Positions 1 through 64,000 of a DNA stretch of 64,000 nucleotides are shown piece after piece. The notes beneath the pieces are model-generated. The model searched no databases, was not told the origin of the DNA, and saw only the letters and a program-made list of their open reading frames with translations. The DNA lies in NCBI RefSeq assembly GCF_900143215.1, contig NZ_FRDM01000003.1, positions 1-64,000 on the forward strand, given 5' to 3'. Numbering within the stretch: position 1 is the first letter of the stretch; the number at the start of each line of letters is the position of its first letter. The position numbers and the translations under genes are program-made. The DNA is from Geodermatophilus obscurus (lineage in GTDB: Bacteria; Actinomycetota; Actinomycetes; Mycobacteriales; Geodermatophilaceae).

Positions 1-86
1 CCTGAATGCCATGAAGACGGGGGCCTCCCCCCGGATCACGCTTGCGGTGAGAGCCGGAATGCGTGACGGAAGGAGGCCCGGTCCTC

Positions 87-1130
87 ATGTTGCACGTTGG
101 GTTGGATCTGAGCAGGACTCGTCTGGATGTGCATGTCATGGACCAGACAGGGACGTCGGTCGCGGTTACGACGGCGGCGCCGGACGCCGGCGGCCTGACC
201 TCGCTGGCCTATCGGCTCGGCGAGTTCGGACAACCGATCACGGCGGTGATCGAGTCGATGAATGGCGCGCGGTTCATCCACGATCAGCTGGAGCTGCGCG
301 GCTGGACGGTGGAGATCGCCGACGCAGTCAAGGTCAAGGGCTTTGCGCCGCTGGCCTGCAAGACCGACAAGATCGACGCCTGGGTGCTGGCCGAGCTCTC
401 ACGGCGGGATCTGGTGCCGGCGATCTGGCTGCCGAGCCCGGGCGTGCGGGCCAACCGGGAGCGGGCCCGCTGGCGGCTGCACCTGGTGCGGCACCGCACC
501 GCGCTGAAGAACCGCATCCACGCCACCCTGCTGGCCTTCGGTCATCCCTGCCCGGTCTCGGATCTGTTCGGCGTGGCCGGCCGGCGGCTGCTCGACGGGC
601 TGGGACTGCCCGAGCCGTGGGCCGGTGACGTGACAGCCGCGCTGCGGCTGATCGACGTCCTCGACGGCGAGATCGACGACTGCGAGGCCGCGCTGCGCCG
701 CGAAGGAGCCGAGCACCGCTACGTGCCCACGCTGATGACCGCGCCGGGGATCGGTTGGGTGCTCGGCTACACCATCGCCGCCGAGATCGGCGACATCACC
801 CGGTTCCCGACGGCGAAGAAGCTCGTCGGCTATACCGGGCTGTGCCCCTCGGTGGACCAGTCCGGTGGGCATGACTGGCGCGGCTCGCTGGCCAAGAACG
901 GCCCGAAGTACCTGCGCTGGGCGCTGATCGAGGCAGCCACGCACGCCGCCCGGCACCCCGTCTACCGGGACCGCTACCAGCACACCAAGGCCCGGCTGGG
1001 CCGCCAGCGAGGCCCCTCGATCGCCCGCGTGGACATTGCCCGCAAGCTCACCGAGGCGATCTGGCACATGCTCACTGACAACAAGCCCTTCGCTCCGGCA
1101 GGCGCCACAAATACCGCTCTGGCCGCGTAG
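87..1130 (+). CDS. IS110-family RNA-guided transposase (DEDD recombinase)
   Basis: This 347-residue protein is the recombinase that excises and inserts the element through a circular intermediate. The N-terminal RuvC-like domain shows the DEDD residues in GLDLSR, IES and KTDKIDA. The C-terminal Transposase_20 domain starts near TAPGIGWVLGYTIAAEIGD and contains the RGSLAKNGPKYLR stretch, where the family's catalytic serine is expected. The ATG at 87 is preferred over a GTG at 63 because AAGGAGG at 70-76 sits 10 bases upstream. No frameshift is visible, so it may be active. Confidence 0.9.
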   Translation: MLHVGLDLSRTRLDVHVMDQTGTSVAVTTAAPDAGGLTSLAYRLGEFGQPITAVIESMNGARFIHDQLELRGWTVEIADAVKVKGFAPLACKTDKIDAWVLAELSRRDLVPAIWLPSPGVRANRERARWRLHLVRHRTALKNRIHATLLAFGHPCPVSDLFGVAGRRLLDGLGLPEPWAGDVTAALRLIDVLDGEIDDCEAALRREGAEHRYVPTLMTAPGIGWVLGYTIAAEIGDITRFPTAKKLVGYTGLCPSVDQSGGHDWRGSLAKNGPKYLRWALIEAATHAARHPVYRDRYQHTKARLGRQRGPSIARVDIARKLTEAIWHMLTDNKPFAPAGATNTALAA

Positions 1131-1433
1131 ACGGCCCGTCCCTGAGATGCGCCACCGGAGCGAAGCCCCTCCGACCCGACCTGATCCTCCCCGCGAGGAG
1201 GCGATAGAGAGATGAGCCCGGCTCCCCAGCCGCCCGGCCGGTCACCGCCGGACCGAGTCACGCCGTAGTTCGTTCCTCCTTCCCGCGGCCGGTCATCCTG
1301 CCGCCGAGCCCTTGCACGTCCAGGTCGTTCGTCCTCGCCGCTGCGCGGCTGCGGGCGCTCCACCTGGACCTGCAGCGGGATCGACGGCCCAAGGCCAACT
1401 ACGCGGGAATCCAGCACCACCGCTCTAGACAGC
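1131..1433 (+). ncRNA. Candidate bridge RNA / seekRNA region of the IS
   Basis: This is the 3' noncoding end between the transposase stop and the right inverted repeat, where IS1111-type elements encode their guide RNA. GTCCAGGT (1318-1325) pairs with ACCTGGAC (1362-1369). It encloses an inner hairpin GCCGC-TGC-GCGGC (1337-1349) with single-stranded arms of 11 and 12 bases. An outer stem, large internal loop and inner stem is the shape of a bridge-RNA recognition loop. A second short hairpin, CCTCC/GGAGG, lies at about 1187-1202. RNA ends and guide bases are not determined. Confidence 0.4.
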
Positions 1434-1448
1434 GGCCCCCGTCTTCAT

Positions 1449-1697
1449 AGAGAGCGGCCCCAGCACTTCCTCGGCGGCCTTGACCACCGCGGTGTGCCGC
1501 TCGTACCGCGCCGCGGCGAGCACCTTCGACGCAGGCGTCGCTGCACAGGTGCATGTGGAGGCGGCGCCACTCCCGCACCCAGGGCGACCGAAGCGCGTAG
1601 AGTCTGGTCATCTGGTGGTCGCCGGCAACCGGCGTCGACAGGTCAGGCTCCGCCGGTTCGAACCGCAGTCCGACGAGCTGCCCTCGGTCGTCTGAGG
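1449..1697 (-). pseudogene. Decayed conserved hypothetical gene next to the IS
   Basis: Reading the minus strand, one frame gives protein-like sequence (LVGLRFEPAEPDL, then MTRLYALRSPWVREWRRLH) down to about 1530. A second frame then continues it (AAARYERHTAVVKAAEEVLG) to the IS end. One frameshift joins the two, and the sequence runs into the IS right end. I see no start codon with a ribosome site, and the upstream part overlaps the GAF gene leader. I do not recognise the family. It looks like the residue of a gene hit by the IS. Confidence 0.35.
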
Positions 1698-1761
1698 GTT
1701 GCGTAGCTCCGTCGTCGAGATGCCTTCTCGCCTTCGGCCCATCAGATGGGTCCGGCACCAC

Positions 1762-2499
1762 ATGACCACAGCGCAGCCCGCTGACCGCCCGTTGTCCGAT
1801 CCGCGCGATGCCGTCGCCGAACTGGCTCGGCTCGTGTTCGGCACCACGACGATGGACGCGATGCTGCAGCGCATCGCCGATCTCGCCAAGGAGCTCATCT
1901 CCGGTGTCGAGGACGCGTCGGTGACCCTCATCGTCAACGACAAGCCCGGCACCGCGGCCTGCACCGGGGGGCTGGCCCTGGATCTGGACGAGAGCCAGTA
2001 CGGCCTCGGCCACGGGCCCTGTCTGGAGGCGGCCGTCGGCGAGGAGATCCGGGAGATCACCGACGCCCGCGAGGAGACCCGCTGGCCCGACTACGCCCGG
2101 ACGGCTGTCGAGCGCGGCTCCCTGAGCTCCCTGTCGGTTCCGCTGCCGGTTCGGGAGGGCATCCACGGCGGGCTCAACCTCTACGCGGTCGAGGCCGACG
2201 GCTTCGACGACGACGCCCGCCACATGAGCCGGGTGTTCGCCTCCTATGCCGCGGTGGCGGTGCACAACATGCACCTCTACGAGAGCACCCGGGACCAGGC
2301 CGAGCACCTGGACACGGCGATGAAGACGCGGGCCGTCATCGAGCAGGCCAAGGGCATCTTGATGAGCCAGCGTCGGTGTGACGCCGAGGAGGCCTTCGCG
2401 CTCCTCGCCGCGGCGTCGCAGCGGTCCAACCGCAAGCTGCGCGACATCGCGCGGGCGATCGTCGATGGTGTCACCGCCTCCGACGGCCAGTGGAAGTGA
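1762..2499 (+). CDS. GAF-ANTAR transcription antitermination regulator
   Basis: The 245-residue protein has an N-terminal GAF sensor domain (about 20-160, with the family-typical YGLGHGPCLEA) and a C-terminal ANTAR RNA-binding domain (about 180-235: AMKTRAVIEQAKGILMSQRRCDAEEAFALL). ANTAR proteins bind paired hairpins in nascent RNA and prevent termination, so this should be a cytoplasmic signal-dependent antiterminator. The start at 1762 gives MTTAQPADRP. An upstream in-frame ATG at 1699 would add 21 residues that look non-conserved. The stop overlaps the next GAF gene, so the two are translationally coupled. Confidence 0.85.
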   Translation: MTTAQPADRPLSDPRDAVAELARLVFGTTTMDAMLQRIADLAKELISGVEDASVTLIVNDKPGTAACTGGLALDLDESQYGLGHGPCLEAAVGEEIREITDAREETRWPDYARTAVERGSLSSLSVPLPVREGIHGGLNLYAVEADGFDDDARHMSRVFASYAAVAVHNMHLYESTRDQAEHLDTAMKTRAVIEQAKGILMSQRRCDAEEAFALLAAASQRSNRKLRDIARAIVDGVTASDGQWK

Positions 2500-3263
2500 C
2501 CCAGCGGGGGTCGCAGGACGCCGAGTCTCCGATGACGATCGCCGAACGGTTCGCCGTCGCCGTCGCCCGGTCCGCCTCGGACCTCCCCGGGGTCGAGCTG
2601 CTGCCGGAGCGGCTGGCCAGGGCCTGCGCCGAGGTCCTCCCGGTGGACGGCGCGGGGATCAGCCTGTTCTTCGCCTCGGACCGCCGGCTGCCGCTGGGGG
2701 CCAGCGACGACCAGGCGGCCGTGACCGAACGCCTGCAGTTCACCGTGGGTGAGGGACCTTGCCTCACCGCCCATGCCTCGGGGCGGCCGGTCGTCGCGCA
2801 GGAGGCGGAGATCGGGTCCCGATGGCCGGCGTTCTACGACGAGCTGGTCACTCGCACCGCCGTCCGCGACATCATCTCGCTCCCCCTCGTCGACGAGACC
2901 CGCGGCTTCGGCGCGCTGGACCTCTACCTGGTCCCCCCGAACGATGTCCGCGCGGTGGCGCTGTCCGACGCGCTGGCCGTCGCCTCCGAGGTGGTCTCGG
3001 TCTTCTCCCGTGCCGGCCGTGCCGACCGCGACCGGGAGGGCCCCGCCTGGCTGGACGCCCCGGCCGCGGAGCGACGATCCCTCGTATGGCAGGCGATGGG
3101 GTTCGTCAACGCCGGCCTCGAGATCTCCAGCGACGACGCCCTCGCGCTCCTGCGCGCGCACGCCTACAGCGAGGGGCTGCAGCTCGACGATCTCGCCGTC
3201 CAGGTGCTCTCCCGCGAGATCCCTCTGGAGCGCCTCGGCTTCGACCGCGACCAGGCCAGCTGA
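2490..3263 (+). CDS. GAF domain regulator with degenerate ANTAR-like tail
   Basis: This GTG-start gene overlaps the preceding GAF-ANTAR stop by 10 bases; an alternative ATG lies at 2532. Residues about 25-170 form a GAF domain (VGEGPCLTAHASGRPV, IISLPLVDETRGFGALDLYL). The last 60 residues (VWQAMGFVNAGLEIS, then DALALLRAHAYSEGLQLDDLAVQVL) have the helix pattern of an ANTAR domain, but with a poor match to the VIEQAKG core. It is probably a partner or sensor of the upstream regulator. No catalytic motif is seen. Confidence 0.75.
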   Translation: MEVTQRGSQDAESPMTIAERFAVAVARSASDLPGVELLPERLARACAEVLPVDGAGISLFFASDRRLPLGASDDQAAVTERLQFTVGEGPCLTAHASGRPVVAQEAEIGSRWPAFYDELVTRTAVRDIISLPLVDETRGFGALDLYLVPPNDVRAVALSDALAVASEVVSVFSRAGRADRDREGPAWLDAPAAERRSLVWQAMGFVNAGLEISSDDALALLRAHAYSEGLQLDDLAVQVLSREIPLERLGFDRDQAS

Positions 3264-3283
3264 GTCACCGCGTCGGAGGTCAC

Positions 3284-3421
3284 GTCGTCGACATCTTCGA
3301 CATCGAATTCGCCGACGAGGAGATGGCCCGCATCGCGACCCTGGACACCGGCGCCAGCCTGTTCTTCGACCACCGCGACCCCGCCATGGTCGGCTGGCTC
3401 AACGGCCGCCGCGACAACTGA
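3284..3421 (+). pseudogene. C-terminal fragment of an aldo/keto reductase
   Basis: About 45 residues ending at the TGA at 3421 read VVDIFDIEFADEEMARI then ATLDTGASLFFDHRDP. This is the well-conserved C-terminus of the 2,5-diketo-D-gluconate-reductase type of aldo/keto reductase. Nothing upstream in any frame encodes the TIM barrel; the GAF gene occupies it instead. It is a non-functional scrap left by a deletion or recombination in this accessory zone. Confidence 0.7.
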
Positions 3422-3773
3422 CACACCACCGGCACGGACCCGGCAGCACAAGCCACCGAGTCGTGCCAATGCGCGCCGCCGCCGGTCGAGGTCTGGAACG
3501 ACGGTCGGGCCGCTGTCCGGTCGACCGATGCCTCCGACCGACAGGTCAGTCCCCGACCTCGAGGAGGATGAGCTCGTCCTCCGCGGCCTCGGCGACCCGG
3601 CGCAGCCCATCCAGCGGACGAGGTGGGCTGGGCGCGATCTGCCGTCAAGTCGGAGGCTTTCCACATAGGACGGGTTCGCATCAGCGATGAAAGTATCGTC
3701 GCTGATACCAACCTGACGGTCGCGGATGCACTGACTGCGCCTGTCTCGCACTGACAAGGTGTTGAGCAAGCGG
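3422..3773. other. Noncoding stretch with a small hairpin
   Basis: I see no credible gene. A perfect 8-bp inverted repeat, ATCAGCGA (3680-3687) and TCGCTGAT (3699-3706), with an 11-base loop lies in an unusually AT-rich patch (about 3655-3770) beside the IS5 remnant. It could be a relic of an IS end or an operator of a lost gene. Confidence 0.4.
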
Positions 3774-4265
3774 TCAAGCGGTCGCTTGGGACTGCCAGGG
3801 ACGGCGACCGGGAGCCGGTGCGAGGCGACGGGCCATCAGGCCGATCATGGCCCACTTGATCATCGCTTCGGCGTGGGTGGGCAGCCGCTCGTAGTCCCGG
3901 CTCATCCGGCGGTGGCCGGTGATCCAGGCGTGCGTGCGCTCGACCACCCAGCGGCGGGGCAGCGGCACGAACCCGGATTGGCCGACCAGCTTGGCCACCA
4001 CCTGCACCGCGATGCGCAGCGCGCCGGCAGCGAAGTCCTGCATGCGGCGGCTGTAGGCGGCGTCGGCCCAGATGAGCACCAGCGAGGGCATCGCCATCTT
4101 GGCCCGGTCCAGCACCCGCGCCCCGCCGTCGCGGTCGTGCACGCTGGCCGCGGTCACCAGCACCACGACCAGCAGCCCCAGGGTGTGCACCACCAGATGC
4201 CGCTTGCGGCCGTTGACCTTCTTGCCCGCGTCGTAGCCGCGGGTGGCCGTGCCGACCGTGGAGGC
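3774..4265 (-). pseudogene. IS5-type DDE transposase, 5'-truncated remnant
   Basis: The minus frame starting near 4265 reads ASTVGTATRGYDAGKKVNGRK, then HLVVHTLGLLVVVLVTAAS, and ends at 3774. The second catalytic Asp (IWADAAYSRR) and the catalytic Glu region (RRWVVERTHAWI, RRMSRDYE) are present. The N-terminal part with the first Asp is missing. At 4265 it runs directly into the zinc-ribbon gene in another frame, so this is a deletion junction, not a frameshift. It is not expected to be functional. Confidence 0.8.
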
Positions 4266-4698
4266 GCCGGGCCTCCATCATCAACGGGTCGTGCATCCGC
4301 AGCCGGCGCCGCCGTTCGCTGCCGCAGTGCCGGCAGCCGCGGTTCTCCCGCTGGACCTTGTTGTAGGTCGGGGTGATGTCCTCTGCGCCGCAGACCAGGC
4401 AGCGGCACCGCCACGGGGTCTTGCTGTTGGTGTAGGACTCCAGCGGCAGCAGCTGCGCCATGAGCATCACCGCGCGGGCGACGGGCTCCGGCAGCTTCCG
4501 GGTCGGCTTCGGGTTGACCGGGCAGCGCGGGTGGGCCCGGCCGTACCGGCGGGCGTACTTCAGTCGCGCCTGGACCTCCTGCCCACAGGCCGCACACTCG
4601 CCCCGCCACCGGCCGGTCAGCCCGGGGTAGGCATCCAGTGCCCGCACGCCGTAGGTCAGCAGCTCGGCGGCGGCTTCTGCGTGGGGCAGCTTCCGCAT
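4264..4698 (-). pseudogene. Zinc-ribbon repeat protein truncated at its 3' end
   Basis: The ATG at 4698 has TAGGAG upstream. About 145 codons encode treble-clef-like zinc ribbons: CAACGQEV with a later paired Cys, and CLVCGAEDITPTYNKVQRENRGCRHCG. Repeats of this kind occur in actinobacterial DNA-associated proteins, sometimes fused to Vsr-like nucleases; I infer DNA binding only. The frame is lost at about 4264, where the IS5 remnant begins, so the natural C-terminus is missing. It could still be expressed as a shortened protein with a random tail. Confidence 0.65.
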
Positions 4699-5398
4699 CG
4701 TGTGCTCCTACGTCGTCTGGGATGAAGGCAGGACCGCGAAGGTCGCCGGTGCGTGATCAACAGGCCGTTGCGCCGCTGGGTGCGACTCGGGCCAACACCC
4801 CGCAACGTAGGGCTCGGCAGTGACAGCTCGACCAGCTTGATCAGGGCAAGCGGTATCCCAGCCAGCGAGCTCAGCCCGCGGCGGCTCCCGTCGTGCGGTC
4901 GCAGGGAGCAGTGTCGCTCGCCGGAACTGAGTGTCCTTCGCGAGACTGGCATCCCTCTGGAGTGTCGCCCGTCGGCGTGGTGACACCCCCGCCGGAATCC
5001 GCGCGGCCCGGAGGATCCGACGAGAGTGTCGCTGTGCGAACTGGGCGCCTCCGGCGGGCGACACTCAGCGATGGGACCGTCCGGCGAGCGCCCCCCGTCC
5101 GGCTACCGACACTGCTGTGCGGCCCCACCGGGCTCATGTCAGGACTCTGATGGCACGGCAAGCTGCGCGGTCCAGGTGCTTCGCCGCCGGCCACTACTTC
5201 CCGTGCATTTCGGGGGCGCACTGGGTCTTCGTCGGCGGCGCACTCCGCGAGCGCGGAAGCGAGTAGCGTCAATGCCGTCGCCGGGGATGACCCCGGTGAA
5301 CAGGCCGCGCCTCAGCGGCCCGTGTACGCGCGGAACCCCAGGTCGGGGTCCGTGGCCGAGGTCACCCATCCCCGGTGCAAGCAGACCGGAGGCCCGCC
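4699..5398. repeat. Intergenic region with AGTGTC motif array
   Basis: About 700 bp without a convincing gene. Between 4910 and 5115 the hexamer AGTGTC, or its complement GACACT, recurs: AGTGTCGCTCG at 4910, AGTGTCCTTC at 4930, AGTGTCGCCC at 4961, AGTGTCGCTG at 5025, CGACACTCAG near 5059 and CGACACTGC near 5107, with GTGACACC between. A related pair lies at 6627-6655 and a related triplet at 63783-63836. This looks like an intergenic repeat family or a multi-site operator ahead of the third GAF-ANTAR gene. Confidence 0.45.
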
Positions 5399-6286
5399 GT
5401 GGCCAGTGACCAGTCCTCCCCACCCACCTCCGCCGCTGAGGCGCTCGAGCACCTCGGTTCGCTGTCCCTGCGCAAGGTGTCGATGGAGTACCTGCTGCAG
5501 ACCGTCGCCGACCTGACCAAGGCCGTGATGCACGGCAACCCCGAGGCGTCGGTCACGCTGCTGGTCAAGGACCACCCGACCACGGTGGCCACCACCGGCC
5601 GACTCGCCCTCGACCTGGACGAGAAGCAGTACGAACGCGGCCACGGGCCCTGTCTGCACGCCGCCCGTACCGGCGAGCTGACCGAGATCGCCGACATGCG
5701 CACCGACAGCCGCTGGCCGGACTACTCGCCCCGGGCCGCCGAGAGCGGTGCTCTGAGCTCCCTGTCGGTTCCGCTGGCCATCGACGACGACGAACAGGTC
5801 ACCGGCGCCATCAACATCTACGCCCGCGAGCCGGACGCCTTCGACGAGGCCAGCCGCACGGCGGCCACCCACTTCGGCCCCTACGCCGCCGTCGCCGCCG
5901 GCGACCTGCACGCCTTCCACAGCGCTCGGGCCAGGGCCGACAACCTGCAGGCCGCGCTGGCGACCCGCGGGGTCATCGACCAGGCCAAGGGCATCCTGAT
6001 GGACCGCCACAAGCTGACCGCGGACCAGGCTTTCCAGGTCCTCGCCCAGACGTCGATGAAGACCAACAGGAAGCTGTACGCGGTCGCCGACGATCTGGTC
6101 CACACCGGAGACCCCCCCGGGGAACTGGTTCGCACCGCCAGATTGACGCGCCCGAGCACAGCCCGAGTCGCCCGGGCGCGCACACCTCCGGAGACTCATG
6201 AGCAGCCGCAACGGCTTCCGCGGGGGCAGTTGCGGTCAGGCCCCGCCGCTCCAGCACAAGGGACGGCGGGGCCGCCCCTCCGTTAG
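5399..6286 (+). CDS. GAF-ANTAR antitermination regulator
   Basis: A homologue of the gene at 1762, with the same GAF core (YERGHGPCLHAARTGEL, SSLSVPL) and a C-terminal ANTAR domain (ATRGVIDQAKGILMDRHKLT then ADQAFQVLAQTS). A GTG at 5399 with CCGGAGG six bases upstream is preferred to the GTG at 5375. After the ANTAR domain there is an Arg/Pro-rich tail of about 55 residues not typical of the family. Its coding bases include a strong hairpin at 6239-6273, suggesting that the natural stop was lost. It probably senses a small ligand or redox signal, but which one is unknown. Confidence 0.82.
   Translation: MASDQSSPPTSAAEALEHLGSLSLRKVSMEYLLQTVADLTKAVMHGNPEASVTLLVKDHPTTVATTGRLALDLDEKQYERGHGPCLHAARTGELTEIADMRTDSRWPDYSPRAAESGALSSLSVPLAIDDDEQVTGAINIYAREPDAFDEASRTAATHFGPYAAVAAGDLHAFHSARARADNLQAALATRGVIDQAKGILMDRHKLTADQAFQVLAQTSMKTNRKLYAVADDLVHTGDPPGELVRTARLTRPSTARVARARTPPETHEQPQRLPRGQLRSGPAAPAQGTAGPPLR
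6239..6273 (+). terminator. GC-rich hairpin at the GAF-ANTAR gene end
   Basis: GGCCCCGCCG-C-TCC and GGACGGCGGGGCC form a 13-bp stem with one bulged base and a short loop. There is no U-tract after it. It lies just inside the annotated reading frame, 10-45 bases before the stop, so it may be the original terminator read through after a C-terminal extension. Confidence 0.5.
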
Positions 6287-6863
6287 GGCCGACAAGCCGC
6301 AACCCCAGTGGCCCCGGCGGGCAACGGCGGCGGGCTCTCCAGCCGCCGCATGAGTTCGGGGAAGGTAAGGGCATCACCGACCGTGAAGAACGGGCGCTCG
6401 GATACCGGGCGCGAGGTGACGCACCCACGCCTCGGGGACGCGCCGCCCGATCGCTCGGTCGTCCCGGGTGACCGGCTGCGCTTCGGGACGCGCGGCCCCG
6501 TCGGGCGGGAGTCTTCGACCTCGCCGACGGGGGCCGCGGCACGTGGCCTGGCCGGGCACCTCCGGAGCATGGCACCTCCGGGGGCGCCCACATGGCGTTG
6601 TCTACAGCTGGTCGCCGCCGACGCCGAGTGTCCTTGGTGGGAGCGCAAGTGTCGTTGCCCGGAACGGCTGGGGCAGCTGTCGATCCTCGGACGGCGCGAC
6701 ACTTCCACCGGATCCCGCGCGGCCTCGCGGGGATGGAGCTTGCCGACCTGTTGACCGCGCTGAACACCGGACCGTTCGACACGAGGACATGGCCACCGTC
6801 CCGAGAGGCAGGACATGACGAGGCCCCTGACGACCGGTGCTCGTCGGGGGCCTCGTCAGCCCG
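6287..6863. other. Intergenic region, no gene seen
   Basis: No frame shows protein-like composition. Around 6627-6655 it carries AGTGTCCTT and AAGTGTCGTT motifs followed by CCGGAAC, matching the pattern seen at 4910-4935, and a reverse GCGACACTT near 6698. Confidence 0.4.
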
Positions 6864-7674
6864 TCAGCGGTCGGCGCTGCGCAGCCCTCCCCGGTCAGGG
6901 GCGGCGAAGCCATCGGCTGGCGTCTCACAGATGTAGTAGCTGCCGTCGACGGCTGCGGCCGATGGGTAGAACCGCCGGCCGGCCGTGTTGCGGTGACCCA
7001 GTTGACCCCCTCCGTCGGAGCCCGACTCCCGGAGGAGCCGTATGCCCCCGGCGGTCACGGTGAGCCGGCCGCGGGCGTCCAGCGAAAGGGCGGCGGTGGC
7101 GTAGCCGGGCCGGGGCTGCTCGGAGCTGCCGGGTAGGAACACCGTGATGAGCGCGCCGTCGCGTTCGGCGGGGAGCTTGGTCGCCGCATCCGCGTCGAGC
7201 GGCAGTTGGAGGCGGCCCTTGGCGTCCAGGGCGCGTATGACGTTGGTGCTGCGGGCGACGGCCATGTCGGCCGGCAGCGCCCAGATGCCGGACAGGTCCG
7301 CCTGCGGGCGTCCGTCGGCCCGGCTCCGGAGGCGACGGCGGCCAGGGTGAGCGCGTCTGCGGGGGCGCGCTCGCCCGCGCCGACCAGCAGCGAGTGAAGG
7401 CCGGTCCAGGAGGACGGCACACCGGTCGGCGTGGGGGAGGGCTGCGGGCCGGGGACGGGAGCCGCAGGGGCCGCGGCCCGGGTGGGGCCGGGCGTGCGGC
7501 GGGGCTGGCGATGGCCTCGGCGGCGCGGCGGCGGGCGGCCGGGTGGGCGGGGGGAGCGGGGTTGGGCACCGGCCGACCGGTCCGGACCGTGCCGGCGTGC
7601 GCAGTCGCGGCCAGCAGCCGCTGGACGGCGGCGTCGGAGGCGCCGTCGGTCGGGGTCTCATCGGGCGGGGGCAC
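6864..7674 (-). pseudogene. Frameshifted AbrB/MraZ-like protein gene
   Basis: The coding signal runs through three minus-strand frames. An N-terminus begins at 7674 (MPPPDETPTDGASDAAVQRL). A middle part near 7420 reads SSWTGLHSLLVGAGERAPAD then ALTLAAVASGAG. A C-terminal part below about 7335 reads ADMAVARSTNVIRALDAKGR then LQLPLDADAATKLP. The two LDAKGRLQLP / LDARGRLTV motifs resemble the swapped-hairpin AbrB motif in tandem, as in MraZ. At least two frameshifts are needed, so it is called a pseudogene; sequencing errors in this very GC-rich stretch are the alternative. Confidence 0.5.
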
Positions 7675-7797
7675 CGGAGCGGCCGCCGGTTCTGCCCGGC
7701 GCGATGGTTGCCGTACCCGGGAGGCCCGGGACCGTGGTGCCGGGTTGATCGAGAGGGGCCTGCTGCAGGCTTAGGAGGTGGGGAGGTTCCCACTGCG

Positions 7798-7885
7798 TGG
7801 TGTCCGAGGGGGGACTTGAACCCCCACGCCCGATAAAGGGCACTAGCACCTCAAGCTAGCGCGTCTGCCATTCCGCCACCCGGAC
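7798..7885 (-). tRNA. tRNA-Leu(GAG)
   Basis: Minus-strand cloverleaf with a 7-bp acceptor stem (GTCCGGG with CTCGGAC, one G-U), U8, D arm GGCGGAATGGCAGACGC, anticodon stem CTAGC/GCTAG with loop TTGAGGT (anticodon GAG), a long class-II variable arm and T-arm GTGGGGGTTCAAGTCCCCC. Discriminator A and a genome-encoded CCA (7798-7800) follow. It reads leucine CUC/CUU codons. It sits at the boundary between the mobile-element zone and the conserved genes, a common integration boundary. Confidence 0.97.
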
Positions 7886-7971
7886 AGGTGGGCCGCTCTC
7901 GCGAGCGCCGGGGGCCAGCATAACCGAGCCTCGGCCAGGGTCGGCACACCCCCGGTGGCACGATCGTCGGC

Positions 7972-9300
7972 ATGTCCGAGACCACGCCCGCCCCCCTCGC
8001 CCGAGCCCAGGACGAGGTCGCTGAGCTGCTGTCCGACCTCATCCGCGTCGACACGACCAACACCGGGGACACGGCCACCGGCAAGGGCGAGCGGACGGCG
8101 GCCGAGTGGGTCGCCGGCAAGCTCGACGAGGTCGGCATCGACAGCGTCATCCACGAGTCCGAGCGGGGCAGGGCCAGCCTGGTCGCCCGCGTCCCCGGGC
8201 ACGACCGGAGCCGGCCGGCGCTGCTGATCCACGGTCACCTGGACGTCGTCCCCGCCGACCCGGCCGAGTGGAGCGTGCACCCCTTCTCCGGCGAGGAGCG
8301 CGACGGTTACGTCTGGGGCCGCGGCGCGGTCGACATGAAGGACATGGACGCGATGGCCCTCGCGCTGGTGCGCGACTGGGCGCGCACCGGCACGAAGCCG
8401 CCGCGGGACGTCGTCCTGGCCTTCGTCGCCGACGAGGAGGCCGGCGGGAAGCTCGGCGCCCGCTATCTCGTCGACGAGCACCCCGACCTGTTCGAGGGCT
8501 GCACCGAGGCGATCAGCGAGGTCGGCGGGTTCAGCATCACCGTCCGCGACGACCTGCGCCTGTACCTCGTCCAGACGGCGGAGAAGGGGCTGGCCTGGAT
8601 GCGGCTGACCGCCGGCGGGAGGCCCGGCCACGGCTCCTTCGTCCACGACGACAACGCCGTCACCCGGCTCTGCGAGGCCGTCGCCCGGCTCGGCTCCACC
8701 CGGCTGCCCACGACCCTCACCCCGCCGATGCGCCAGTTCCTCGCCGCCGTCGAGGACGCCTACGGCATCGAGATCGACCCCGACGAACCGGAGCAGGCCC
8801 TGTCCCGGCTGGGCAGCATCAGCCGGATGATCGGCGCGGCCCTGCGCAACACGGTCAACCCGACGATGCTCGAGGCCGGCTACAAGGCCAACGTCATCCC
8901 CGGCACGGCGAGCGCCACCGTCGACGGCCGCTTCCTCTACGGGCAGGAGGAGGAGTTCGAGCGCCAGCTGGCCGGCCTGATCGGCGAGGGCGTGCAGCGC
9001 GAGTGGCTGGTGCACGACCAGGCCGTGGAGACGACGTTCGACGGCCCGCTGGTCGACGCGATGGTGGCCGCGCTCGAGGCCGAGGACGACGGCGCCCGCC
9101 CGGTGCCGTTCACCATGAGCGGCGGCACCGACGCCAAGAGCTTCGAGCGGCTGGGCATGCGCTGCTTCGGCTTCTCCCCGCTGCGGCTGCCGCCGGACCT
9201 CGACTTCGCCTCGCTGTTCCACGGCATCGACGAGCGGGTGCCGGTGGATTCACTGCGCTTCGGCATCCGGGTGCTCGACCGGTTCTTGCGCGCCTGCTGA
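7972..9300 (+). CDS. M20 family metallohydrolase (dipeptidase/deacylase type)
   Basis: This 442-residue zinc hydrolase is of the ArgE/DapE/CPG2 group. Metal ligands are in HGHLDVV (H89, D91) and GRGAVDMK (D121), with the Glu pair in DEEAGG (155-156) and a late His in LFHGIDERV. The central dimerisation lid domain is present (about 200-320). Family members cleave N-acyl or peptide amide bonds; the substrate cannot be told from sequence. Its 3' end overlaps the convergent LysR gene by about 50 bases. Confidence 0.85.
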   Translation: MSETTPAPLARAQDEVAELLSDLIRVDTTNTGDTATGKGERTAAEWVAGKLDEVGIDSVIHESERGRASLVARVPGHDRSRPALLIHGHLDVVPADPAEWSVHPFSGEERDGYVWGRGAVDMKDMDAMALALVRDWARTGTKPPRDVVLAFVADEEAGGKLGARYLVDEHPDLFEGCTEAISEVGGFSITVRDDLRLYLVQTAEKGLAWMRLTAGGRPGHGSFVHDDNAVTRLCEAVARLGSTRLPTTLTPPMRQFLAAVEDAYGIEIDPDEPEQALSRLGSISRMIGAALRNTVNPTMLEAGYKANVIPGTASATVDGRFLYGQEEEFERQLAGLIGEGVQREWLVHDQAVETTFDGPLVDAMVAALEAEDDGARPVPFTMSGGTDAKSFERLGMRCFGFSPLRLPPDLDFASLFHGIDERVPVDSLRFGIRVLDRFLRAC

Positions 9301-10170
9301 CGCCGCGGCGCGCAGCGCGGCCAGCAGCGCGGCGACGCCGGGCACCCGCCGGGCGTCCGGGCGCGCCAGCGTCTCGACCACCCGGCCGTCGACGTCGGGC
9401 AGCTCGACGGCGACCACCCCGGGCTGCGTGCTCGCCGCCAGGGCCCAGCTCGGCAGCAGCGCCACGCCGAGCCCCGAGGCCACCAGGCGCTGCACGACGA
9501 CGTGGTCGTCGGTGGCGAACCGGATGTCGGGGGGAAAGCCGGCCCGCCGCGCGCAGCGCAGCAGGTGACCGCGGCAGCGCACGCACCCGGCGATCCACGG
9601 CTGGTCGCGCAGCTCGGCCAGGGTCGTGGGCAGCGGCTCCCCCGCCCGGACGACGGCCACCACCGGGGAGCGCGCCAGCGGCTCGCGCAGCAGGTCACCG
9701 GGGACGGCGTCCTCGTCGTCCTCGTGGCGGAACACCAGCGCCAGGTCCGCCGCGCCGCTGCGCACCGCCGCCTCGGCCTCCGGCGGCTCCTGCTCGGTGA
9801 AGTGCACCTGCAGGGCCGGCGCCCGCTCCCGCAGCGCGACCAGCGCCGGCGGCAGCAGGACCGCCGCGGCCGTCGGGAAGGCCGACAGCCGCACCGTACC
9901 GGCGGCCAGCCCGGTCAGCGCCGCGACCTCCTGCTCGGCCGCGGCCAGCCGGTCGGCGACCCCCTCGGCGTGCCGCAGCAGCACCCGGCCCGCCTCGGTC
10001 AGCGCCACGCCCCGGCCCTGCCGCAGCACGAGAGCCGTGCCGATCTCGCGCTCCAACTGCCGCACCTGCTGGCTCACCGCCGGCTGCGTCCAGCCCAGCG
10101 CGCGGGCGGCCCCGGCCAGCGACCCGGTGCGGGCGACCTCGCGGAAGACGAGCACACGGCGGGGGTCCAC
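9250..10170 (-). CDS. LysR family transcriptional regulator
   Basis: A 306-residue regulator with a GTG start. The N-terminal winged helix reads VFREVARTGSLAGAARALGW then TQPAVSQQVRQLEREIG, followed by a periplasmic-binding-like effector domain (about 90-290). It is divergent from the racemase gene at 10254, and the 83-bp gap holds a palindrome at 10181-10195. It therefore probably controls itself and the racemase gene, responding to a small ligand. Its C-terminal coding part overlaps the M20 gene on the other strand. Confidence 0.88.
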   Translation of the reverse strand: MDPRRVLVFREVARTGSLAGAARALGWTQPAVSQQVRQLEREIGTALVLRQGRGVALTEAGRVLLRHAEGVADRLAAAEQEVAALTGLAAGTVRLSAFPTAAAVLLPPALVALRERAPALQVHFTEQEPPEAEAAVRSGAADLALVFRHEDDEDAVPGDLLREPLARSPVVAVVRAGEPLPTTLAELRDQPWIAGCVRCRGHLLRCARRAGFPPDIRFATDDHVVVQRLVASGLGVALLPSWALAASTQPGVVAVELPDVDGRVVETLARPDARRVPGVAALLAALRAAASAGAQEPVEHPDAEAQ

Positions 10171-10180
10171 GGTGCGACAT

Positions 10181-10195
10181 CCAAGCAGCGCTTGG
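10181..10195. promoter_or_regulatory. Palindromic LysR-type operator candidate
   Basis: CCAAGC-AGC-GCTTGG is a perfect 6-bp inverted repeat in the 83-bp divergent region between the LysR and racemase genes. LysR regulators usually bind an interrupted palindrome next to their own start, so this is the natural site. The assignment is by position and symmetry only. Confidence 0.5.
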
Positions 10196-10253
10196 GTCAG
10201 GACGTCGACATCCCGGCCTGGACGGCACCCCCACCGGGCGCGAGCCTGAGGGC

Positions 10254-10952
10254 ATGAGGACCATCGGGCTGCTGGGCGGGATGAGCTGGGAGTCGACGGC
10301 GCTGTACTACCGCATCGCCAACGAGCTGGTGCGGGAGCGGCTGGGTGGGCTGGCCAGCGCGTCGCTGCTGGTGCGCAGCCTGGACTTCCGCGTCATCCGG
10401 GAGTGCCAGCTGGAGGACCGGTGGGACGACGCGGCCGCGCTGCTGGCCGCCGAGGCGCGGGCGCTGGAGTCCGCCGGTGCCGAGCTGGTGCTGCTGTGCA
10501 CCAAGTACATGCACCGGACGGCGCCGGCGATCGAGGCGGCCCTGGACGTGCCGTTCCTGCACATCGCCGACCCGGTGGCCGCCGCCGCGCCCGGCCCCAC
10601 CATCGGACTGCTGGGCACGGCGGGCACCGTGCGGGCGCCGTTCCTCCGCGACCGCCTGGCGGCTGCCGGCCTCAGCGTGCTGGTGCCGCCGGAGGACGAC
10701 GTCGACCGCGTGGACGCGGCCATCTTCGACGAGCTGTGCCGGGGCGTGCTCTCCGACGCCACCCGTGCCGACCTGCGCGCCGTCGTCCGCCGGCTCGCCG
10801 AACGGGGCGCCGACGCCGTGGCGCTGTGCTGCACCGAGCTCGAGCTGCTGCTCGGCCCGGGCGACAGCCCGGTGCCGCTGCTGCCCTCGGCCCGGCTGCA
10901 CGTGACCGCGGCCGTCGAGGCCGCGCTCGCCCCGCGACCGGCCGTGGTCTGA
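10254..10952 (+). CDS. Aspartate/glutamate racemase family protein
   Basis: A 232-residue cofactor-independent racemase starting MRTIGLLGGMSWESTALYYR, close to the YgeA/aspartate racemase group. The two catalytic cysteines are in LLCTKYMHR (about residue 82) and LCCTELELLL (about 197). The usual LCTNTMH is changed to LCTKYMH here, which may alter specificity. Expected role: racemisation of aspartate, glutamate or a related amino acid. It is likely regulated by the divergent LysR protein. Confidence 0.85.
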   Translation: MRTIGLLGGMSWESTALYYRIANELVRERLGGLASASLLVRSLDFRVIRECQLEDRWDDAAALLAAEARALESAGAELVLLCTKYMHRTAPAIEAALDVPFLHIADPVAAAAPGPTIGLLGTAGTVRAPFLRDRLAAAGLSVLVPPEDDVDRVDAAIFDELCRGVLSDATRADLRAVVRRLAERGADAVALCCTELELLLGPGDSPVPLLPSARLHVTAAVEAALAPRPAVV

Positions 10953-10959
10953 TGATCGC

Positions 10960-11039
10960 GTGACCGAGCTCGCGAGGTCACCCACCGGCAGAGCACCCAT
11001 GGGCGCGTGATCGACGAGCGCCAGCGAGGAGGACACGTG
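10960..11039 (+). repeat. 77-bp leader element carrying SD and GTG start
   Basis: This element runs from the GTGA at 10960 to the SDR start GTG at 11037, exactly 77 bases later. It starts with a hairpin (GTGACC ... GGTCAC around GAGCTCGCGA) and ends with GACGAGCGCCAGCGAGGAGG, the Shine-Dalgarno of the SDR gene. The same element occurs twice in tandem, in inverse orientation, at 17731-17890 ahead of recD2. There the hairpin arms are GTGAGC ... GCTCAC, a compensatory change. Confidence 0.7.
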
Positions 11040-11840
11040 ACCACGCCCGCACCCCGTCCCGGATCCGTCGCACTCGTCACCGGGGGGACCGGCGGCTTCG
11101 GCCGCGCCCTCGCCGCCAAGCTGAGGGAGCGGGAGGTCACCGTCGTCCTCGCCGACCTGGACAGCGAGCGGGCGCGCGCCACCGCCGCGGACCTGGACGC
11201 GGAGTTCGAGGTCCTCGACGTCACCGACCGCGCGGCCAACGCCGCGCTCGTCGAGCGCATCGAGGCCCGGCACGGCCGGCTCGACGCCGCGTACCTCAAC
11301 GCCGGCATCTCCGCGGCCAAGTCCGACGACGAGCTCGACCTCGACGAGTTCCTGCGGGTCGTCGACGTCGACCTCTTCGGCGTCGTCTACGGCGCGGTGG
11401 CCGCCCGCCCGGCGATCAAGCGGGCCGGCGGCGGCGCGATCGTCGTCACGGCGTCCCTGGCCGGGCTCTCGCCGATGGCCACCGACCCCGGCTACAGCGT
11501 CGCCAAGGGCGGCGCGATCGCCTTCGTCCGGTCGATGGCGCCGCGGCTGGCCCGCGAGGGGACGACGATCACCGCGATCTGCCCCGGGTTCGCTGACACC
11601 GCGATCATCGACCGGATCCGCGACCAGTTCACGCAGGCCGGCTTCCCCGTGCTGTCGGCCGACGAGGTGGCCGACGCGATGGTCGCCGCCTGGACGTCGG
11701 GGGAGCCGGGCGCGGCCTACGTCGTCCAGCCCGGCGTCGGCACCGTGCCCTACCGGTTCAAGGGCGTGCCCAGCGCGAGGACCGCCGGCGGCGAGACCGC
11801 CGTCGTCCCGGAGGCGCTGCGGCCGCCGTCGATGCGGTGA
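11037..11840 (+). CDS. Short-chain dehydrogenase/reductase (SDR)
   Basis: A 267-residue Rossmann-fold NAD(P)-dependent oxidoreductase. The cofactor motif is TGGTGGFG (about 18-25), followed by LNAGIS and the active-site Ser (TASLAGLSP) and YSVAKGG. The start is the GTG at 11037, served by AGGAGG inside the 77-bp leader element; an upstream GTG at 11007 has no comparable site. The substrate is unknown, and no operon partner in the same direction is close enough to suggest one. Confidence 0.87.
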   Translation: MTTPAPRPGSVALVTGGTGGFGRALAAKLREREVTVVLADLDSERARATAADLDAEFEVLDVTDRAANAALVERIEARHGRLDAAYLNAGISAAKSDDELDLDEFLRVVDVDLFGVVYGAVAARPAIKRAGGGAIVVTASLAGLSPMATDPGYSVAKGGAIAFVRSMAPRLAREGTTITAICPGFADTAIIDRIRDQFTQAGFPVLSADEVADAMVAAWTSGEPGAAYVVQPGVGTVPYRFKGVPSARTAGGETAVVPEALRPPSMR

Positions 11841-11843
11841 GCG

Positions 11844-12419
11844 TCAGCCGGCGTCGGTGCGGCAGGCGTACAGGAACGCCGGGGGCACGTTCCAGGGCGT
11901 GATCCGCTGCTGCACCGACGGGAAGCGGCGGCGCAGCTCGCGCAGGATCAGCGGTGAGTACTGGATCACCAGCAGCACGCCGCCGGGCGCCAGCGCGACC
12001 GGCAGCAGGTCCAGCACCCGGCGACGCAGCCCCGCCTCGAACGAGGTGTAGGGCAGCGCGGAGACCAGCACGTCGGCCCGCTTGCCGCCCAGGTGGACGT
12101 CGAGGTTCTCCGCCGAGTCGCACACGACCTGCAGCCGCGGGTCGTCGTAGCGCTCCTCGAGCAGCTTGGCCAGGTCCGGGTCGATCTCCAGCGCCACCAG
12201 CCGGGCGGTCGGGCCGAGCCGGTCGAGGATCTCGCCGGTCTGCACCCCGGTGCCCGCGCCGAGTTCCACGACCAGTTCGGCGCGCGGCACGTCGGCCAGG
12301 TCCAGCATGTCCCGGACCGCCCAGCGCGAGGTCGGCAGGATCGCTCCCACCTGGCGCGGGTTCGCCACGAAGGCGCGCAGGAACCGGAACCGGTCGGTCA
12401 GGGTCTCTCTCATGCCCAT
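11844..12419 (-). CDS. SAM-dependent methyltransferase (phospholipid N-methyltransferase-like)
   Basis: About 191 residues. RFRFLRAFVANPRQVGAILP is typical of the PmtA/rRNA-dimethyltransferase-like group. The SAM-binding motif I is VVELGAGTGVQTGEIL, the acidic motif II follows in LVALEIDPD, and ALPYTSF matches the usual NLPY-type motif IV. It may methylate phosphatidylethanolamine or another small target. The start is taken at the ATG at 12419, with an alternative ATG at 12413; a longer frame to 12464 lacks support. It ends 4 bases after the convergent SDR gene. Confidence 0.75.
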   Translation of the reverse strand: MGMRETLTDRFRFLRAFVANPRQVGAILPTSRWAVRDMLDLADVPRAELVVELGAGTGVQTGEILDRLGPTARLVALEIDPDLAKLLEERYDDPRLQVVCDSAENLDVHLGGKRADVLVSALPYTSFEAGLRRRVLDLLPVALAPGGVLLVIQYSPLILRELRRRFPSVQQRITPWNVPPAFLYACRTDAG

Positions 12420-12508
12420 CCTCTCCCGGCCGCCCGGGGCGGCGGACCGCGTCGACCCTGACACGGCCGCGGTGGGCCAGCGACCGCGGACCCACCGCGG
12501 CCGAGAGC

Positions 12509-12715
12509 TCAGATGTGCGGCTTGGGCAGGTAGGACAGCCGGGCCCGGCGGCGCAGGATGACCTTGCGCGTGCCGTCGGCGTGCAGCTGCAGCCGGGCCA
12601 GTTCCCAGCCGCCGGTGTCCGCCTGCAGGCTCAGCATGGTCGCCGCCGCGGACCGGGACGTGCCCGGTGGGATCCGCAGCGGCGCGAACTCGTACTCCCC
12701 GGCGACCGCCTCCAT
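12509..12715 (-). CDS. DUF5703 family small protein
   Basis: A 68-residue protein with YEFAPLRIPPGTSRSAAA and GGWELARLQLHADGTRKVIL, matching the compact DUF5703 family of actinobacteria, in which a GGWEL core and a basic C-terminal strand are conserved. The function is unknown. The ATG at 12715 is preferred; an ATG at 12751 would add twelve residues. It lies alone between the methyltransferase and an acidic-protein gene. Confidence 0.75.
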   Translation of the reverse strand: MEAVAGEYEFAPLRIPPGTSRSAAATMLSLQADTGGWELARLQLHADGTRKVILRRRARLSYLPKPHI

Positions 12716-12851
12716 CCCGCCGATTGTGCCCGCCGGACGGCCCCAGGTCATGTGACCGCCGCCTCCCGGTCTGCCCGGTGGGGCACCGGACGGCAGGATG
12801 GGACCGGCCCCATCCCCGACGACCCCCACCCCCGACGACACGGAGGACGAC

Positions 12852-13118
12852 GTGACCGCTCCCGGCAACGACGTGCCCGATGCCGACCGCGCCGAGCAGG
12901 AGGCCCCGCTCGACCCGCCGGCCGTCGCCCTCGCCGGTGACGCCACCCCGCCGGGGGAGGGCGTCCCCGAGGCCGACGCCCTCGAGCAGCAGCTGGCCGC
13001 CCGGCCGGGGGAGGCCGGCAGCCCGCTGCGCCCGGTCGGTGACCGCGAGGCCGACCCCGCCGACGTCCTCGAGCAGGAGGCCGACGTCCCCGTCGACGAC
13101 GACGACGTCCCGCTGTAG
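12852..13118 (+). CDS. Small acidic protein with EADALEQ-type repeats
   Basis: The GTG at 12852 is preceded by GGAGGA (12842-12847). The 88-residue product is strongly acidic and built from three related segments: NDVPDADRAEQEAPLDP, GVPEADALEQQLAARPG and READPADVLEQEADVPV. Similar short P-E-A-D-x-x-E-Q proteins are widespread in actinobacteria without assigned function. It is probably intrinsically disordered and cytoplasmic. I would not assign a role. Confidence 0.65.
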   Translation: MTAPGNDVPDADRAEQEAPLDPPAVALAGDATPPGEGVPEADALEQQLAARPGEAGSPLRPVGDREADPADVLEQEADVPVDDDDVPL

Positions 13119-13142
13119 CCGCGCCGCCGGCGGCTCGGGACC

Positions 13143-14750
13143 TCAGGGCAGCAGCCCGTTGAGTGCCTGCGCGGCAACGGCCGCGGTGGTGGGCGCCGGC
13201 ACGGGGGACTCGAACACCGTCTCCTGCCGGCAGACGGTGCCTGCGGCCGGCAGCGCACCGTCGACCAGGTACGCCTCGGTGCTGCTGTCGATGCAGGCGG
13301 ACCTGCCGCCGTAGGCGGCGTGCCCGTCACCCTCCAGCGTCAGCAGCCGGGCATTCCCCAGGTCGTCGGCCAGGCGCTCCGCCCAGGCGTACGGGGTCGC
13401 CGGGTCGTAGGTCGTGCCGATCACCAGCGGGGCCGGCGCGGACCCGGACGCCTCGAAGGGTCCGGGGAAGGCGTCCTCGTCGCGCACCGGCCACAGCGCG
13501 TAGTGGATCTCGGTGTACCCGCTGTTGCCCCCGAAGTGCGGGAAGGACGCCCAGGCCTCCGCGCCGCGGTCCAGGTAGACCTGCAGGTCGCCCTGCGGGT
13601 AGCGCTGCTCGGACGCGCCGATGGTGAACTGCCGGTCAGCCGGTGCGCTGTCGGCCCGGAACACCGAGTGGACCAACGCCCGGATGAACGAGGCGTCCCC
13701 GTTGGCGGCCTCGGAGAGCACCCGACCCAGCAGACCCCACAGCTGCTTGGCGTAGAGCAGCCGGATGGTCACCAGCCGGATGTCGTCCGCGGTGACCGGC
13801 CGCGGGTCGGCCGGGTACGCGTCGGCCGGGATGGGCGTCGCCTCGGCCGCGGCCAGCAGCTGGTCGTAGGCCAGGTAGGGGTCGATGCCGCCGAATCCCG
13901 AGCAGGCCACCTGGTCCACGGCGCAGGCCTCGGCGAAGCGGGCCAGCGCCACCTCGAAGCCGGCGGCCTGCTCCGCGGTGAAGCCTAGCGGGTCGTTCAG
14001 GTACCCGTCGGCGTCGACGGCGGCGTCCAGCACCATCGCGCGGTACCCCTCGGGATACAGGGTGGCGTAGGTGGCGCCGATGACGGTGCCGTAGGAGAAC
14101 CCCAGGTAGCTGAGCTGCTCGTCGCCGACCGCGGCGCGCAGCAGGTCCAGGTCGCGGGCGACGTTCGCGGTCGAGAGGTGCCCGAGGATCGCGCCGTTGG
14201 CCGCCAGGCACGCGTCGACGTAGCGCTGAGCCTGCGCGACGAGGGCGTCCAGGTCCGCGTCGAAGGGTGTCGGGGTCGGGGTCACGGTGGGGCCCTGGGT
14301 CTCCGGGTCGACCCGGCAGTCGACCGCCGGCGTGCTCGGTGCGACCCCGCGGGGAGCGAAGGCGACGATGTCGAAGCGTGCGTTGAGGTCCGCGAACAGG
14401 CCTGCCCCGGTCTCCTGCAGATAGGTCACGTACTCGCCGCCGGGGCCGCCGGGGTTGACGAACAGCGAGCCGATCCGGTTCGCCTGGTCGGCGGCCGGTA
14501 CCCGTGCGAGGGCGACCTGCACCAGTGCGCCGGCCGGCTCGTCGTGGTCCATCGGCAGGTCCGCGGCGGCGCACTGCACGCCCGCCGCGGTCGCCGGCTC
14601 CGTGGTCCCGCAGGCGCTCCACGTGAGTTGGGGGACGGTTCCGGGCAGCGGCTCGGCCGCGGGGACGGACGCGGCGGCGACCGCGGTCCCGGCGCCGGAG
14701 ACGAGCGTGGCCACGGCCACCACGACGAGCGTTCGACGCCACCTGGCCAC
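13143..14750 (-). CDS. Secreted TAP-type alpha/beta hydrolase (tripeptidyl aminopeptidase-like)
   Basis: A 535-residue exported serine hydrolase. The N-terminal signal peptide is a basic MARWRR stretch, then a hydrophobic run, then an AXA-like region. The fold begins at SLFVNPGGPGGEYV. The nucleophile is in GFSYGTVIG, the acid in IGTTYDPATPY and the His in LEGDGHAAYGG within the C-terminal TAP domain. The family releases N-terminal tripeptides or hydrolyses esters outside the cell. It is divergent from the DUF2470 gene, across the IdeR-like box. Confidence 0.88.
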   Translation of the reverse strand: MARWRRTLVVVAVATLVSGAGTAVAAASVPAAEPLPGTVPQLTWSACGTTEPATAAGVQCAAADLPMDHDEPAGALVQVALARVPAADQANRIGSLFVNPGGPGGEYVTYLQETGAGLFADLNARFDIVAFAPRGVAPSTPAVDCRVDPETQGPTVTPTPTPFDADLDALVAQAQRYVDACLAANGAILGHLSTANVARDLDLLRAAVGDEQLSYLGFSYGTVIGATYATLYPEGYRAMVLDAAVDADGYLNDPLGFTAEQAAGFEVALARFAEACAVDQVACSGFGGIDPYLAYDQLLAAAEATPIPADAYPADPRPVTADDIRLVTIRLLYAKQLWGLLGRVLSEAANGDASFIRALVHSVFRADSAPADRQFTIGASEQRYPQGDLQVYLDRGAEAWASFPHFGGNSGYTEIHYALWPVRDEDAFPGPFEASGSAPAPLVIGTTYDPATPYAWAERLADDLGNARLLTLEGDGHAAYGGRSACIDSSTEAYLVDGALPAAGTVCRQETVFESPVPAPTTAAVAAQALNGLLP

Positions 14751-14917
14751 GGACCCCAGCCCTCCGGAGGATGCCGGGGCGCCACGGGACGAGCGCCCCC
14801 TGAACGCCGGTCATCGAACACCCGCCCTGGTGGTGCGGGCAACGGTCCGGGGTCCGCCCGTCCACCGTCCCGGCGCGTCGGGGGCGGCGCGCCGGTGGGG
14901 TTCCGCCGACCGGCAGG

Positions 14918-14936
14918 TCAGGTTAGGCTCACCTAA
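14918..14936. promoter_or_regulatory. IdeR/DtxR-type iron box
   Basis: TCAGGTTAGGCTCACCTAA matches the 19-bp iron-regulator consensus TTAGGTTAGSCTAACCTAA at 17 of 19 positions. It lies 26 bases ahead of the DUF2470 start, in the gap between two divergent genes. IdeR binds with Fe(II) and represses iron-uptake genes. Confidence 0.75.
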
Positions 14937-14962
14937 CTCGCCGCCGACCCCGAGGGAGCCCC

Positions 14963-15718
14963 GTGACGACGAGCCCCGCAGCGCCCACCCTCCGCGCCGA
15001 CGCCGCCGAGCGCGCCCGCACCGTCGCCGGCCGCAGCTCCGCGGCGCTGTGCGTGCGCGGGCTGGACGCCGGCCGGCCGTTGGCGCACGCGACCACCACC
15101 ACGGGCACGACCTACGTGCTGGTGCCCACCGGCGGGGAGGTCGACGCCGCGCTCGCCGGCCGCGACGACGTCACCGCGGTCCTGATGGTGAGCGACCGGG
15201 CGCCGGTGCCGCTGCGGGACCCGTTGCGCGCCCAGCTGTGGCTCTCCGGCTGGCTCACCCCGGTGCACCCGGCCGCCCGGCGCGCCGCGGTGCTGGCCTT
15301 CGCCGAGACCCGGGCGGTGACGCCGCTGCTGGACGTCGGGCAGGGCGCCACGCTGCTGCGGCTGGACGTGGCCGAGGTGGTGCTGCGGGAGGGGGAGCGC
15401 GTCACCGAGGTGGGCCCGCAGGCCTACGGGGCAGCCCGGCCGGATCCGCTGGCCGCCGTCGAGGCGCGGTTGCTGCAGCACCTCGACCGCGACCACCCCG
15501 AGGTCCTCGACCTGCTGCGCAGCCGCACCCCGGCCGGCGACCTCGGCCCGCACGACGTCGTCCGACCCCTGGGGCTGGACCGCTTCGGCTTCCGGCTCCG
15601 CATCGAGTGCCCGGCCGGCCGGCGCGACCTGCGGGTGCCGTTCCCGCGGCCGCTGAGCTGCCCCGGCCAGCTGCCGGCCGCCACCCGGCAGCTGATCTGC
15701 GCCGCTCGGGCCGGGTAG
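14963..15718 (+). CDS. DUF2470 domain protein, probable iron/heme-related
   Basis: A 251-residue protein. The first 160 residues resemble the split-barrel of pyridoxamine-phosphate-oxidase-like heme-handling proteins (TTYVLVPTGGEVDAALA, VTAVLMVSDRAPVPLRDP). The C-terminal DUF2470 domain (about 165-245) includes LLQHLDRDHPEVLDLL and LDRFGFRLRIEC. DUF2470 is found with HugZ-type heme oxygenases and in siderophore loci. The GTG start follows GAGGGA. The IdeR-like box directly upstream predicts iron-repressed expression. Haem or siderophore use is an inference from family and promoter. Confidence 0.75.
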   Translation: MTTSPAAPTLRADAAERARTVAGRSSAALCVRGLDAGRPLAHATTTTGTTYVLVPTGGEVDAALAGRDDVTAVLMVSDRAPVPLRDPLRAQLWLSGWLTPVHPAARRAAVLAFAETRAVTPLLDVGQGATLLRLDVAEVVLREGERVTEVGPQAYGAARPDPLAAVEARLLQHLDRDHPEVLDLLRSRTPAGDLGPHDVVRPLGLDRFGFRLRIECPAGRRDLRVPFPRPLSCPGQLPAATRQLICAARAG

Positions 15719-15729
15719 GACGGGTCCTC

Positions 15730-17736
15730 TCAGCCGGCGTTCTCGGCCAGCAGCTGCGCCAGCCGGGTGCGCCGCGGCCGGACGTCGACCTGGCTCACCG
15801 CGCGGGCCAGCGCCGCACCGCTGGCGTGCACGATCGACAGGTGCCGCTGCGCGCGGGTCAGCGCGGTGTAGACCAGCGGCCGCGACAGCATCCCGCCGGC
15901 CTCCGGCGGCAGCACGACGACCACGCCGGGCCACTCCGAGCCCTGCGCGCGGTGCACGGTGATCGCCCAGCCGTGCCGCAGGTCGCTCATCGCCGACCCG
16001 CTGACCGTCACCGGCCCGGAGGCGAAGTCGACGTCGAGGCTGCCGTCGCCGGTGCCGGTGACCACGCCGGTCTCGCCGTTGGCGAACCCGGTGGGCTCCA
16101 GGTCCAGGTGGTTGGCGGTGGCCACCACCCGGTCGCCGACGTCGAAGCCCCACACCGTGCCGTCGCCCGGGTTGAGCTGCGACTTGAGCGCCTTGTTCAG
16201 CTCGATCGTCCCGGCCGGTCCGCGGTGCACCGGCGTGACCACCTGCACGGTCGCCGGGTCGATCCCCAGCGCCCGCGGGATGGAGTCGGTGACCAGCTGC
16301 ACCACCCGCTTGGCCGCCTCCGCGCTGCCGCCGGCGGGGACGACGACCACCTCGCGGTCGGGGGAGTCCACCGGCGGCAGCTCCCCGGCCCGGACGGCGT
16401 TGGCCAGCCGGGCGATCGCCCCGCCCTCGGCCTGCCGGTAGAGCGTGGTCAGCTCGGTCACCGGGACGACGCCGGAGTCGATGAGGTCGCCGAGCACGTG
16501 GCCCGGCCCGATCGAGGGCAGCTGGGCGGGGTCGCCCACGAGCAGCAGGTGGGTGCCGTCCTGGCAGGCCTCCAGCAGCGCCGCGGTGAGCTCGACGTCG
16601 AGCATGGAGGCCTCGTCGACCACGACGACGTCGGCGTCCAGCGGCCACTCCTCGTTGCGGGCGAACCCGCCGGTGGTGCCCTGCGCGCCGAGCAGCCGGT
16701 GCACGGTGACCGCCGGGTGGTCGGTCAGCTCCTCCAGCCGCTTGGCCGCCCGGCCGGTGGGCGCGGCCAGCGCGACCTCGGTGCCCCTGGTCCGCAGCAG
16801 CTGCACCACCGCGGCGACGGTGCGGCTCTTGCCGGTGCCCGGCCCGCCGGTCAGCAGCGAGACGCCGGCGCCGAGCACCTGCGCGACGGCCTGCTTCTGC
16901 GCGTCGTCCAGGCCCTTGGCCACCGAGCGGACGGCGGCGGGGTCGGCGATACGCTCGGCGGTGGCGGCCAGCCGGGCGACGTTCTCCGCGACCGCCTCCT
17001 CGGCCATCCCGTAGCGGGCCAGGGACAGCATCCGCACGGCCTCGGTCCGGGTTCCCTCGCGAGCTTGCGAGCGGAGGGCGGACCGAGGTCCTTCTGCCGG
17101 CTCGGGCAGCTCGTCGAGATCCGCGTCCTCGTCGTACTCCGGCTCAGGGGGCTCGTGCTCGAGCACCTCGCCGGACTCGACGGCGGCGACGACCGCCGCG
17201 GCCGGGTCGGCGACGCCCTCGGCGCGCAGCGCGGCGACGACCAGGTCGGCGGGGAGCACGGTGTGCCCGTCGCGGGTCGCCGTCCGCAGGGTGTGGGCGA
17301 CGACCGCCCGCCCGCGCCGGGTGTCTTGCCTGTCGGCGCCGGGCAGGACGGCGATGGCCAGCCGGTCGGCGTCGCCCAGGGTGACCCCGGTCAGGCCGAG
17401 CAGCGCCCACGGGTCGTCGCGCAGCCGGCGGGCGGCGTCGTTGCCCAGGGCGTCGGCCGCGGTCGAGGCGAGCTTGGCGTCCAGGCCGGCGCCGACCAGC
17501 AGCGCCACGACCTCGTAGGTGGGCGCGGCGGCCAGGAAGCTGGAGAACAGCCGCTCGGCGCGCTGCCGGCCCACCCGGGGCAGCTTCAGCAGCCGGTCGG
17601 CGGTGACGTCGTCGGAGGAGGTGATGCCGGCGGCCGGCAGCTCCGCGGCGGCTCGCTTGCCCAGGCCCGGCCACAGGCCGGCCGCGCAGAAGGCGGCGAA
17701 GACCGGGTCGGTCGTCGTGGTGGGAGCCGCGCTCAC
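15730..17736 (-). CDS. recD2: RecD2-type ATP-dependent DNA helicase
   Basis: A 668-residue superfamily 1B 5'-3' helicase. There is a helix-hairpin-helix-rich N-terminus (about 20-190), Walker A GGPGTGKS (297-304), DEAS (374-377), QLPSIGPG, and the C-terminal motif YTALTRAQRHLSIV. RecBC partners are absent, as for RecD2. The GTG start at 17736 uses the GAGGAGG of the 77-bp leader element. Residues about 213-231 (EGPRSALRSQAREGTRTEA) are an in-frame copy of the GC-rich intergenic palindrome family. It likely acts in replication-fork or stress-related repair. Confidence 0.87.
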   Translation of the reverse strand: MSAAPTTTTDPVFAAFCAAGLWPGLGKRAAAELPAAGITSSDDVTADRLLKLPRVGRQRAERLFSSFLAAAPTYEVVALLVGAGLDAKLASTAADALGNDAARRLRDDPWALLGLTGVTLGDADRLAIAVLPGADRQDTRRGRAVVAHTLRTATRDGHTVLPADLVVAALRAEGVADPAAAVVAAVESGEVLEHEPPEPEYDEDADLDELPEPAEGPRSALRSQAREGTRTEAVRMLSLARYGMAEEAVAENVARLAATAERIADPAAVRSVAKGLDDAQKQAVAQVLGAGVSLLTGGPGTGKSRTVAAVVQLLRTRGTEVALAAPTGRAAKRLEELTDHPAVTVHRLLGAQGTTGGFARNEEWPLDADVVVVDEASMLDVELTAALLEACQDGTHLLLVGDPAQLPSIGPGHVLGDLIDSGVVPVTELTTLYRQAEGGAIARLANAVRAGELPPVDSPDREVVVVPAGGSAEAAKRVVQLVTDSIPRALGIDPATVQVVTPVHRGPAGTIELNKALKSQLNPGDGTVWGFDVGDRVVATANHLDLEPTGFANGETGVVTGTGDGSLDVDFASGPVTVSGSAMSDLRHGWAITVHRAQGSEWPGVVVVLPPEAGGMLSRPLVYTALTRAQRHLSIVHASGAALARAVSQVDVRPRRTRLAQLLAENAG
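17046..17097 (-). repeat. In-frame copy of GC-rich palindrome family inside recD2
   Basis: Read on the minus strand, this segment matches the intergenic family (GGACC ... CCGCTCGC-AAGCTCGCGAGG ... ACCCGG). It lies in the acidic linker between the N-terminal region and the helicase core and adds about 18 residues without breaking the frame. Confidence 0.5.
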
Positions 17737-17890
17737 GACACCTCCTCGCTGGCGCTCGTCGGCGCCGTGAGCGGCGCTGCTGTGCTCGTGGGTGAGCTCG
17801 CGTGCTCGCTCACGACACCTCCTCGCTGGCGCTCGTCGGCGCCGTGAGCGGCGCTGCTGTGCTCGTGGGTGAGCTCGCGAGCTCGCTCAC
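17731..17890 (-). repeat. Tandem 77-bp leader elements with overlapping small ORFs
   Basis: Two copies (17731-17807 and 17808-17884) differ at only a base or two, followed by the first bases of a third. Read on the minus strand, the aldo/keto reductase stop TGA overlaps a GTG that opens a 26-codon ORF. Its TGA overlaps the next GTG, opening a second 26-codon ORF, whose stop overlaps the recD2 GTG. Each copy supplies GAGGAGG for the next start. The repeat length (77) equals 81 coding bases minus the 4-base GTGA overlap. Confidence 0.85.
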
Positions 17891-18867
17891 CTGTCGTGCC
17901 CCCGCTCGGGGTAGCCGAAGTAGGGCGCCGAGACGTCCTCCAGCGCGGTGCGGATCGCCGCGGGCAGCCGCACCGCCTCGGCGTCCAGCGAGGCCTGCAG
18001 CTGCTGCGCGGTGCGCGCCCCGACCACCGGCGCGGTGACGCCGGGGCGGTCGCGCACCCACGCCAGCGCCACGGCCAGCGGCGTGGTGCCCAGCCCCTGG
18101 GCGGCGGTGACCACCGCCTCGACGATCCGGTCGGCGGTCGCCGAGCGCAGCCCGTCGAGGAAGCCCTGCCACCGCGGGGACGCGCCGCGGGACTCCGCCG
18201 GCGGGCCCTGCCGGTACTTGCCGGTGAGCAGCCCGCGGCCCAGCGGGGACCAGGCCAGCACGCCCAGCCCCAGCGCCTCCGCGGCGGGCACGACCTCGCG
18301 CTCGACGCCGCGCTGCAGCAGCGAGTACTCCACCTGGGTGCTGACGACGGGCACCCGGCCGGGCCAGGCGCGCTGCCAGGTGACGGCCTGCGCGGTCTGC
18401 CAGCCGGTGAAGTTGCTGATCCCGACGTAGCGCACCCGGCCGGAGGAGACGGCGGCGTCGCAGGCGGCGAGGGTCTCCTCCAGCGGGGTGGTGTCGTCCC
18501 AGGAGTGCAGCTGCCACAGGTCGACGTGGTCGGTGCCCAGGCGCTCCAGCGAGGCGTCCAGCGCGGCCAGCAGGTGCCCGCGGGAGGCGCCGCGGCCCAT
18601 CGGCCCCGGCGCGGTGCGCCCGACGGCCTTGGTGGCGACCAGCACGTCCGAGCGGGGGACGACGTCGGCCAGCAGCCGGCCCAGGGTGCGCTCGCTGTCC
18701 CCGTCGCAGTAGACGTCGGCGGTGTCGACCAGCGTGCCGCCGGCGTCGACGAACGCCGTCAGCTGCATCGCGGCCTCGTCCTCGTCGGTGTCGCGGCCCC
18801 AGGTCATGGTGCCCAGGGCCAGGCGCGAGACCACCAGGCCGCTGCGCCCCAGCGCGCGTTGTTCCAC
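17887..18867 (-). CDS. Aldo/keto reductase
   Basis: A 326-residue NADPH-dependent TIM-barrel oxidoreductase starting at the GTG at 18867 (MEQRALGRSGLVVSRLALGT). The catalytic tetrad is visible: D and Y in DTADVYCDGDSE, K in ATKAVG and H in LWQLHSWDD. The C-terminal cofactor loop is PVVGARTAQQLQASL. It is most like the YajO/Tas-type general reductases; the substrate is unknown. It is coupled through the 77-bp repeats to recD2, which is probably accidental rather than functional. Confidence 0.88.
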   Translation of the reverse strand: MEQRALGRSGLVVSRLALGTMTWGRDTDEDEAAMQLTAFVDAGGTLVDTADVYCDGDSERTLGRLLADVVPRSDVLVATKAVGRTAPGPMGRGASRGHLLAALDASLERLGTDHVDLWQLHSWDDTTPLEETLAACDAAVSSGRVRYVGISNFTGWQTAQAVTWQRAWPGRVPVVSTQVEYSLLQRGVEREVVPAAEALGLGVLAWSPLGRGLLTGKYRQGPPAESRGASPRWQGFLDGLRSATADRIVEAVVTAAQGLGTTPLAVALAWVRDRPGVTAPVVGARTAQQLQASLDAEAVRLPAAIRTALEDVSAPYFGYPERGHDR

Positions 18868-19035
18868 GGGAGGCCAACCTACCGTCGGGGCACGACGGTG
18901 GCCGGGGACCGCGGTGCGTTCCTGCGTGCCGCGCGGGGGCCCGGCCGGCCGCGGCCTAGGGTGGCCTCCCGTGCTCCTGCTGACCAGCCCCGCCGCCCGA
19001 CCGACCGTTCCCGGCCGACGGGTGGACGTCGGGCG

Positions 19036-19869
19036 ATGAGCTGGATCGAGGCCGTCGTCCTGGGGCTGGTGCAGGGGCTGACGGAGTTCCTGCCCATCTC
19101 CTCCAGCGCCCACCTGCGGGTGGTGGGGGAGGCCTTCGGCTGGGGCGACCCGGGCGCGGCGTTCACCGCGATCACCCAGATCGGCACCGAGGCCGCGGTG
19201 CTGCTCTACTTCCGCCGCGACATCGGCCGGATCATCACCGCCTGGGTGCGCTCCCTGGGCGACCGCGCCGTGCGCGGCGACCCCGACGCCCGGATGGGCT
19301 GGCTGATCATCATCGGCACGCTCCCGATCGGGATCCTCGGCCTGCTGTTCCAGGACCGCATCGAGACCACCTTCCGCGACCTGCGCATCGTCGCGATCGC
19401 GCTGGTCGCGTTCTCGCTGGTCCTCTACTGGGCCGACCGGGTCGGGCGGAAGAAGCGGGAGCTGGACCAGCTGACCGTCGGGCACGGCATCGCCTTCGGC
19501 TTCGCCCAGGCGATGGCGCTGGTCCCCGGCGTCTCGCGCTCCGGCGGCACGATCACCATGGGCCTGTTCCTCGGCTACTCGCGGGCCGCCGCGGCGCGGT
19601 ACTCCTTCCTGCTCGCCGTCCCCGCCGTCCTGGCCTCGGGCTTCTTCCAGGTCTACGAGGCGCTCACCGGCGGGGTCGCGGGGGAGTCGGTCGCGTGGGG
19701 GCCGACGGTCCTCGCCACGGTGCTCGCCTTCGGCGTCGGCCTGGTCGTGATCGCCTGGCTGCTGCGCTACCTCGACCGCGGCAGCTTCACGCCGTTCGTC
19801 GTCTACCGGGTGGTGCTGGGCCTGCTGATCCTCGCCCTCGTCGGTGCCGGGGTGCTCGCCCCGCAGTGA
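19036..19869 (+). CDS. uppP: Undecaprenyl-diphosphatase
   Basis: A 277-residue integral membrane phosphatase that regenerates undecaprenyl phosphate, the lipid carrier of peptidoglycan precursors. Both family active-site motifs are present: EFLPISSSAH near the start and PGVSRSGGTIT in the middle. About eight hydrophobic segments are seen. The ATG at 19036 gives MSWIEAVVLG. It also confers bacitracin tolerance in other bacteria. It is monocistronic, with an inverted repeat after it. Confidence 0.95.
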   Translation: MSWIEAVVLGLVQGLTEFLPISSSAHLRVVGEAFGWGDPGAAFTAITQIGTEAAVLLYFRRDIGRIITAWVRSLGDRAVRGDPDARMGWLIIIGTLPIGILGLLFQDRIETTFRDLRIVAIALVAFSLVLYWADRVGRKKRELDQLTVGHGIAFGFAQAMALVPGVSRSGGTITMGLFLGYSRAAAARYSFLLAVPAVLASGFFQVYEALTGGVAGESVAWGPTVLATVLAFGVGLVVIAWLLRYLDRGSFTPFVVYRVVLGLLILALVGAGVLAPQ

Positions 19870-19906
19870 CGCGGTGGGCGACCCGCCCCCCTGACTCCCT
19901 CTCCCT

Positions 19907-19982
19907 GCGTTGATCAGAGGGCCCTCGCCGGCGGACGCGCCCGACCCGGCGTGTCCCCGGGCGACGACCCTCTGATCAACGC
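19907..19982. terminator. 15-bp inverted repeat between convergent genes
   Basis: GCGTTGATCAGAGGG (19907-19921) and CCCTCTGATCAACGC (19968-19982) are perfect complements separated by 46 bases. They lie between uppP and the convergent hydrolase, whose stop codon falls within the right arm. It could be a bidirectional terminator, though the loop is long and no T-tract is present; a small mobile repeat is the alternative. Confidence 0.5.
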
Positions 19983-20830
19983 GGGGTCGGGGTGCTGCGG
20001 GCCACCTGGTCGCCGACGGCCGCCGCGATCTCCCCGGCGTCGAGGACGGGGATCGTGTGGTGGCTCGCCGTCGGCAGCTCCACGACGGTGGCCGCCGGCA
20101 GCGACCGCGCGCCCCGCGCCACCCGGGTCGGGTCGTGGGCCTGGCTGCGTCCGGCCACGAGCACCAGCGTCGGCGTGGTGAGCTCCGCGAGCCGCGGGCG
20201 TGACGGACGGCGGGTGCGGACGATCGGGGTCCGCGCGACCTCCGTCGCGCCGCGCACGTAGACGTCCGACCACGCCGGGTCGAGGGTGCGCCCGCCGGTC
20301 TCCCAGGCCAGGAACCGCCGGATGCCGGCCGGGGTGGGGCGCACCAGCGTCGGCAGCGCGCGCAGCAGGTAGCGAGGACGGAAGCCCGCGAAGCACGCCG
20401 TCGGGTCGAGCAGCGACAGGGAGGCCGGGGCGGGGCTGCCCCCGAGGGCGGCGGAGAGCGCCAGGTGCGCGCCGGCCGAGTGGCCCACGAGGTGCACCGG
20501 CCCGACGTCCAGCGCGGCGACCAGTTCGGCGAGCCACGCCGTCAGGTCCGCCGTCGAGCGGAACGGCCGCGTCGCCGTGCTGCGGCCGGGGTTGCCCGGC
20601 TGGTCCGGCGCGAGCACCCGGAACCGCCCGGCGAGGACGGCGGCCACACCGGCCCAGGCGGTCGCCGTCGCGCCGTCGCCGTGCAGGAGCAGCACCACGG
20701 GCGCCCCGCCGGGACCCGCGGCGAGCACGTGCGTCCGTCCCCACGACGTCGGGACGTCGACCGGCGTGGTCCCGGCCGGCCAGCGCGCGGCCGCGGCCGC
20801 GTAGCTCTCGTCGAAGCCCATGCCGACCAT
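19976..20830 (-). CDS. Alpha/beta hydrolase
   Basis: A 284-residue single-domain hydrolase. The oxyanion region is VLLLHGDGATATAW, the nucleophile is in LVGHSAGAHLALS, and the C-terminal His is in PTASHHTIPVLDAG. The strand VRPTPAGIRRFLAWETGGR covers part of the cap. Likely an esterase or similar; the substrate is unknown. ATGs at 20830 and 20821 are both possible starts. Its last codons overlap the inverted repeat shared with uppP. Confidence 0.82.
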   Translation of the reverse strand: MVGMGFDESYAAAAARWPAGTTPVDVPTSWGRTHVLAAGPGGAPVVLLLHGDGATATAWAGVAAVLAGRFRVLAPDQPGNPGRSTATRPFRSTADLTAWLAELVAALDVGPVHLVGHSAGAHLALSAALGGSPAPASLSLLDPTACFAGFRPRYLLRALPTLVRPTPAGIRRFLAWETGGRTLDPAWSDVYVRGATEVARTPIVRTRRPSRPRLAELTTPTLVLVAGRSQAHDPTRVARGARSLPAATVVELPTASHHTIPVLDAGEIAAAVGDQVARSTPTPR

Positions 20831-20930
20831 GGTCGCCGCCGTCGCGGCCGTGGACGCCGCCGGTCAGGGCTGGGCGTCGGGCCCGCGGGGTCCCTCCGCG
20901 GGGCCCGCAGAGGTCCTGGAACGCCCTCCA

Positions 20931-21022
20931 GGGCCCGCGCCGAGCGTGCGAGGCGGTGGGGAAGCGGGAGGACCCGTCCTCCCCACCCTTCGCAGGCTCG
21001 GGGCGGGACCCGGGACGGGGCC
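20931..21022. repeat. GC-rich palindromic repeat, copy before the phosphatase gene
   Basis: CCGAGCGTGCGAGGCGGTGG and its approximate complement CCACCCTTCGCAGGCTCGG flank GGAGGACC, forming a long hairpin. The right half (20967-21022) matches the family consensus ending CGGGACCCGGGACGGGGCC. Related copies are at 23113, 27108, 31961, 36570 and 46022. Confidence 0.7.
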
Positions 21023-21037
21023 ATAGGCTCGGGCGTC

Positions 21038-21739
21038 GTGACCACCGTCCTCCTCCTGCGGCACGGCCGGACGACGGCCAACGCCGGCGGCGTCCTGGCC
21101 GGCTGGACCCCGGGCGTGCAGCTCGACGAGACCGGCGCCGGCCAGGTGACGGCGGTGGCGGAGCGGCTCGCGCCGGTGCCGCTGGCCGCCGTCGTGAGCA
21201 GCCCGCTCGAGCGCTGCCGGCAGACCGCGGCCGCCGTGCTCCCCGGGCGCGACCTGGAGCTGGTCACCGACGACCGGCTCGGCGAGGCCCGCTACGGCGA
21301 CTGGACCGGCCGCCCGCTCAAGGAGCTGGTCAAGGAGCCGCTGTGGAAGGTCGTGCAGCAGCACCCCTCCGCCGCGGTCTTCCCCGGCCCGGAGGGGGAG
21401 GGGCTGGCGCAGACGCAGGCGCGCGCGGTGGCCGCCGTCCGGGAGTGGAACGCGCGCCTGGGGCCGGACGCCGTCTGGCTGGCCTGCAGCCACGGCGACG
21501 TCATCAAGGCCGTGCTGGCCGACGCCCTCGGCCTGCACCTGGACCAGTTCCAGCGGATCGTCGTCGACCCGGCGTCGATCTCGGTGGTCACCTACACCGA
21601 CACCCGCCCGTTCGTGGTGCGCATGAACGACACCGGCGGGGACGTCGCCGCGCTGATCCCGCCGAAGAAGAAGGGCCGGCGCCGCCGCAGGACCGACTCC
21701 GACGCCGTGGTCGGAGGTGGCGCGGGCGCGACCGTCTGA
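21038..21739 (+). CDS. Histidine phosphatase family protein (MSMEG_4193 type)
   Basis: A 233-residue phosphoglycerate-mutase-fold phosphatase. The catalytic His lies in LLLRHGRTTANAGG, the second His in LACSHGDVIKAVL, with an Arg/Glu core in SSPLERCRQTA and LGEARYGDW. The C-terminal tail is basic (PPKKKGRRRRR). This family travels with the next two genes and mshC across actinobacteria, as it does here. The GTG at 21038 is used. The substrate is unknown. Confidence 0.87.
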   Translation: MTTVLLLRHGRTTANAGGVLAGWTPGVQLDETGAGQVTAVAERLAPVPLAAVVSSPLERCRQTAAAVLPGRDLELVTDDRLGEARYGDWTGRPLKELVKEPLWKVVQQHPSAAVFPGPEGEGLAQTQARAVAAVREWNARLGPDAVWLACSHGDVIKAVLADALGLHLDQFQRIVVDPASISVVTYTDTRPFVVRMNDTGGDVAALIPPKKKGRRRRRTDSDAVVGGGAGATV

Positions 21740-21787
21740 GCCCGCCTCCGGGCTCGCCCGGCCGGCCCGCCCGCGTAACCTGGGCCC

Positions 21788-22339
21788 GTGCCGCGCCAGC
21801 TCCATCTCTTCGACCGCCCGTCCCGGTTCGTCGCCGGCACGGTGGGCCAGCCCGGCGACCGCACCTTCTACCTGCAGGCCGCCGACGCCGCCGGCCGCGT
21901 GGTGAGCGTGGCGCTGGAGAAGACGCAGGTGCAGGTGCTCGCCGACCGGATGAACGAGCTGCTGGACGAGGTGGCCTCCCGTCCGGGCACCGTCGTCCCG
22001 CCGGACGCCGAGGTCGACGACCTGGAGCCGCTCGCCGCCCCGGTCGACGAGGAGTTCCGGGTCGCGGCGATGGGCCTGGCGTGGGACGGCGAGGCGCAGG
22101 CCGTCGTCGTCGAGGCCGTGGCCGCCGGCGACGAGCCCGTCGAGGAGGACGTCATCCTCTCCGACAGCGAGGAGGGCCCGGACGCGCTGCGGGTGACCAT
22201 CACCCCGGCCGCCGCCCGCGCCTTCGTCGTCCGGGCCCGCCGGGTGGTGGCCGCCGGCCGCCCGGCCTGCCCGCTGTGCTCCCTCCCGCTGGACCCCGCC
22301 GGGCACGTGTGCCCGCGGCAGAACGGCTACCGCCGCTGA
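21788..22339 (+). CDS. DUF3090 family protein
   Basis: A 183-residue conserved actinobacterial protein starting at a GTG (MPRQLHLFDRPSRFVAGTVG). It has the invariant C-terminal zinc-ribbon-like pattern ACPLCSLPLDPAGHVCPRQNGY. It sits between the histidine phosphatase and the SCO1664-type gene, a conserved trio upstream of mycothiol ligase. The biochemical function is unknown; the cysteines suggest metal binding. Confidence 0.88.
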   Translation: MPRQLHLFDRPSRFVAGTVGQPGDRTFYLQAADAAGRVVSVALEKTQVQVLADRMNELLDEVASRPGTVVPPDAEVDDLEPLAAPVDEEFRVAAMGLAWDGEAQAVVVEAVAAGDEPVEEDVILSDSEEGPDALRVTITPAAARAFVVRARRVVAAGRPACPLCSLPLDPAGHVCPRQNGYRR

Positions 22340-22358
22340 GCCCGGACCGAGCGCCCCG

Positions 22359-23114
22359 ATGACCGAGCGCCCCGCCGACCCCGCCGCGGACCTGCGCGCC
22401 CCGGCCGACGACGCCGAGGCACGCACCCTGCTGCTCGAGGGCGAGATCGACCTCGAGGGCCGGATGCTCGACGCCAGCAACGTCACCCTGGTCGGGTACG
22501 TGCGCACCGGCGAGCTCGTGGCCGAGTGCGTCTACAAGCCCGTCGCCGGCGAGCGGCCGCTGTGGGACTTCCCCGACGGCACCCTCGCCGGCCGCGAGGT
22601 GTCCGCCGCGCTGGTCAGCGAGGCGACGGGCTGGCGGGTGGTGCCGCCGACCGTGCTGCGCGACGGCCCGTTCGGCCCCGGCATGGTGCAGCTGTGGGTG
22701 GACGGCGACCCCGACGTCGACCTGGCCGCCTTCGTCCGCTCCGACCACCCCGGCCTGCGCCGCATGGCGGTCTTCGACGCCGTCGTCAACAACGCCGACC
22801 GCAAGGGCGGGCACATCATCCCGACCTCCGACGGGCACGTGTACGGCGTCGACCACGGCATCTGCTTCTCCGTCGACCCCAAGCTGCGCACCCTGCTGTG
22901 GCGCTGGGCCGGGCAGCCGCTGCCGGGGGAGGTGGTGGAGGTGCTGGAGGAGCTCACCGGGGACCTGCTCGGCGACCTCGGCGAGCAGCTGCACGAGCAC
23001 CTGACCCGGCGCGAGGTGCGGCGCACCCAGCAGCGGGTCGCCGAGCTGCTGCGCACCGGCCGGCACCCGCAGCCCAGCGGCGACTGGCCCGCGCTGCCCT
23101 GGCCGCCCTTCTAG
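22359..23114 (+). CDS. SCO1664 family protein (kinase-like fold)
   Basis: A 251-residue protein. VAECVYKPVAGERPLWDFP resembles a phosphoinositide-kinase-type ATP lysine motif. VFDAVVNNADRKGGH and VYGVDHGICF fit the catalytic NxxxxD / xDH pattern of PI3/4-kinase-like and HipA-like folds. It completes the conserved block with DUF3090 and the phosphatase. The true substrate is not known; a phosphotransferase is inferred from the motifs. Confidence 0.8.
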   Translation: MTERPADPAADLRAPADDAEARTLLLEGEIDLEGRMLDASNVTLVGYVRTGELVAECVYKPVAGERPLWDFPDGTLAGREVSAALVSEATGWRVVPPTVLRDGPFGPGMVQLWVDGDPDVDLAAFVRSDHPGLRRMAVFDAVVNNADRKGGHIIPTSDGHVYGVDHGICFSVDPKLRTLLWRWAGQPLPGEVVEVLEELTGDLLGDLGEQLHEHLTRREVRRTQQRVAELLRTGRHPQPSGDWPALPWPPF

Positions 23115-23172
23115 CAGGACCTCCCTGCCCCCCACCGCTCGGAAGCTCACGGCGGGAGCCTGCAGGGAGGCC
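23113..23172. repeat. GC-rich palindromic repeat after the SCO1664-type gene
   Basis: It begins at the stop codon. CAGGACCTCCCTGCCCCCCA and the later GCGGGAGCCTGCAGGGAGGCC form a hairpin around CCGCTCGGAAGCTCACGG. Likely acts as a terminator, as for other family members lying directly after stops. Confidence 0.6.
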
Positions 23173-23214
23173 GTTCCACGACGTCGTCGGACTCGGTGCG
23201 GCACCATCCCCGTC

Positions 23215-23598
23215 GTGCACAGATCCCGCCTGGCCGTCCTCATGCTCGACCTGCCTCCCGACCTGCACGACGCCGGGCGGGCCTTCTGGTCCGGCGCCAC
23301 CGGTCACGAGGTGTCCCCGGACCCCTTGGACGAGAACTGGTCGTCGCTGGGTGCCTTCGCCGGCGGCTTCCACCTCGAGGTCCAGCGCACCGGGCACGGG
23401 ACGCCACCGCGCTGGCACGTCGACGTGGAGACCGACGACGTCGACGCGGAGGTGGCCCGGCTGGAGGCCCTCGGGGCGCGGCGGATCGCGGACATGGGCG
23501 GCTTCTGGCAGATGAAGGACCCCGCCGGCATGGTCTTCGACGTCGTCGGCGTCCAGACCGGGGAGGACTTCGAGCGGAACGCCAGGACCTGGCCCTGA
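23215..23598 (+). CDS. VOC (glyoxalase/bleomycin-resistance) family protein
   Basis: A 127-residue protein with paired beta-alpha-beta units: LAVLMLDLPPDLHDAGRAFW and FHLEVQRTG, then WHVDVETDDVDAEVARLEAL and FWQMKDPAGMVFDVVG. The metal-ligand pattern is partial, so it may be a binding protein rather than an enzyme. It uses a GTG start and is monocistronic, between the palindromic repeat and the convergent mycothiol-type gene. Confidence 0.78.
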   Translation: MHRSRLAVLMLDLPPDLHDAGRAFWSGATGHEVSPDPLDENWSSLGAFAGGFHLEVQRTGHGTPPRWHVDVETDDVDAEVARLEALGARRIADMGGFWQMKDPAGMVFDVVGVQTGEDFERNARTWP

Positions 23599-23604
23599 GC
23601 CGCG

Positions 23605-24321
23605 CTACTCCAGCCGGACCAGGTCGATCATCGCGGCGGCCTGCAGCCCGTCGCCGTCCACGGTGAGCACCTCCAGCGGCACCCGCCGCCAGACGGCGAG
23701 CAGCAGGTCGCCGGCGGTGCCGGTGAGCCGGGCGATCGGCACCGGCCGCGAGCCGGGGAACAGCACCCGGTCCACCCCGGCGTCCACGGCGTGCAGGACG
23801 ACGGGGTGCGCGCCCTCCGGCGGCCCCTCCGGCAGCGCGCCGGGGACGATCACCTCCAGCCACTCGTCCAGCCCGTCCAGGCCGACCCCGGTCGGGACCG
23901 GGCGGACGTCGCCGAGCACCTGCTCGGCGTCGACGGTGTGCACCACGGCCTCCATGGCCTGCCGGCGCAGCACGAAGCCGACGTCCTGCCGGCGCGCCCA
24001 GGTCCACACCCGCCCGGCCGGGTCGGCGCCGTCCAGCACCGTCTCCAGCTCCGCCGACCGGGCCAGGGCGAAGCCGAGCAGTTCGTCGTCCGGACGCCGG
24101 ACCGGCTCGGCGTACGCACCGGGGTCGCTCGCGCGGGTGCGCACCACCCACGTCCAGAAGTGCTGCACCTCCGCCAGGTGCCAGACCAGGTCGGCCAGCG
24201 TCCACCCGGGGCAGCCGGGCACCGGCGTCTTCCAACCGCGGACGAGCACCGCCTCCGCGGCGACGTCGGCGAAGCGCGCGTTGGCCTTCCGCAGGACCGG
24301 CAGGTACTCGTCGAGCTCCAT
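23605..24321 (-). CDS. Maleylpyruvate isomerase family, mycothiol-dependent type
   Basis: A 238-residue DinB-fold protein. CPGWTLADLVWHLAEVQHFW carries the conserved His ligand of mycothiol-dependent enzymes, and RRQAMEAVVHTVDAEQVLG carries the second. The C-terminal MDMPI domain covers LTGTAGDLLLAVWRR. It lies next to mshC, which makes the thiol it would use. The particular reaction (isomerisation or conjugation) is unknown. Confidence 0.82.
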   Translation of the reverse strand: MELDEYLPVLRKANARFADVAAEAVLVRGWKTPVPGCPGWTLADLVWHLAEVQHFWTWVVRTRASDPGAYAEPVRRPDDELLGFALARSAELETVLDGADPAGRVWTWARRQDVGFVLRRQAMEAVVHTVDAEQVLGDVRPVPTGVGLDGLDEWLEVIVPGALPEGPPEGAHPVVLHAVDAGVDRVLFPGSRPVPIARLTGTAGDLLLAVWRRVPLEVLTVDGDGLQAAAMIDLVRLE

Positions 24322-24436
24322 CGCGTCCCCCTCGGCGGCAGTGCCCCACTGTGCCGCACCCCGGCCCCTCGGGCACCGCCGCTGCGCGCCGGCCCAGGGG
24401 CTGCGCCCGTTCGCCGACGTCCGCCGGGTGCACCTT

Positions 24437-24496
24437 GCCGACCGCCCGCTGGCCGACCGCCCGCTGGCCGACCGCCCGCTTGCCGACCGCCCGCTG
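24437..24496 (+). repeat. Four tandem 15-bp units upstream of mshC
   Basis: GCCGACCGCCCGCTG is repeated four times (24437, 24452, 24467, 24482; the third copy ends in T). It lies 80 bases ahead of mshC in a 250-bp gap between divergent genes. It could be a slippage-prone promoter-proximal repeat; no protein is read through it. Confidence 0.75.
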
Positions 24497-24575
24497 GTCG
24501 CGCCGCGGTGCCGGGAGCGGCGTCCGCGCCCCGGGCTGGGCCGGGCGCGTCGGCCGGCCGAACTAGTCTCCGTAC

Positions 24576-25847
24576 GTGCTCGCCTGGCCCGCTCCGCTCC
24601 TCCCCACCCTCCCGGGCCCAGGCCCGGTCCTCACGCTGCACGACACCGCGCGCGGCGAGGTGGTCGCCACCGCTCCGGACACGACGGCGCGGATGTACGT
24701 CTGCGGCATCACGCCCTACGACGCCACCCACCTCGGCCACGCCGCCACCTACCTGGCCTTCGACCTGGTCAACCGGGTGTGGCGGGACGCCGGTCACGCC
24801 GTCCACTACGTGCAGAACGTCACCGACATCGACGACCCGCTGCTGGAGCGGGCCGAGCGGGACGGCGAGGACTGGGTCGTGCTCGGCATGCGCGAGACCG
24901 CCCTGTTCCGCGAGGACATGACCGCGCTGCGGGTGCTGCCGCCCGACGACTTCGTCGGCGCGGTCGAGTCGGTGCCGCGGATCGTCGCCCACGTGGAGAC
25001 GCTGCTCGACGCGGGCCTGGCCTACGTGCTGGACGACGGCACCGGCGACGTCTACCACGACATCACCCAGGCCCCCGGCTTCGGCAGCGAGTCCGGCTAC
25101 GACGAGGCCACCATGCTGCGGTACTCCGCCGAGCGCGGCGGCGACCCCGACCGCCCCGGCAAGCGCCACCGGCTGGACCCGATGCTGTGGCGCGGCCGGC
25201 GGCCGGGCGAGCCGTCCTGGCCCGGCCCGCGGGGCGTCGCCGGGCGCCCCGGCTGGCACATCGAGTGCGCCACCATCGCGCTGGAGACGATCGGGATGGG
25301 CTTCGACGTCCAGGGCGGCGGCAGCGACCTGGTCTTCCCGCACCACGAGTACTCCGCCGTGCACGCCGAGGCGCTCACGGCGACGGTGACGGGGGAGAAG
25401 CTGCCCTTCGCCCGGGCCTACGTGCACGCGGCCATGATCGGCCTGCACGGCGAGAAGATGAGCAAGAGCCGCGGCAACCTGGTCTTCGTCTCCAAGCTGC
25501 GCGGCGAGGGCGTCGACCCGATGGCCGTCCGCCTGGCGCTGCTGGCCGGCCACTACCGCACCGACCGCGCCTGGACGCCGGACCTGCTGGCCACCGCCGA
25601 GCGGCGGCTGGCCACCTGGCGCCGCGCCGTGGCCCGCGACGCCGGCGCCCCGGCCGCCCCGGTGCTGCAGGGCGTGCGCGAGCGGCTCTCCGCCGACCTG
25701 GACAGCCCCGGCGCCATCGCCCTGGTCGACGCGTGGGCCCAGCGGACCCTCGCGGCCGCGGCGGACGACGAACAGGAGGACGGCGCCCCGACGATCGTGT
25801 GCGACGCCGTCGACGCCCTGCTGGGCGTGGCCCTCCAGGAGCGCTGA
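24576..25847 (+). CDS. mshC: Cysteine:1D-myo-inosityl 2-amino-2-deoxy-alpha-D-glucopyranoside ligase
   Basis: This is the 423-residue mycothiol ligase, which joins cysteine to GlcN-inositol with ATP in the cytosol. It resembles class-I cysteinyl-tRNA synthetase but lacks the tRNA-binding C-terminus. It shows a zinc Cys in [15 protein letters not shown] (Cys43), the HLGH signature (52-55), [21 protein letters not shown] and KMSKS at 294-298. The GTG start is used. Its stop overlaps the ATG of the next gene (TGATG), so both are translated together. Confidence 0.95.
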
Positions 25848-26875
25848 TGGAGCGGGGGTCCTTCCGCCTGGTCGACCGGGCGGCCCGGGAGCGCGCGGAG
25901 GAGGCCCTCGCGCCGGCGGCCACGCGGTCGACGGCGACCCGCGGCCGCGCCGTCGCCGAGGCCGAGGACGCCCTGCGCACCGCCTTCGAGCGCGACCGCG
26001 ACCGGATCCTGCACGCCAAGGCCTTCCGCCGCCTCAAGCACAAGACGCAGGTCTTCCTCAACCCCGACGGTGACCACTTCGTCACCCGGCTGACCCACAC
26101 GCTGCAGGTCACCCAGGTCGCCCGCTCGCTGGCCCGCGCACTCGGCCTGAACGAGCCCCTCGCCGAGGCGATCGCGCTGGGCCACGACCTGGGCCACTCG
26201 CCGTTCGGCCACATCGGCGAGGACGCGCTGGAGCCCTACGTCCCCGGCGGCTGGCACCACGCCGCGCAGGGCGTGCGGATCGTCGAGGTGCTCGAGCACC
26301 TCAACCTCACCTGGGAGGTCCGCGACGGCATCCGCGCGCACAGCTGGAAGATCACCCCGCCGCCGACCAGCCACGAGGCGGAGTGCGTGCGCTACGCCGA
26401 CCGGATCGGCTACCTGTCCCACGACGCGCTGGACGCCGTCCGCGCCGGAGTGCTGCAGGTGCGCGACCTCCCCGCCCGCGCCCGCGCCGTCTTCGGCGAC
26501 CCGGGCAGCCGGATGGTGGGCGCGATGATCGACGCCGTCGTCGAGGGGTCGCTCGTCGACGGGGGAGCGGTGGTCATGGCGCCCGGGCCGCTGGAGGCCA
26601 TGCACGAGCTGCGGGCGTTCATGTTCCAGCGGGTCTACGCCTCGGAGACCGCGGCGGGGCAGAAGCAGCTGGCCATCGACGTCACCCGCCGGCTGGTCGA
26701 CCACCACCTGTCCCACCCCGAGCTCATCCCGGCGACCTACCGCGACACCGCGGCCGATCCGGTCACCCAGGTCGTGGACTACGTGTCGGGGATGACCGAC
26801 CGGTTCGCGCTGTCGACGCACGACCGGCTCTTCGACGCCGACGCCACCGCCCGCATGCGCCCGCTGCTGCGCTGA
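25847..26875 (+). CDS. dgt: Deoxyguanosinetriphosphate triphosphohydrolase-like HD protein
   Basis: A 342-residue HD-domain dNTPase. FRRLKHKTQVFLNPDGDHFV is followed by HD motif residues in RLTHTLQVTQVARSL, ALGHDLGHSPFGHIGEDAL and YADRIGYLSHD. It hydrolyses dGTP or other dNTPs to nucleoside and triphosphate, as in other actinobacterial dgt-like proteins. The ATG at 25847 overlaps the mshC stop. The long frame running further upstream is antisense noise. Confidence 0.9.
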   Translation: MERGSFRLVDRAARERAEEALAPAATRSTATRGRAVAEAEDALRTAFERDRDRILHAKAFRRLKHKTQVFLNPDGDHFVTRLTHTLQVTQVARSLARALGLNEPLAEAIALGHDLGHSPFGHIGEDALEPYVPGGWHHAAQGVRIVEVLEHLNLTWEVRDGIRAHSWKITPPPTSHEAECVRYADRIGYLSHDALDAVRAGVLQVRDLPARARAVFGDPGSRMVGAMIDAVVEGSLVDGGAVVMAPGPLEAMHELRAFMFQRVYASETAAGQKQLAIDVTRRLVDHHLSHPELIPATYRDTAADPVTQVVDYVSGMTDRFALSTHDRLFDADATARMRPLLR

Positions 26876-27169
26876 GTCCTCGCGACGCTCCGCGGCGCAC
26901 CGCGGCCGGCTGCCGTCAGCCGGTTGCAGCGAGCACGGCCGGCCCTGCCGGCGTTCCGCCCGCACTGCCGGTGCTGCAGGACCGGCAGTCCACGGGCAAC
27001 CCCGGCAGCGGCGCACCGACGGCCGTTATCCCCAACTGCCACGACGCCGGACGCGTGTGGCGAAGACGGGTCCTGCCTCAGTAGGACGTGCCGCCACGGC
27101 GGCGCAGGGGAAGGACCGCCTCCCCCTCACCCCTCGCCGGCTCGGGGTGAGCCTCCGGAGGCGGCCGGC
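26876..27169. other. Intergenic region with repeats between dgt and the PAC2 gene
   Basis: It holds one CCGTTATCCCCAAC motif (27023-27036), a duplicated 25-bp piece of the PAC2 gene 3' end (27083-27107, original at 27172-27196) and, between the two, a copy of the GC-rich palindromic repeat (27108-27171). No gene is seen. Confidence 0.7.
27023..27036 (+). repeat. CCGTTATCCCCAAC motif, copy 1
   Basis: Exact 14-base match to the motif found at four other places in this window, always on the plus strand. It lies between the convergent dgt and PAC2 genes. Confidence 0.75.
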
Positions 27170-27196
27170 TCAGGACGTGCCGCCACGGCGGCGCAG
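27083..27196. repeat. 25-bp direct repeat flanking a GC-rich palindrome
   Basis: AGGACGTGCCGCCACGGCGG plus GCGCA/G bases occurs at 27083-27107 and again at 27172-27196, 89 bases apart. The 64 bases between belong to the GC-rich palindromic family. The right copy is the true 3' end of the PAC2 gene; the left is a duplicate, as expected for insertion with a target duplication. Confidence 0.7.
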
Positions 27197-28030
27197 ATAT
27201 CTCTCGAACTCGCGGGCGATCTGGTCGCCGTCGGCCTCGGACAGGTCGTTCTCGGTGGCGCGCTCCTCGAGCGAGCGCACGTACTCGACGACCTCGGCGT
27301 CCTCGTTGGCCATCTCGTCGACGGTCTTCACCCACTCGTCGGCCTGCTGCGGCAGCGCGCCCAGCGGCACCGCGAGCTCCAGGACCTCCTCCACCCGGCG
27401 CAGCAGCGCGACCGTGGCCCGGGGGGACGGCGGCTGCGAGACGTAGTGCGGAACGGCGGCCCAGAAGCTGATCGCCGGCAGCCCGGCCTGGACGCAGGCG
27501 TCCTGGAAGACGCCGAGGATGCCGGTGGGCCCCTCGTAGCGGGAGGTCTCCAGCCCCCACTTCTCGGCCGACTCCGCGTCGTAGGCCGAGCCGCTGACCG
27601 GGGTCGGCCGGGTGTGCGGCGTGTCGGCCAGCAGGGCACCGAGGCCGACCACGGTGCGTGCGTCGAGCTCCTGGCACAGCTCGATGAGCTCCTCGCAGAA
27701 GCTGCGCCAGCGCATGTTGGGCTCGATCCCGCGGATGAGGACGACGTCCCGCCCCGAGCCCGGCGGGCGGGCCACGGAGATGCGCGTGGTGGGCCACTCG
27801 ACCCGGCGGCTGACCCCGCCGATCAGCGAGACCGTCGGCCGGTTGACCTGGAAGTCGTAGTAGTCCTCGGGGTCCAGCGCGGCGAGCGGCGTGGCGTCCC
27901 AGATGAGCTCCAGGTGCTCCAGCGCCCCGGTCGCGGCGTCCCCGGCGTCGTTCCAGCCCTCGAAGGCGACGACCACCACCGGGTCGTCGAGCCGGGGTAG
28001 GTCCTCAGGGGTGGACTTCGGGTCGATCAC
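27170..28030 (-). CDS. PAC2 family protein
   Basis: A 286-residue protein of the PAC2 (proteasome assembly chaperone-like) family. [20 protein letters not shown] opens the domain, with [20 protein letters not shown] and [19 protein letters not shown] further in. In archaea and eukaryotes relatives help build proteasomes. Bacterial members are conserved in actinobacteria that have proteasomes, but their role is unproven. The gene is 8.7 kb from mpa. The last codons are duplicated downstream. Confidence 0.85.
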
Positions 28031-28144
28031 CCCTGCGAGCCTACGACGGTCCGGCCTCCCCGCCGCGCTGTTCGGCCCGGACGGCGGGGCCGGCGTCCCC
28101 CGCGCGGGCGACCCGGGACCCCCTGCGGCGGCTACCCTGGCTCG

Positions 28145-31954
<3,810 letters not shown>

Positions 31955-31960
31955 AAGTTC

Positions 31961-32045
31961 AAGGACCCCGTCCTCCCCACCCCTCGAAGAAGGACCCCGT
32001 CCCTCTCACCGCTCGCGAGCTCGGGGCGGGCCCCGGGACGGGGCC
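31961..32045. repeat. GC-rich palindromic repeat after metH
   Basis: Starts seven bases after the metH stop. It has one and a half units: AAGGACCCCGTCCTCCCCAC, then AAGGACCCCGTCCCTCTCAC, followed by CGCTCGCGAGCTCGGGGCGG and GGGACGGGGCC. It is likely the metH terminator. Confidence 0.7.
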
Positions 32046-32155
32046 ACGGAGCGCGGTGGAGGCCGTTCCCACCTGTCGCCGGGTGCGGTGACCGTCACGT
32101 CGGGAGCCCGCCCGGGGACGGGCCTGGCCCGCGGCCGCGCCGTACCGTGGACGCA

Positions 32156-32887
32156 ATGGGCACCCCGGGGACCGGCGGATCGAACCGCGAGCGGCTGCAG
32201 GCAGTGCTGTTCGACATGGACGGCACGCTGGTGGAGACCGAGCAGCACTGGGGCGCGGCCATGTTCGCCCTCGCCCGCCGGCTCGGCGGGGAGATGTCCG
32301 CCGAGGCGCGGGAGCGCACCGTCGGCACGAGCATGAGCACGGCGCTGGGCGTCCTGTACGCCGACCTGGGGGTGACCCGCAGGGAGGCGGAGGCACGCGC
32401 CGACGCCCGCTGGATCGAGGACACCGTCGCCGAGCTGCTGACCGGCCCGCTGACCTGGCGGCCCGGTGCCCGCGAGCTGCTCACCGAGGCCCGGGCCGCT
32501 GCGCTGCCGACGGCGCTGGTGACCACCACGCCGCGGCGGCTGGCCGACGTCGTCCTGGCGAAGGTCGACCGCGACCTCGACGGGCTGCCCGCCTTCGACG
32601 TCACCGTCTGCGGCGACGAGGTGCCCGCCCGCAAGCCCGACCCGGCGCCCTATCGCCAGGCGATGGCCGCCCTGGGCGTGGACGCCGACGGCTGCGTGGT
32701 GGTCGAGGACTCGCTGTCCGGAGCCACCGCTGGACTCGCCGCCGGCGCCGCGGTGCTCGGCGTGCCCTCCCTGCAGCCGCTCTCGCCGACACCCGGTCTC
32801 GTGCTGCGCGACACCCTGGCCGGCGTCCGGCTGGCCGACCTGACCGAGGTGCTGGCCGTCCGCGGCGCGGTGCACGCCGGGACCTAA
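32156..32887 (+). CDS. HAD family hydrolase (beta-phosphoglucomutase-like)
   Basis: A 243-residue HAD phosphatase. Motif I is AVLFDMDGTLVETE (nucleophile Asp about 21), motif II is LVTTTPRR, the Lys is in ARKPDPAPY and motif III is VVVEDSLSGATAG. A helical cap lies between. The ATG at 32156 is taken; a GTG at 32147 is also in frame. The phosphate substrate is unknown. It overlaps the convergent amidohydrolase by 4 bases. Confidence 0.87.
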   Translation: MGTPGTGGSNRERLQAVLFDMDGTLVETEQHWGAAMFALARRLGGEMSAEARERTVGTSMSTALGVLYADLGVTRREAEARADARWIEDTVAELLTGPLTWRPGARELLTEARAAALPTALVTTTPRRLADVVLAKVDRDLDGLPAFDVTVCGDEVPARKPDPAPYRQAMAALGVDADGCVVVEDSLSGATAGLAAGAAVLGVPSLQPLSPTPGLVLRDTLAGVRLADLTEVLAVRGAVHAGT

Positions 32888-34065
32888 CCCAGCGGCACCT
32901 CCCGGCCGCGGGCGACGACGACGCGCGGCCGCTGCAGGGCGGTCACGTCGGTCGTCACGTCGCCGTCGGTGCCGAGCAGGTCGGCGTCGTACCCGGCCGC
33001 CAGCCGACCGGTGCGTCCACCGAGCCCGCAGGCGCGGGCCGCCCGGGCCGTCGCCGCGGTCAGCGCGTCGGCGAGCGGGACGCCGCAGGGGCCGGCGAGG
33101 TCGGCGACCGCGTACGCCACACCCCCGTGCGGCTTGACCGGGCCGATCCCCGCGTCGGTGCCGGCGAGCAGGCTCACGCCCGCCCGGTACAGGCCCGCGA
33201 CGTGGGACAGGTGCTGCTCGACCGTCGCGCCGACCGCGGCCATCCGGGCCTGCACGTGCGGCGGCGGGTCGACGCCGGGCAGGAACCCCACGGTCGGGCA
33301 GACGACCGGGCCGGCCGCAAGCGCCGCGGCCAGCTCGGCCGGCAGGTGGGTGCCGGACCCGGTCAGGCAGCTGCAGTGCTCGATGCCGTCGACGCCGGCC
33401 GCCACGCCACGCTCGACCGCGGCCAGGCCGTGCGCGTGCGCGGTCACCGGCAGGCCGAGCCGGTGCGCCTCGTCGACCACGGCGCGCAGCTCCTCGAGGC
33501 TGAACTGGCAGGCGGTGAGGTCGGTACCGGGGGTCAGCACGCCGCCGCTGGCCATCACCTTCACCACGCCCGCGCCCCGCTCGGCCCGCTCGCGCACCGC
33601 GTGGCGCAGCGCCTGCACCCCGGACGTCTCGCCGCCCATCGACCAGCAGTGCCCGCCGGGTGAGGTGATCGGCGGCCCGGCCGCGACGACGGTCGGCCGC
33701 TCGCCGTCGCGCCCGGCACGCTGCAGGACGGTCCACCGGTGGTCGCCGAGGTCCCGGACGGCGGTGACGCCCGCGCGCAGCGAGGCCTGCTCGGCGGCGG
33801 TGACGACGGCGTCCAGGGCGGCCGCGTCCAGCTCGGGGATCTGGTCCAGCGCGCGCGGCCCGCCGTCCCCGCAGAGGTGCACGTGGGTGTCGATCAGCCC
33901 GGGCAGCAGCGTGCTGGCGGGGAGGTCGGTGACCACGCAGCCCTCGGGAGCCGGCGCGGTGCCGGGCTCGACGCCCACGATGGTGGAGCCCTCCACCAGC
34001 ACCAGCGCCCCGCCGTCGAGGAAGCGCTCGCCGTCGAAGGCCCGCGGTGCCCGGTATCCGCGCAT
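32884..34065 (-). CDS. Amidohydrolase family protein (imidazolonepropionase/prolidase-like)
   Basis: A 393-residue metal-dependent hydrolase. The metal motif is LLPGLIDTHVHLCGDG, the Lys strand is GVVKVMASGGVLTPG, the His pair follows in PVTAHAHGLAAVERG and IEHCSCL, and the catalytic Asp is in LLAGTDAGIG. It resembles the Xaa-Pro/carboxypeptidase-like amidohydrolases. The substrate is unknown. It overlaps the HAD gene by 4 bases at its 3' end. Confidence 0.85.
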   Translation of the reverse strand: MRGYRAPRAFDGERFLDGGALVLVEGSTIVGVEPGTAPAPEGCVVTDLPASTLLPGLIDTHVHLCGDGGPRALDQIPELDAAALDAVVTAAEQASLRAGVTAVRDLGDHRWTVLQRAGRDGERPTVVAAGPPITSPGGHCWSMGGETSGVQALRHAVRERAERGAGVVKVMASGGVLTPGTDLTACQFSLEELRAVVDEAHRLGLPVTAHAHGLAAVERGVAAGVDGIEHCSCLTGSGTHLPAELAAALAAGPVVCPTVGFLPGVDPPPHVQARMAAVGATVEQHLSHVAGLYRAGVSLLAGTDAGIGPVKPHGGVAYAVADLAGPCGVPLADALTAATARAARACGLGGRTGRLAAGYDADLLGTDGDVTTDVTALQRPRVVVARGREVPLG

Positions 34066-34105
34066 GGGCGATGCTCCCGCTGCGCGGTGCGACCGGTCCA
34101 GCGGT

Positions 34106-34569
34106 TCAGGAGCGCCTGTCGTCGTCCAGGTACTGCTTGTAGGTGCGTGCCGCCGGCGCCCAGTCCGCGGCCTCGTGGAAGGCGAACGCCGCCGGGTCGT
34201 CGGCGGACAGCTGCAGCTCGTAGCAGCCGGCGGCCTCGCCGTGCGCCCGGGCCGCGGCCAGGAGTGCCCGGCCGACCCCGGCCCGGCGCGCGCCGGCGTC
34301 GACGACGACGTTCTCGACCAGCAGGTGCGGCCGGCCGGCGCGGGCCGCGTTGGCCAGCACGGTCAGGTCCGCCGTGCCGACGACCACCCCGCCGACCTCG
34401 GCGAGGAGCACCGTGCGGCCCGGCGTGGCCAGCGGGCGGCCCGCGCGGCCGCGACCGCCTCGTCGACCCGCAGGTCCAGCTCCGGGTAGGGCTGCCGGTA
34501 CAGCCGCACCGCGTCGGGCAGGTCGTCGCGCGCCGCCGTCCGGACGGCAACCGCCGCGGGTAGGTGCAC
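34106..34569 (-). pseudogene. GNAT acetyltransferase with a frameshift
   Basis: The N-terminus (MHLPAAVAVRTAARDDLPDA, from 34569) and the C-terminal acetyl-CoA half (RTVLLAEVGGVVVGTADLTV, then VENVVVDAGARRAGVGRALL) lie in different frames. They join around 34430-34445 within GGGCCGCCCGCTGGCC. A one-base change restores a normal 150-residue GNAT protein, so this is either a recent frameshift or a sequencing slip. Confidence 0.7.
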
Positions 34570-34572
34570 CCG

Positions 34573-36567
<1,995 letters not shown>

Positions 36568-36569
36568 GT

Positions 36570-36653
36570 AGACCCCGCTGCCCCCACCGCTCGGAGTAGG
36601 GACCCCGTCCTCCCCGCCCCTCGCAGGCTCGGGGCGGGACCCGGGACGGGGCC
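36570..36653. repeat. GC-rich palindromic repeat after trmI
   Basis: Starts three bases after the trmI stop. A partial unit (CCCCGCTGCCCCCACCGCTC) is followed by a full unit GGGACCCCGTCCTCCCCGCC ... CGGGACCCGGGACGGGGCC. It probably separates trmI and mpa transcription. Confidence 0.7.
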
Positions 36654-36704
36654 GTGCAGCGGGGCGGCCCTGCGCGAGCCCCGGGCGCACTGTCGCCGCG
36701 CGTG

Positions 36705-36710
36705 TATAGA
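36705..36710 (+). promoter_or_regulatory. Probable -10 box of the mpa promoter
   Basis: TATAGA, in the only AT-rich patch (GTGTATAGATTTGC) between the palindromic repeat and mpa, lies 39 bases ahead of the ATG. A clear -35 is not seen. GGAGG at 36738-36742 is the ribosome site. Confidence 0.5.
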
Positions 36711-36748
36711 TTTGCGTCCTGGCTCTCCCGATCTGTCGGAGGTGCGCG

Positions 36749-38530
36749 ATGGGCCCCGGTCTTGGCAATGGTCCCGACGAGTTCAGGGCGCGGCGGGAGC
36801 GTGACGTGACGGCGCTGCTCAGCCAGATCTCCTACCTGGAGGAGGAGATCGGCCTGCTGCGCCGCAAGGTGGCGGAGAGCCCCCGCCAGCTGCGGCTGCT
36901 GGAGGAGCGGGTGGCGGAGGCGGAGGGTCGCGCGGCCTTCCTGTCCGAGCGCAACGACAAGCTCGCCGGCACGCTGCGCGACGCCCGCGACCAGCTGGTC
37001 ACGCTCAAGGAGGAGGTCGACCGGCTCGGCCAGCCGCCGTCGGGCTACGGCGTCTTCCTCACCGGGCACGACGACGGCACGGTCGACGTCTTCACCGGCG
37101 GCCGCAAGCTGCGCGTCTCGGTCTCCCCGGCCGTGGAGGTCGTCGACCTCCAGCACGGCCAGGAGGTCATGCTCAACGAGGCGATGAACGTCGTCGAGGC
37201 GTGCGGCTTCGAGCGTGCCGGCGACGTCGTCATGCTCAAGGAGCTGCTTGAGCCGGTCGAGGGCGAGGCGCCGCGCGCGCTGGTCATCGGGCACACCGAC
37301 GAGGAGCGCGTCGTCCACCTCGCCGACTCCCTCACCGACCAGCCGCTGCGCAGCGGCGACTCGTTGCTGCTGGAGACCCGCTCGGGCTACGCCTACGAGC
37401 GGATCCCCAAGAGCGAGGTCGAGGAGCTCGTGCTCGAGGAGGTCCCCGACATCGACTACGGCGACATCGGTGGCCTGTCCCGGCAGATCGAGCAGATCCG
37501 CGACGCCGTCGAGCTGCCGTTCCTGCACGCCGACCTGTTCCGCGAGTACGAGCTGCGCCCGCCGAAGGGCATCCTGCTCTACGGCCCGCCCGGCTGCGGG
37601 AAGACGCTCATCGCCAAGGCGGTGGCCAACTCGCTGGCCAAGAAGGTCTCCGCGGTGAAGGGGGAGGGGCAGGCGAAGTCCTACTTCCTCAACATCAAGG
37701 GTCCCGAGCTGCTCAACAAGTACGTCGGCGAGACCGAGCGGCACATCCGGCTGGTCTTCCAGCGGGCCCGCGAGAAGGCCGGCGAGGGCACGCCGGTGAT
37801 CGTCTTCTTCGACGAGATGGATTCGATCTTCCGCACCCGCGGGTCCGGGGTCTCCTCGGACGTCGAGAGCACGATCGTCCCCCAGCTGCTCAGCGAGATC
37901 GACGGCGTGGAGGGGCTGGAGAACGTCATCGTCATCGGCGCCTCCAACCGCGAGGACATGATCGACCCGGCGATCCTGCGGCCCGGCCGCCTGGACGTGA
38001 AGATCAAGATCGAGCGGCCGGACGCGGAGGCCGCCCGCGACATCTTCAGCAAGTACCTGACGACCACGCTGCCGTTGCACCCCGACGACCTCGCCGAGCA
38101 CGGCAACAGCCGCGAGGCCACGGTGGCCGGGATGATCCAGCGCACCGTCGAGCGGATGTACACCGAGAGCGAGGAGAATCGCTTCCTCGAGGTGACCTAC
38201 GCCAACGGTGACAAGGAGGTCCTGTACTTCAGGGACTTCAACTCCGGGGCGATGCTGCAGAACATCGTCGACCGCGCCAAGAAGATGGCCATCAAGGAGC
38301 GGCTGGAGACCGGCGCCGCCGGCCTGCGGGTCGGCCACCTGATGCAGGCCTGCGTCGACGAGTTCAAGGAGAACGAGGACCTGCCCAACACCACCAACCC
38401 CGACGACTGGGCGCGGATCTCGGGCAAGAAGGGCGAGCGGATCGTCTACATCCGCACGCTCATCAGCGGCAAGGGCGCCGACAGCGGTCGGGCGATCGAC
38501 ACCGCGACCAACACCGGCCAGTACCTGTAG
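36749..38530 (+). CDS. mpa: Proteasome-associated AAA ATPase (Mpa/ARC)
   Basis: This 593-residue ATPase forms a hexameric ring that binds Pup through its N-terminal coiled coil, unfolds pupylated proteins and feeds them to the 20S proteasome. The coiled coil covers about 15-95. The OB domains follow, then Walker A GPPGCGKT (279-286), Walker [13 protein letters not shown], and [20 protein letters not shown]. It ends in GQYL, the C-terminal tail that docks on PrcA pockets. It is the first gene of the Pup-proteasome locus, with its own promoter. Confidence 0.97.
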
Positions 38531-38544
38531 CTCGTCCCGGCGGG

Positions 38545-38593
38545 ATCGGCGGTCTCGCACGTGCTGCGGCCGCAGCCGTGCGAGACCGCCGAT
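38545..38593. terminator. 49-nt near-perfect palindrome between mpa and dop
   Basis: ATCGGCGGTCTCGCACG (38545-38561) and CGTGCGAGACCGCCGAT (38577-38593) are exact complements. The loop between is itself a palindrome (GCTGCGGCCGCAGC). The fully paired structure has one unpaired base. It starts 15 bases after the mpa stop and is a likely terminator separating mpa from dop-pup. Confidence 0.75.
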
Positions 38594-38672
38594 GTCGCTG
38601 CCGGTGACGGGCGCAGTGGCGGCTGTCCGCCCGTCTGCGGACGGCGTCGTCAGGGACGCCTAGGGTGGCGGC

Positions 38673-40178
38673 ATGGGCGTGCGGCGGGTCATGGGCACCG
38701 AGGTCGAGTACGGCATCTCGGTGCCCGGGCAGCCGACGGCGAACCCGACGACGTTGTCGAGCCAGGTGGTGAACGCCTGGGCGGTGGCCGAGGCGCCCAC
38801 GCCCCGCCGGCCGCGCTGGGACTTCGAGGAGGAGTCGCCGCTGCGCGACGCCCGCGGCTTCGACCTGTCCCCGGCCCAGGCGCTGGACCACAACGACCTG
38901 GAGGAGGACTCGGGGATGGCCAACGTCATCCTGACCAACGGGGCCCGCCTCTACGTCGACCACGCGCACCCGGAGTACTCGACGCCGGAGGTCACCAACC
39001 CGCGCGACGTCGTCCTGTGGGACAAGGCGGGGGAGCAGGTGATGGCCGAGGCAGCCCGGCGGGCCGCGCGCGTCCCGGGCACCCAGCCGATCCAGCTGTA
39101 CAAGAACAACACCGACGGCAAGGGCGCGTCCTACGGCGCGCACGAGAACTACCTGATGGACCGGCGGACGCCGTTCCTCGACATCATCCGCGGGCTCATC
39201 CCCTTCTTCGTGACCCGCCAGGTGGTGGCCGGCTCGGGGCGCGTGGGCATCGGCACCGAGAGCCGCACGCAGGGCTTCCAGCTCTCCCAGCGCGCGGACT
39301 TCTTCGAGGTCGAGGTGGGGCTGGAGACGACGCTCAAGCGGCCGATCATCAACACCCGCGACGAGCCGCACGCCGACGCCGACAAGTACCGCCGACTGCA
39401 CGTGATCATCGGTGACGCCAACCTCGCCGAGCTGTCCACCTACCTGAAGGTCGGGACGACGTCGCTGGTGCTGGACATGATCGAGGCGCGCACCCTGACC
39501 CGGGACCTCTCCCTCGAGGAGCCGGTCGCGGAGCTGCAGGCGATCAGCCACGACCCGTCGCTGACCCACCGGGTGCGGCTGCGCGACGGGCGCCGGATGA
39601 CGGCGCTGGAGGTGCAGCAGACCTACCTGGAGATGGCGCAGCGGCACGTCGACCGGCACGGGGAGGACGACGGCCAGTCCGCCGACGTGCTGCGCCGGTG
39701 GGCCGAGGTGCTCGAGGACCTGGCCGTCGACCCGATGCGCTGCGCCGACCGGCTGGACTGGCCGGCGAAGCTGCGGCTGCTGGAGGGCTACCGCTCCCGC
39801 GACGGCCTCGCGTGGGGGGACTCCCGCCTGCACCTGGTGGACCTGCAGTACTCCGACGTGCGGCCGGAGAAGGGGCTGTACCACCGGCTGGTGTCGCGCG
39901 GGTCGATGCGGCGGATGCTGACCGACGACGAGGTGACGCAGGCGATGGTGCACCCCCCGTCGGACACCCGGGCCTTCTTCCGCGGGGAGTGCCTGCGCCG
40001 CTATCCGGCCCAGGTGGCCGCGGCGTCGTGGGACTCGGTGGTCTTCGACCTCGGCCGGGAGAACCTGGTCCGCATCCCGACCATGGAGCCGCTGCGGGGC
40101 ACTCGGGACCACGTCGGCGCGCTGTTCGAGTCGACGTCCTCGGCGCAGGAGCTCGTCGACACCATCACCGGCGGCTGA
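38673..40178 (+). CDS. dop: Pup deamidase/depupylase Dop
   Basis: A 501-residue member of the glutamine-synthetase-like PafA/Dop family. It converts the C-terminal Gln of Pup to Glu and removes Pup from substrates. [19 protein letters not shown] opens the fold. The catalytic Asp lies in the HPEYSTPE stretch. The Dop-specific loop [20 protein letters not shown] is present (about 45-65) and is absent from the PafA at 43316. [20 protein letters not shown] is the shared signature. A second ATG (38691) is also possible. Upstream of pup. Confidence 0.95.
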
Positions 40179-40280
40179 CCACGCCGGTCGGTCGGCCTCC
40201 GTTCGTCGCAGCCCACGGGTAACTTCAGCACCAGGCACCCGTCACAGGGCACCAGCCACGACCTGCACCTGGAGGAACCC

Positions 40281-40490
40281 ATGGCCACGAGGGACAGCGG
40301 CGGTCAGCAGCGCTCGACGCGCAGCCGGGAGGAGACCGACGAGGTCGAGGCGTCGGTCGACACCGAGGTCGCCGAGCGCCACAAGGAGGTCACCGAGGAC
40401 CTCGACTCCATCCTCGACGAGATCGACGAGGTATTGGAGGAGAATTCGGAGGAATTCGTGCGTAGTTATGTACAAAAGGGAGGGCAATAG
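40281..40490 (+). CDS. pup: Prokaryotic ubiquitin-like protein Pup
   Basis: A 69-residue disordered tag protein ending in GGQ. The terminal Gln must be deamidated by Dop before PafA links it to lysines. DLDSILDEIDEVLEENSEEF is the Mpa-binding helix region. GGAGGA precedes the ATG. The first 150 bases are GC-rich, but from about 40432 the codons turn AT-rich (GTA TTG, AAT, TTC, AGT TAT GTA CAA). This shift continues into the HNH gene leader. Confidence 0.97.
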   Translation: MATRDSGGQQRSTRSREETDEVEASVDTEVAERHKEVTEDLDSILDEIDEVLEENSEEFVRSYVQKGGQ

Positions 40491-40525
40491 ACATTCCCTC
40501 TGTGGGTTAGAAAACGGCAGACGCA

Positions 40526-41239
40526 ATGGCTGTCCAGAAATACTGTCGCGATTGCGGCGAGGCTCGACCGGCGAGCGAGTTCACCAAGGATCGTCGGCGG
40601 GTGGACGGCTTGGCGTTCTACTGCAAGACGCACGCACGGCTACGATTGCGGCGGTCGCAGGACGCCAAGCGCGGTGGTCCGCCGACGCATCGCTTTGCCC
40701 GAGACGTCCAAGTGCCTCCTGGCCACAAGTGGTGTCCCGACTGCGCGACGGTGAAGCCTCTCGACGGGTTCGTCCGCAATGCAGGCCTCCCTTCGGGTCG
40801 GGCTCCGTACTGCAAGCCGTGCCACAACCTCCGAGGGAAGTCGTCGAGGGATAAGGTGGGCGGCTCGCGGACGTACCACCTCAAGAAGCGATACGGGATC
40901 ACCGCCGCCGATGCGGACGCGATGCTGGCAGCGCAGGGCGGCCTCTGCGCCATCTGCGGCGTCGCAGCAGCGGAGCACGTCGACCACGACCACGACACGG
41001 GCGGGGTTCGCGAGTTGCTGTGCTTCAACTGCAACGGCGGGCTCGGACAGTTCAAGGACGACCCCGAGGTGCTCCGCGTGGCCGCTGACTACGTCGAGCG
41101 ACACCGCGCCCTGCTGCGATCCGTCAACAACCGGCCGGAGGCCGGGAAGGCGTCCGGCCAGCGCCGGCCTGGCGTCGCGCGTGACCGGCGGTGCAGCCAT
41201 GGGTTCGCCCGCTGGAAGGCGATGCACGTGGGCGATTGA
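40526..41239 (+). CDS. HNH endonuclease, recombination endonuclease VII-like
   Basis: A 237-residue protein. Two Cys-pair modules ([13 protein letters not shown] and [13 protein letters not shown]) precede an endonuclease VII domain: [20 protein letters not shown], then [17 protein letters not shown], then [20 protein letters not shown]. The His and Asp pair and zinc cysteines of a His-Me finger nuclease are intact. It lies between pup and prcB, where many actinobacteria have no gene. The leader is AT-rich and no strong ribosome site is seen. It could be a homing-type insertion or a resident regulator; I cannot tell. Confidence 0.85.
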
Positions 41240-41382
41240 GCGTCGGGCGATCGCCTCGGCCCGCTCCCGTGTCGAGGCGGCACGCTGTTCGCCCTGGCAC
41301 CGGACAGCCACCGGTCCGGGTCGCCGGTAGGGTCGCGAACAGGCGCACGGGAGACACCGGCACGCGGGCGAGAGGCGGATGG

Positions 41383-42225
41383 GTGAGCGAGTACTCGGCT
41401 GGCCGGAGCGGGTTCACGCCCGCGTATCTGGACCGGGTGGGGTCCTCGTTCACCGACTTCTTGGCGGTGGCGGCGCCCGACCTGCTGCCGGGCCGCCGTC
41501 CGGTGCCGCAGATCCCGGTCGGGAACGTCACGCCGCACGGCACCACGATCGTCTCGGTCACCTACGACGGCGGCGTCCTCATGGGCGGCGACCGGCGGGC
41601 AACCATGGGCAACCTGATCTCCAGCCGGGACATCGAGAAGGTCTACCCGGCCGACGCCTGGTCGGTCATCGGCATCGCCGGCGCGGCCGGCATCGCCATC
41701 GAGATGGTCCGGCTGTACCAGGTCGAGTTGGAGCACTACGAGAAGATCGAGGGCCTCACGCTCTCCCTCGACGGCAAGGCCAACCGGCTGGCCCAGATGA
41801 TCCGCGGCAACCTCGGCGCCGCGCTGCAGGGCCTGGCCGTCGTCCCGCTGTTCGCCGGCTTCGACCTCGACGCCGCCCCGGGCGCCGCCCCCGGGCGGAT
41901 CTTCAGCTACGACGTCACCGGCGGGAACTACGAGGAGCGCGGCTACTCCGCCGTCGGCTCCGGTTCGCTGTTCGCCCGCAACTCGCTGAAGAAGACCTGG
42001 CGGCCGGACCTGGACGGCGACGCCGCCACCCGCAGCCTGGTCGAGGCGCTCTACGACGCCGCCGACGACGACTCCGCGACCGGCGGCCCCGACCCGGTGC
42101 GCCGGCTGTACCCGATCGTCTACCGGGTCGACGCCGAGGGCGCGGTCCGGCTCGGCGACGACGAGATCGCCGCCGTCGCCACCGGCATCATCGACGAGCG
42201 GTCCGCCGCGGACGGGCAGGGCTGA
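41383..42225 (+). CDS. prcB: 20S proteasome subunit beta
   Basis: A 280-residue precursor whose propeptide is cut before Thr54 ([20 protein letters not shown]). This exposes the N-terminal nucleophile. The GTG at 41383 ([20 protein letters not shown]) is chosen over an upstream frame to 41191 that overlaps the HNH gene. Catalytic Asp and Lys positions follow in GGDRRAT and SRDIEKVYP. It forms the inner beta rings. Four bases separate it from prcA. Confidence 0.95.
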
Positions 42226-42229
42226 CGCC

Positions 42230-43093
42230 ATGACGATGCCGTACTACGCCTCGCCCGAGCAGCTGATGCGGGACAAGTCGGAGTACGCCCGCAAGGGCAT
42301 CTCCCGCGGCCGCAGCGTCGCCGTCGTCACCTACGCCGACGGCGTGCTGTTCATCGCCGAGAACCCCAGCTCGACGCTGCACAAGGTCGGCGAGCTCTAC
42401 GACCGGATCGGCTTCGCCGCCGTCGGCCGTTACAGCGAGTTCGAGAGCCTGCGGGTGGCCGGCGTGCGGCTGGCCGACGTCCGCGGCTACTCCTACAACC
42501 GCCGCGACGTCACCGGCCGGGTCATCGCCAACGCCTACGCGCAGACCCTGGGTGAGGTCTTCACCCAGCAGATGAAGCCCTTCGAGGTCGAGCTGTGCGT
42601 CGCCGAGGTGGGCGAGACCCCGGAGACCGACCAGCTCTACCGGCTGACCTTCGACGGGTCGGTCGTCGACGAGCCGGACTTCGTCGTCATGGGCGGCCAG
42701 GCCGAGGCGGTCAGCGCGAACCTGCGCGAGCACTTCCTGCCCGGCATGGGGCTGGCCGAGGCGCTGCGGGTCGGCGTCCAGGCCCTGTCGGCGGTCAGCC
42801 CCGCCACCAGCGCCGGCAACGGCGGCCCCGCCCTGCTCACCGCCGAGCAGCTCGAGGTCGCGGTCCTCGACCGGCGGCGGCCCAAGCGGGCCTTCCGCCG
42901 GATCACCGATGCCGCGCTGCGCCCGCTGCTCGACCGGCAGGAGGATGCCGCGGCCGTCACCGGCGAGGAGCCGCACACCGCCGCGCACGCGCCGAGCACG
43001 CCCCAGCCGGGCGCCCCGGCCGGGCTCGGCGACCCCGGCGCGCCGGACACCGGGGGGACGGCGGGCAGCGGGGGAGAGGCACCCACCACCTGA
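42230..43093 (+). CDS. prcA: 20S proteasome subunit alpha
   Basis: A 287-residue outer-ring subunit, starting [20 protein letters not shown], the typical gating N-terminus. [20 protein letters not shown] and [20 protein letters not shown] lie in the core. The C-terminal 45 residues are a Pro/Gly/Ala-rich tail ([19 protein letters not shown]). It forms the pore that docks the Mpa GQYL tail. Directly after prcB; probably one transcript from dop or pup. Confidence 0.95.
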
Positions 43094-43315
43094 CCCGGGC
43101 CGACCCGCCGCCTGCCGGCCCCGGGGTGGGGCGACCCCACCGCCACCACCGAGGCGCTCGCCTGCGTGCAGGTCGGCGCGGCCTCGTCGGGCCGCGCCCG
43201 GCGTCGTGCCGGTGCCGCTGGTCCCGCGGACCGGGTCCGCCCCTCCGGTGCCTGAGCCCACCCCGGGCGTGCGCGCCAGCCGCCCGCTGTCGCCATCGGC
43301 GCCTAGGCTCGGTCC

Positions 43316-44674
43316 GTGGAACGACGGATCTTCGGCATCGAGACCGAGTACGGCGTGACGTGCACCTTCCGTGGCCAGCGCCGGCTGTCCCCGGACGAGG
43401 TCGCCCGCTACCTGTTCCGCCGCGTGGTGTCGTGGGGGCGCAGCTCGAACGTCTTCCTGCGCAACGGCTCCCGGCTGTACCTGGACGTGGGCAGCCACCC
43501 CGAGTACGCCACCGCGGAGTGCGACGACCTGTCCGAGCTGGTCGTGCACGACAAGGCCGGCGAGCGGATCCTGGAGGGGCTGCTGGTCGACGCCGAGCAG
43601 CGGCTGGCCGAGGAGGGCGTCACCGGCGACATCTACCTGTTCAAGAACAACACCGACTCCGCCGGCAACAGCTACGGCTGCCACGAGAACTACCTGGTGG
43701 GCCGGCACGGGGAGTTCAGCCGGCTGGCCGACGTGCTGATCCCCTTCCTGGTCAGCCGGCAGATCGTCGTCGGCGCGGGCAAGGTGCTGCAGACCCCGCG
43801 CGGGGCGATCTACTGCATCAGCCAGCGCGCCGAGCACATCTGGGAGGGCGTCTCCTCGGCGACCACCCGCTCCCGGCCGATCATCAACACCCGCGACGAG
43901 CCGCACGCCGACGCCGAGCGCTACCGCCGGCTGCACGTCATCGTCGGGGACTCGAACATGAACGAGACGACGACGCTGCTCAAGGTCGCCGTCACCGACC
44001 TGGTGCTGCGGATGATCGAGGCCGGGGTGCCGATCCGGGACATGACGCTGGAGAACCCGATCCGCGCCATCCGCGAGATCAGCCACGACATGACCGGACG
44101 GCGCAAGGTGCGGCTGGCCAACGGCCGGGAGATGTCGGCGCTGGAGATCCAGTCGGAGTACCACTCCCGCGCCGCGGAGTTCGTCGACCGGGAGGGCTTC
44201 GGCCCGGTGCACCGGCAGATGCTCGAGCTGTGGGGGCGGGTGCTCAAGGCCGTCGACACCGGCGACCTGTCGCTGATCGACCGGGAGATCGACTGGGCCA
44301 CCAAGTACCAGCTGATCGAGCGCTACCGGGCCAAGCGGGACCTGCCGATGAGCTCTCCGCGGATCGCCCAGATGGATCTGGCCTACCACGACATCAGCCG
44401 CACCCGCGGGCTGTACTACCTGCTGGAGCGCAACAACCAGGTCGACCGGGTGGCCCACGAGCCGCGGGTGTTCGAGGCCAAGAACGTGCCCCCGCAGACC
44501 ACCCGGGCCCGGCTGCGCGGGGAGTTCATCCGCCGGGCGCAGGAGAAGCGCCGCGACTTCACCGTCGACTGGGTGCACCTCAAGCTCAACGACCAGGCGC
44601 AGCGCACCGTGCTGTGCAAGGACCCGTTCAAGGCCGTCGACGAGCGCGTCGACAAGCTCATCGCGTCGATGTGA
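43316..44674 (+). CDS. pafA: Pup--protein ligase PafA
   Basis: A 452-residue glutamine-synthetase-like ligase that forms an isopeptide bond between Pup Glu and a substrate lysine, using [23 protein letters not shown] opens the fold with the catalytic Glu. The signature [20 protein letters not shown] and [20 protein letters not shown] are intact. No Dop loop is present. GTG start, 222 bases after prcA. It ends shortly before a convergent gene and a tandem 42-bp repeat. Confidence 0.96.
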
Positions 44675-44746
44675 CGTGCCCGAGTGGGCCCCGGAGGGGT
44701 CCGCGAAGGGTGCGTCGGCGGGGCTCAGCGCGACCGGAAACGGTTC

Positions 44747-44872
44747 CTGGCCGCGGTGGAGGCCGGTAGGCCGACCGGGTGCTCAGGCCTGGCCGCGGTG
44801 GAGGCCGGTAGGCCGACCGGGTGCTCAGGCCTGGCCGCGGTGGAGGCCGGTAGGCCGACCGGGTGCTCAGGC
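44747..44872. repeat. Three tandem 42-bp units after pafA
   Basis: Units at 44747, 44789 and 44831 read CTGGCCGCGGTGGAGGCCGG ... GGTGCTCAGGC without visible differences. The stop codon of the convergent DUF3866 gene (44867-44869) lies in the third unit, and equivalent TGA positions occur in the others. So the unit came from duplication of the gene end plus its 3' flank. Confidence 0.85.
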
Positions 44873-45979
44873 CTCGTCGTCGGGGAGCGGGACCTGCAGC
44901 GCGGCGTAGCGGCCGGCGGCCGCCGCGGCCAGGAAGTAGGCGCGCTCCTCGGGGAAGCTGCGGCCCATCGTCGACAGCGGCACGGGGGACAGGCCCAGGG
45001 CCTCCTCCAGCCCGTCGACGTCCATCCACACCACCCGGTTGCGCTCCGGTTGCCCGGCGAGGTCCTCCTCGACCTGGCTGCCCAGCTCCGAGCCCAGCCC
45101 GCGCGGCGCCACCAGCGTCACCCCGCCCAGCGCGACCCGGCCGAACGCGGTCAGCGAGTGGTGGGAGACCCCGCGGTGCCGCGGCCGCGGGTCGGCGTCG
45201 GAGATGCGCAGCGCCCCGACCGGCAACCCGCCGAGCACGGTGACCGCGTTGCACGCCTCGCCGGCGGCCACCCCGGAGAAGCCCCACGGCGTCCCGGTGC
45301 CGAGGTTGCCCGGCCCCTGGCTGACGATCGCCACGTCGGCGCCGAGCACGTGCTTCGCGGCGAGCAGCCCGGTGTGCAGGGTGACCGCCTCCAGGTCGCC
45401 GCCGAAGGCCTGCCCCACGGTGACCACCCCGGCCAGGGACGACGCCAGCGACGACAGCGTGCGGGAGAAGCCGGCGACCAGCGCGCCGCCGTCGGTCATG
45501 ACGTAGGCGACCCTCAGGTCGGGGTCGGTGGCCAGCACGCCGATGAGCGCGGCCGGCAGCGCCGAGTGCAGATCGGCGACGACGACCGGCATCCCGGCGA
45601 GGTCCTCGGCGTCGGCGATGGTGCGGTGGTGCTCGGTGTCCTGCTCGTCGACGCCCTGCACGCTGACCTGCAGCGGCGTGTAGCGGGCCTTGACCAGGTG
45701 GCCGGGTCCGCTGGGGTCCGGCGGCAGCCGGTCGGGGACGGCAACCACGAGCGCGTAGCCGCCGGTGCCCAGCCGCTGCGCCCAGGCCGTGGTGTTGAGC
45801 AGCACGGTGTCGCCGACCTCCGGGACGCCGACCAGCGAGGGGTGCGCCAGCGCCTGCACCTGGCCGTCGCCGTCGACCTCGGCGGTGAGCTCCTGGGCGT
45901 CCCGCCAGGCCCGCCCCAGGGCGGTCACCGTGCCCCGTCGCCACCGGATCCGCTGCTGCGTCGTTCCGCGTTCCCCCAC
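44867..45979 (-). CDS. DUF3866 family protein
   Basis: A 370-residue conserved actinobacterial protein in the Pup-proteasome neighbourhood. VGDTVLLNTTAWAQRLGTGG, then DLAGMPVVVADLHSALPAAL, then VAIVSQGPGNLGTGTPWGFS are typical. No catalytic motif known to me is visible; the fold may bind a phosphate or thiol. It is convergent with pafA and divergent from pafB. The stop is inside the 42-bp repeat. The function is unknown. Confidence 0.87.
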   Translation of the reverse strand: MGERGTTQQRIRWRRGTVTALGRAWRDAQELTAEVDGDGQVQALAHPSLVGVPEVGDTVLLNTTAWAQRLGTGGYALVVAVPDRLPPDPSGPGHLVKARYTPLQVSVQGVDEQDTEHHRTIADAEDLAGMPVVVADLHSALPAALIGVLATDPDLRVAYVMTDGGALVAGFSRTLSSLASSLAGVVTVGQAFGGDLEAVTLHTGLLAAKHVLGADVAIVSQGPGNLGTGTPWGFSGVAAGEACNAVTVLGGLPVGALRISDADPRPRHRGVSHHSLTAFGRVALGGVTLVAPRGLGSELGSQVEEDLAGQPERNRVVWMDVDGLEEALGLSPVPLSTMGRSFPEERAYFLAAAAAGRYAALQVPLPDDEA

Positions 45980-46021
45980 CCGCGCAGGCTAGCCAGCGCC
46001 GCTCCCGGATCGCCCGGCCCC

Positions 46022-46094
46022 CTGCAGGGTCCCGCCGCGCGGCCCCGTCCCGGGTCCCGCCCCGAGCTCGCGAGGGGTGGGGAGGACGGGGGCC
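46022..46094. repeat. GC-rich palindromic repeat between DUF3866 and pafB genes
   Basis: CTGCAGGGTCCCGCCGCGCG ... GGCCCCGTCCCGGGTCCCGC ... CCCCGAGCTCGCGAGGGGTG matches, on the minus strand, the full family consensus. Unlike other copies it lies upstream of two genes, 44 bases ahead of pafB, so it may affect the pafB leader. Confidence 0.7.
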
Positions 46095-46137
46095 TGCCAT
46101 GGCGGGGGGCAGCGGGTCCGTCAACTAGCCTGGGCGT

Positions 46138-47121
46138 GTGGCGGCGAAGCGGGCGGAGCGGCTGGTGAACCTCGTCATCGCCCTGCTCGGCACTCGGCAG
46201 TACGTGACCGCGGCGAAGATCCGGGCCACCGTGCCCGGTTACGAGCCCGACGACGGCACCGCCCGCGCCGACGAGGCGTTCAAGCGGATGTTCGAGCGGG
46301 ACAAGGCCGAGCTGCGCGAGATGGGCGTGCCGCTGGAGACCGGCCGCACCAGCGTCTTCGACACCGAGGACGGCTACCGCATCGCCCGCGCGAACTACGA
46401 GCTGCCCGAGATCACCCTCACCGGCGAGGAGGCCGCCGCGGTGGGCCTGGCGCTGCGGCTGTGGGAGTCCGCGCAGCTGGCCGGGGCCGCGCAGAGCGCG
46501 CTTGTCAAGCTCAAGGCCGCCGGGGTGGACGTGGACACCTCGCGGGCGATCCCGCTGCGCCCACGGCTCGACTCCGACGAGCCGGCCTTCGAGCCCTGCT
46601 ACGCCGCGGCGCGCGACCGCCGGGTGCTGACCTTCGACTACCGCCGTCCCGACGAGGACGCCCCCACCCGCCGGCGCGTGCAGCCCTGGGGCGTCGTCGC
46701 CTGGCACGGCCGCTGGTACCTCGGCGGGCTGGACCTCGACCGGCAGGCGCCGCGGGTCTTCCGGCTCTCCCGTGTCGTGGGCACCCCGAAGGCCACCGGC
46801 CCGGCGGGGGCCTTCGAGCCGCCGGAGGACGTCGACCTGGCGGCGATGGTCGCCGGGCAGTCGCGGGGGGAGGAGCAGCTCGTCGTGGTGCGGGCCCGAC
46901 CCGGCACCGCGGTGGGGCTGCGCCGGCACGCCGTTCCGCTCGGCCCGGCCGAGGACGGGGACGACCGGCTGGAGGTGCGCACCACCGAGCCGATGCGGCT
47001 GGCCGGCGAGATCGCCTCCTACGGGGCCGACGTCGTCGTCGAGGCCCCGGCCGCGGTGCGCGCGGCGGTCGTCGAGCGGCTGACCCGCCTGGCCGCGATG
47101 GCGCCGGAGGGGGCGGCATGA
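46138..47121 (+). CDS. pafB: WYL-domain transcriptional regulator PafB
   Basis: A 327-residue regulator, half of the PafBC activator of the LexA-independent DNA-damage response in mycobacteria. The winged helix covers RLVNLVIALLGTRQYVTAAK, the WYL domain VQPWGVVAWHGRWYLGGLDL, and the C-terminal extension about 250-320. The GTG at 46138 is used. The ATGA overlap with pafC means coupled translation and fits the known heterodimer. Confidence 0.92.
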   Translation: MAAKRAERLVNLVIALLGTRQYVTAAKIRATVPGYEPDDGTARADEAFKRMFERDKAELREMGVPLETGRTSVFDTEDGYRIARANYELPEITLTGEEAAAVGLALRLWESAQLAGAAQSALVKLKAAGVDVDTSRAIPLRPRLDSDEPAFEPCYAAARDRRVLTFDYRRPDEDAPTRRRVQPWGVVAWHGRWYLGGLDLDRQAPRVFRLSRVVGTPKATGPAGAFEPPEDVDLAAMVAGQSRGEEQLVVVRARPGTAVGLRRHAVPLGPAEDGDDRLEVRTTEPMRLAGEIASYGADVVVEAPAAVRAAVVERLTRLAAMAPEGAA

Positions 47122-48143
47122 GCGCCCCCACGACCACCGAGCGCATGACCCGGCTGCTCTCGCTGGTCCCGTACCTCACCGCCCGCCCCGAGGGGGTACC
47201 GCTGGCCGAGGTGGCCCGCGACTTCGGCGTCCCCGAGCGGCAGCTGCGCCGCGACATGGAGCTGCTGTGGATGTGCGGACTGCCCGGCTACGGTCCCGGG
47301 GACCTCATCGACCTGGCCTTCGAGGGCGACCGGGTGCGGGTCACCTTCACCGCCGGCATGGTCCGCCCGCTGCGGCTGACCACCGACGAGGCCGTCGCCC
47401 TGGTCGTCGCGCTGCGCACCCTGCTCGAGCTGCCCGGCCTGGCCGAGCGGGAGGCGGTCAGCCGCGCGCTGGCCAAGGTCTCGGCCGCCGCCGGGCACGC
47501 CACGCAGGGGGGAACGCCGGTGGCGCTGTCGGTCGACGCCAAGGAGCAGGCGCTGGCCGTCGTCCGGGAGGGCCTGGAGCGCGGGCGGGCGCTGCACCTG
47601 CACTACTACGTGCCCACCCGCGACGAGCGGACCGAGCGCACCGTCGACCCGCTGCGGCTGCTGCTGGTCGACGGCCGCTGGTACCTGGAGGCCTGGTCCC
47701 GGGAGGTCGGCGGTGTCCGGCTGTTCCGGCTGGACCGGATCGACGACGTCGAGGTCCTCGACCAGCCGTCCGCGCCCCCGCCGGGGGTGCCGCTGCGCGA
47801 CGTCGACAACGGGCTCTACCAGCCCGAGCCGGGCTCGCCGGTGGTGCGGCTGCGGCTGGCCCGCACCGCCCGCTGGGTGGCCGAGTACTACCCGGTCGAG
47901 GACGTCCGCGAGGTGCCGGACCCGCCCGGCGGCCTCGCGGTCGCGCTGCGCACCGCCGACATGGCGTGGGCCCGGCGGCTGGTGGCCTCCCTCGGCGGAG
48001 CCGCCACCGTCGACGAGCCGGCCGAGCTGGCCGCGGCCGTCGCCGCCGACGCCCGGGCCGCGCTCGGCCGCTATGCAGCCGAGGGGCAGGCAGCCGAGGG
48101 GCAGGCAGCCGAGGGACAGCTGCCGTCCACCTCCGGCGACTAG
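47118..48143 (+). CDS. pafC: WYL-domain transcriptional regulator PafC
   Basis: A 341-residue partner of PafB. The helix-turn-helix is EGVPLAEVARDFGVPERQLR, followed by RDMELLWMCGLPGYGPGDLI, and the WYL module is DPLRLLLVDGRWYLEAWSRE. The ATG overlaps the pafB stop. The last residues are a short repeat (AAEGQ three times) that differs from the usual C-terminus. In mycobacteria, PafBC controls most DNA-repair genes after damage. Confidence 0.92.
   Translation: MSAPTTTERMTRLLSLVPYLTARPEGVPLAEVARDFGVPERQLRRDMELLWMCGLPGYGPGDLIDLAFEGDRVRVTFTAGMVRPLRLTTDEAVALVVALRTLLELPGLAEREAVSRALAKVSAAAGHATQGGTPVALSVDAKEQALAVVREGLERGRALHLHYYVPTRDERTERTVDPLRLLLVDGRWYLEAWSREVGGVRLFRLDRIDDVEVLDQPSAPPPGVPLRDVDNGLYQPEPGSPVVRLRLARTARWVAEYYPVEDVREVPDPPGGLAVALRTADMAWARRLVASLGGAATVDEPAELAAAVAADARAALGRYAAEGQAAEGQAAEGQLPSTSGD
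48075..48119 (+). repeat. Three 15-bp units at the pafC 3' end
   Basis: GCAGCCGAGGGGCAG twice and GCAGCCGAGGGACAG once, coding for AAEGQ each time in PafC. A slippage-prone stretch that lengthens the C-terminal tail without changing frame. Confidence 0.8.
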
Positions 48144-48153
48144 GGTCGGGCCC

Positions 48154-48348
48154 GTGCCGCTGACCGTCGTGTGGATCGCCGTCGCCGTCCTCGCCGTCGT
48201 CGTGCTGGGCGCGCTGGTGTACGGGGTGCTCGGCGCGGCCGGCCGGCTGCGCCGGGAGGTCGCGGCGTTCGAGCGGGAGGTCCGCCCGCTGCTCACCGAG
48301 GCGCAGGCCACCGCCGCCCGAGCGGCGGAGGTCCAGCGCCCCTCCTGA
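48154..48348 (+). CDS. Small membrane protein between pafC and tatA
   Basis: A 64-residue product. A GTG start, 10 bases after the pafC stop, opens a hydrophobic segment (TVVWIAVAVLAVVVLGALVY, residues about 4-26). It is followed by an amphipathic charged helix (RLRREVAAFEREVRPLLTEA). The layout resembles TatA/TatB but without the Tat-specific GP hinge, so it may be a relative or an unrelated helper. Similar small ORFs lie here in related genomes, by my recollection only. Confidence 0.7.
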   Translation: MPLTVVWIAVAVLAVVVLGALVYGVLGAAGRLRREVAAFEREVRPLLTEAQATAARAAEVQRPS

Positions 48349-48435
48349 CCGGCCGGTCCCCCCCCGTTTCGGGGGCGGCAGGACGCCTGCCGGCACGTAG
48401 CATCGACGACGCCACCTGCTGACCTGGAGGACGAC

Positions 48436-48762
48436 ATGGCCGGACTCGGCCCGCTGGAGATCGGCCTGATCATCCTGGCCATCCTGCTGCTCTTCGGTTA
48501 CAAGAAGCTGCCGGACGCCTCGCGCTCGCTGGGCCGCTCGCTGCGCATCTTCAAGGGCGAGATGAAGGGCATGAAGGACGACGACGTCCGCAGCAAGGAC
48601 GCCGCCAGGACCTCCCCGGTGCGCGGCGAGGTCCTGCCGCCGGCGACCGCCGCCGACCGGGAGCGCGAGGCCCTCGAGGCCGAGGCGCGCGCCGCGGAGG
48701 CCCGGGCCGCCGAGCTGCGGGCCCGCGCCACCCAGGCCGGCCCGGCCGACAGCACCCGCTGA
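48436..48762 (+). CDS. tatA: Sec-independent translocase subunit TatA
   Basis: A 108-residue pore-forming subunit of the twin-arginine export system. MAGLGPLEIGLIILAILLLF is the membrane helix, with the short hinge and GYKKLPDASRSLGRSLRIFK forming the amphipathic helix. The C-terminal tail is long and Ala/Glu-rich. GGAGG lies ahead of the ATG. It forms tatA-tatC with the next gene and transports folded proteins across the membrane. Confidence 0.95.
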   Translation: MAGLGPLEIGLIILAILLLFGYKKLPDASRSLGRSLRIFKGEMKGMKDDDVRSKDAARTSPVRGEVLPPATAADREREALEAEARAAEARAAELRARATQAGPADSTR

Positions 48763-48782
48763 CCCTCCTCCCCGGCACCACC

Positions 48783-49760
48783 ATGAGCGACAGCACCAAG
48801 GGCGGCGCAGCACGCCGGCCCGGCCTGCGCCGGCGCCGCCCGCCGCGGGACCCCGCGGCGACGATGACGCTGGTCGCCCACCTCACCGAGCTGCGCAACC
48901 GGATCGCCAAGGCGCTGCTGGCCCTGCTGGTCGCCACCGCGGTCGCCTTCTGGTGGTACGAGCACGGCCTCGGCGACTTCATCCGGGCGCCGTACTGCAA
49001 CCTGCCGGCCGACCTGCGCTTCACCGAGGGCAGCGAGCAGGAGTGCGGCCTGCTCATCACCGACGTCCTGGGCGGGGTCTTCATCCGCCTCAAGGTCAGC
49101 TTCCTGTGTGGCGCGGTGCTCTCCGCGCCGTTCTGGCTCTACCAGCTGTGGGCGTTCATCACCCCGGGGCTCAAGCGGAACGAGAAGCGCTACGGCTTCG
49201 GCTTCGTCGCGGTCTCCTCGTTGCTGTTCGCCCTCGGCGCCGCCCTGGCCTACGTCTCGCTGGCGGCGGGGCTGGAACTCCTGCTGGGGCTCGCCGGCAG
49301 CGGCACGGTGATCGCGCTGACCGCGCAGGACTACATCGGCTTCGCGCTGTCCCTGCTGGTGGCGTTCGGGGTGAGCTTCGAGGTGCCGTTGGTGGCGGTG
49401 GCGCTCAACCTGGTGGGCGTCCTCTCCTACGAGGTGCTGCGCGGGGCCCGGCGGTGGATCTTCTTCCTGACCATCGTCTTCGCCGCCTTCGTCACCCCGA
49501 CGCAGGACCCGTTCACCATGCTGCTCATGGCCGGGCCGATGATCGTGCTCTTCGAGCTGGCCATCCAGGTGGCCCGGTTCGTCGACCGGCGGCGGGCCAA
49601 GCGGGACGCCGCGGAGCACTTCCACGCCCTCGCCGACGACGAGGCCTCGCCGCTGGACGCCGCGCCGTCCGAGCTCGACGCGGCCCCGACCTCCTACGAC
49701 GACCTGCGCCGGGAGGACGACGCCGCGCCGCTGGACGGGCCGGCGCGCTCCCGCCGCTGA
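48783..49760 (+). CDS. tatC: Sec-independent translocase subunit TatC
   Basis: A 325-residue six-helix membrane protein that recognises the twin-arginine signal. The conserved MTLVAHLTELRNRIAKALLA, the periplasmic loop near FTEGSEQECG, then YQLWAFITPGLKRNEKR and FAAFVTPTQDPFTM are present. There is a long charged C-terminal cytoplasmic tail of about 60 residues. It follows tatA by 20 bases. Confidence 0.95.
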   Translation: MSDSTKGGAARRPGLRRRRPPRDPAATMTLVAHLTELRNRIAKALLALLVATAVAFWWYEHGLGDFIRAPYCNLPADLRFTEGSEQECGLLITDVLGGVFIRLKVSFLCGAVLSAPFWLYQLWAFITPGLKRNEKRYGFGFVAVSSLLFALGAALAYVSLAAGLELLLGLAGSGTVIALTAQDYIGFALSLLVAFGVSFEVPLVAVALNLVGVLSYEVLRGARRWIFFLTIVFAAFVTPTQDPFTMLLMAGPMIVLFELAIQVARFVDRRRAKRDAAEHFHALADDEASPLDAAPSELDAAPTSYDDLRREDDAAPLDGPARSRR

Positions 49761-49767
49761 TCCGCGG

Positions 49768-50664
49768 GTGGCCCCTCGGCACGACGTCGCCGTCCTGCTG
49801 AGCCCCGCGGCCGGCCGCGGTCGGGCCTCCGCGGCCACCGGCGGCGTGCTCGACGCGCTGCGCGCTGCCGGCCTCGCCCCGCGCGTGCTGCCCGCGACCA
49901 CCCGCGCCGCCGCCGAGCGCCGGGCCGCCGCGGCGGTCGCCGCCGGCACCGCCGCGGTGGTCGCGATCGGTGGGGACAGCGCCGCGCACGCCGGCCTGCA
50001 GGCCGTCGCGGGCACGGACACCCCGCTGGCCGTCGTCCCGGCCGGCACGGGCAACGACCTCGCGCTCGCCCTCGGTGTGCCGGCCGACCCGGTACTCGCG
50101 GCCGTGGCGGCGGCGGCCGACCCGCGGGCGGGGGAGGTGCGCCGCGTCGACGCCGGCCGCACCGGGGACCGCTGGTGGGCCACGGTGCTGTGCTGCGGCT
50201 TCGACTCCGCGGTCACCGACCGGGCCGACCGGCTGCGCTGGCCGCGCGGCCCGCGCCGCTACGACGTGGCGATCCTCGCCGGGCTGGCCCGGCTGCAGCC
50301 GCGGGAGCTCACCCTCGTCCTCGACGGCGAGCCCCGGACGCTCGCCGTCACGCTGGCCGCCGTCGGCAACACCGCCTGGTACGGCGGCGGGATGCGGGTC
50401 TGCCCGGCCGCCGACCCGGCCGACGGCAGGTTCGACGTGACCGTCGTCGGGCCGGTGAGCCGCCGGGAACTGGTGCGCACCCGCCCGCGGCTGACCGCCG
50501 GCACGCACGTCGAGCACCCGGCGGTCACCGTGCACCGCGCCCGCCGGGTGGAGCTGGTGGGGCAGGGGCTGACCACCTGCGCCGACGGGGAGCCGGTCGC
50601 GCCGCTGCCGGCCATCAGCGTCTGCGTCCCCGCCGCCCTCCCGGTGGTGGGCGCCGGCCGCTGA
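49768..50664 (+). CDS. Diacylglycerol kinase-family protein with altered GGDG motif
   Basis: A 298-residue protein that begins LLSPAAGRGRASAATGGVLD, the phosphate-binding loop of lipid kinases. The catalytic GGDG motif, usually GGDGT or GGDGM, reads GGDSAAHAGLQA here. The loop VPAGTGNDLALALGV is intact, as is the C-terminal TTCADGEPV. The GTG start is 7 bases after tatC. It probably phosphorylates diacylglycerol or a related lipid, but the G-to-S change could lower activity. Confidence 0.82.
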   Translation: MAPRHDVAVLLSPAAGRGRASAATGGVLDALRAAGLAPRVLPATTRAAAERRAAAAVAAGTAAVVAIGGDSAAHAGLQAVAGTDTPLAVVPAGTGNDLALALGVPADPVLAAVAAAADPRAGEVRRVDAGRTGDRWWATVLCCGFDSAVTDRADRLRWPRGPRRYDVAILAGLARLQPRELTLVLDGEPRTLAVTLAAVGNTAWYGGGMRVCPAADPADGRFDVTVVGPVSRRELVRTRPRLTAGTHVEHPAVTVHRARRVELVGQGLTTCADGEPVAPLPAISVCVPAALPVVGAGR

Positions 50665-50775
50665 GCCGGGCTCTCCGCGATCACGGTCGCGGGTCCGGGC
50701 GCAGCACCGGACGGAAGCCGGCACCCGCGACGGCCGACGGAGCCGGTCACCGGAGCACCCCGCGGATCGCCCGGA

Positions 50776-50789
50776 CCGTTATCCCCAAC
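50776..50789 (+). repeat. CCGTTATCCCCAAC motif, copy 2
   Basis: Exact match in the gap between the lipid kinase and HelY genes, 57 bases ahead of helY. Confidence 0.75.
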
Positions 50790-50846
50790 AACTGCGCCGA
50801 CCGGGTCGGCCGCGCCGATCGGGGGAGACGCGCCTAACGTGGAGCC

Positions 50847-53702
50847 ATGTCCAGCCCCGCTGAGCGGTACGCGGCTGCCCGCCGGCGCGGTGCCCACCCC
50901 GCACTGGCCGACTTCACCGCGGAGCTCGGCTTCGCCCTCGACCCGTTCCAGGTGGAGGCCTGCGAGGCGCTCGACGAGGGTGCCGGCGTCCTGGTCTGCG
51001 CGCCGACGGGCGCGGGCAAGACGGTGGTGGGGGAGTTCGCCGTCCACAAGGCGCTGGCCGAGGGGCGCAAGGCCTTCTACACGACACCGATCAAGGCGTT
51101 GTCCAACCAGAAGTACAACGACCTCGCCGAGCGCTACGGCGAGGAGAAGGTCGGCCTGCTCACCGGCGACAACGCCATCAACGGCGACGCGCCTGTGGTG
51201 GTGATGACCACCGAGGTGCTGCGCAACATGCTCTACGCCGAGTCCCCGGCGATCGACGGGCTCGGCTACGTCGTCATGGACGAGGTGCACTACCTCGCCG
51301 ACCGCTTCCGCGGCGCGGTGTGGGAGGAGGTGATCATCCACCTCCCGCAGTCGGTGACCCTGGTGTCGCTGTCGGCGACGGTGAGCAACGCCGAGGAGTT
51401 CGCCGACTGGCTGGTCACCGTCCGCGGCCACACCACGGTGGTCGTCAGCGAGGTCCGGCCGATCCCGCTGTGGCAGCACATGCTGGTCGGCAACCGGGTG
51501 TTCGACCTGTTCAGCCTGCGCCCGGCCGCGCACGCCGCCGAGCAGGGCGACGACCCCCGCGGGCAGTCCACCCGGGAGCGCGGCGCGAGCGTCGTCGACC
51601 CCGAGCTGGTCCGCTACGTGCGCGAGTACGAGCGGCGGATCGACACCTGGGGCGGTGGCAACGGCGGCTCGCGCCGCGAGCGGGACTGGCACAAGCCGCG
51701 CTACAAGCCGCCGGCCCGCCCCGACGTCATCGAGCGGCTGGACCGCTCGGCCCTGCTACCGGCGATCACCTTCGTGTTCAGCCGCAACGGTTGCGACGCG
51801 GCGGTCGACCAGTGCCTGCGGGCCGGGTTGCGGCTCACCGACGAGCACGAGCGCTCGGAGATCGCCGCCATCGTCGACGAGAGGACCGGGTCGCTGCCGG
51901 AGGAGGACCTGCACGTCCTCGGCTTCTGGGAGTGGCGCGAAGGGCTGCTGGCCGGGCTGGCCGCACACCACGCCGGACTGGTCCCGGCGTTCAAGGAGGC
52001 CGTGGAGGAGTGCTTCGTCCGCGGCCTGGTCAAGGCCGTGTTCGCCACCGAGACCCTCGCCCTGGGCATCAACATGCCGGCGCGCACCGTCGTCCTCGAG
52101 CGGCTGGTCAAGTGGAACGGCGAGGCGCACGTCGACGTCACGCCGGGGGAGTACACCCAGCTCACCGGTCGGGCCGGCCGGCGCGGCATCGACGTCGAGG
52201 GGCACGCCGTCGTCGTGTGGGCGCCGGGCATGGACCCCTCGGTCGTCGCCGGGCTGGCCAGCACCCGCACCTATCCGCTGAAGTCCTCCTTCCGGCCCAG
52301 CTACAACATGGCCGTCAACCTGGTCAGCTCCTTCGGGCGGGCCAACGCCCGCGAGCTGCTGGCCTCCTCCTTCGCGCAGTTCCAGGCCGACCGCTCCGTG
52401 GTCGGGCTAGCCCGCGCCGCCGCCCGCCACGAGCGGGACGCCGAGCGCTGGGCCGCCGAGATGCACTCCGACAGCGGCGACGTGGCGGGGTACGCGCGGC
52501 TGCGCCAGGACGTCGCCGAGCGGGAGAAGGAGCTGTCCCGGGACTCGGCCGCCAAGCGCCGGATCGAGGCCTCCGACGCGCTGGCGGCGCTGCGACCCGG
52601 CGACGTCATCCGCGTGCCCTCGGGACGGCGGCAGGGGCTGGCCGTCGTCCTCGACCCCGGGGTGACCGACCTGACCGAGCCGCGCCCGCTGGTGCTCACC
52701 GAGGACAAGTGGGCCGGGCGCCTCGGCACCGTCGACTTCCCGACGCCGGTCACCGCGCTGGCCCGGGTGCGGGTGCCCAGGAACTTCAACCACCGCAGTC
52801 CGCACGCCCGGCGGGACCTCGCCGCCACCCTGCGCAATGCGCGCGTGGAGAACGACCTGGGCGCGCGGCGGGTCAAGCAGCGCTCCGCGGCCGCCGACGA
52901 CCCGGTGCTGCACGACCTGCGGCGGGCGCTGCGGGCCCACCCGGTCCACGCCCTGCCCGACCGCGAGGAGCGCGTGCGGGCGGCCGAGCGCTGGCTGCGG
53001 GCCGTCCGGGAGGCCGAGGCCACCCACCGGCGGATGGCCGAGCGCACCGGCTCGCTGACCCGCCAGTTCGACCGCACCTGCGACGTCCTGGAGGAGCTGG
53101 GCTACCTGGTGCCCGATCCGGCGGCCCCGCCGGTGACCGCGGGGGAGGACCCGGTGGACCACGAGGTCGCCGACATCGCCCCGGTCGTCACCGACGACGG
53201 CCGGCGGCTGGCCCGCATCTGGTCGGAGGCCGATCTGCTCGTCGCCGAGTGCCTGCGCTCGGGCGTGTGGCGCGGGCTCACCCCGGCCGAGCTCGCCGCC
53301 GCGGTGTCCACGCTGGTGTTCGAGGCCCGGCGGGAGATGCCCGGCCAGCCCGCGGTGCCGGCCGGCAAGGTGTCCGCGGCGATCGCGGAGATGCGGCGGA
53401 TCCGCGCGCGGCTGCAGGACGTCGAGCTCGACCACGGTGTGCCGGCCAGCCGCGACCTGGACCTCGGCTTCGCCTGGGCGGCCTACCGCTGGGCCGACGG
53501 GCAGAGTCTCGACCGGGTGCTGGCCGGGGCGGAGCAGGCCGGCACCGAGCTCTCCGGGGGGGACTTCGTCCGCTGGGCGCGCCAGTTGCTGGACCTGCTC
53601 GACCAGCTGGCCAAGGTCGCCGACGGCGAGCTGGCCACCACGGCCCGGGCGGCGGTGGACCGGGTGCGGCGCGGCGTGGTCGCCGTGGCGGTCGGCGGCT
53701 GA
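50847..53702 (+). CDS. helY: HelY-type DEAD/DEAH-box RNA helicase (Ski2-like)
   Basis: A 951-residue helicase. FQVEACEALDEGAGVLVCAP and TGAGKTVVGEFA form motif I, YTTPIKALSNQKYNDL is Ia, MDEVHYLADRF gives the DEVH box, SLSATVSN is motif III and QLTGRAGRRGIDVEG is motif VI. The C-terminal part carries the Ski2 arch-like and helical domains. HelY is the actinobacterial Mtr4/Ski2 relative and probably helps RNA turnover. It commonly follows the tat genes. Confidence 0.93.
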   Translation: MSSPAERYAAARRRGAHPALADFTAELGFALDPFQVEACEALDEGAGVLVCAPTGAGKTVVGEFAVHKALAEGRKAFYTTPIKALSNQKYNDLAERYGEEKVGLLTGDNAINGDAPVVVMTTEVLRNMLYAESPAIDGLGYVVMDEVHYLADRFRGAVWEEVIIHLPQSVTLVSLSATVSNAEEFADWLVTVRGHTTVVVSEVRPIPLWQHMLVGNRVFDLFSLRPAAHAAEQGDDPRGQSTRERGASVVDPELVRYVREYERRIDTWGGGNGGSRRERDWHKPRYKPPARPDVIERLDRSALLPAITFVFSRNGCDAAVDQCLRAGLRLTDEHERSEIAAIVDERTGSLPEEDLHVLGFWEWREGLLAGLAAHHAGLVPAFKEAVEECFVRGLVKAVFATETLALGINMPARTVVLERLVKWNGEAHVDVTPGEYTQLTGRAGRRGIDVEGHAVVVWAPGMDPSVVAGLASTRTYPLKSSFRPSYNMAVNLVSSFGRANARELLASSFAQFQADRSVVGLARAAARHERDAERWAAEMHSDSGDVAGYARLRQDVAEREKELSRDSAAKRRIEASDALAALRPGDVIRVPSGRRQGLAVVLDPGVTDLTEPRPLVLTEDKWAGRLGTVDFPTPVTALARVRVPRNFNHRSPHARRDLAATLRNARVENDLGARRVKQRSAAADDPVLHDLRRALRAHPVHALPDREERVRAAERWLRAVREAEATHRRMAERTGSLTRQFDRTCDVLEELGYLVPDPAAPPVTAGEDPVDHEVADIAPVVTDDGRRLARIWSEADLLVAECLRSGVWRGLTPAELAAAVSTLVFEARREMPGQPAVPAGKVSAAIAEMRRIRARLQDVELDHGVPASRDLDLGFAWAAYRWADGQSLDRVLAGAEQAGTELSGGDFVRWARQLLDLLDQLAKVADGELATTARAAVDRVRRGVVAVAVGG

Positions 53703-53729
53703 GCCGCAGGTGGGGCAGGATCTCCGACG

Positions 53730-54299
53730 ATGACCAACCCCCCGCACGGCGACCCGCCGCCGGGTGAGCCCGGCTGGCCCGACCAGCCGTGGCCGCAGCA
53801 GCCCGGGCCCTGGGGCCCGCCGGCGCCCGGTCCGTACGGCGGTCAGCCGCCCTACGGTCAGCCGCCCTACGGTCAGCCGCCGCCGGGGCAGCCGCCGTAC
53901 TGGGTGGGCCAGCCGCAGCACGGCCAGCCATGGGGGCAGCCGCAGCACGGCCAGCCGTGGGGGCAGCCGCCGTACGGGCCTCCGGCGCCGCCGCGGCGGT
54001 CCCGGAAGGGACTGGTGGCCGGCATCGTCGTGCCGGCCGTCCTGCTGCTCGTCACCGTGGTCCTCGCCCGCCTGTTCGCCGACACCGTGCTCGACACCAG
54101 CGCCGTCGAGGACGACGTCGCGGTCCAGTTCGAGCAGATCGAGGGCGTGGCGATCGAGCTGACCTGCGACGACGAGATGCAGGTCGAGCAGGGCGCCGAC
54201 TACGAGTGCACCGGCACCACGGCCGACGGCGAGGAGGTCACCCTCCGCATCGTGATCACCGACGAGACCGACGCCTCCTACACCTGGGAAGAGGTCTGA
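53730..54299 (+). CDS. DUF4333 membrane-anchored protein with Pro/Gln-rich tail
   Basis: A 189-residue protein. The first 90 residues are a Pro/Gln/Gly repeat tail (GQPPYGQPP units and QPQHGQPWG units). A transmembrane helix follows ([20 protein letters not shown], about 95-115). The extracytoplasmic DUF4333 domain has a Cys pair: [20 protein letters not shown]. It is likely a disulphide-bonded envelope protein of unknown role. It ends 4 bases before the convergent exonuclease gene. Confidence 0.8.
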
Positions 54300-54303
54300 G
54301 CAC

Positions 54304-55230
54304 TCAGCTCAGTGCGTCCTCGGGCCAGCCCAGCGCGGCGCCCAGCCGCTTCAGCGAGGATCCGATGCCGTGCGCGGCGGCCAGTCCGGCCAGCGCGTCC
54401 GGGTCGGCCGGACGGCGGGGGAGCGCGCCCTCCACGGCCGGCAGGTCGATGTCGCGGGCGACGGCGACGACCACCGGGGCGGCGTCGAGGTAGTCCGCGC
54501 CGGCGTGCAGCTTCTTCAGGACGGCGGCGGTGAGCGGCGGCCTCGGGACGACGGTGCGCGCGGCGGCCTCCCGGATGCCGGCCAGGTCGCCGAACTCGGT
54601 GATCAGCGCGGCCGCGGTCTTCGCGCCGATGCCGGTCACCCCGGGGAGCCCGTCGCTGGGGTCGCCGCGCAGCACGGCGAAGTCGGCGTAGGCCCGCCCC
54701 GGGATGCCGTACTTCGCGGTCACCGCCGCCTCGTCGACGACCTCGATGTCGGTGATGCCCCGGTTGGTGTAGAGCACGCGGATGCCCCGCGCGTCGTCCA
54801 CCAGCTGGAACAGGTCGCGGTCGCCGGTGACGACGTCGACCGGGCCGCGCGCGCGGGTGGCCAGTGTGCCGATGACGTCGTCGGCCTCGTAGCCGGGTGC
54901 GCCGACCCGCGCGAGGCCCGCCGCGGCGAGCACCTCGACCAGCACGGGCACCTGGGGGCCGAGCTCGTCGGGGGTCTCCTCGCCGCCGTCGGGGGACAGC
55001 CGGTGTGCCTTGTAGGAGGGCAGCGCCTCGACGCGGAAGGCGGGGCGCCAGTCGTCGTCCCAGCAGGCGACCAGCCGGTCGGGTGCGTGGGCGGTGACCA
55101 GCCGCGCGGTCATGTCGAGGAAGCCGCGGACCGCGTTGACCGGCCGCCCGTCGGGCGAGGTGACGCTGGTCGGCACCCCGTAGAACGCCCGGAAGTAGAG
55201 GGAGGCGGCGTCCAGCAGCATCGTCGTCAC
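54304..55230 (-). CDS. 5'-3' exonuclease (PolA N-terminal-like)
   Basis: A 308-residue FEN-family nuclease. MLLDAASLYFRAFYGV is the active-site start, with acidic residues in DDDWRP, GYEADDVIGTLA and VTGDRDLFQLVDD. GDPSDGLPGVTGIGAKTAAA is the H3TH DNA-binding motif. The GTG at 55230 (VTTMLLD) is taken. It acts on 5' flaps or RNA primers. It is a standalone protein, separate from PolA. Confidence 0.9.
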   Translation of the reverse strand: MTTMLLDAASLYFRAFYGVPTSVTSPDGRPVNAVRGFLDMTARLVTAHAPDRLVACWDDDWRPAFRVEALPSYKAHRLSPDGGEETPDELGPQVPVLVEVLAAAGLARVGAPGYEADDVIGTLATRARGPVDVVTGDRDLFQLVDDARGIRVLYTNRGITDIEVVDEAAVTAKYGIPGRAYADFAVLRGDPSDGLPGVTGIGAKTAAALITEFGDLAGIREAAARTVVPRPPLTAAVLKKLHAGADYLDAAPVVVAVARDIDLPAVEGALPRRPADPDALAGLAAAHGIGSSLKRLGAALGWPEDALS

Positions 55231-55315
55231 GACTCGGGACGGTAACGGCCGGGGGTGACCGGCGTATCCGCTGGTCAGGCGGTGACGGCAGTCGCGCCTC
55301 ACTAGGCTGTGCACC

Positions 55316-56461
55316 GTGCCCTCTCCGACCGCATCTGCGCCGCTGGTGACCCTCGACCGCGTGTACGCCGCGCGGGAGGTCGCCGCGGCGGCCGGGGTCG
55401 ACCTGCTCGTCGTCACCCCGGGCTCGGACCTGCGCTACCTGTGCGGCTACGACGCGCACGCGATGGAGCGGCTCACCGCGCTGGCGGTGCCGCGGCGGGG
55501 TGAGCCGTTCCTCGTCGTCCCCCGGCTGGAGGCGCCGATGGTCGGCGCCAGCCCGGCCGGCGGCCTGGGCCTGGAGGTGCTGGCCTGGGACGAGACCGAC
55601 GACCCGTTCGCGCTGCTGGCGCAGACGGCGACCGGCCGGTTGGGCGCCCCGCCGGCGCGGGTCGCGGTCGGCGACCGCACCTGGGCGCTGCACGCGCTCG
55701 GCGTCGCCGGCGCGCTGCCCGGGGCGGCGCTGGAGCTGGCCAGCCCGGTCGTCGACCGCCTGCGGATGGTGAAGACGCCGGCGGAGGTCGCCGAGCTCGC
55801 CGCCGCCGGTGCGGCCATCGACCGGGTGCACGCCCGGATGGGGGAGTGGCTGCGGGTCGGCCGCACCGAGGCCGCGGTGGGGGCCGACATCGCCGCGGCC
55901 ATCCTCGCCGAGGGGCACGTGTCGGTGGACTTCACCATCGTCGGGTCCGGGCCCAACGGCGCCAGCCCGCACCACGAGCTCTCCGACCGGGTGGTGGAGG
56001 ACGGCGACGTCGTGGTCGTCGACATCGGCGGCGGGACGGCGACCGGCTACCGGTCGGACTGCACCCGCACCTACGCGGTCGGCCGCGCGCCGGGTGCCGA
56101 GGTCACCGAGTGGTACGCCGTCCTGCAGGAGGCGCAGCGCGCCTCGACCGCCGCCGTCCGGCCCGGGGTGACCGCCGAGCAGGTGGACGCCGCCGCCCGG
56201 GACGTCATCACGGCGGCCGGGTGGGGGGAGTACTTCATCCACCGCACCGGGCACGGGATCGGCCTGGACACCCACGAGGCGCCCTACATCGTCGCGGGCA
56301 ACGACCTGCCGCTGGAGCCGGGGATGGCGTTCTCCGTCGAGCCGGGCATCTACCTGCCGGGTCGCTGCGGCGCCCGCATCGAGGACATCGTCGTCTGCAC
56401 CGACGACGGCGTCACCGCGCTCAACGAGGGCCCGCGTGAGCTCGTCGTCCTCCCCGGCTGA
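55316..56461 (+). CDS. M24 family Xaa-Pro peptidase
   Basis: A 381-residue pita-bread metallopeptidase. Metal ligands are seen in VVVDIGGGTATGYRSDCTRT, HRTGHGIGLDTHE, FSVEPGIYLPG and ARIEDIVV. The N-terminal creatinase domain covers about 15-150. It cleaves an N-terminal residue next to proline. GTG start. The Lrp gene overlaps its 3' end by 26 bases. Confidence 0.9.
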   Translation: MPSPTASAPLVTLDRVYAAREVAAAAGVDLLVVTPGSDLRYLCGYDAHAMERLTALAVPRRGEPFLVVPRLEAPMVGASPAGGLGLEVLAWDETDDPFALLAQTATGRLGAPPARVAVGDRTWALHALGVAGALPGAALELASPVVDRLRMVKTPAEVAELAAAGAAIDRVHARMGEWLRVGRTEAAVGADIAAAILAEGHVSVDFTIVGSGPNGASPHHELSDRVVEDGDVVVVDIGGGTATGYRSDCTRTYAVGRAPGAEVTEWYAVLQEAQRASTAAVRPGVTAEQVDAAARDVITAAGWGEYFIHRTGHGIGLDTHEAPYIVAGNDLPLEPGMAFSVEPGIYLPGRCGARIEDIVVCTDDGVTALNEGPRELVVLPG

Positions 56462-56921
56462 CACCGGCGGCGGGCCGCTCACCTCCGGCGACGTCGACCG
56501 GGCGCTGCTGGCCGCACTGGCCCGCGACGGCCGCGCCAGCTACACCGAGCTCGCCGAGCGCGTGGGCCTGTCGGTGTCGGCAGTGCACCAGCGGGTGCGC
56601 CGGCTCGAGCAGCGTGGGCTGATCACCGGGTACCACGCCAAGCTCGACGCCGGGTCGCTCGGCCTGGGGCTGACGGCGTTCGTCGCGATCACGCCGACCG
56701 ACGCCGCATCGCCCGACGAGGCGCCGTCCCTGCTGGCGCACCTGCCCGAGATCGAGGCCTGCCACTCGGTGGCGGGGGTGGAGAGCTACCTGCTCAAGGT
56801 GCGGACGTCGTCCCCGGACGCGCTGGAGGCGCTGCTGCGGACCATCCGGCAGACCGCCAACGTCACCACGCGCACGACGGTGGTGCTCTCCACCTCCTAC
56901 GAGGACCGCCCGCCGCTCTAG
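56436..56921 (+). CDS. Lrp/AsnC family transcriptional regulator
   Basis: A 161-residue regulator. The winged helix is LLAALARDGRASYTELAERV then GLSVSAVHQRVRRLEQRG, and the C-terminal RAM domain is in ACHSVAGVESYLLKVRTSSP. The GTG at 56436 overlaps the M24 gene, so both are co-transcribed. It may respond to an amino acid released by the peptidase. A typical octameric feast/famine regulator. Confidence 0.9.
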   Translation: MSSSSSPADTGGGPLTSGDVDRALLAALARDGRASYTELAERVGLSVSAVHQRVRRLEQRGLITGYHAKLDAGSLGLGLTAFVAITPTDAASPDEAPSLLAHLPEIEACHSVAGVESYLLKVRTSSPDALEALLRTIRQTANVTTRTTVVLSTSYEDRPPL

Positions 56922-56931
56922 CCTGCCCGTC

Positions 56932-57396
56932 GTGCCCACGCGGTTCGCACTGACCAACCGGCTGGCCAACCCGGTGCTGCGCCGGCTGCTGCGGTCCCGG
57001 CTCGGTCGCCGACCGGGGCGACGGCTGGTCGTGGTGCGGCGCACCGGCCGGCCGCACGAACTCGTCGCGCAGTACGCCCGGGACGGTGCGACGGTGTGGG
57101 TGCTGGTCGGGGCCGCGGACCGCACGACGTGGTGGCGGAACCTGCGCGCCCCCGCCGAGGTGGACCTGTGGCTGGCCGGCGAGCGGGTGCGGGCCCGGGC
57201 CGTGGCGATCGAGGGCGCGCGGCAGCCCGCGGCGGCGGCCGCGGGGCTGGGCGCCTACCTGGCGGCCGTGCCGCGGGCCGCGTCGGCGGTGGGGACGTCA
57301 CCCGGCGCCGGGCCCGCCGCGCTCGCGTACGCCGCCCGGCGGGCGGTGCTCGTCCGCGCCGACGTCGTCGACCCGCCCTCGGGCCCGGCCGCCTGA
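56932..57396 (+). CDS. Nitroreductase/DUF385-type F420-binding protein
   Basis: A 154-residue split-barrel protein. RLVVVRRTGRPHELVAQYAR and VWVLVGAADRTTWWRNLRAP match the deazaflavin-dependent nitroreductase (DDN) family of actinobacteria. The conserved WWRNLRA is present. It probably binds F420 and reduces an unknown quinone or drug-like compound. GTG start, 10 bases after the Lrp stop. Confidence 0.82.
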   Translation: MPTRFALTNRLANPVLRRLLRSRLGRRPGRRLVVVRRTGRPHELVAQYARDGATVWVLVGAADRTTWWRNLRAPAEVDLWLAGERVRARAVAIEGARQPAAAAAGLGAYLAAVPRAASAVGTSPGAGPAALAYAARRAVLVRADVVDPPSGPAA

Positions 57397-57416
57397 CGCA
57401 CCACCTGGACAGCCAC

Positions 57417-57432
57417 TCGAACGTGTGTTCGG
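57417..57432. promoter_or_regulatory. LexA (SOS) box
   Basis: TCGAACGTGTGTTCGG matches the actinobacterial SOS box TCGAAC-N4-GTTCGA at all but the last base. It ends directly before the radical SAM gene ATG. I recall the mycobacterial homologue Rv2578c as a LexA-regulated gene, which fits. It may also mark a leaderless or very short-leader transcript. Confidence 0.75.
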
Positions 57433-59610
57433 ATGGCTGGCATGCGGTGGGACGCCCAGCGGCTGGACGCGGACGAGTCGGGGACGCTGCCGGGCATGCC
57501 GACGACGCGTGGCCTGCTGCGCAGCCTGCAGGTGCCGGAGTTCCCGGGGCTGACCTTCCACGAGGTCCGCAGCAGGAGCGCGCTCAACGAGGTCCCCGGC
57601 GACTCGCTCATGCCGTTCCGCTGGACCGTCAACCCCTACCGGGGCTGCTCGCATGCCTGTGTGTACTGCCTACGGGGCGACACCCGCGTGCTGATGGCCG
57701 ACGGCGGGCAGACGGCGATCGCCTACCTCCGTGTCGGGGATCGGGTCGTCGGCACGGAGAAGCGCGGGACGTACCGCCACTACGTGACCACCGAGGTGCT
57801 GGCGCACTGGTCGACGGTGAAGCCTGCCCACCGGGTGCGCCTGGGTGACGGCGCCGAGCTCGTCGCCAGCGGCGACCACCAGTTCTTGACCGGTCGGGGC
57901 TGGAAGTACGTCACCGGGGCGATGGCCGGGCGGAATCGTCGCCCCTTCCTGACAGCGAACGACGAGCTGCTCGGCTTCGGCCGATCAGGTGAGACGCTGC
58001 CGGTCTGCGCCGACTACCGCCGCGGCTACCTGGCCGGCATGGTCCGCGGAGACGGACACCTCACGGTGTACCGCTACCAGCGAGCCGGCCGGAAGCGCTA
58101 CCAGCGAGCCGGCCGGAAGCACGGTGACGTGCACCAGTTCCGCCTGGCGCTCGCCGACGTGGAGGCACTGGACCGGGCACAGGGCTACCTCGCCACGGAG
58201 GGCGTGCGCACGGACCGTTTCCCCTTCTCTCCTGCTTCGATGCAGCGACGAGCCCTGACGGCGATCCGGACGTCCACAGCCGCGGGAGTGGCCCGCATCT
58301 CGGAGCTCGTGACCTGGCCCGGCGTCCCCACGGCCGCATGGCAGCGTGGGTTCCTGGCAGGGGTGTTCGATGCCGAAGGCAGCCGCAGCCAGCACGTACT
58401 GCGTATCACCAACACCGACGCGGAGATCCTCAGCCACACCAGTGAGGCGTTGGCGGAGTTCGGGTTCGACGCGGTGCTCGAAGACCGGAACCGGGCGAAC
58501 GGGCTGGCCTGTGTGCGCATCCGCGGCGGGCTCCGTGAGCACCTGAGGTTCGTCCACCTCGTCGACCCCGCGATCCGGCGCAAGTGTTCCTTCGACGGAA
58601 TCGCGGTCAAGAGCGACGCCGACCTCCGTGTGGTCGAGGTGGAGGACCTGCGCCTCGAGATGCCGATGTACGACATCACCACCGGAACCGGGACTTCATC
58701 GCCAATGGCGTGGTCAGCCACAACTGCTACGCCCGGAGCACGCACCAATGGCTGGAGCTGGACACCGGGCGGGACTTCGACACGCAGGTCGCCGTGAAGA
58801 CCAACCTGGTCGACGTCCTGCGTCGTGAGCTGGCCCGGCCCTCGTGGCAGCGCGAGCACGTCGCCCTGGGCACCAACACCGACCCCTACCAGCGGGCCGA
58901 AGGGCGCTACCGGCTGATGCCCGGCGTGATCTCGGCGCTGGCCGGGTCCGGCACGCCGTTCTCGGTCCTGACGAAAGGCACGCTGCTGCGGCGGGACCTG
59001 CCGTTGCTGGCGGCCGCCGCCCGCGACGTCCCGATCGGGCTGGGCGTCTCGATGGCGATCTGGGACGACGACCTGCACGCCTCCCTCGAGCCCGGGGTGG
59101 CCCAGCCCCCGCGCCCGTCCGGAGCTGGTGCGGGCGATCACCGACGCCGGGTTGTCCTGCGGAGTGTTCCTCGCCCCGGTGCTGCCCGGCCTCACCGACC
59201 GGCTGGCCGACCTCGACGCCGCGCTGCGGGCCGTCGCCGCGGCCGGCGCCAGTGGCGTCACCGTCGTCCCGCTGCACCTGCGCCCCGGCGCCCGCGAGTG
59301 GTTCTCCGCCTGGCTGGCCCGCGAGCACCCGCAGCTCGTGCCGCGCTACCAGCAGCTCTACCGTCGCGGCGCGGTCGTGGCGCCGGAGTACCGGTCGTGG
59401 CTGGCCCAGCGGGTGGCCCCGCTGCTGGCCCGGTACGGCCTGGACCGGCAGGCCGGGGGAGCGGCCCGCGGGGTCGACGGTGGGAGCGCGCCGGCCGGCA
59501 TCCCCGAGGATGGGGACCGCGACTTCCCGGCAGGCAGCCTGCCGTCGACCCCACCGGGGCAGGTCCGACGGGCTGCGGTGGTGGAAGGTGAGCAGCTCAC
59601 GTTGCTCTGA
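57433..59610 (+). pseudogene. Rv2578c-type radical SAM protein, split by an intein and two frameshifts
   Basis: The N-extein (MAGMRWDAQRLDADESGTLP ... NPYRGCSHACVY) and C-extein (CYARSTHQWLELDTGRDFDT ... LGTNTDPYQRAEGRYR) together form an Rv2578c-like radical SAM protein with a CxxxCxxC cluster. One frameshift (GGG for GGGG, near 58692) lies at the intein end. A second, near 59105, lies in a run of five C before RPELVRAITDAGLSCGVFLA. If real, the gene is dead; if they are sequencing slips, it is an intact LexA-controlled protein. Start ATG after the LexA box. Confidence 0.8.
57667..58724 (+). other. Intein with LAGLIDADG homing endonuclease
   Basis: The intein begins with Cys (CLRGDTRVLMADGGQ) and ends VVSHN before Cys+1 of the C-extein. 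Block B is LVASGDHQFLT. The two dodecapeptide motifs are RGYLAGMVRGDGHL and RGFLAGVFDAEGS, with the catalytic acids D and E. Block F is MYDITTGTG, after which one base is missing. Both cleavage junctions lie in the CxxxCxxC motif of the host, so Cys+1 is the third cluster cysteine. A 24-bp duplication inside (58072-58119) codes YQRAGRKR twice. Confidence 0.85.
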
Positions 59611-59660
59611 CCCGCGCCGTCGCACGGACCGGTCATCCCTCACGCGCCGTCGGCAACCGA

Positions 59661-59674
59661 CCGTTATCCCCAAC
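59661..59674 (+). repeat. CCGTTATCCCCAAC motif, copy 3
   Basis: Exact copy following the radical SAM gene; continues TAGCCAG. Confidence 0.75.
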
Positions 59675-59943
59675 TAGCCAGCACGGTCCTCGATGGAGAC
59701 GACCCGCACCGACGGGGGAGTGGAGCGCCCAGATCCCCGACGGCCCGGGTGGGCCCGAGGCAGGGGCCGGCGGCCGCGAGAGCTGTCGCGCCGAGCCGGT
59801 CGCGGGTGGAGCGGGCGGTGAGGGCGGCACGGCGCCGAACCGGCGCGGCCTCGCACGATCCGAGCCGGCCGGAGAGCCGTCGCCGCTGCCGCCGTGGCCT
59901 GAGTCCCTGGCGGGCGATGACGCGGGCCGAAGTCGCGCTTCAA

Positions 59944-59957
59944 CCGTTATCCCCAAC
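59944..59957 (+). repeat. CCGTTATCCCCAAC motif, copy 4
   Basis: Exact copy; continues TGCCAGG, as does copy 1 (TGCCACG). Lies 63 bases beyond the 3' end of the recombinase-like gene. Confidence 0.75.
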
Positions 59958-60019
59958 TGCCAGGCCACCACAACGGCAAGACGGAAACCCTCAGCGACAA
60001 CAGGAGAGCCGTGCTCGAG

Positions 60020-60877
60020 TCAGGAACCGCGGCCCTCCGCCTCCCGCGCCGCCCGGGCGGCGCTGCGCTTGGCGCGCACGGCGCCGCGGGGGGCGACCGG
60101 CTCGGCGCCGCCCGCGAGCGTGAGGCGGCGGTAGGAGTCGTAGGAGAGGGTCAGGTACTGCACGGCCAGCGCCTCGGCCCACTCGCGCCGCGACGGTGGT
60201 GCGGTCATCCGCAGGTGCTGTGCCGTCCGCACGGCGTGCTTGGCGAACGTCACCTGCAGTGCCTGGGTGGACAACTGCGCCCCGACCGCCGAGGCCAGGC
60301 CGGGGCCGCGGCGCAGAGCCGGTAGCACCCAGGGGCTGTCGGCCAGCGCGGGGAACCGCGAGCGGCAGGACTCCCAGGCATGCCACGCGGTGAGCGCGCC
60401 CGGCACCGACCACTCGCCGTCCTCGGTGCGGACGACGATCCGCCGCGCCGTCGGGTGCACCTGGTCGCGCCGCAGCGACCGGAACTGGCCGACCGTCCCG
60501 GGCCAGCCCAGGGCCAGGGCGCACCACGCCACGGTGCGCAGGTGCTCGGGGTCCTCGGTCCTGATCTGGGACAGTGGCCGCAGTTCCAGGGTCTGCGGAT
60601 CGGGCTCCGGCGTCCGCGCCAACGGCAACGCGATCCCGCCGTAGCGGGCGACCTTGCTGTAGAGGGCGACGGTGGCGGGCTTCCAGCCGCGGGCCGCGGC
60701 GATCGGGTCCATGCCCTCCTCGACGAGGGAGTCCGGCCCCATGCCGACCTCGAGAGCGGCGTCGACGAGCCGGCGCCACTGGGCCTCGTAGCCCGGAGGG
60801 ACGGGCAGGCGCTGCCATGCCCGCTCCGGAGGCGGAGCCGGCATGGCCGGCAGCGGCGGTGCCCACCGGGCGCTCAT
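60020..60877 (-). CDS. Hypothetical protein, degenerate tyrosine-recombinase-like
   Basis: A 285-residue protein with no family I can name. The middle (LRTVAWCALALGWPGTVGQF then RSLRRDQVHPTARRIVV) has the box-I helix and beta-sheet pattern of tyrosine recombinases. Then LSTQALQVTFAKHAVRTAQH recalls the second box, with YLTLSYDSYRR as a possible tyrosine site. The expected catalytic Arg of box I is not in place, so activity is doubtful. It is flanked by copies of CCGTTATCCCCAAC. The ATG at 60877 follows an AT-rich leader. Confidence 0.45.
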   Translation of the reverse strand: MSARWAPPLPAMPAPPPERAWQRLPVPPGYEAQWRRLVDAALEVGMGPDSLVEEGMDPIAAARGWKPATVALYSKVARYGGIALPLARTPEPDPQTLELRPLSQIRTEDPEHLRTVAWCALALGWPGTVGQFRSLRRDQVHPTARRIVVRTEDGEWSVPGALTAWHAWESCRSRFPALADSPWVLPALRRGPGLASAVGAQLSTQALQVTFAKHAVRTAQHLRMTAPPSRREWAEALAVQYLTLSYDSYRRLTLAGGAEPVAPRGAVRAKRSAARAAREAEGRGS

Positions 60878-60892
60878 GTGCCCATCATATCA

Positions 60893-60906
60893 CCGTTATC
60901 CCCAAC
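60893..60906 (+). repeat. CCGTTATCCCCAAC motif, copy 5
   Basis: Exact copy in the divergent gap between the recombinase-like gene and the GCS2-type ligase, 15 bases before the recombinase-like start codon, in an AT-rich patch. Confidence 0.75.
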
Positions 60907-61023
60907 AAACTATAAGAACTAGAGTGGTCACCCTCGGTGGCGACCAACGGCGCCTCTGGCGCCGGAGCAGCGACAGCAAGGACCAACCACCCGCTCGGCG
61001 CGCAGGGCTGCGGGGTGCTGGCG

Positions 61024-62184
61024 ATGCTGATCGGCGTGCGCACGGTGGGTGTCGAGGAGGAACTGCTCGTCGTCGACCCCTCCGGGCGGCCGGTGCCGCT
61101 GGGGCCGGCCGCTCTCGAGGCGGCGGCCCGTCGCGGCGAGGGGGAGACTGTCGAGGAGCACGAGCGCGCCGAGCACGGGGACGGAGCGGCGGGCGGCGGG
61201 GACCCGGTCGGCCGGCTGGTGCCCGAGCTCAAGACGCAGCAGCTGGAGTTCGGCACCCGCGTCTGCACGGCGCTGGACGACGTGGCCGCCGACCTGCGGC
61301 ACTGGCGGGGGCGGGCGGACGCGGCGGCCCGTGACGTCGGCGCCCGGGTGGCCGCGCTGGCCAGCTCGCCGGTGCGGGTCGATCCCCAGTCCACACCGGG
61401 CGAGCGCTACACCGAGATGGCCGAGACCTTCGGCCTCACCGCGGCCGAGCAGCTGACCTGCGGGTGCCACGTGCACGTCGCGGTGGAGGACGACGAGGAG
61501 GGCGTCGCCGTCCTCAACCGCATCCGCGTGTGGCTCCCGGTGCTGACCGCGCTGACCGCCAACTCGCCGTTCTGGCTGGGCCGGGACAGCGGGCACGCCA
61601 GCTACCGCGCCCAGGCGTGGAACCGCTGGCCGTCGTCCGGGCCGAACGGGCTGTTCGCCGACGCCGCCGCCTACCACCGGCTGGTCGGGGAGCTGCTCGC
61701 GACGGAGACGATCGTCGACACCGGGATGGTCTACTTCGACGCCCGGCTGTCCGAGCGCTGGCCCACCGTCGAGGTCCGGGTGGCCGACGTCGCGCTGCAC
61801 GCCGAGGACGCCGTCACGCTGGCCGGGCTGGTCCGGGGCCTGGTCGAGACCGCGGCGGGGGAGTGGCGGGCGGGGGTGGCGGCGCCCGACGTCCGCAGCG
61901 AGGTGGTGCGGATGGCCGCCTGGCGGGCCAGCCGCTCGGGCCTGACCGGGGACCTCGTGCACCCCGCCACCGGGCGCCCGGCGCCGGCTGCGGAGGTCGT
62001 GACGGCGCTGCTGGAGCACGTGCGGCCGGCGCTGGCCGCCGCCGGGGACGAGCAGTGGGTCGCCGGCGGCGTCGCCGCGGTCCTCGGCCGCGGCACCGGG
62101 GCGGACCTGCAGCGCCGGGTGTTCGCGGAGACCGGTGACCTCACCGCGGTGGTGCGTGCGGCGGTCGAGGCCACGCACACCTGA
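61024..62184 (+). CDS. Carboxylate-amine ligase, YbdK/GCS2 family
   Basis: A 386-residue GCS2-type ligase. RTVGVEEELLVVDPSGRPVP opens the fold. PELKTQQLEFGTRVC and ACGCHVHVAVEDDEEG-like CGCHVHVAV contain the metal and ATP residues. GMVYFDARLSERWPTVEVRV lies late. It joins a carboxylate to an amine, possibly glutamate-cysteine, but the substrate is unproven. The ATG at 61024 fits the family start; a GTG at 60937 would add 29 low-complexity residues. Confidence 0.82.
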   Translation: MLIGVRTVGVEEELLVVDPSGRPVPLGPAALEAAARRGEGETVEEHERAEHGDGAAGGGDPVGRLVPELKTQQLEFGTRVCTALDDVAADLRHWRGRADAAARDVGARVAALASSPVRVDPQSTPGERYTEMAETFGLTAAEQLTCGCHVHVAVEDDEEGVAVLNRIRVWLPVLTALTANSPFWLGRDSGHASYRAQAWNRWPSSGPNGLFADAAAYHRLVGELLATETIVDTGMVYFDARLSERWPTVEVRVADVALHAEDAVTLAGLVRGLVETAAGEWRAGVAAPDVRSEVVRMAAWRASRSGLTGDLVHPATGRPAPAAEVVTALLEHVRPALAAAGDEQWVAGGVAAVLGRGTGADLQRRVFAETGDLTAVVRAAVEATHT

Positions 62185-62234
62185 GACACGCACACCTGAG
62201 AGCGGTGCCGGGGGAGGGCGGTTATCGTCCCGCC

Positions 62235-63089
62235 ATGTACACCGCCAGCTGGGGCGACGTCGTCCGCCGGGACCTCTTCGGTCCGCACCCGGATCCCCGC
62301 GACCGTCCGTACCGGTTCGTCATCCGGCTGGCGCTGGTGGTGTTCCGGCTGTTCCGCTTCCGCTTCGACGTCCGCGGCGCCGAGCACGTGCCGACGACGG
62401 GCGGCGCGGTGGTCTGCAGCAACCACGTCAGCTACCTCGACTTCACCTTCCTCGGCCTGGCCGCGTTGCCGCAGCACCGGCTGGTGCGGTTCATGGCCAA
62501 GATCTCGGTGTTCTCCCACGGCTTCTCCGGGCCGTTCATGCGGGCGATGCACCACATCCCGGTCGACCGGAAGGCCGGGGCGGCCGCCTTCGACCTCGCC
62601 GTCCGCGCGCTCAAGGACGGTGAGCTGGTCGGCGTCTTCCCCGAGGCCACGATCAGCAGCAGCTTCCGGGTCAAGGAGCTGAAGGGCGGTGCCCCGCGGA
62701 TGGCGATCAACGCCGGCGTCCCGGTCATCCCGGCGGCGGTGTGGGGCGGCCAACGGCTGTTCACCAAGCACCACCCGATCGAGTTCCGGCGCGGTGTCGC
62801 GGTCACCGTCGTCCTCGGCGAGCCGATCCGTCCCGAGCCGGGCGAGGAGCCCCGCCAGCTGCTGCAGCGCATCCGCACGGCCATGGAGCAGCTGCTCGAC
62901 GAGGCCCAGCGCACCTACCCGCAGTCGCCGGCCGGCCCCGAGGACCTGTGGTGGCAGCCGGCGCACCTGGGCGGCACCGCGCCGACGCCGGAGGAGGCCC
63001 TGCGGCTGGACCACTCGGACGTGCGGGGGACCAGGAAGAAGGCCGGCCCCCTCGCCACGGCGCGCCGGCTGCTGCGTCGCCGCCGGTGA
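62235..63089 (+). CDS. 1-acyl-sn-glycerol-3-phosphate acyltransferase family (PlsC)
   Basis: A 284-residue membrane-associated acyltransferase of phospholipid synthesis. The catalytic motif is VVCSNHVSYLDFTFLG (HxxxxD). Substrate motifs follow in VDRKAGAAAF and GVFPEATISSSFRVK, then AGVPVIPAAVWGGQR. A hydrophobic segment precedes them (FVIRLALVVFRLFRF). ATG at 62235. It adds a fatty acyl chain to lysophosphatidic acid or a similar acceptor. Confidence 0.88.
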   Translation: MYTASWGDVVRRDLFGPHPDPRDRPYRFVIRLALVVFRLFRFRFDVRGAEHVPTTGGAVVCSNHVSYLDFTFLGLAALPQHRLVRFMAKISVFSHGFSGPFMRAMHHIPVDRKAGAAAFDLAVRALKDGELVGVFPEATISSSFRVKELKGGAPRMAINAGVPVIPAAVWGGQRLFTKHHPIEFRRGVAVTVVLGEPIRPEPGEEPRQLLQRIRTAMEQLLDEAQRTYPQSPAGPEDLWWQPAHLGGTAPTPEEALRLDHSDVRGTRKKAGPLATARRLLRRRR

Positions 63090-63176
63090 CCTGCCGCCGC
63101 CCGGCGGCCTGGGTCCACCTCGTGGTCTACGGCAGCTTCGGGCTCGTCGCGCCGGCCCTGGGCCGGCTGGCGCTGC

Positions 63177-63707
63177 TCAGTCGACCACGGCTGGGGCCAT
63201 GAGCCGGAAGGCGTCGAGCTCCACGTCGTACCAGCGGCGCATCCGGCCCAGCGGCGTCATCCCCAGCCGGGTGCAGACGGCCACCGACGCGGTGTTGCCG
63301 GGCCGGACGACGGCGTAGACCTCCGGCAGGCCCGCCTCGAACCCCCGGGTGATCACCGCCCGCGCCGCCTCGGTGGCGTATCCGCGACCCCAGCTGTCCG
63401 GGTGCAGGTGCCAGCCGACCTCCACCTCGCCCACGCCGTCGGGCAGGGGCTTGAGGAGCACCGTGCCGGCCACGGTGCCGGTGGCGGCGACCTCGAGCGC
63501 CCAGACACCGAACCGGCCGTCGGCCTCGGCCACCGCGCGCCAGCGCGCGACCAGCTCGATCGGCGACACCGACGGTGTCCCACCCAGCCAGCGGGTGACC
63601 TCGGCGCGGCCGTAGAGGTCCGCCAGGCGCGCCAGGTCGTCGCGGCACGTCGTCCAGGGGCGTAGCCGCAACCGGGCGGTGCGCAGCTCGCCGCCGTCGG
63701 CCGTCAC
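63177..63707 (-). CDS. GNAT family N-acetyltransferase (RimJ/RimL-like)
   Basis: A 176-residue acetyltransferase. LRTARLRLRPWTTCRDDLAR opens the domain. EVEVGWHLHPDSWGRGYATE carries the acetyl-CoA-binding motif. Then EVYAVVRPGNTASVAVCTRL and GMTPLGRMRRWYD complete it. It probably acetylates a protein N-terminus or small amine; the target is unknown. GTG/ATG near 63707. Confidence 0.85.
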   Translation of the reverse strand: MTADGGELRTARLRLRPWTTCRDDLARLADLYGRAEVTRWLGGTPSVSPIELVARWRAVAEADGRFGVWALEVAATGTVAGTVLLKPLPDGVGEVEVGWHLHPDSWGRGYATEAARAVITRGFEAGLPEVYAVVRPGNTASVAVCTRLGMTPLGRMRRWYDVELDAFRLMAPAVVD

Positions 63708-63782
63708 GCCGTTCTGCCTACCGCCGGACGCCCTCCCCGGCCACCGGGCGGACCCCCGGACCGGGCGCTGCCGGGCGACGTG

Positions 63783-63836
63783 GTGTCCTTCCGGAGCGCG
63801 GTGTCCTTCCGGAGCGCGGTGTCCTTCCGGAGCGCG
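63783..63836. repeat. Three tandem 18-bp units
   Basis: GTGTCCTTCCGGAGCGCG at 63783, 63801 and 63819, without differences. The unit shares GTGTCCTT and GGAGCGC with the intergenic motifs at 4930 and 6627. It lies in the gap before the last gene. Confidence 0.85.
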
Positions 63837-63868
63837 GACGGCGCTGCACGACGGAGGGGGTGACGGAC

Positions 63869-64000
63869 GTGACGGAACAGGACGGGAACGGCGGCGGTCT
63901 GCTGGTCACCGACGTGACGGTGGGGGACCGCGCCGGTCGGGCGGTGCTGGCGGCGGCCGGCCGGATCGCCTGGCTCGGGGACGCCGCGGACGCGCCCGCC
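63869..64000 (+). CDS. Amidohydrolase-like protein, N-terminus only
   Basis: Open to the end of the window. GTG at 63869 (or 63860) after GGAGGGG; 44 codons give VTEQDGNGGGLLVTDVTVGD and then RAGRAVLAAAGRIAWLGDAA. LLVTDV followed by GRIAWLG is the composite beta-sandwich start of metal-dependent amidohydrolases (imidazolonepropionase type). The catalytic region lies beyond the window. Confidence 0.6.
   Translation, partial: MTEQDGNGGGLLVTDVTVGDRAGRAVLAAAGRIAWLGDAADAPA

Follow-up and report, generated by a model that had tools for sequence, protein, structure and literature searches.

Mycobacterial interspersed repetitive units (MIRUs) reportedly go back to Supply et al. in 1997, and MIRU loci serve strain typing. 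As far as the descriptions compared here go, MIRUs are repeated units of 50-100 bp that occur in tandem with variable copy number (PMC12548453, PMC4213456, PMC4803746); 77-bp units lie between senX3 and regX3 (PMC4213456), and MIRU10 could promote a downstream gfp (PMC4803746). A 2025 review portrays MIRUs as apparently mobile units that insert at start codons and couple an internal ORF to the gene with a spacing of -4 nt (PMC12548453). One report words them as present only in M. leprae and the M. tuberculosis complex (PMC4213456).

The 77-bp unit analysed here was found in Geodermatophilus obscurus, in a window of 64,000 nucleotides (the whole stretch of DNA analysed, positions 1 to 64,000 of contig NZ_FRDM01000003.1). 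Set beside MIRUs by description, it is a short, interspersed, multicopy unit (89 matches in the genome) that stands at the start codon of the next gene in the same orientation (94 of 97 copies in frame; 44 of 49 empty junctions starting with RTG), whose small ORF overlaps the neighbouring gene by 4 nt (97 of 97 named 77-nt copies), and which is mobile and variable in tandem number. The first-pass annotation had placed it outside any standard repeat class. That claim is not supported, as mobility, insertion at start codons and -4 nt coupling of an internal ORF are the anatomy described for mycobacterial MIRUs (PMC12548453). In contrast to the MIRUs of those descriptions, the unit is found in Geodermatophilaceae and other actinobacterial families rather than being confined to mycobacteria, and it is therefore called MIRU-like, not MIRU. 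It also differs in having two covarying hairpins, one of which reaches into the host gene with host-matched bases, a feature absent from the MIRU descriptions compared. The kind of element is known, on this comparison of architecture; the hairpin over the host start codon and the host-matched bases are new.

Other described systems share single traits with the unit, as far as their accounts go. REP/RAYT elements are also small, high-copy, hairpin-forming and plausibly transcribed, but REPs are palindromes of 20-40 bp, mostly with GTAG or CGTC tags and mostly located 3' of genes (PMC3733652), whereas the present unit has 77 bp, sits at start codons, carries a mini-ORF and is accompanied by no Y1 transposase match in the genus. 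The enterobacterial RU-1, RU-2 and RU-3 are small mobile intergenic sequences able to carry ORFs; they are longer (103-168 bp) and MITE-like, and a stop/start overlap at start codons is absent from the descriptions compared (PMC2759123). In the mgtQ-mgtB leader of Salmonella, a short ORF lies between two genes and across stem-loops that exclude one another, by which the ribosome site of the next gene is either hidden or exposed (PMC8092293); that is a single leader at one gene, whereas here a mobile unit brings a similar arrangement to dozens of genes. A literature search by titles and abstract beginnings gave no recognisable account of such units in Geodermatophilaceae or of host-matched hairpins.

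Positions in the unit are numbered from the R of its 5' RTGA (position 1), and 78 onward belongs to the host gene. The consensus runs S1 RTGAXC (1-6), a loop, A1 GX'TCAY (17-22), S2 GCAXYZ (34-39), A2 Z'Y'X'NNAY (41-47), GACGAGCGCCAGCGAGGAGG and CRTGAXYZ (77-84), with RTGASCGAGC and GAGGAGGNNC as the 5' and 3' termini. The 5' hairpin is called HP1. HP2 is a 10-bp hairpin in which 41-50 pair with 75-84; it covers the host start codon and three bases in the host's next codons. A mini-ORF starts at position 1 and ends with the TGA at 79-81, and the unit both starts and stops in a GTGA overlap. The features of the window are as follows.

10254-10952, plus strand: Asp/Glu racemase gene upstream of copy 1; its stop lies 7 bases before the element.
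10960-11036, plus strand: copy 1 of the 77-bp element, directly 5' of the SDR start codon; covariance-model match 10960-11040, 92.6 bits.
10960-10981, plus strand: HP1 of copy 1, arms GTGACC (10960-10965) and GGTCAC (10976-10981), from the sequence and the 5-18 and 1-22 covariation in 82 named copies.
10960-11010, plus strand: mini-ORF of copy 1, read from the sequence, with an early TGA at 11008-11010 overlapping a GTG at 11007-11009 that is in frame with the SDR gene.
10993-10998, plus strand: S2 segment GCACCC of copy 1, which nearly repeats, in sense, the bases that follow RTG in the host (CC of CCA; 37/82, 38/83 and 39/84 identity).
11000-11009, plus strand: A2 of copy 1 as the 5' arm of HP2 (TGGGCGCGTG), pairing with 11034-11043 through nine standard pairs and one G.A; present in the minimum free energy (MFE) fold.
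11007-11840, plus strand: open reading frame running from the GTG inside copy 1 into the SDR gene, from the ORF list.
11026-11032, plus strand: Shine-Dalgarno-like GAGGAGG of copy 1, almost invariant in alignments A1 and A2.
11034-11043, plus strand: 3' arm of HP2 of copy 1, made of the last 3 bases of the element, the GTG start and 4 bases of the SDR gene (pairs 41-84 to 50-75).
11037-11840, plus strand: SDR gene downstream of copy 1 (Pfam adh_short, 2e-41).
15730-17736, minus strand: recD2 gene downstream of copy 3 (Pfam HHH_RecD2, 5.5e-12, and AAA domains).
17730-17739, minus strand: HP2 of copy 3, 3' arm, lying over the start codon of recD2; the MFE fold has -44.2 kcal/mol and a z of -2.5.
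17733-17813, minus strand: mini-ORF of tandem unit 2, from the sequence; its TGA overlaps the recD2 start.
17737-17813, minus strand: unit 2 of the tandem (copy 3), which adjoins the start codon of recD2 on the 5' side; covariance-model match of 97.8 bits.
17810-17890, minus strand: mini-ORF of tandem unit 1, 26 codons and TGA, from the sequence.
17814-17890, minus strand: copy 2 (tandem unit 1); covariance-model match of 100.1 bits; its 5' GTGA overlaps the TGA stop of an aldo/keto reductase gene.

What had been noticed in the window from the sequence alone was confirmed for all three copies. GTGA and GTG are 77 bases apart (10960 to 11037, 17890 to 17813 and 17813 to 17736), the 5' arms are GTGACC/GGTCAC and GTGAGC/GCTCAC, and the 3' end is identical, the 20-mer GACGAGCGCCAGCGAGGAGG being exact at 11013-11032 (plus strand), 17818-17837 and 17741-17760 (minus strand; chance expectation 0.04 with up to 3 mismatches allowed). 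The genes behind the copies are unrelated, one an SDR (adh_short, 2e-41) and the other RecD2 (HHH_RecD2, 5.5e-12), and the ribosome site that the element was said to bring along is a Shine-Dalgarno-like GAGGAGG, nearly invariant across aligned copies. That account is extended here by a mini-ORF, which begins with GTG and ends with the overlapping TGA, by the 3' hairpin that covers the start codon and by the host match. The in-frame GTG at 11007-11009, inside copy 1, overlaps the early stop of the mini-ORF, and translation of the SDR gene could also start there, 10 codons upstream. An Rfam search of window positions 10900-18000 gave a single match (E 0.33), far below the cut-off and outside the elements.

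Further copies, whose absence would have spoken against the first-pass annotation, were plentiful. The own genome contained 21 exact matches to a 17-mer of the unit's 3' end (0 for the reversed control) and 50 BLAST matches with one unit at E<=1; of its 89 covariance-model matches (E<=1), 79 had E<0.001. Covariance-model matches at E<=0.01 numbered 4-93 per genome in all 25 genomes of the genus (own included) among the 41 drawn as relatives; outside the genus, two of the 16 genomes of the same draw had one marginal match each. Among the matches listed, carriers included Geodermatophilus, Blastococcus, Modestobacter, Pseudonocardia, Amycolatopsis and others. Model R2 had matches at E<=0.001 in 118 of 298 genomes from the order, and 49 of the 51 family members among the matches listed were among these; in the class, 16 of 296 genomes (own included) matched at E<=1e-5. 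R2 contains the HP2 pairs, and its matches in other families therefore favour pairing by construction. A sample of family f8 gave matches at E<=0.01 in 5 of 41 genomes, with strong matches in one genus (g27), whose units repeat every 80 bp and whose S2:A2 can be a hairpin of 5 bp around a loop that varies. A distant BLAST search of a plasmid collection with a window copy gave no match.

The named set comprised at least 113 loci among the matches listed, of which 100 were analysed; these gave 114 regex copies, 112 distinct and 97 non-tandem, with 85 distinct non-tandem copies of 77 nt. Three loci (L083, L124 and L163) are apparent chance matches; L083:3414-3530, in Gordonia sp. OPL2, is a tandem repeat with a unit of about 44 bp and GACGAGCGTGCGAGGAGG, apparently without relation to the element, that was caught by the pattern. 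From one RTGA to the other, 97 of the 112 named copies (among the matches listed) and 51 of 65 own-genome matches with E<1e-6 measured exactly 77 bp. Six of the other 14 were in phase, and phase is not clearly held. The mini-ORF was open in all 97 named 77-nt copies (73 ± 3 after column shuffling; reached by 0 of 500 shuffles) and in 158 of 163 copies of a wider set; copy 1 of the window, with its early stop, is an exception.

Several variants and arrangements were seen in passing. A related array of family f31 (L401, G393 C3:244711-244921) has a 68-bp period and three near-identical units in succession, and a longer unit in Geodermatophilus chilensis (L110:3884-3983) has a partly duplicated hairpin arm. 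A 101-bp variant in genome G024 (L247, match 19507-19611) carries an extra palindromic insert, GGGGGTACCTCCCGCTTGCGGGGGA, apparently from another repeat family that has come to lie inside this one. Two diverged copies in the same genome (L257:14786-14867 and L258:15353-15435) have similar upstream sequence and downstream gene starts and may sit in duplicated operons. In genome G000, copies lie at contig ends (C35 end, 106818-106898; C68 start, 8-88; C55 start, 12-92; C45 start, 14-94); since identical unit sequence ends C35 and begins C68, tandem arrays of the element seem to break the assembly.

The unit inserts directly 5' of the RTG of a gene, usually where an upstream TGA overlaps that start. 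Among the matches listed, the frame of the 3' RTG had the best coding periodicity downstream in 94 of 97 non-tandem named copies, as expected of an element that ends exactly at start codons and not at random positions, and it stayed open for 100 codons in 90 of the 97; the upstream frame ended by the TGA at 2-4 had the best periodicity in 67 of 82 named copies. Twenty own loci were queried in six relatives and stretches were fetched for 19 of them; the 90 distinct comparisons were divided into 49 empty and 41 filled sites, which bears out a mobile, dispersed unit. Of the empty junctions, 44 began with GTG or ATG and the other five were alignment offsets or other starts, and 26 of the 41 filled sites measured exactly 77 bp. 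Window site 1 was empty, with a gap of 0, in G015, G012, G008 and G024, and had a 6-base alignment gap and no unit in G041. Window site 2 had no unit (gap under 25 bases) in 24 of the 25 relatives covered on both flanks, G015, G024 and G041 among them; tandem number there was two in the own genome and one in G003. At the L017 locus, one unit was present in the own genome and G015 and two in G024 and G003.

With RTGA at both unit ends, the upstream stop still overlaps a start, now that of the 26-codon mini-ORF, and the TGA of the mini-ORF overlaps the host start. At a site with a GTGG start only the 3' RTGA is the host's, and no terminal inverted repeat was seen by eye. The signs as to which end holds the host's original base were mixed, L031, L037 and window site 1 pointing to the left end and L044, L015 and L033 to the right. 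A simple target-site duplication of RTGASC would account for the strong X5-X82 association, but hybrids and the GTGG site indicate that the 5' copy is not a mere copy of the target. Two candidate mobilisers were also rejected. Y1 transposase (PF01797) was found in 0 of 26 genus genomes and in 5 of 14 control genomes, and reverse transcriptase (RVT_1) in 13 of 26 genomes but in none of G015, G016 and G022, which have 50, 52 and 56 copies.

Covariation was scanned over column pairs of 82 named copies plus three host bases. The alignment took 82 of 95 copies, 13 array units or copies with internal indels shifting the register being omitted by hand, and the cutoff was the largest value of 30 column shuffles (0.21), in which relatedness is not kept. 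Pairs 5-18, 37-82, 43-82, 37-43, 50-75, 5-82, 38-83, 1-22, 47-78, 41-84, 49-76 and 42-83 exceeded the cutoff, as did indirect pairs among those letters and neighbouring columns (such as 23-24 and 19-20); pairs 39-84 (0.20) and 48-77 (0.15) fell below it. The covariation of 5-18 and 1-22 agrees with a 5' hairpin as first proposed. Its compensatory changes were likewise supported (position pair 5-18 was GC in 39, CG in 32, AU in 4 and UA in 1 of 82 copies). The GTGACC/GTGAGC difference, from which selection on the hairpin had been argued, partly tracks the next base of the host in addition to hairpin compensation.

The two-helix structure had 81.8% of cells paired in the 82 named copies, compared with 69.1 ± 0.7 after shuffling, and a covariation of 0.342, compared with 0.135 ± 0.009 (slid versions, <=0.06); it is favoured in this test by being derived from the same alignment. 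For one of the five structure measures, the number of pairs with both sides changed, 36 of 500 shuffles came up to the observed value. Opposite the GA of RTGA, GA replaced TC in A1 in 13 and in A2 in about 32 of 82 copies, which by its letters could form tandem G.A pairs. An alternative local hairpin (39-43/48-52) was rejected, as covariation favours 49-76 and 50-75. HP2 was in the MFE of four of six folded stretches (window copies 1 and 3, L369 and L371); L025 took another fold, and the stretch for L328 was a poor choice. The fold of copy 3 (z -2.5) beat its shuffles, and that of copy 1 (z 0.46), from whose MFE HP1 was absent, was no better than shuffles.

Across unrelated genes, element bases 41-43 tend to be complementary and bases 37-39 identical to host bases 82-84. 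This match was tested by shuffling the host flanks 2000 times, separately from the alignment-derived structure. Among the matches listed, position 43 was complementary to 82 in 74 of 85 non-tandem named copies (shuffled, 38.7), 41 was complementary to 84 in 59 (34.4), and 37 was identical to 82 in 72 (35.0); at every position tested in these copies, 0 of the 2000 shuffles reached the observed count. Whole triples matched in 44 of these 85 copies for S2 (shuffled, 9.8) and in 49 for A2 (12.0). In 31 own-genome copies, a set that keeps tandem units and misses copies filed under other loci, window copy 1 included, the triples matched in 19 (5.2) and 23 (6.9), respectively; 39/84 was reached by 3 of 2000 shuffles and the other positions by 0. 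With one copy per host gene (n=82, among the matches listed), 37/82 matched in 69 (33.3) and 43/82 in 71 (37.1), again with 0 of 2000 shuffles; shared descent of the host genes is therefore not the explanation. No match was found at 40/85 and further. S2 shows a tie to the host base, and so does A2. In the related families f22, f27 and f31, antisense stretches to the own host averaged 6.3 nt over 19 copies, compared with 4.6 for swapped hosts (maximum 8), with some best stretches in A1 rather than A2 and one of 20 copies giving no start codon; in copy L413, from f27, 12 nt are an exact antisense of the start region of the host, 10 of them in the gene.

Orthologous copies were compared in 28 of the 41 filled comparisons, those of equal length, each against the own copy. 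Where the host base was unchanged, its A2 partner differed in 10 of 75 comparisons; where the host base differed (nine comparisons at five loci, not mutually independent), the A2 partner had changed, with both sides paired, in eight. The concordant changes are at four loci (L010, L033, L041 and L044). At L032, A2 failed to follow a change of the host base in G041, as also in G024's copy of different length, outside this count; the G003 copy at L005, likewise outside the count for its length, kept G43 against host G82. At the GTGG start of L044, the unit has G36, C44, which pairs with the unusual G81, and T48, which pairs with A77; the three occur together at no other locus of 163 copies and singly elsewhere in 22, 11 and 5. 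With site-specific insertion, copies taken as orthologous could have arrived at one gene more than once; the concordant ones are likely single old insertions, given the spacer letters that copies have in common at L010 and the 5' halves that they have in common at L044.

Taken together, exact insertion, kept stop/start overlaps, a conserved mini-ORF and a covarying, host-matched hairpin over the start codon argue for a MIRU-like mobile relay of translational coupling, to which we assign a probability of about two in three (0.66). Three other explanations of these observations were weighed. S2 and A2 might act as a targeting guide, with insertion only at start codons complementary to A2, so that the match records the target and has no later function. 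Fixed-length recognition of this kind would give a host match at unrelated genes with a sharp edge after base 84, and the 5' end of the element is itself similar to the target consensus RTGASC. Inherited guides should cluster, however, and the most similar backbones share the host-82 letter weakly (0.559 vs. 0.451 shuffled); orthologous copies change concordantly, the G36, C44 and T48 combination that suits a GTGG start has no second locus among the 163 copies, although each base occurs singly elsewhere, and the genus lacks Y1 transposase in all 26 genomes. A targeting guide is an unlikely explanation on this evidence. Slightly less likely still is a neutral, selfish MIRU-like repeat, tolerated for the restored RTGA overlap and ribosome site, whose hairpins would reflect a transposition step only. 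The wide range of copy number within one genus, presence or absence between relatives at 19 loci and the existence of diverged, low-scoring copies speak for such a repeat; co-changes in place and open mini-ORFs speak against it.

The lowest probability goes to a copying process, in which DNA synthesis at or after insertion would use the host start region as its template, through quasi-palindrome correction or template switching, and write both A2 and S2 with no functional selection. It would explain why the host base is tied to S2 and A2 separately, and the 12-nt antisense of L413. It would also account for the way in which several of the 38 near-identical copy pairs at different places differ at 37/39 in step with 82/84 (e.g., L054/L080 and L064/L078). 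Mini-ORF openness and HP1 pairing are independent of host bases and are kept as well, though, and at L032 the host changed without copying; these points make copying on its own improbable. Conditional-information and backbone tests gave no separation between target choice, copying and selection in place.

In the translational relay that we favour, HP2 on the mRNA would mask the host start codon and part of the ribosome site, and ribosomes leaving the mini-ORF would open it. If the start is masked in this way, the host gene would be read mainly by ribosomes that came through the mini-ORF, and the operon would stay coupled and the insertion be tolerated. After a ribosome has passed, A2 (41-50) may switch partner and form S2:A2 (S2, 34-39) instead of A2:S3. 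S2:A2 pairing is most visible in the f8 elements, where a 5-bp hairpin is possible (e.g., L369, L371 and L373-L375), and amounts to only 2-3 bp in the own genus. Alternative stem-loops over a short ORF that open a downstream gene have a precedent in mgtQ-mgtB, as that leader is described (PMC8092293). The host match would be kept by co-adaptation in place, possibly aided by copying at insertion; the sharp edge of the match at host base 84 is unexplained by a pure need for a stable helix. A further, more tentative idea, which we consider doubtful and yet likelier than any of the three rival explanations, is that the element customises itself to each site by writing the first host bases in sense (37-39) and antisense (41-43). 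If true, each copy would be a bistable RNA switch fitted to the start codon of its own host gene.

The family has many copies in nature, alleles that lack the unit and host bases that co-vary with it, so that the coupling idea can be tested directly. It is unusual for a mobile element to covary with coding sequence in unrelated host genes, and this covariation points either to strong translational selection or to a templated step at or after insertion. Start-codon relays of this sort, if they act as proposed, would extend well beyond mycobacteria.
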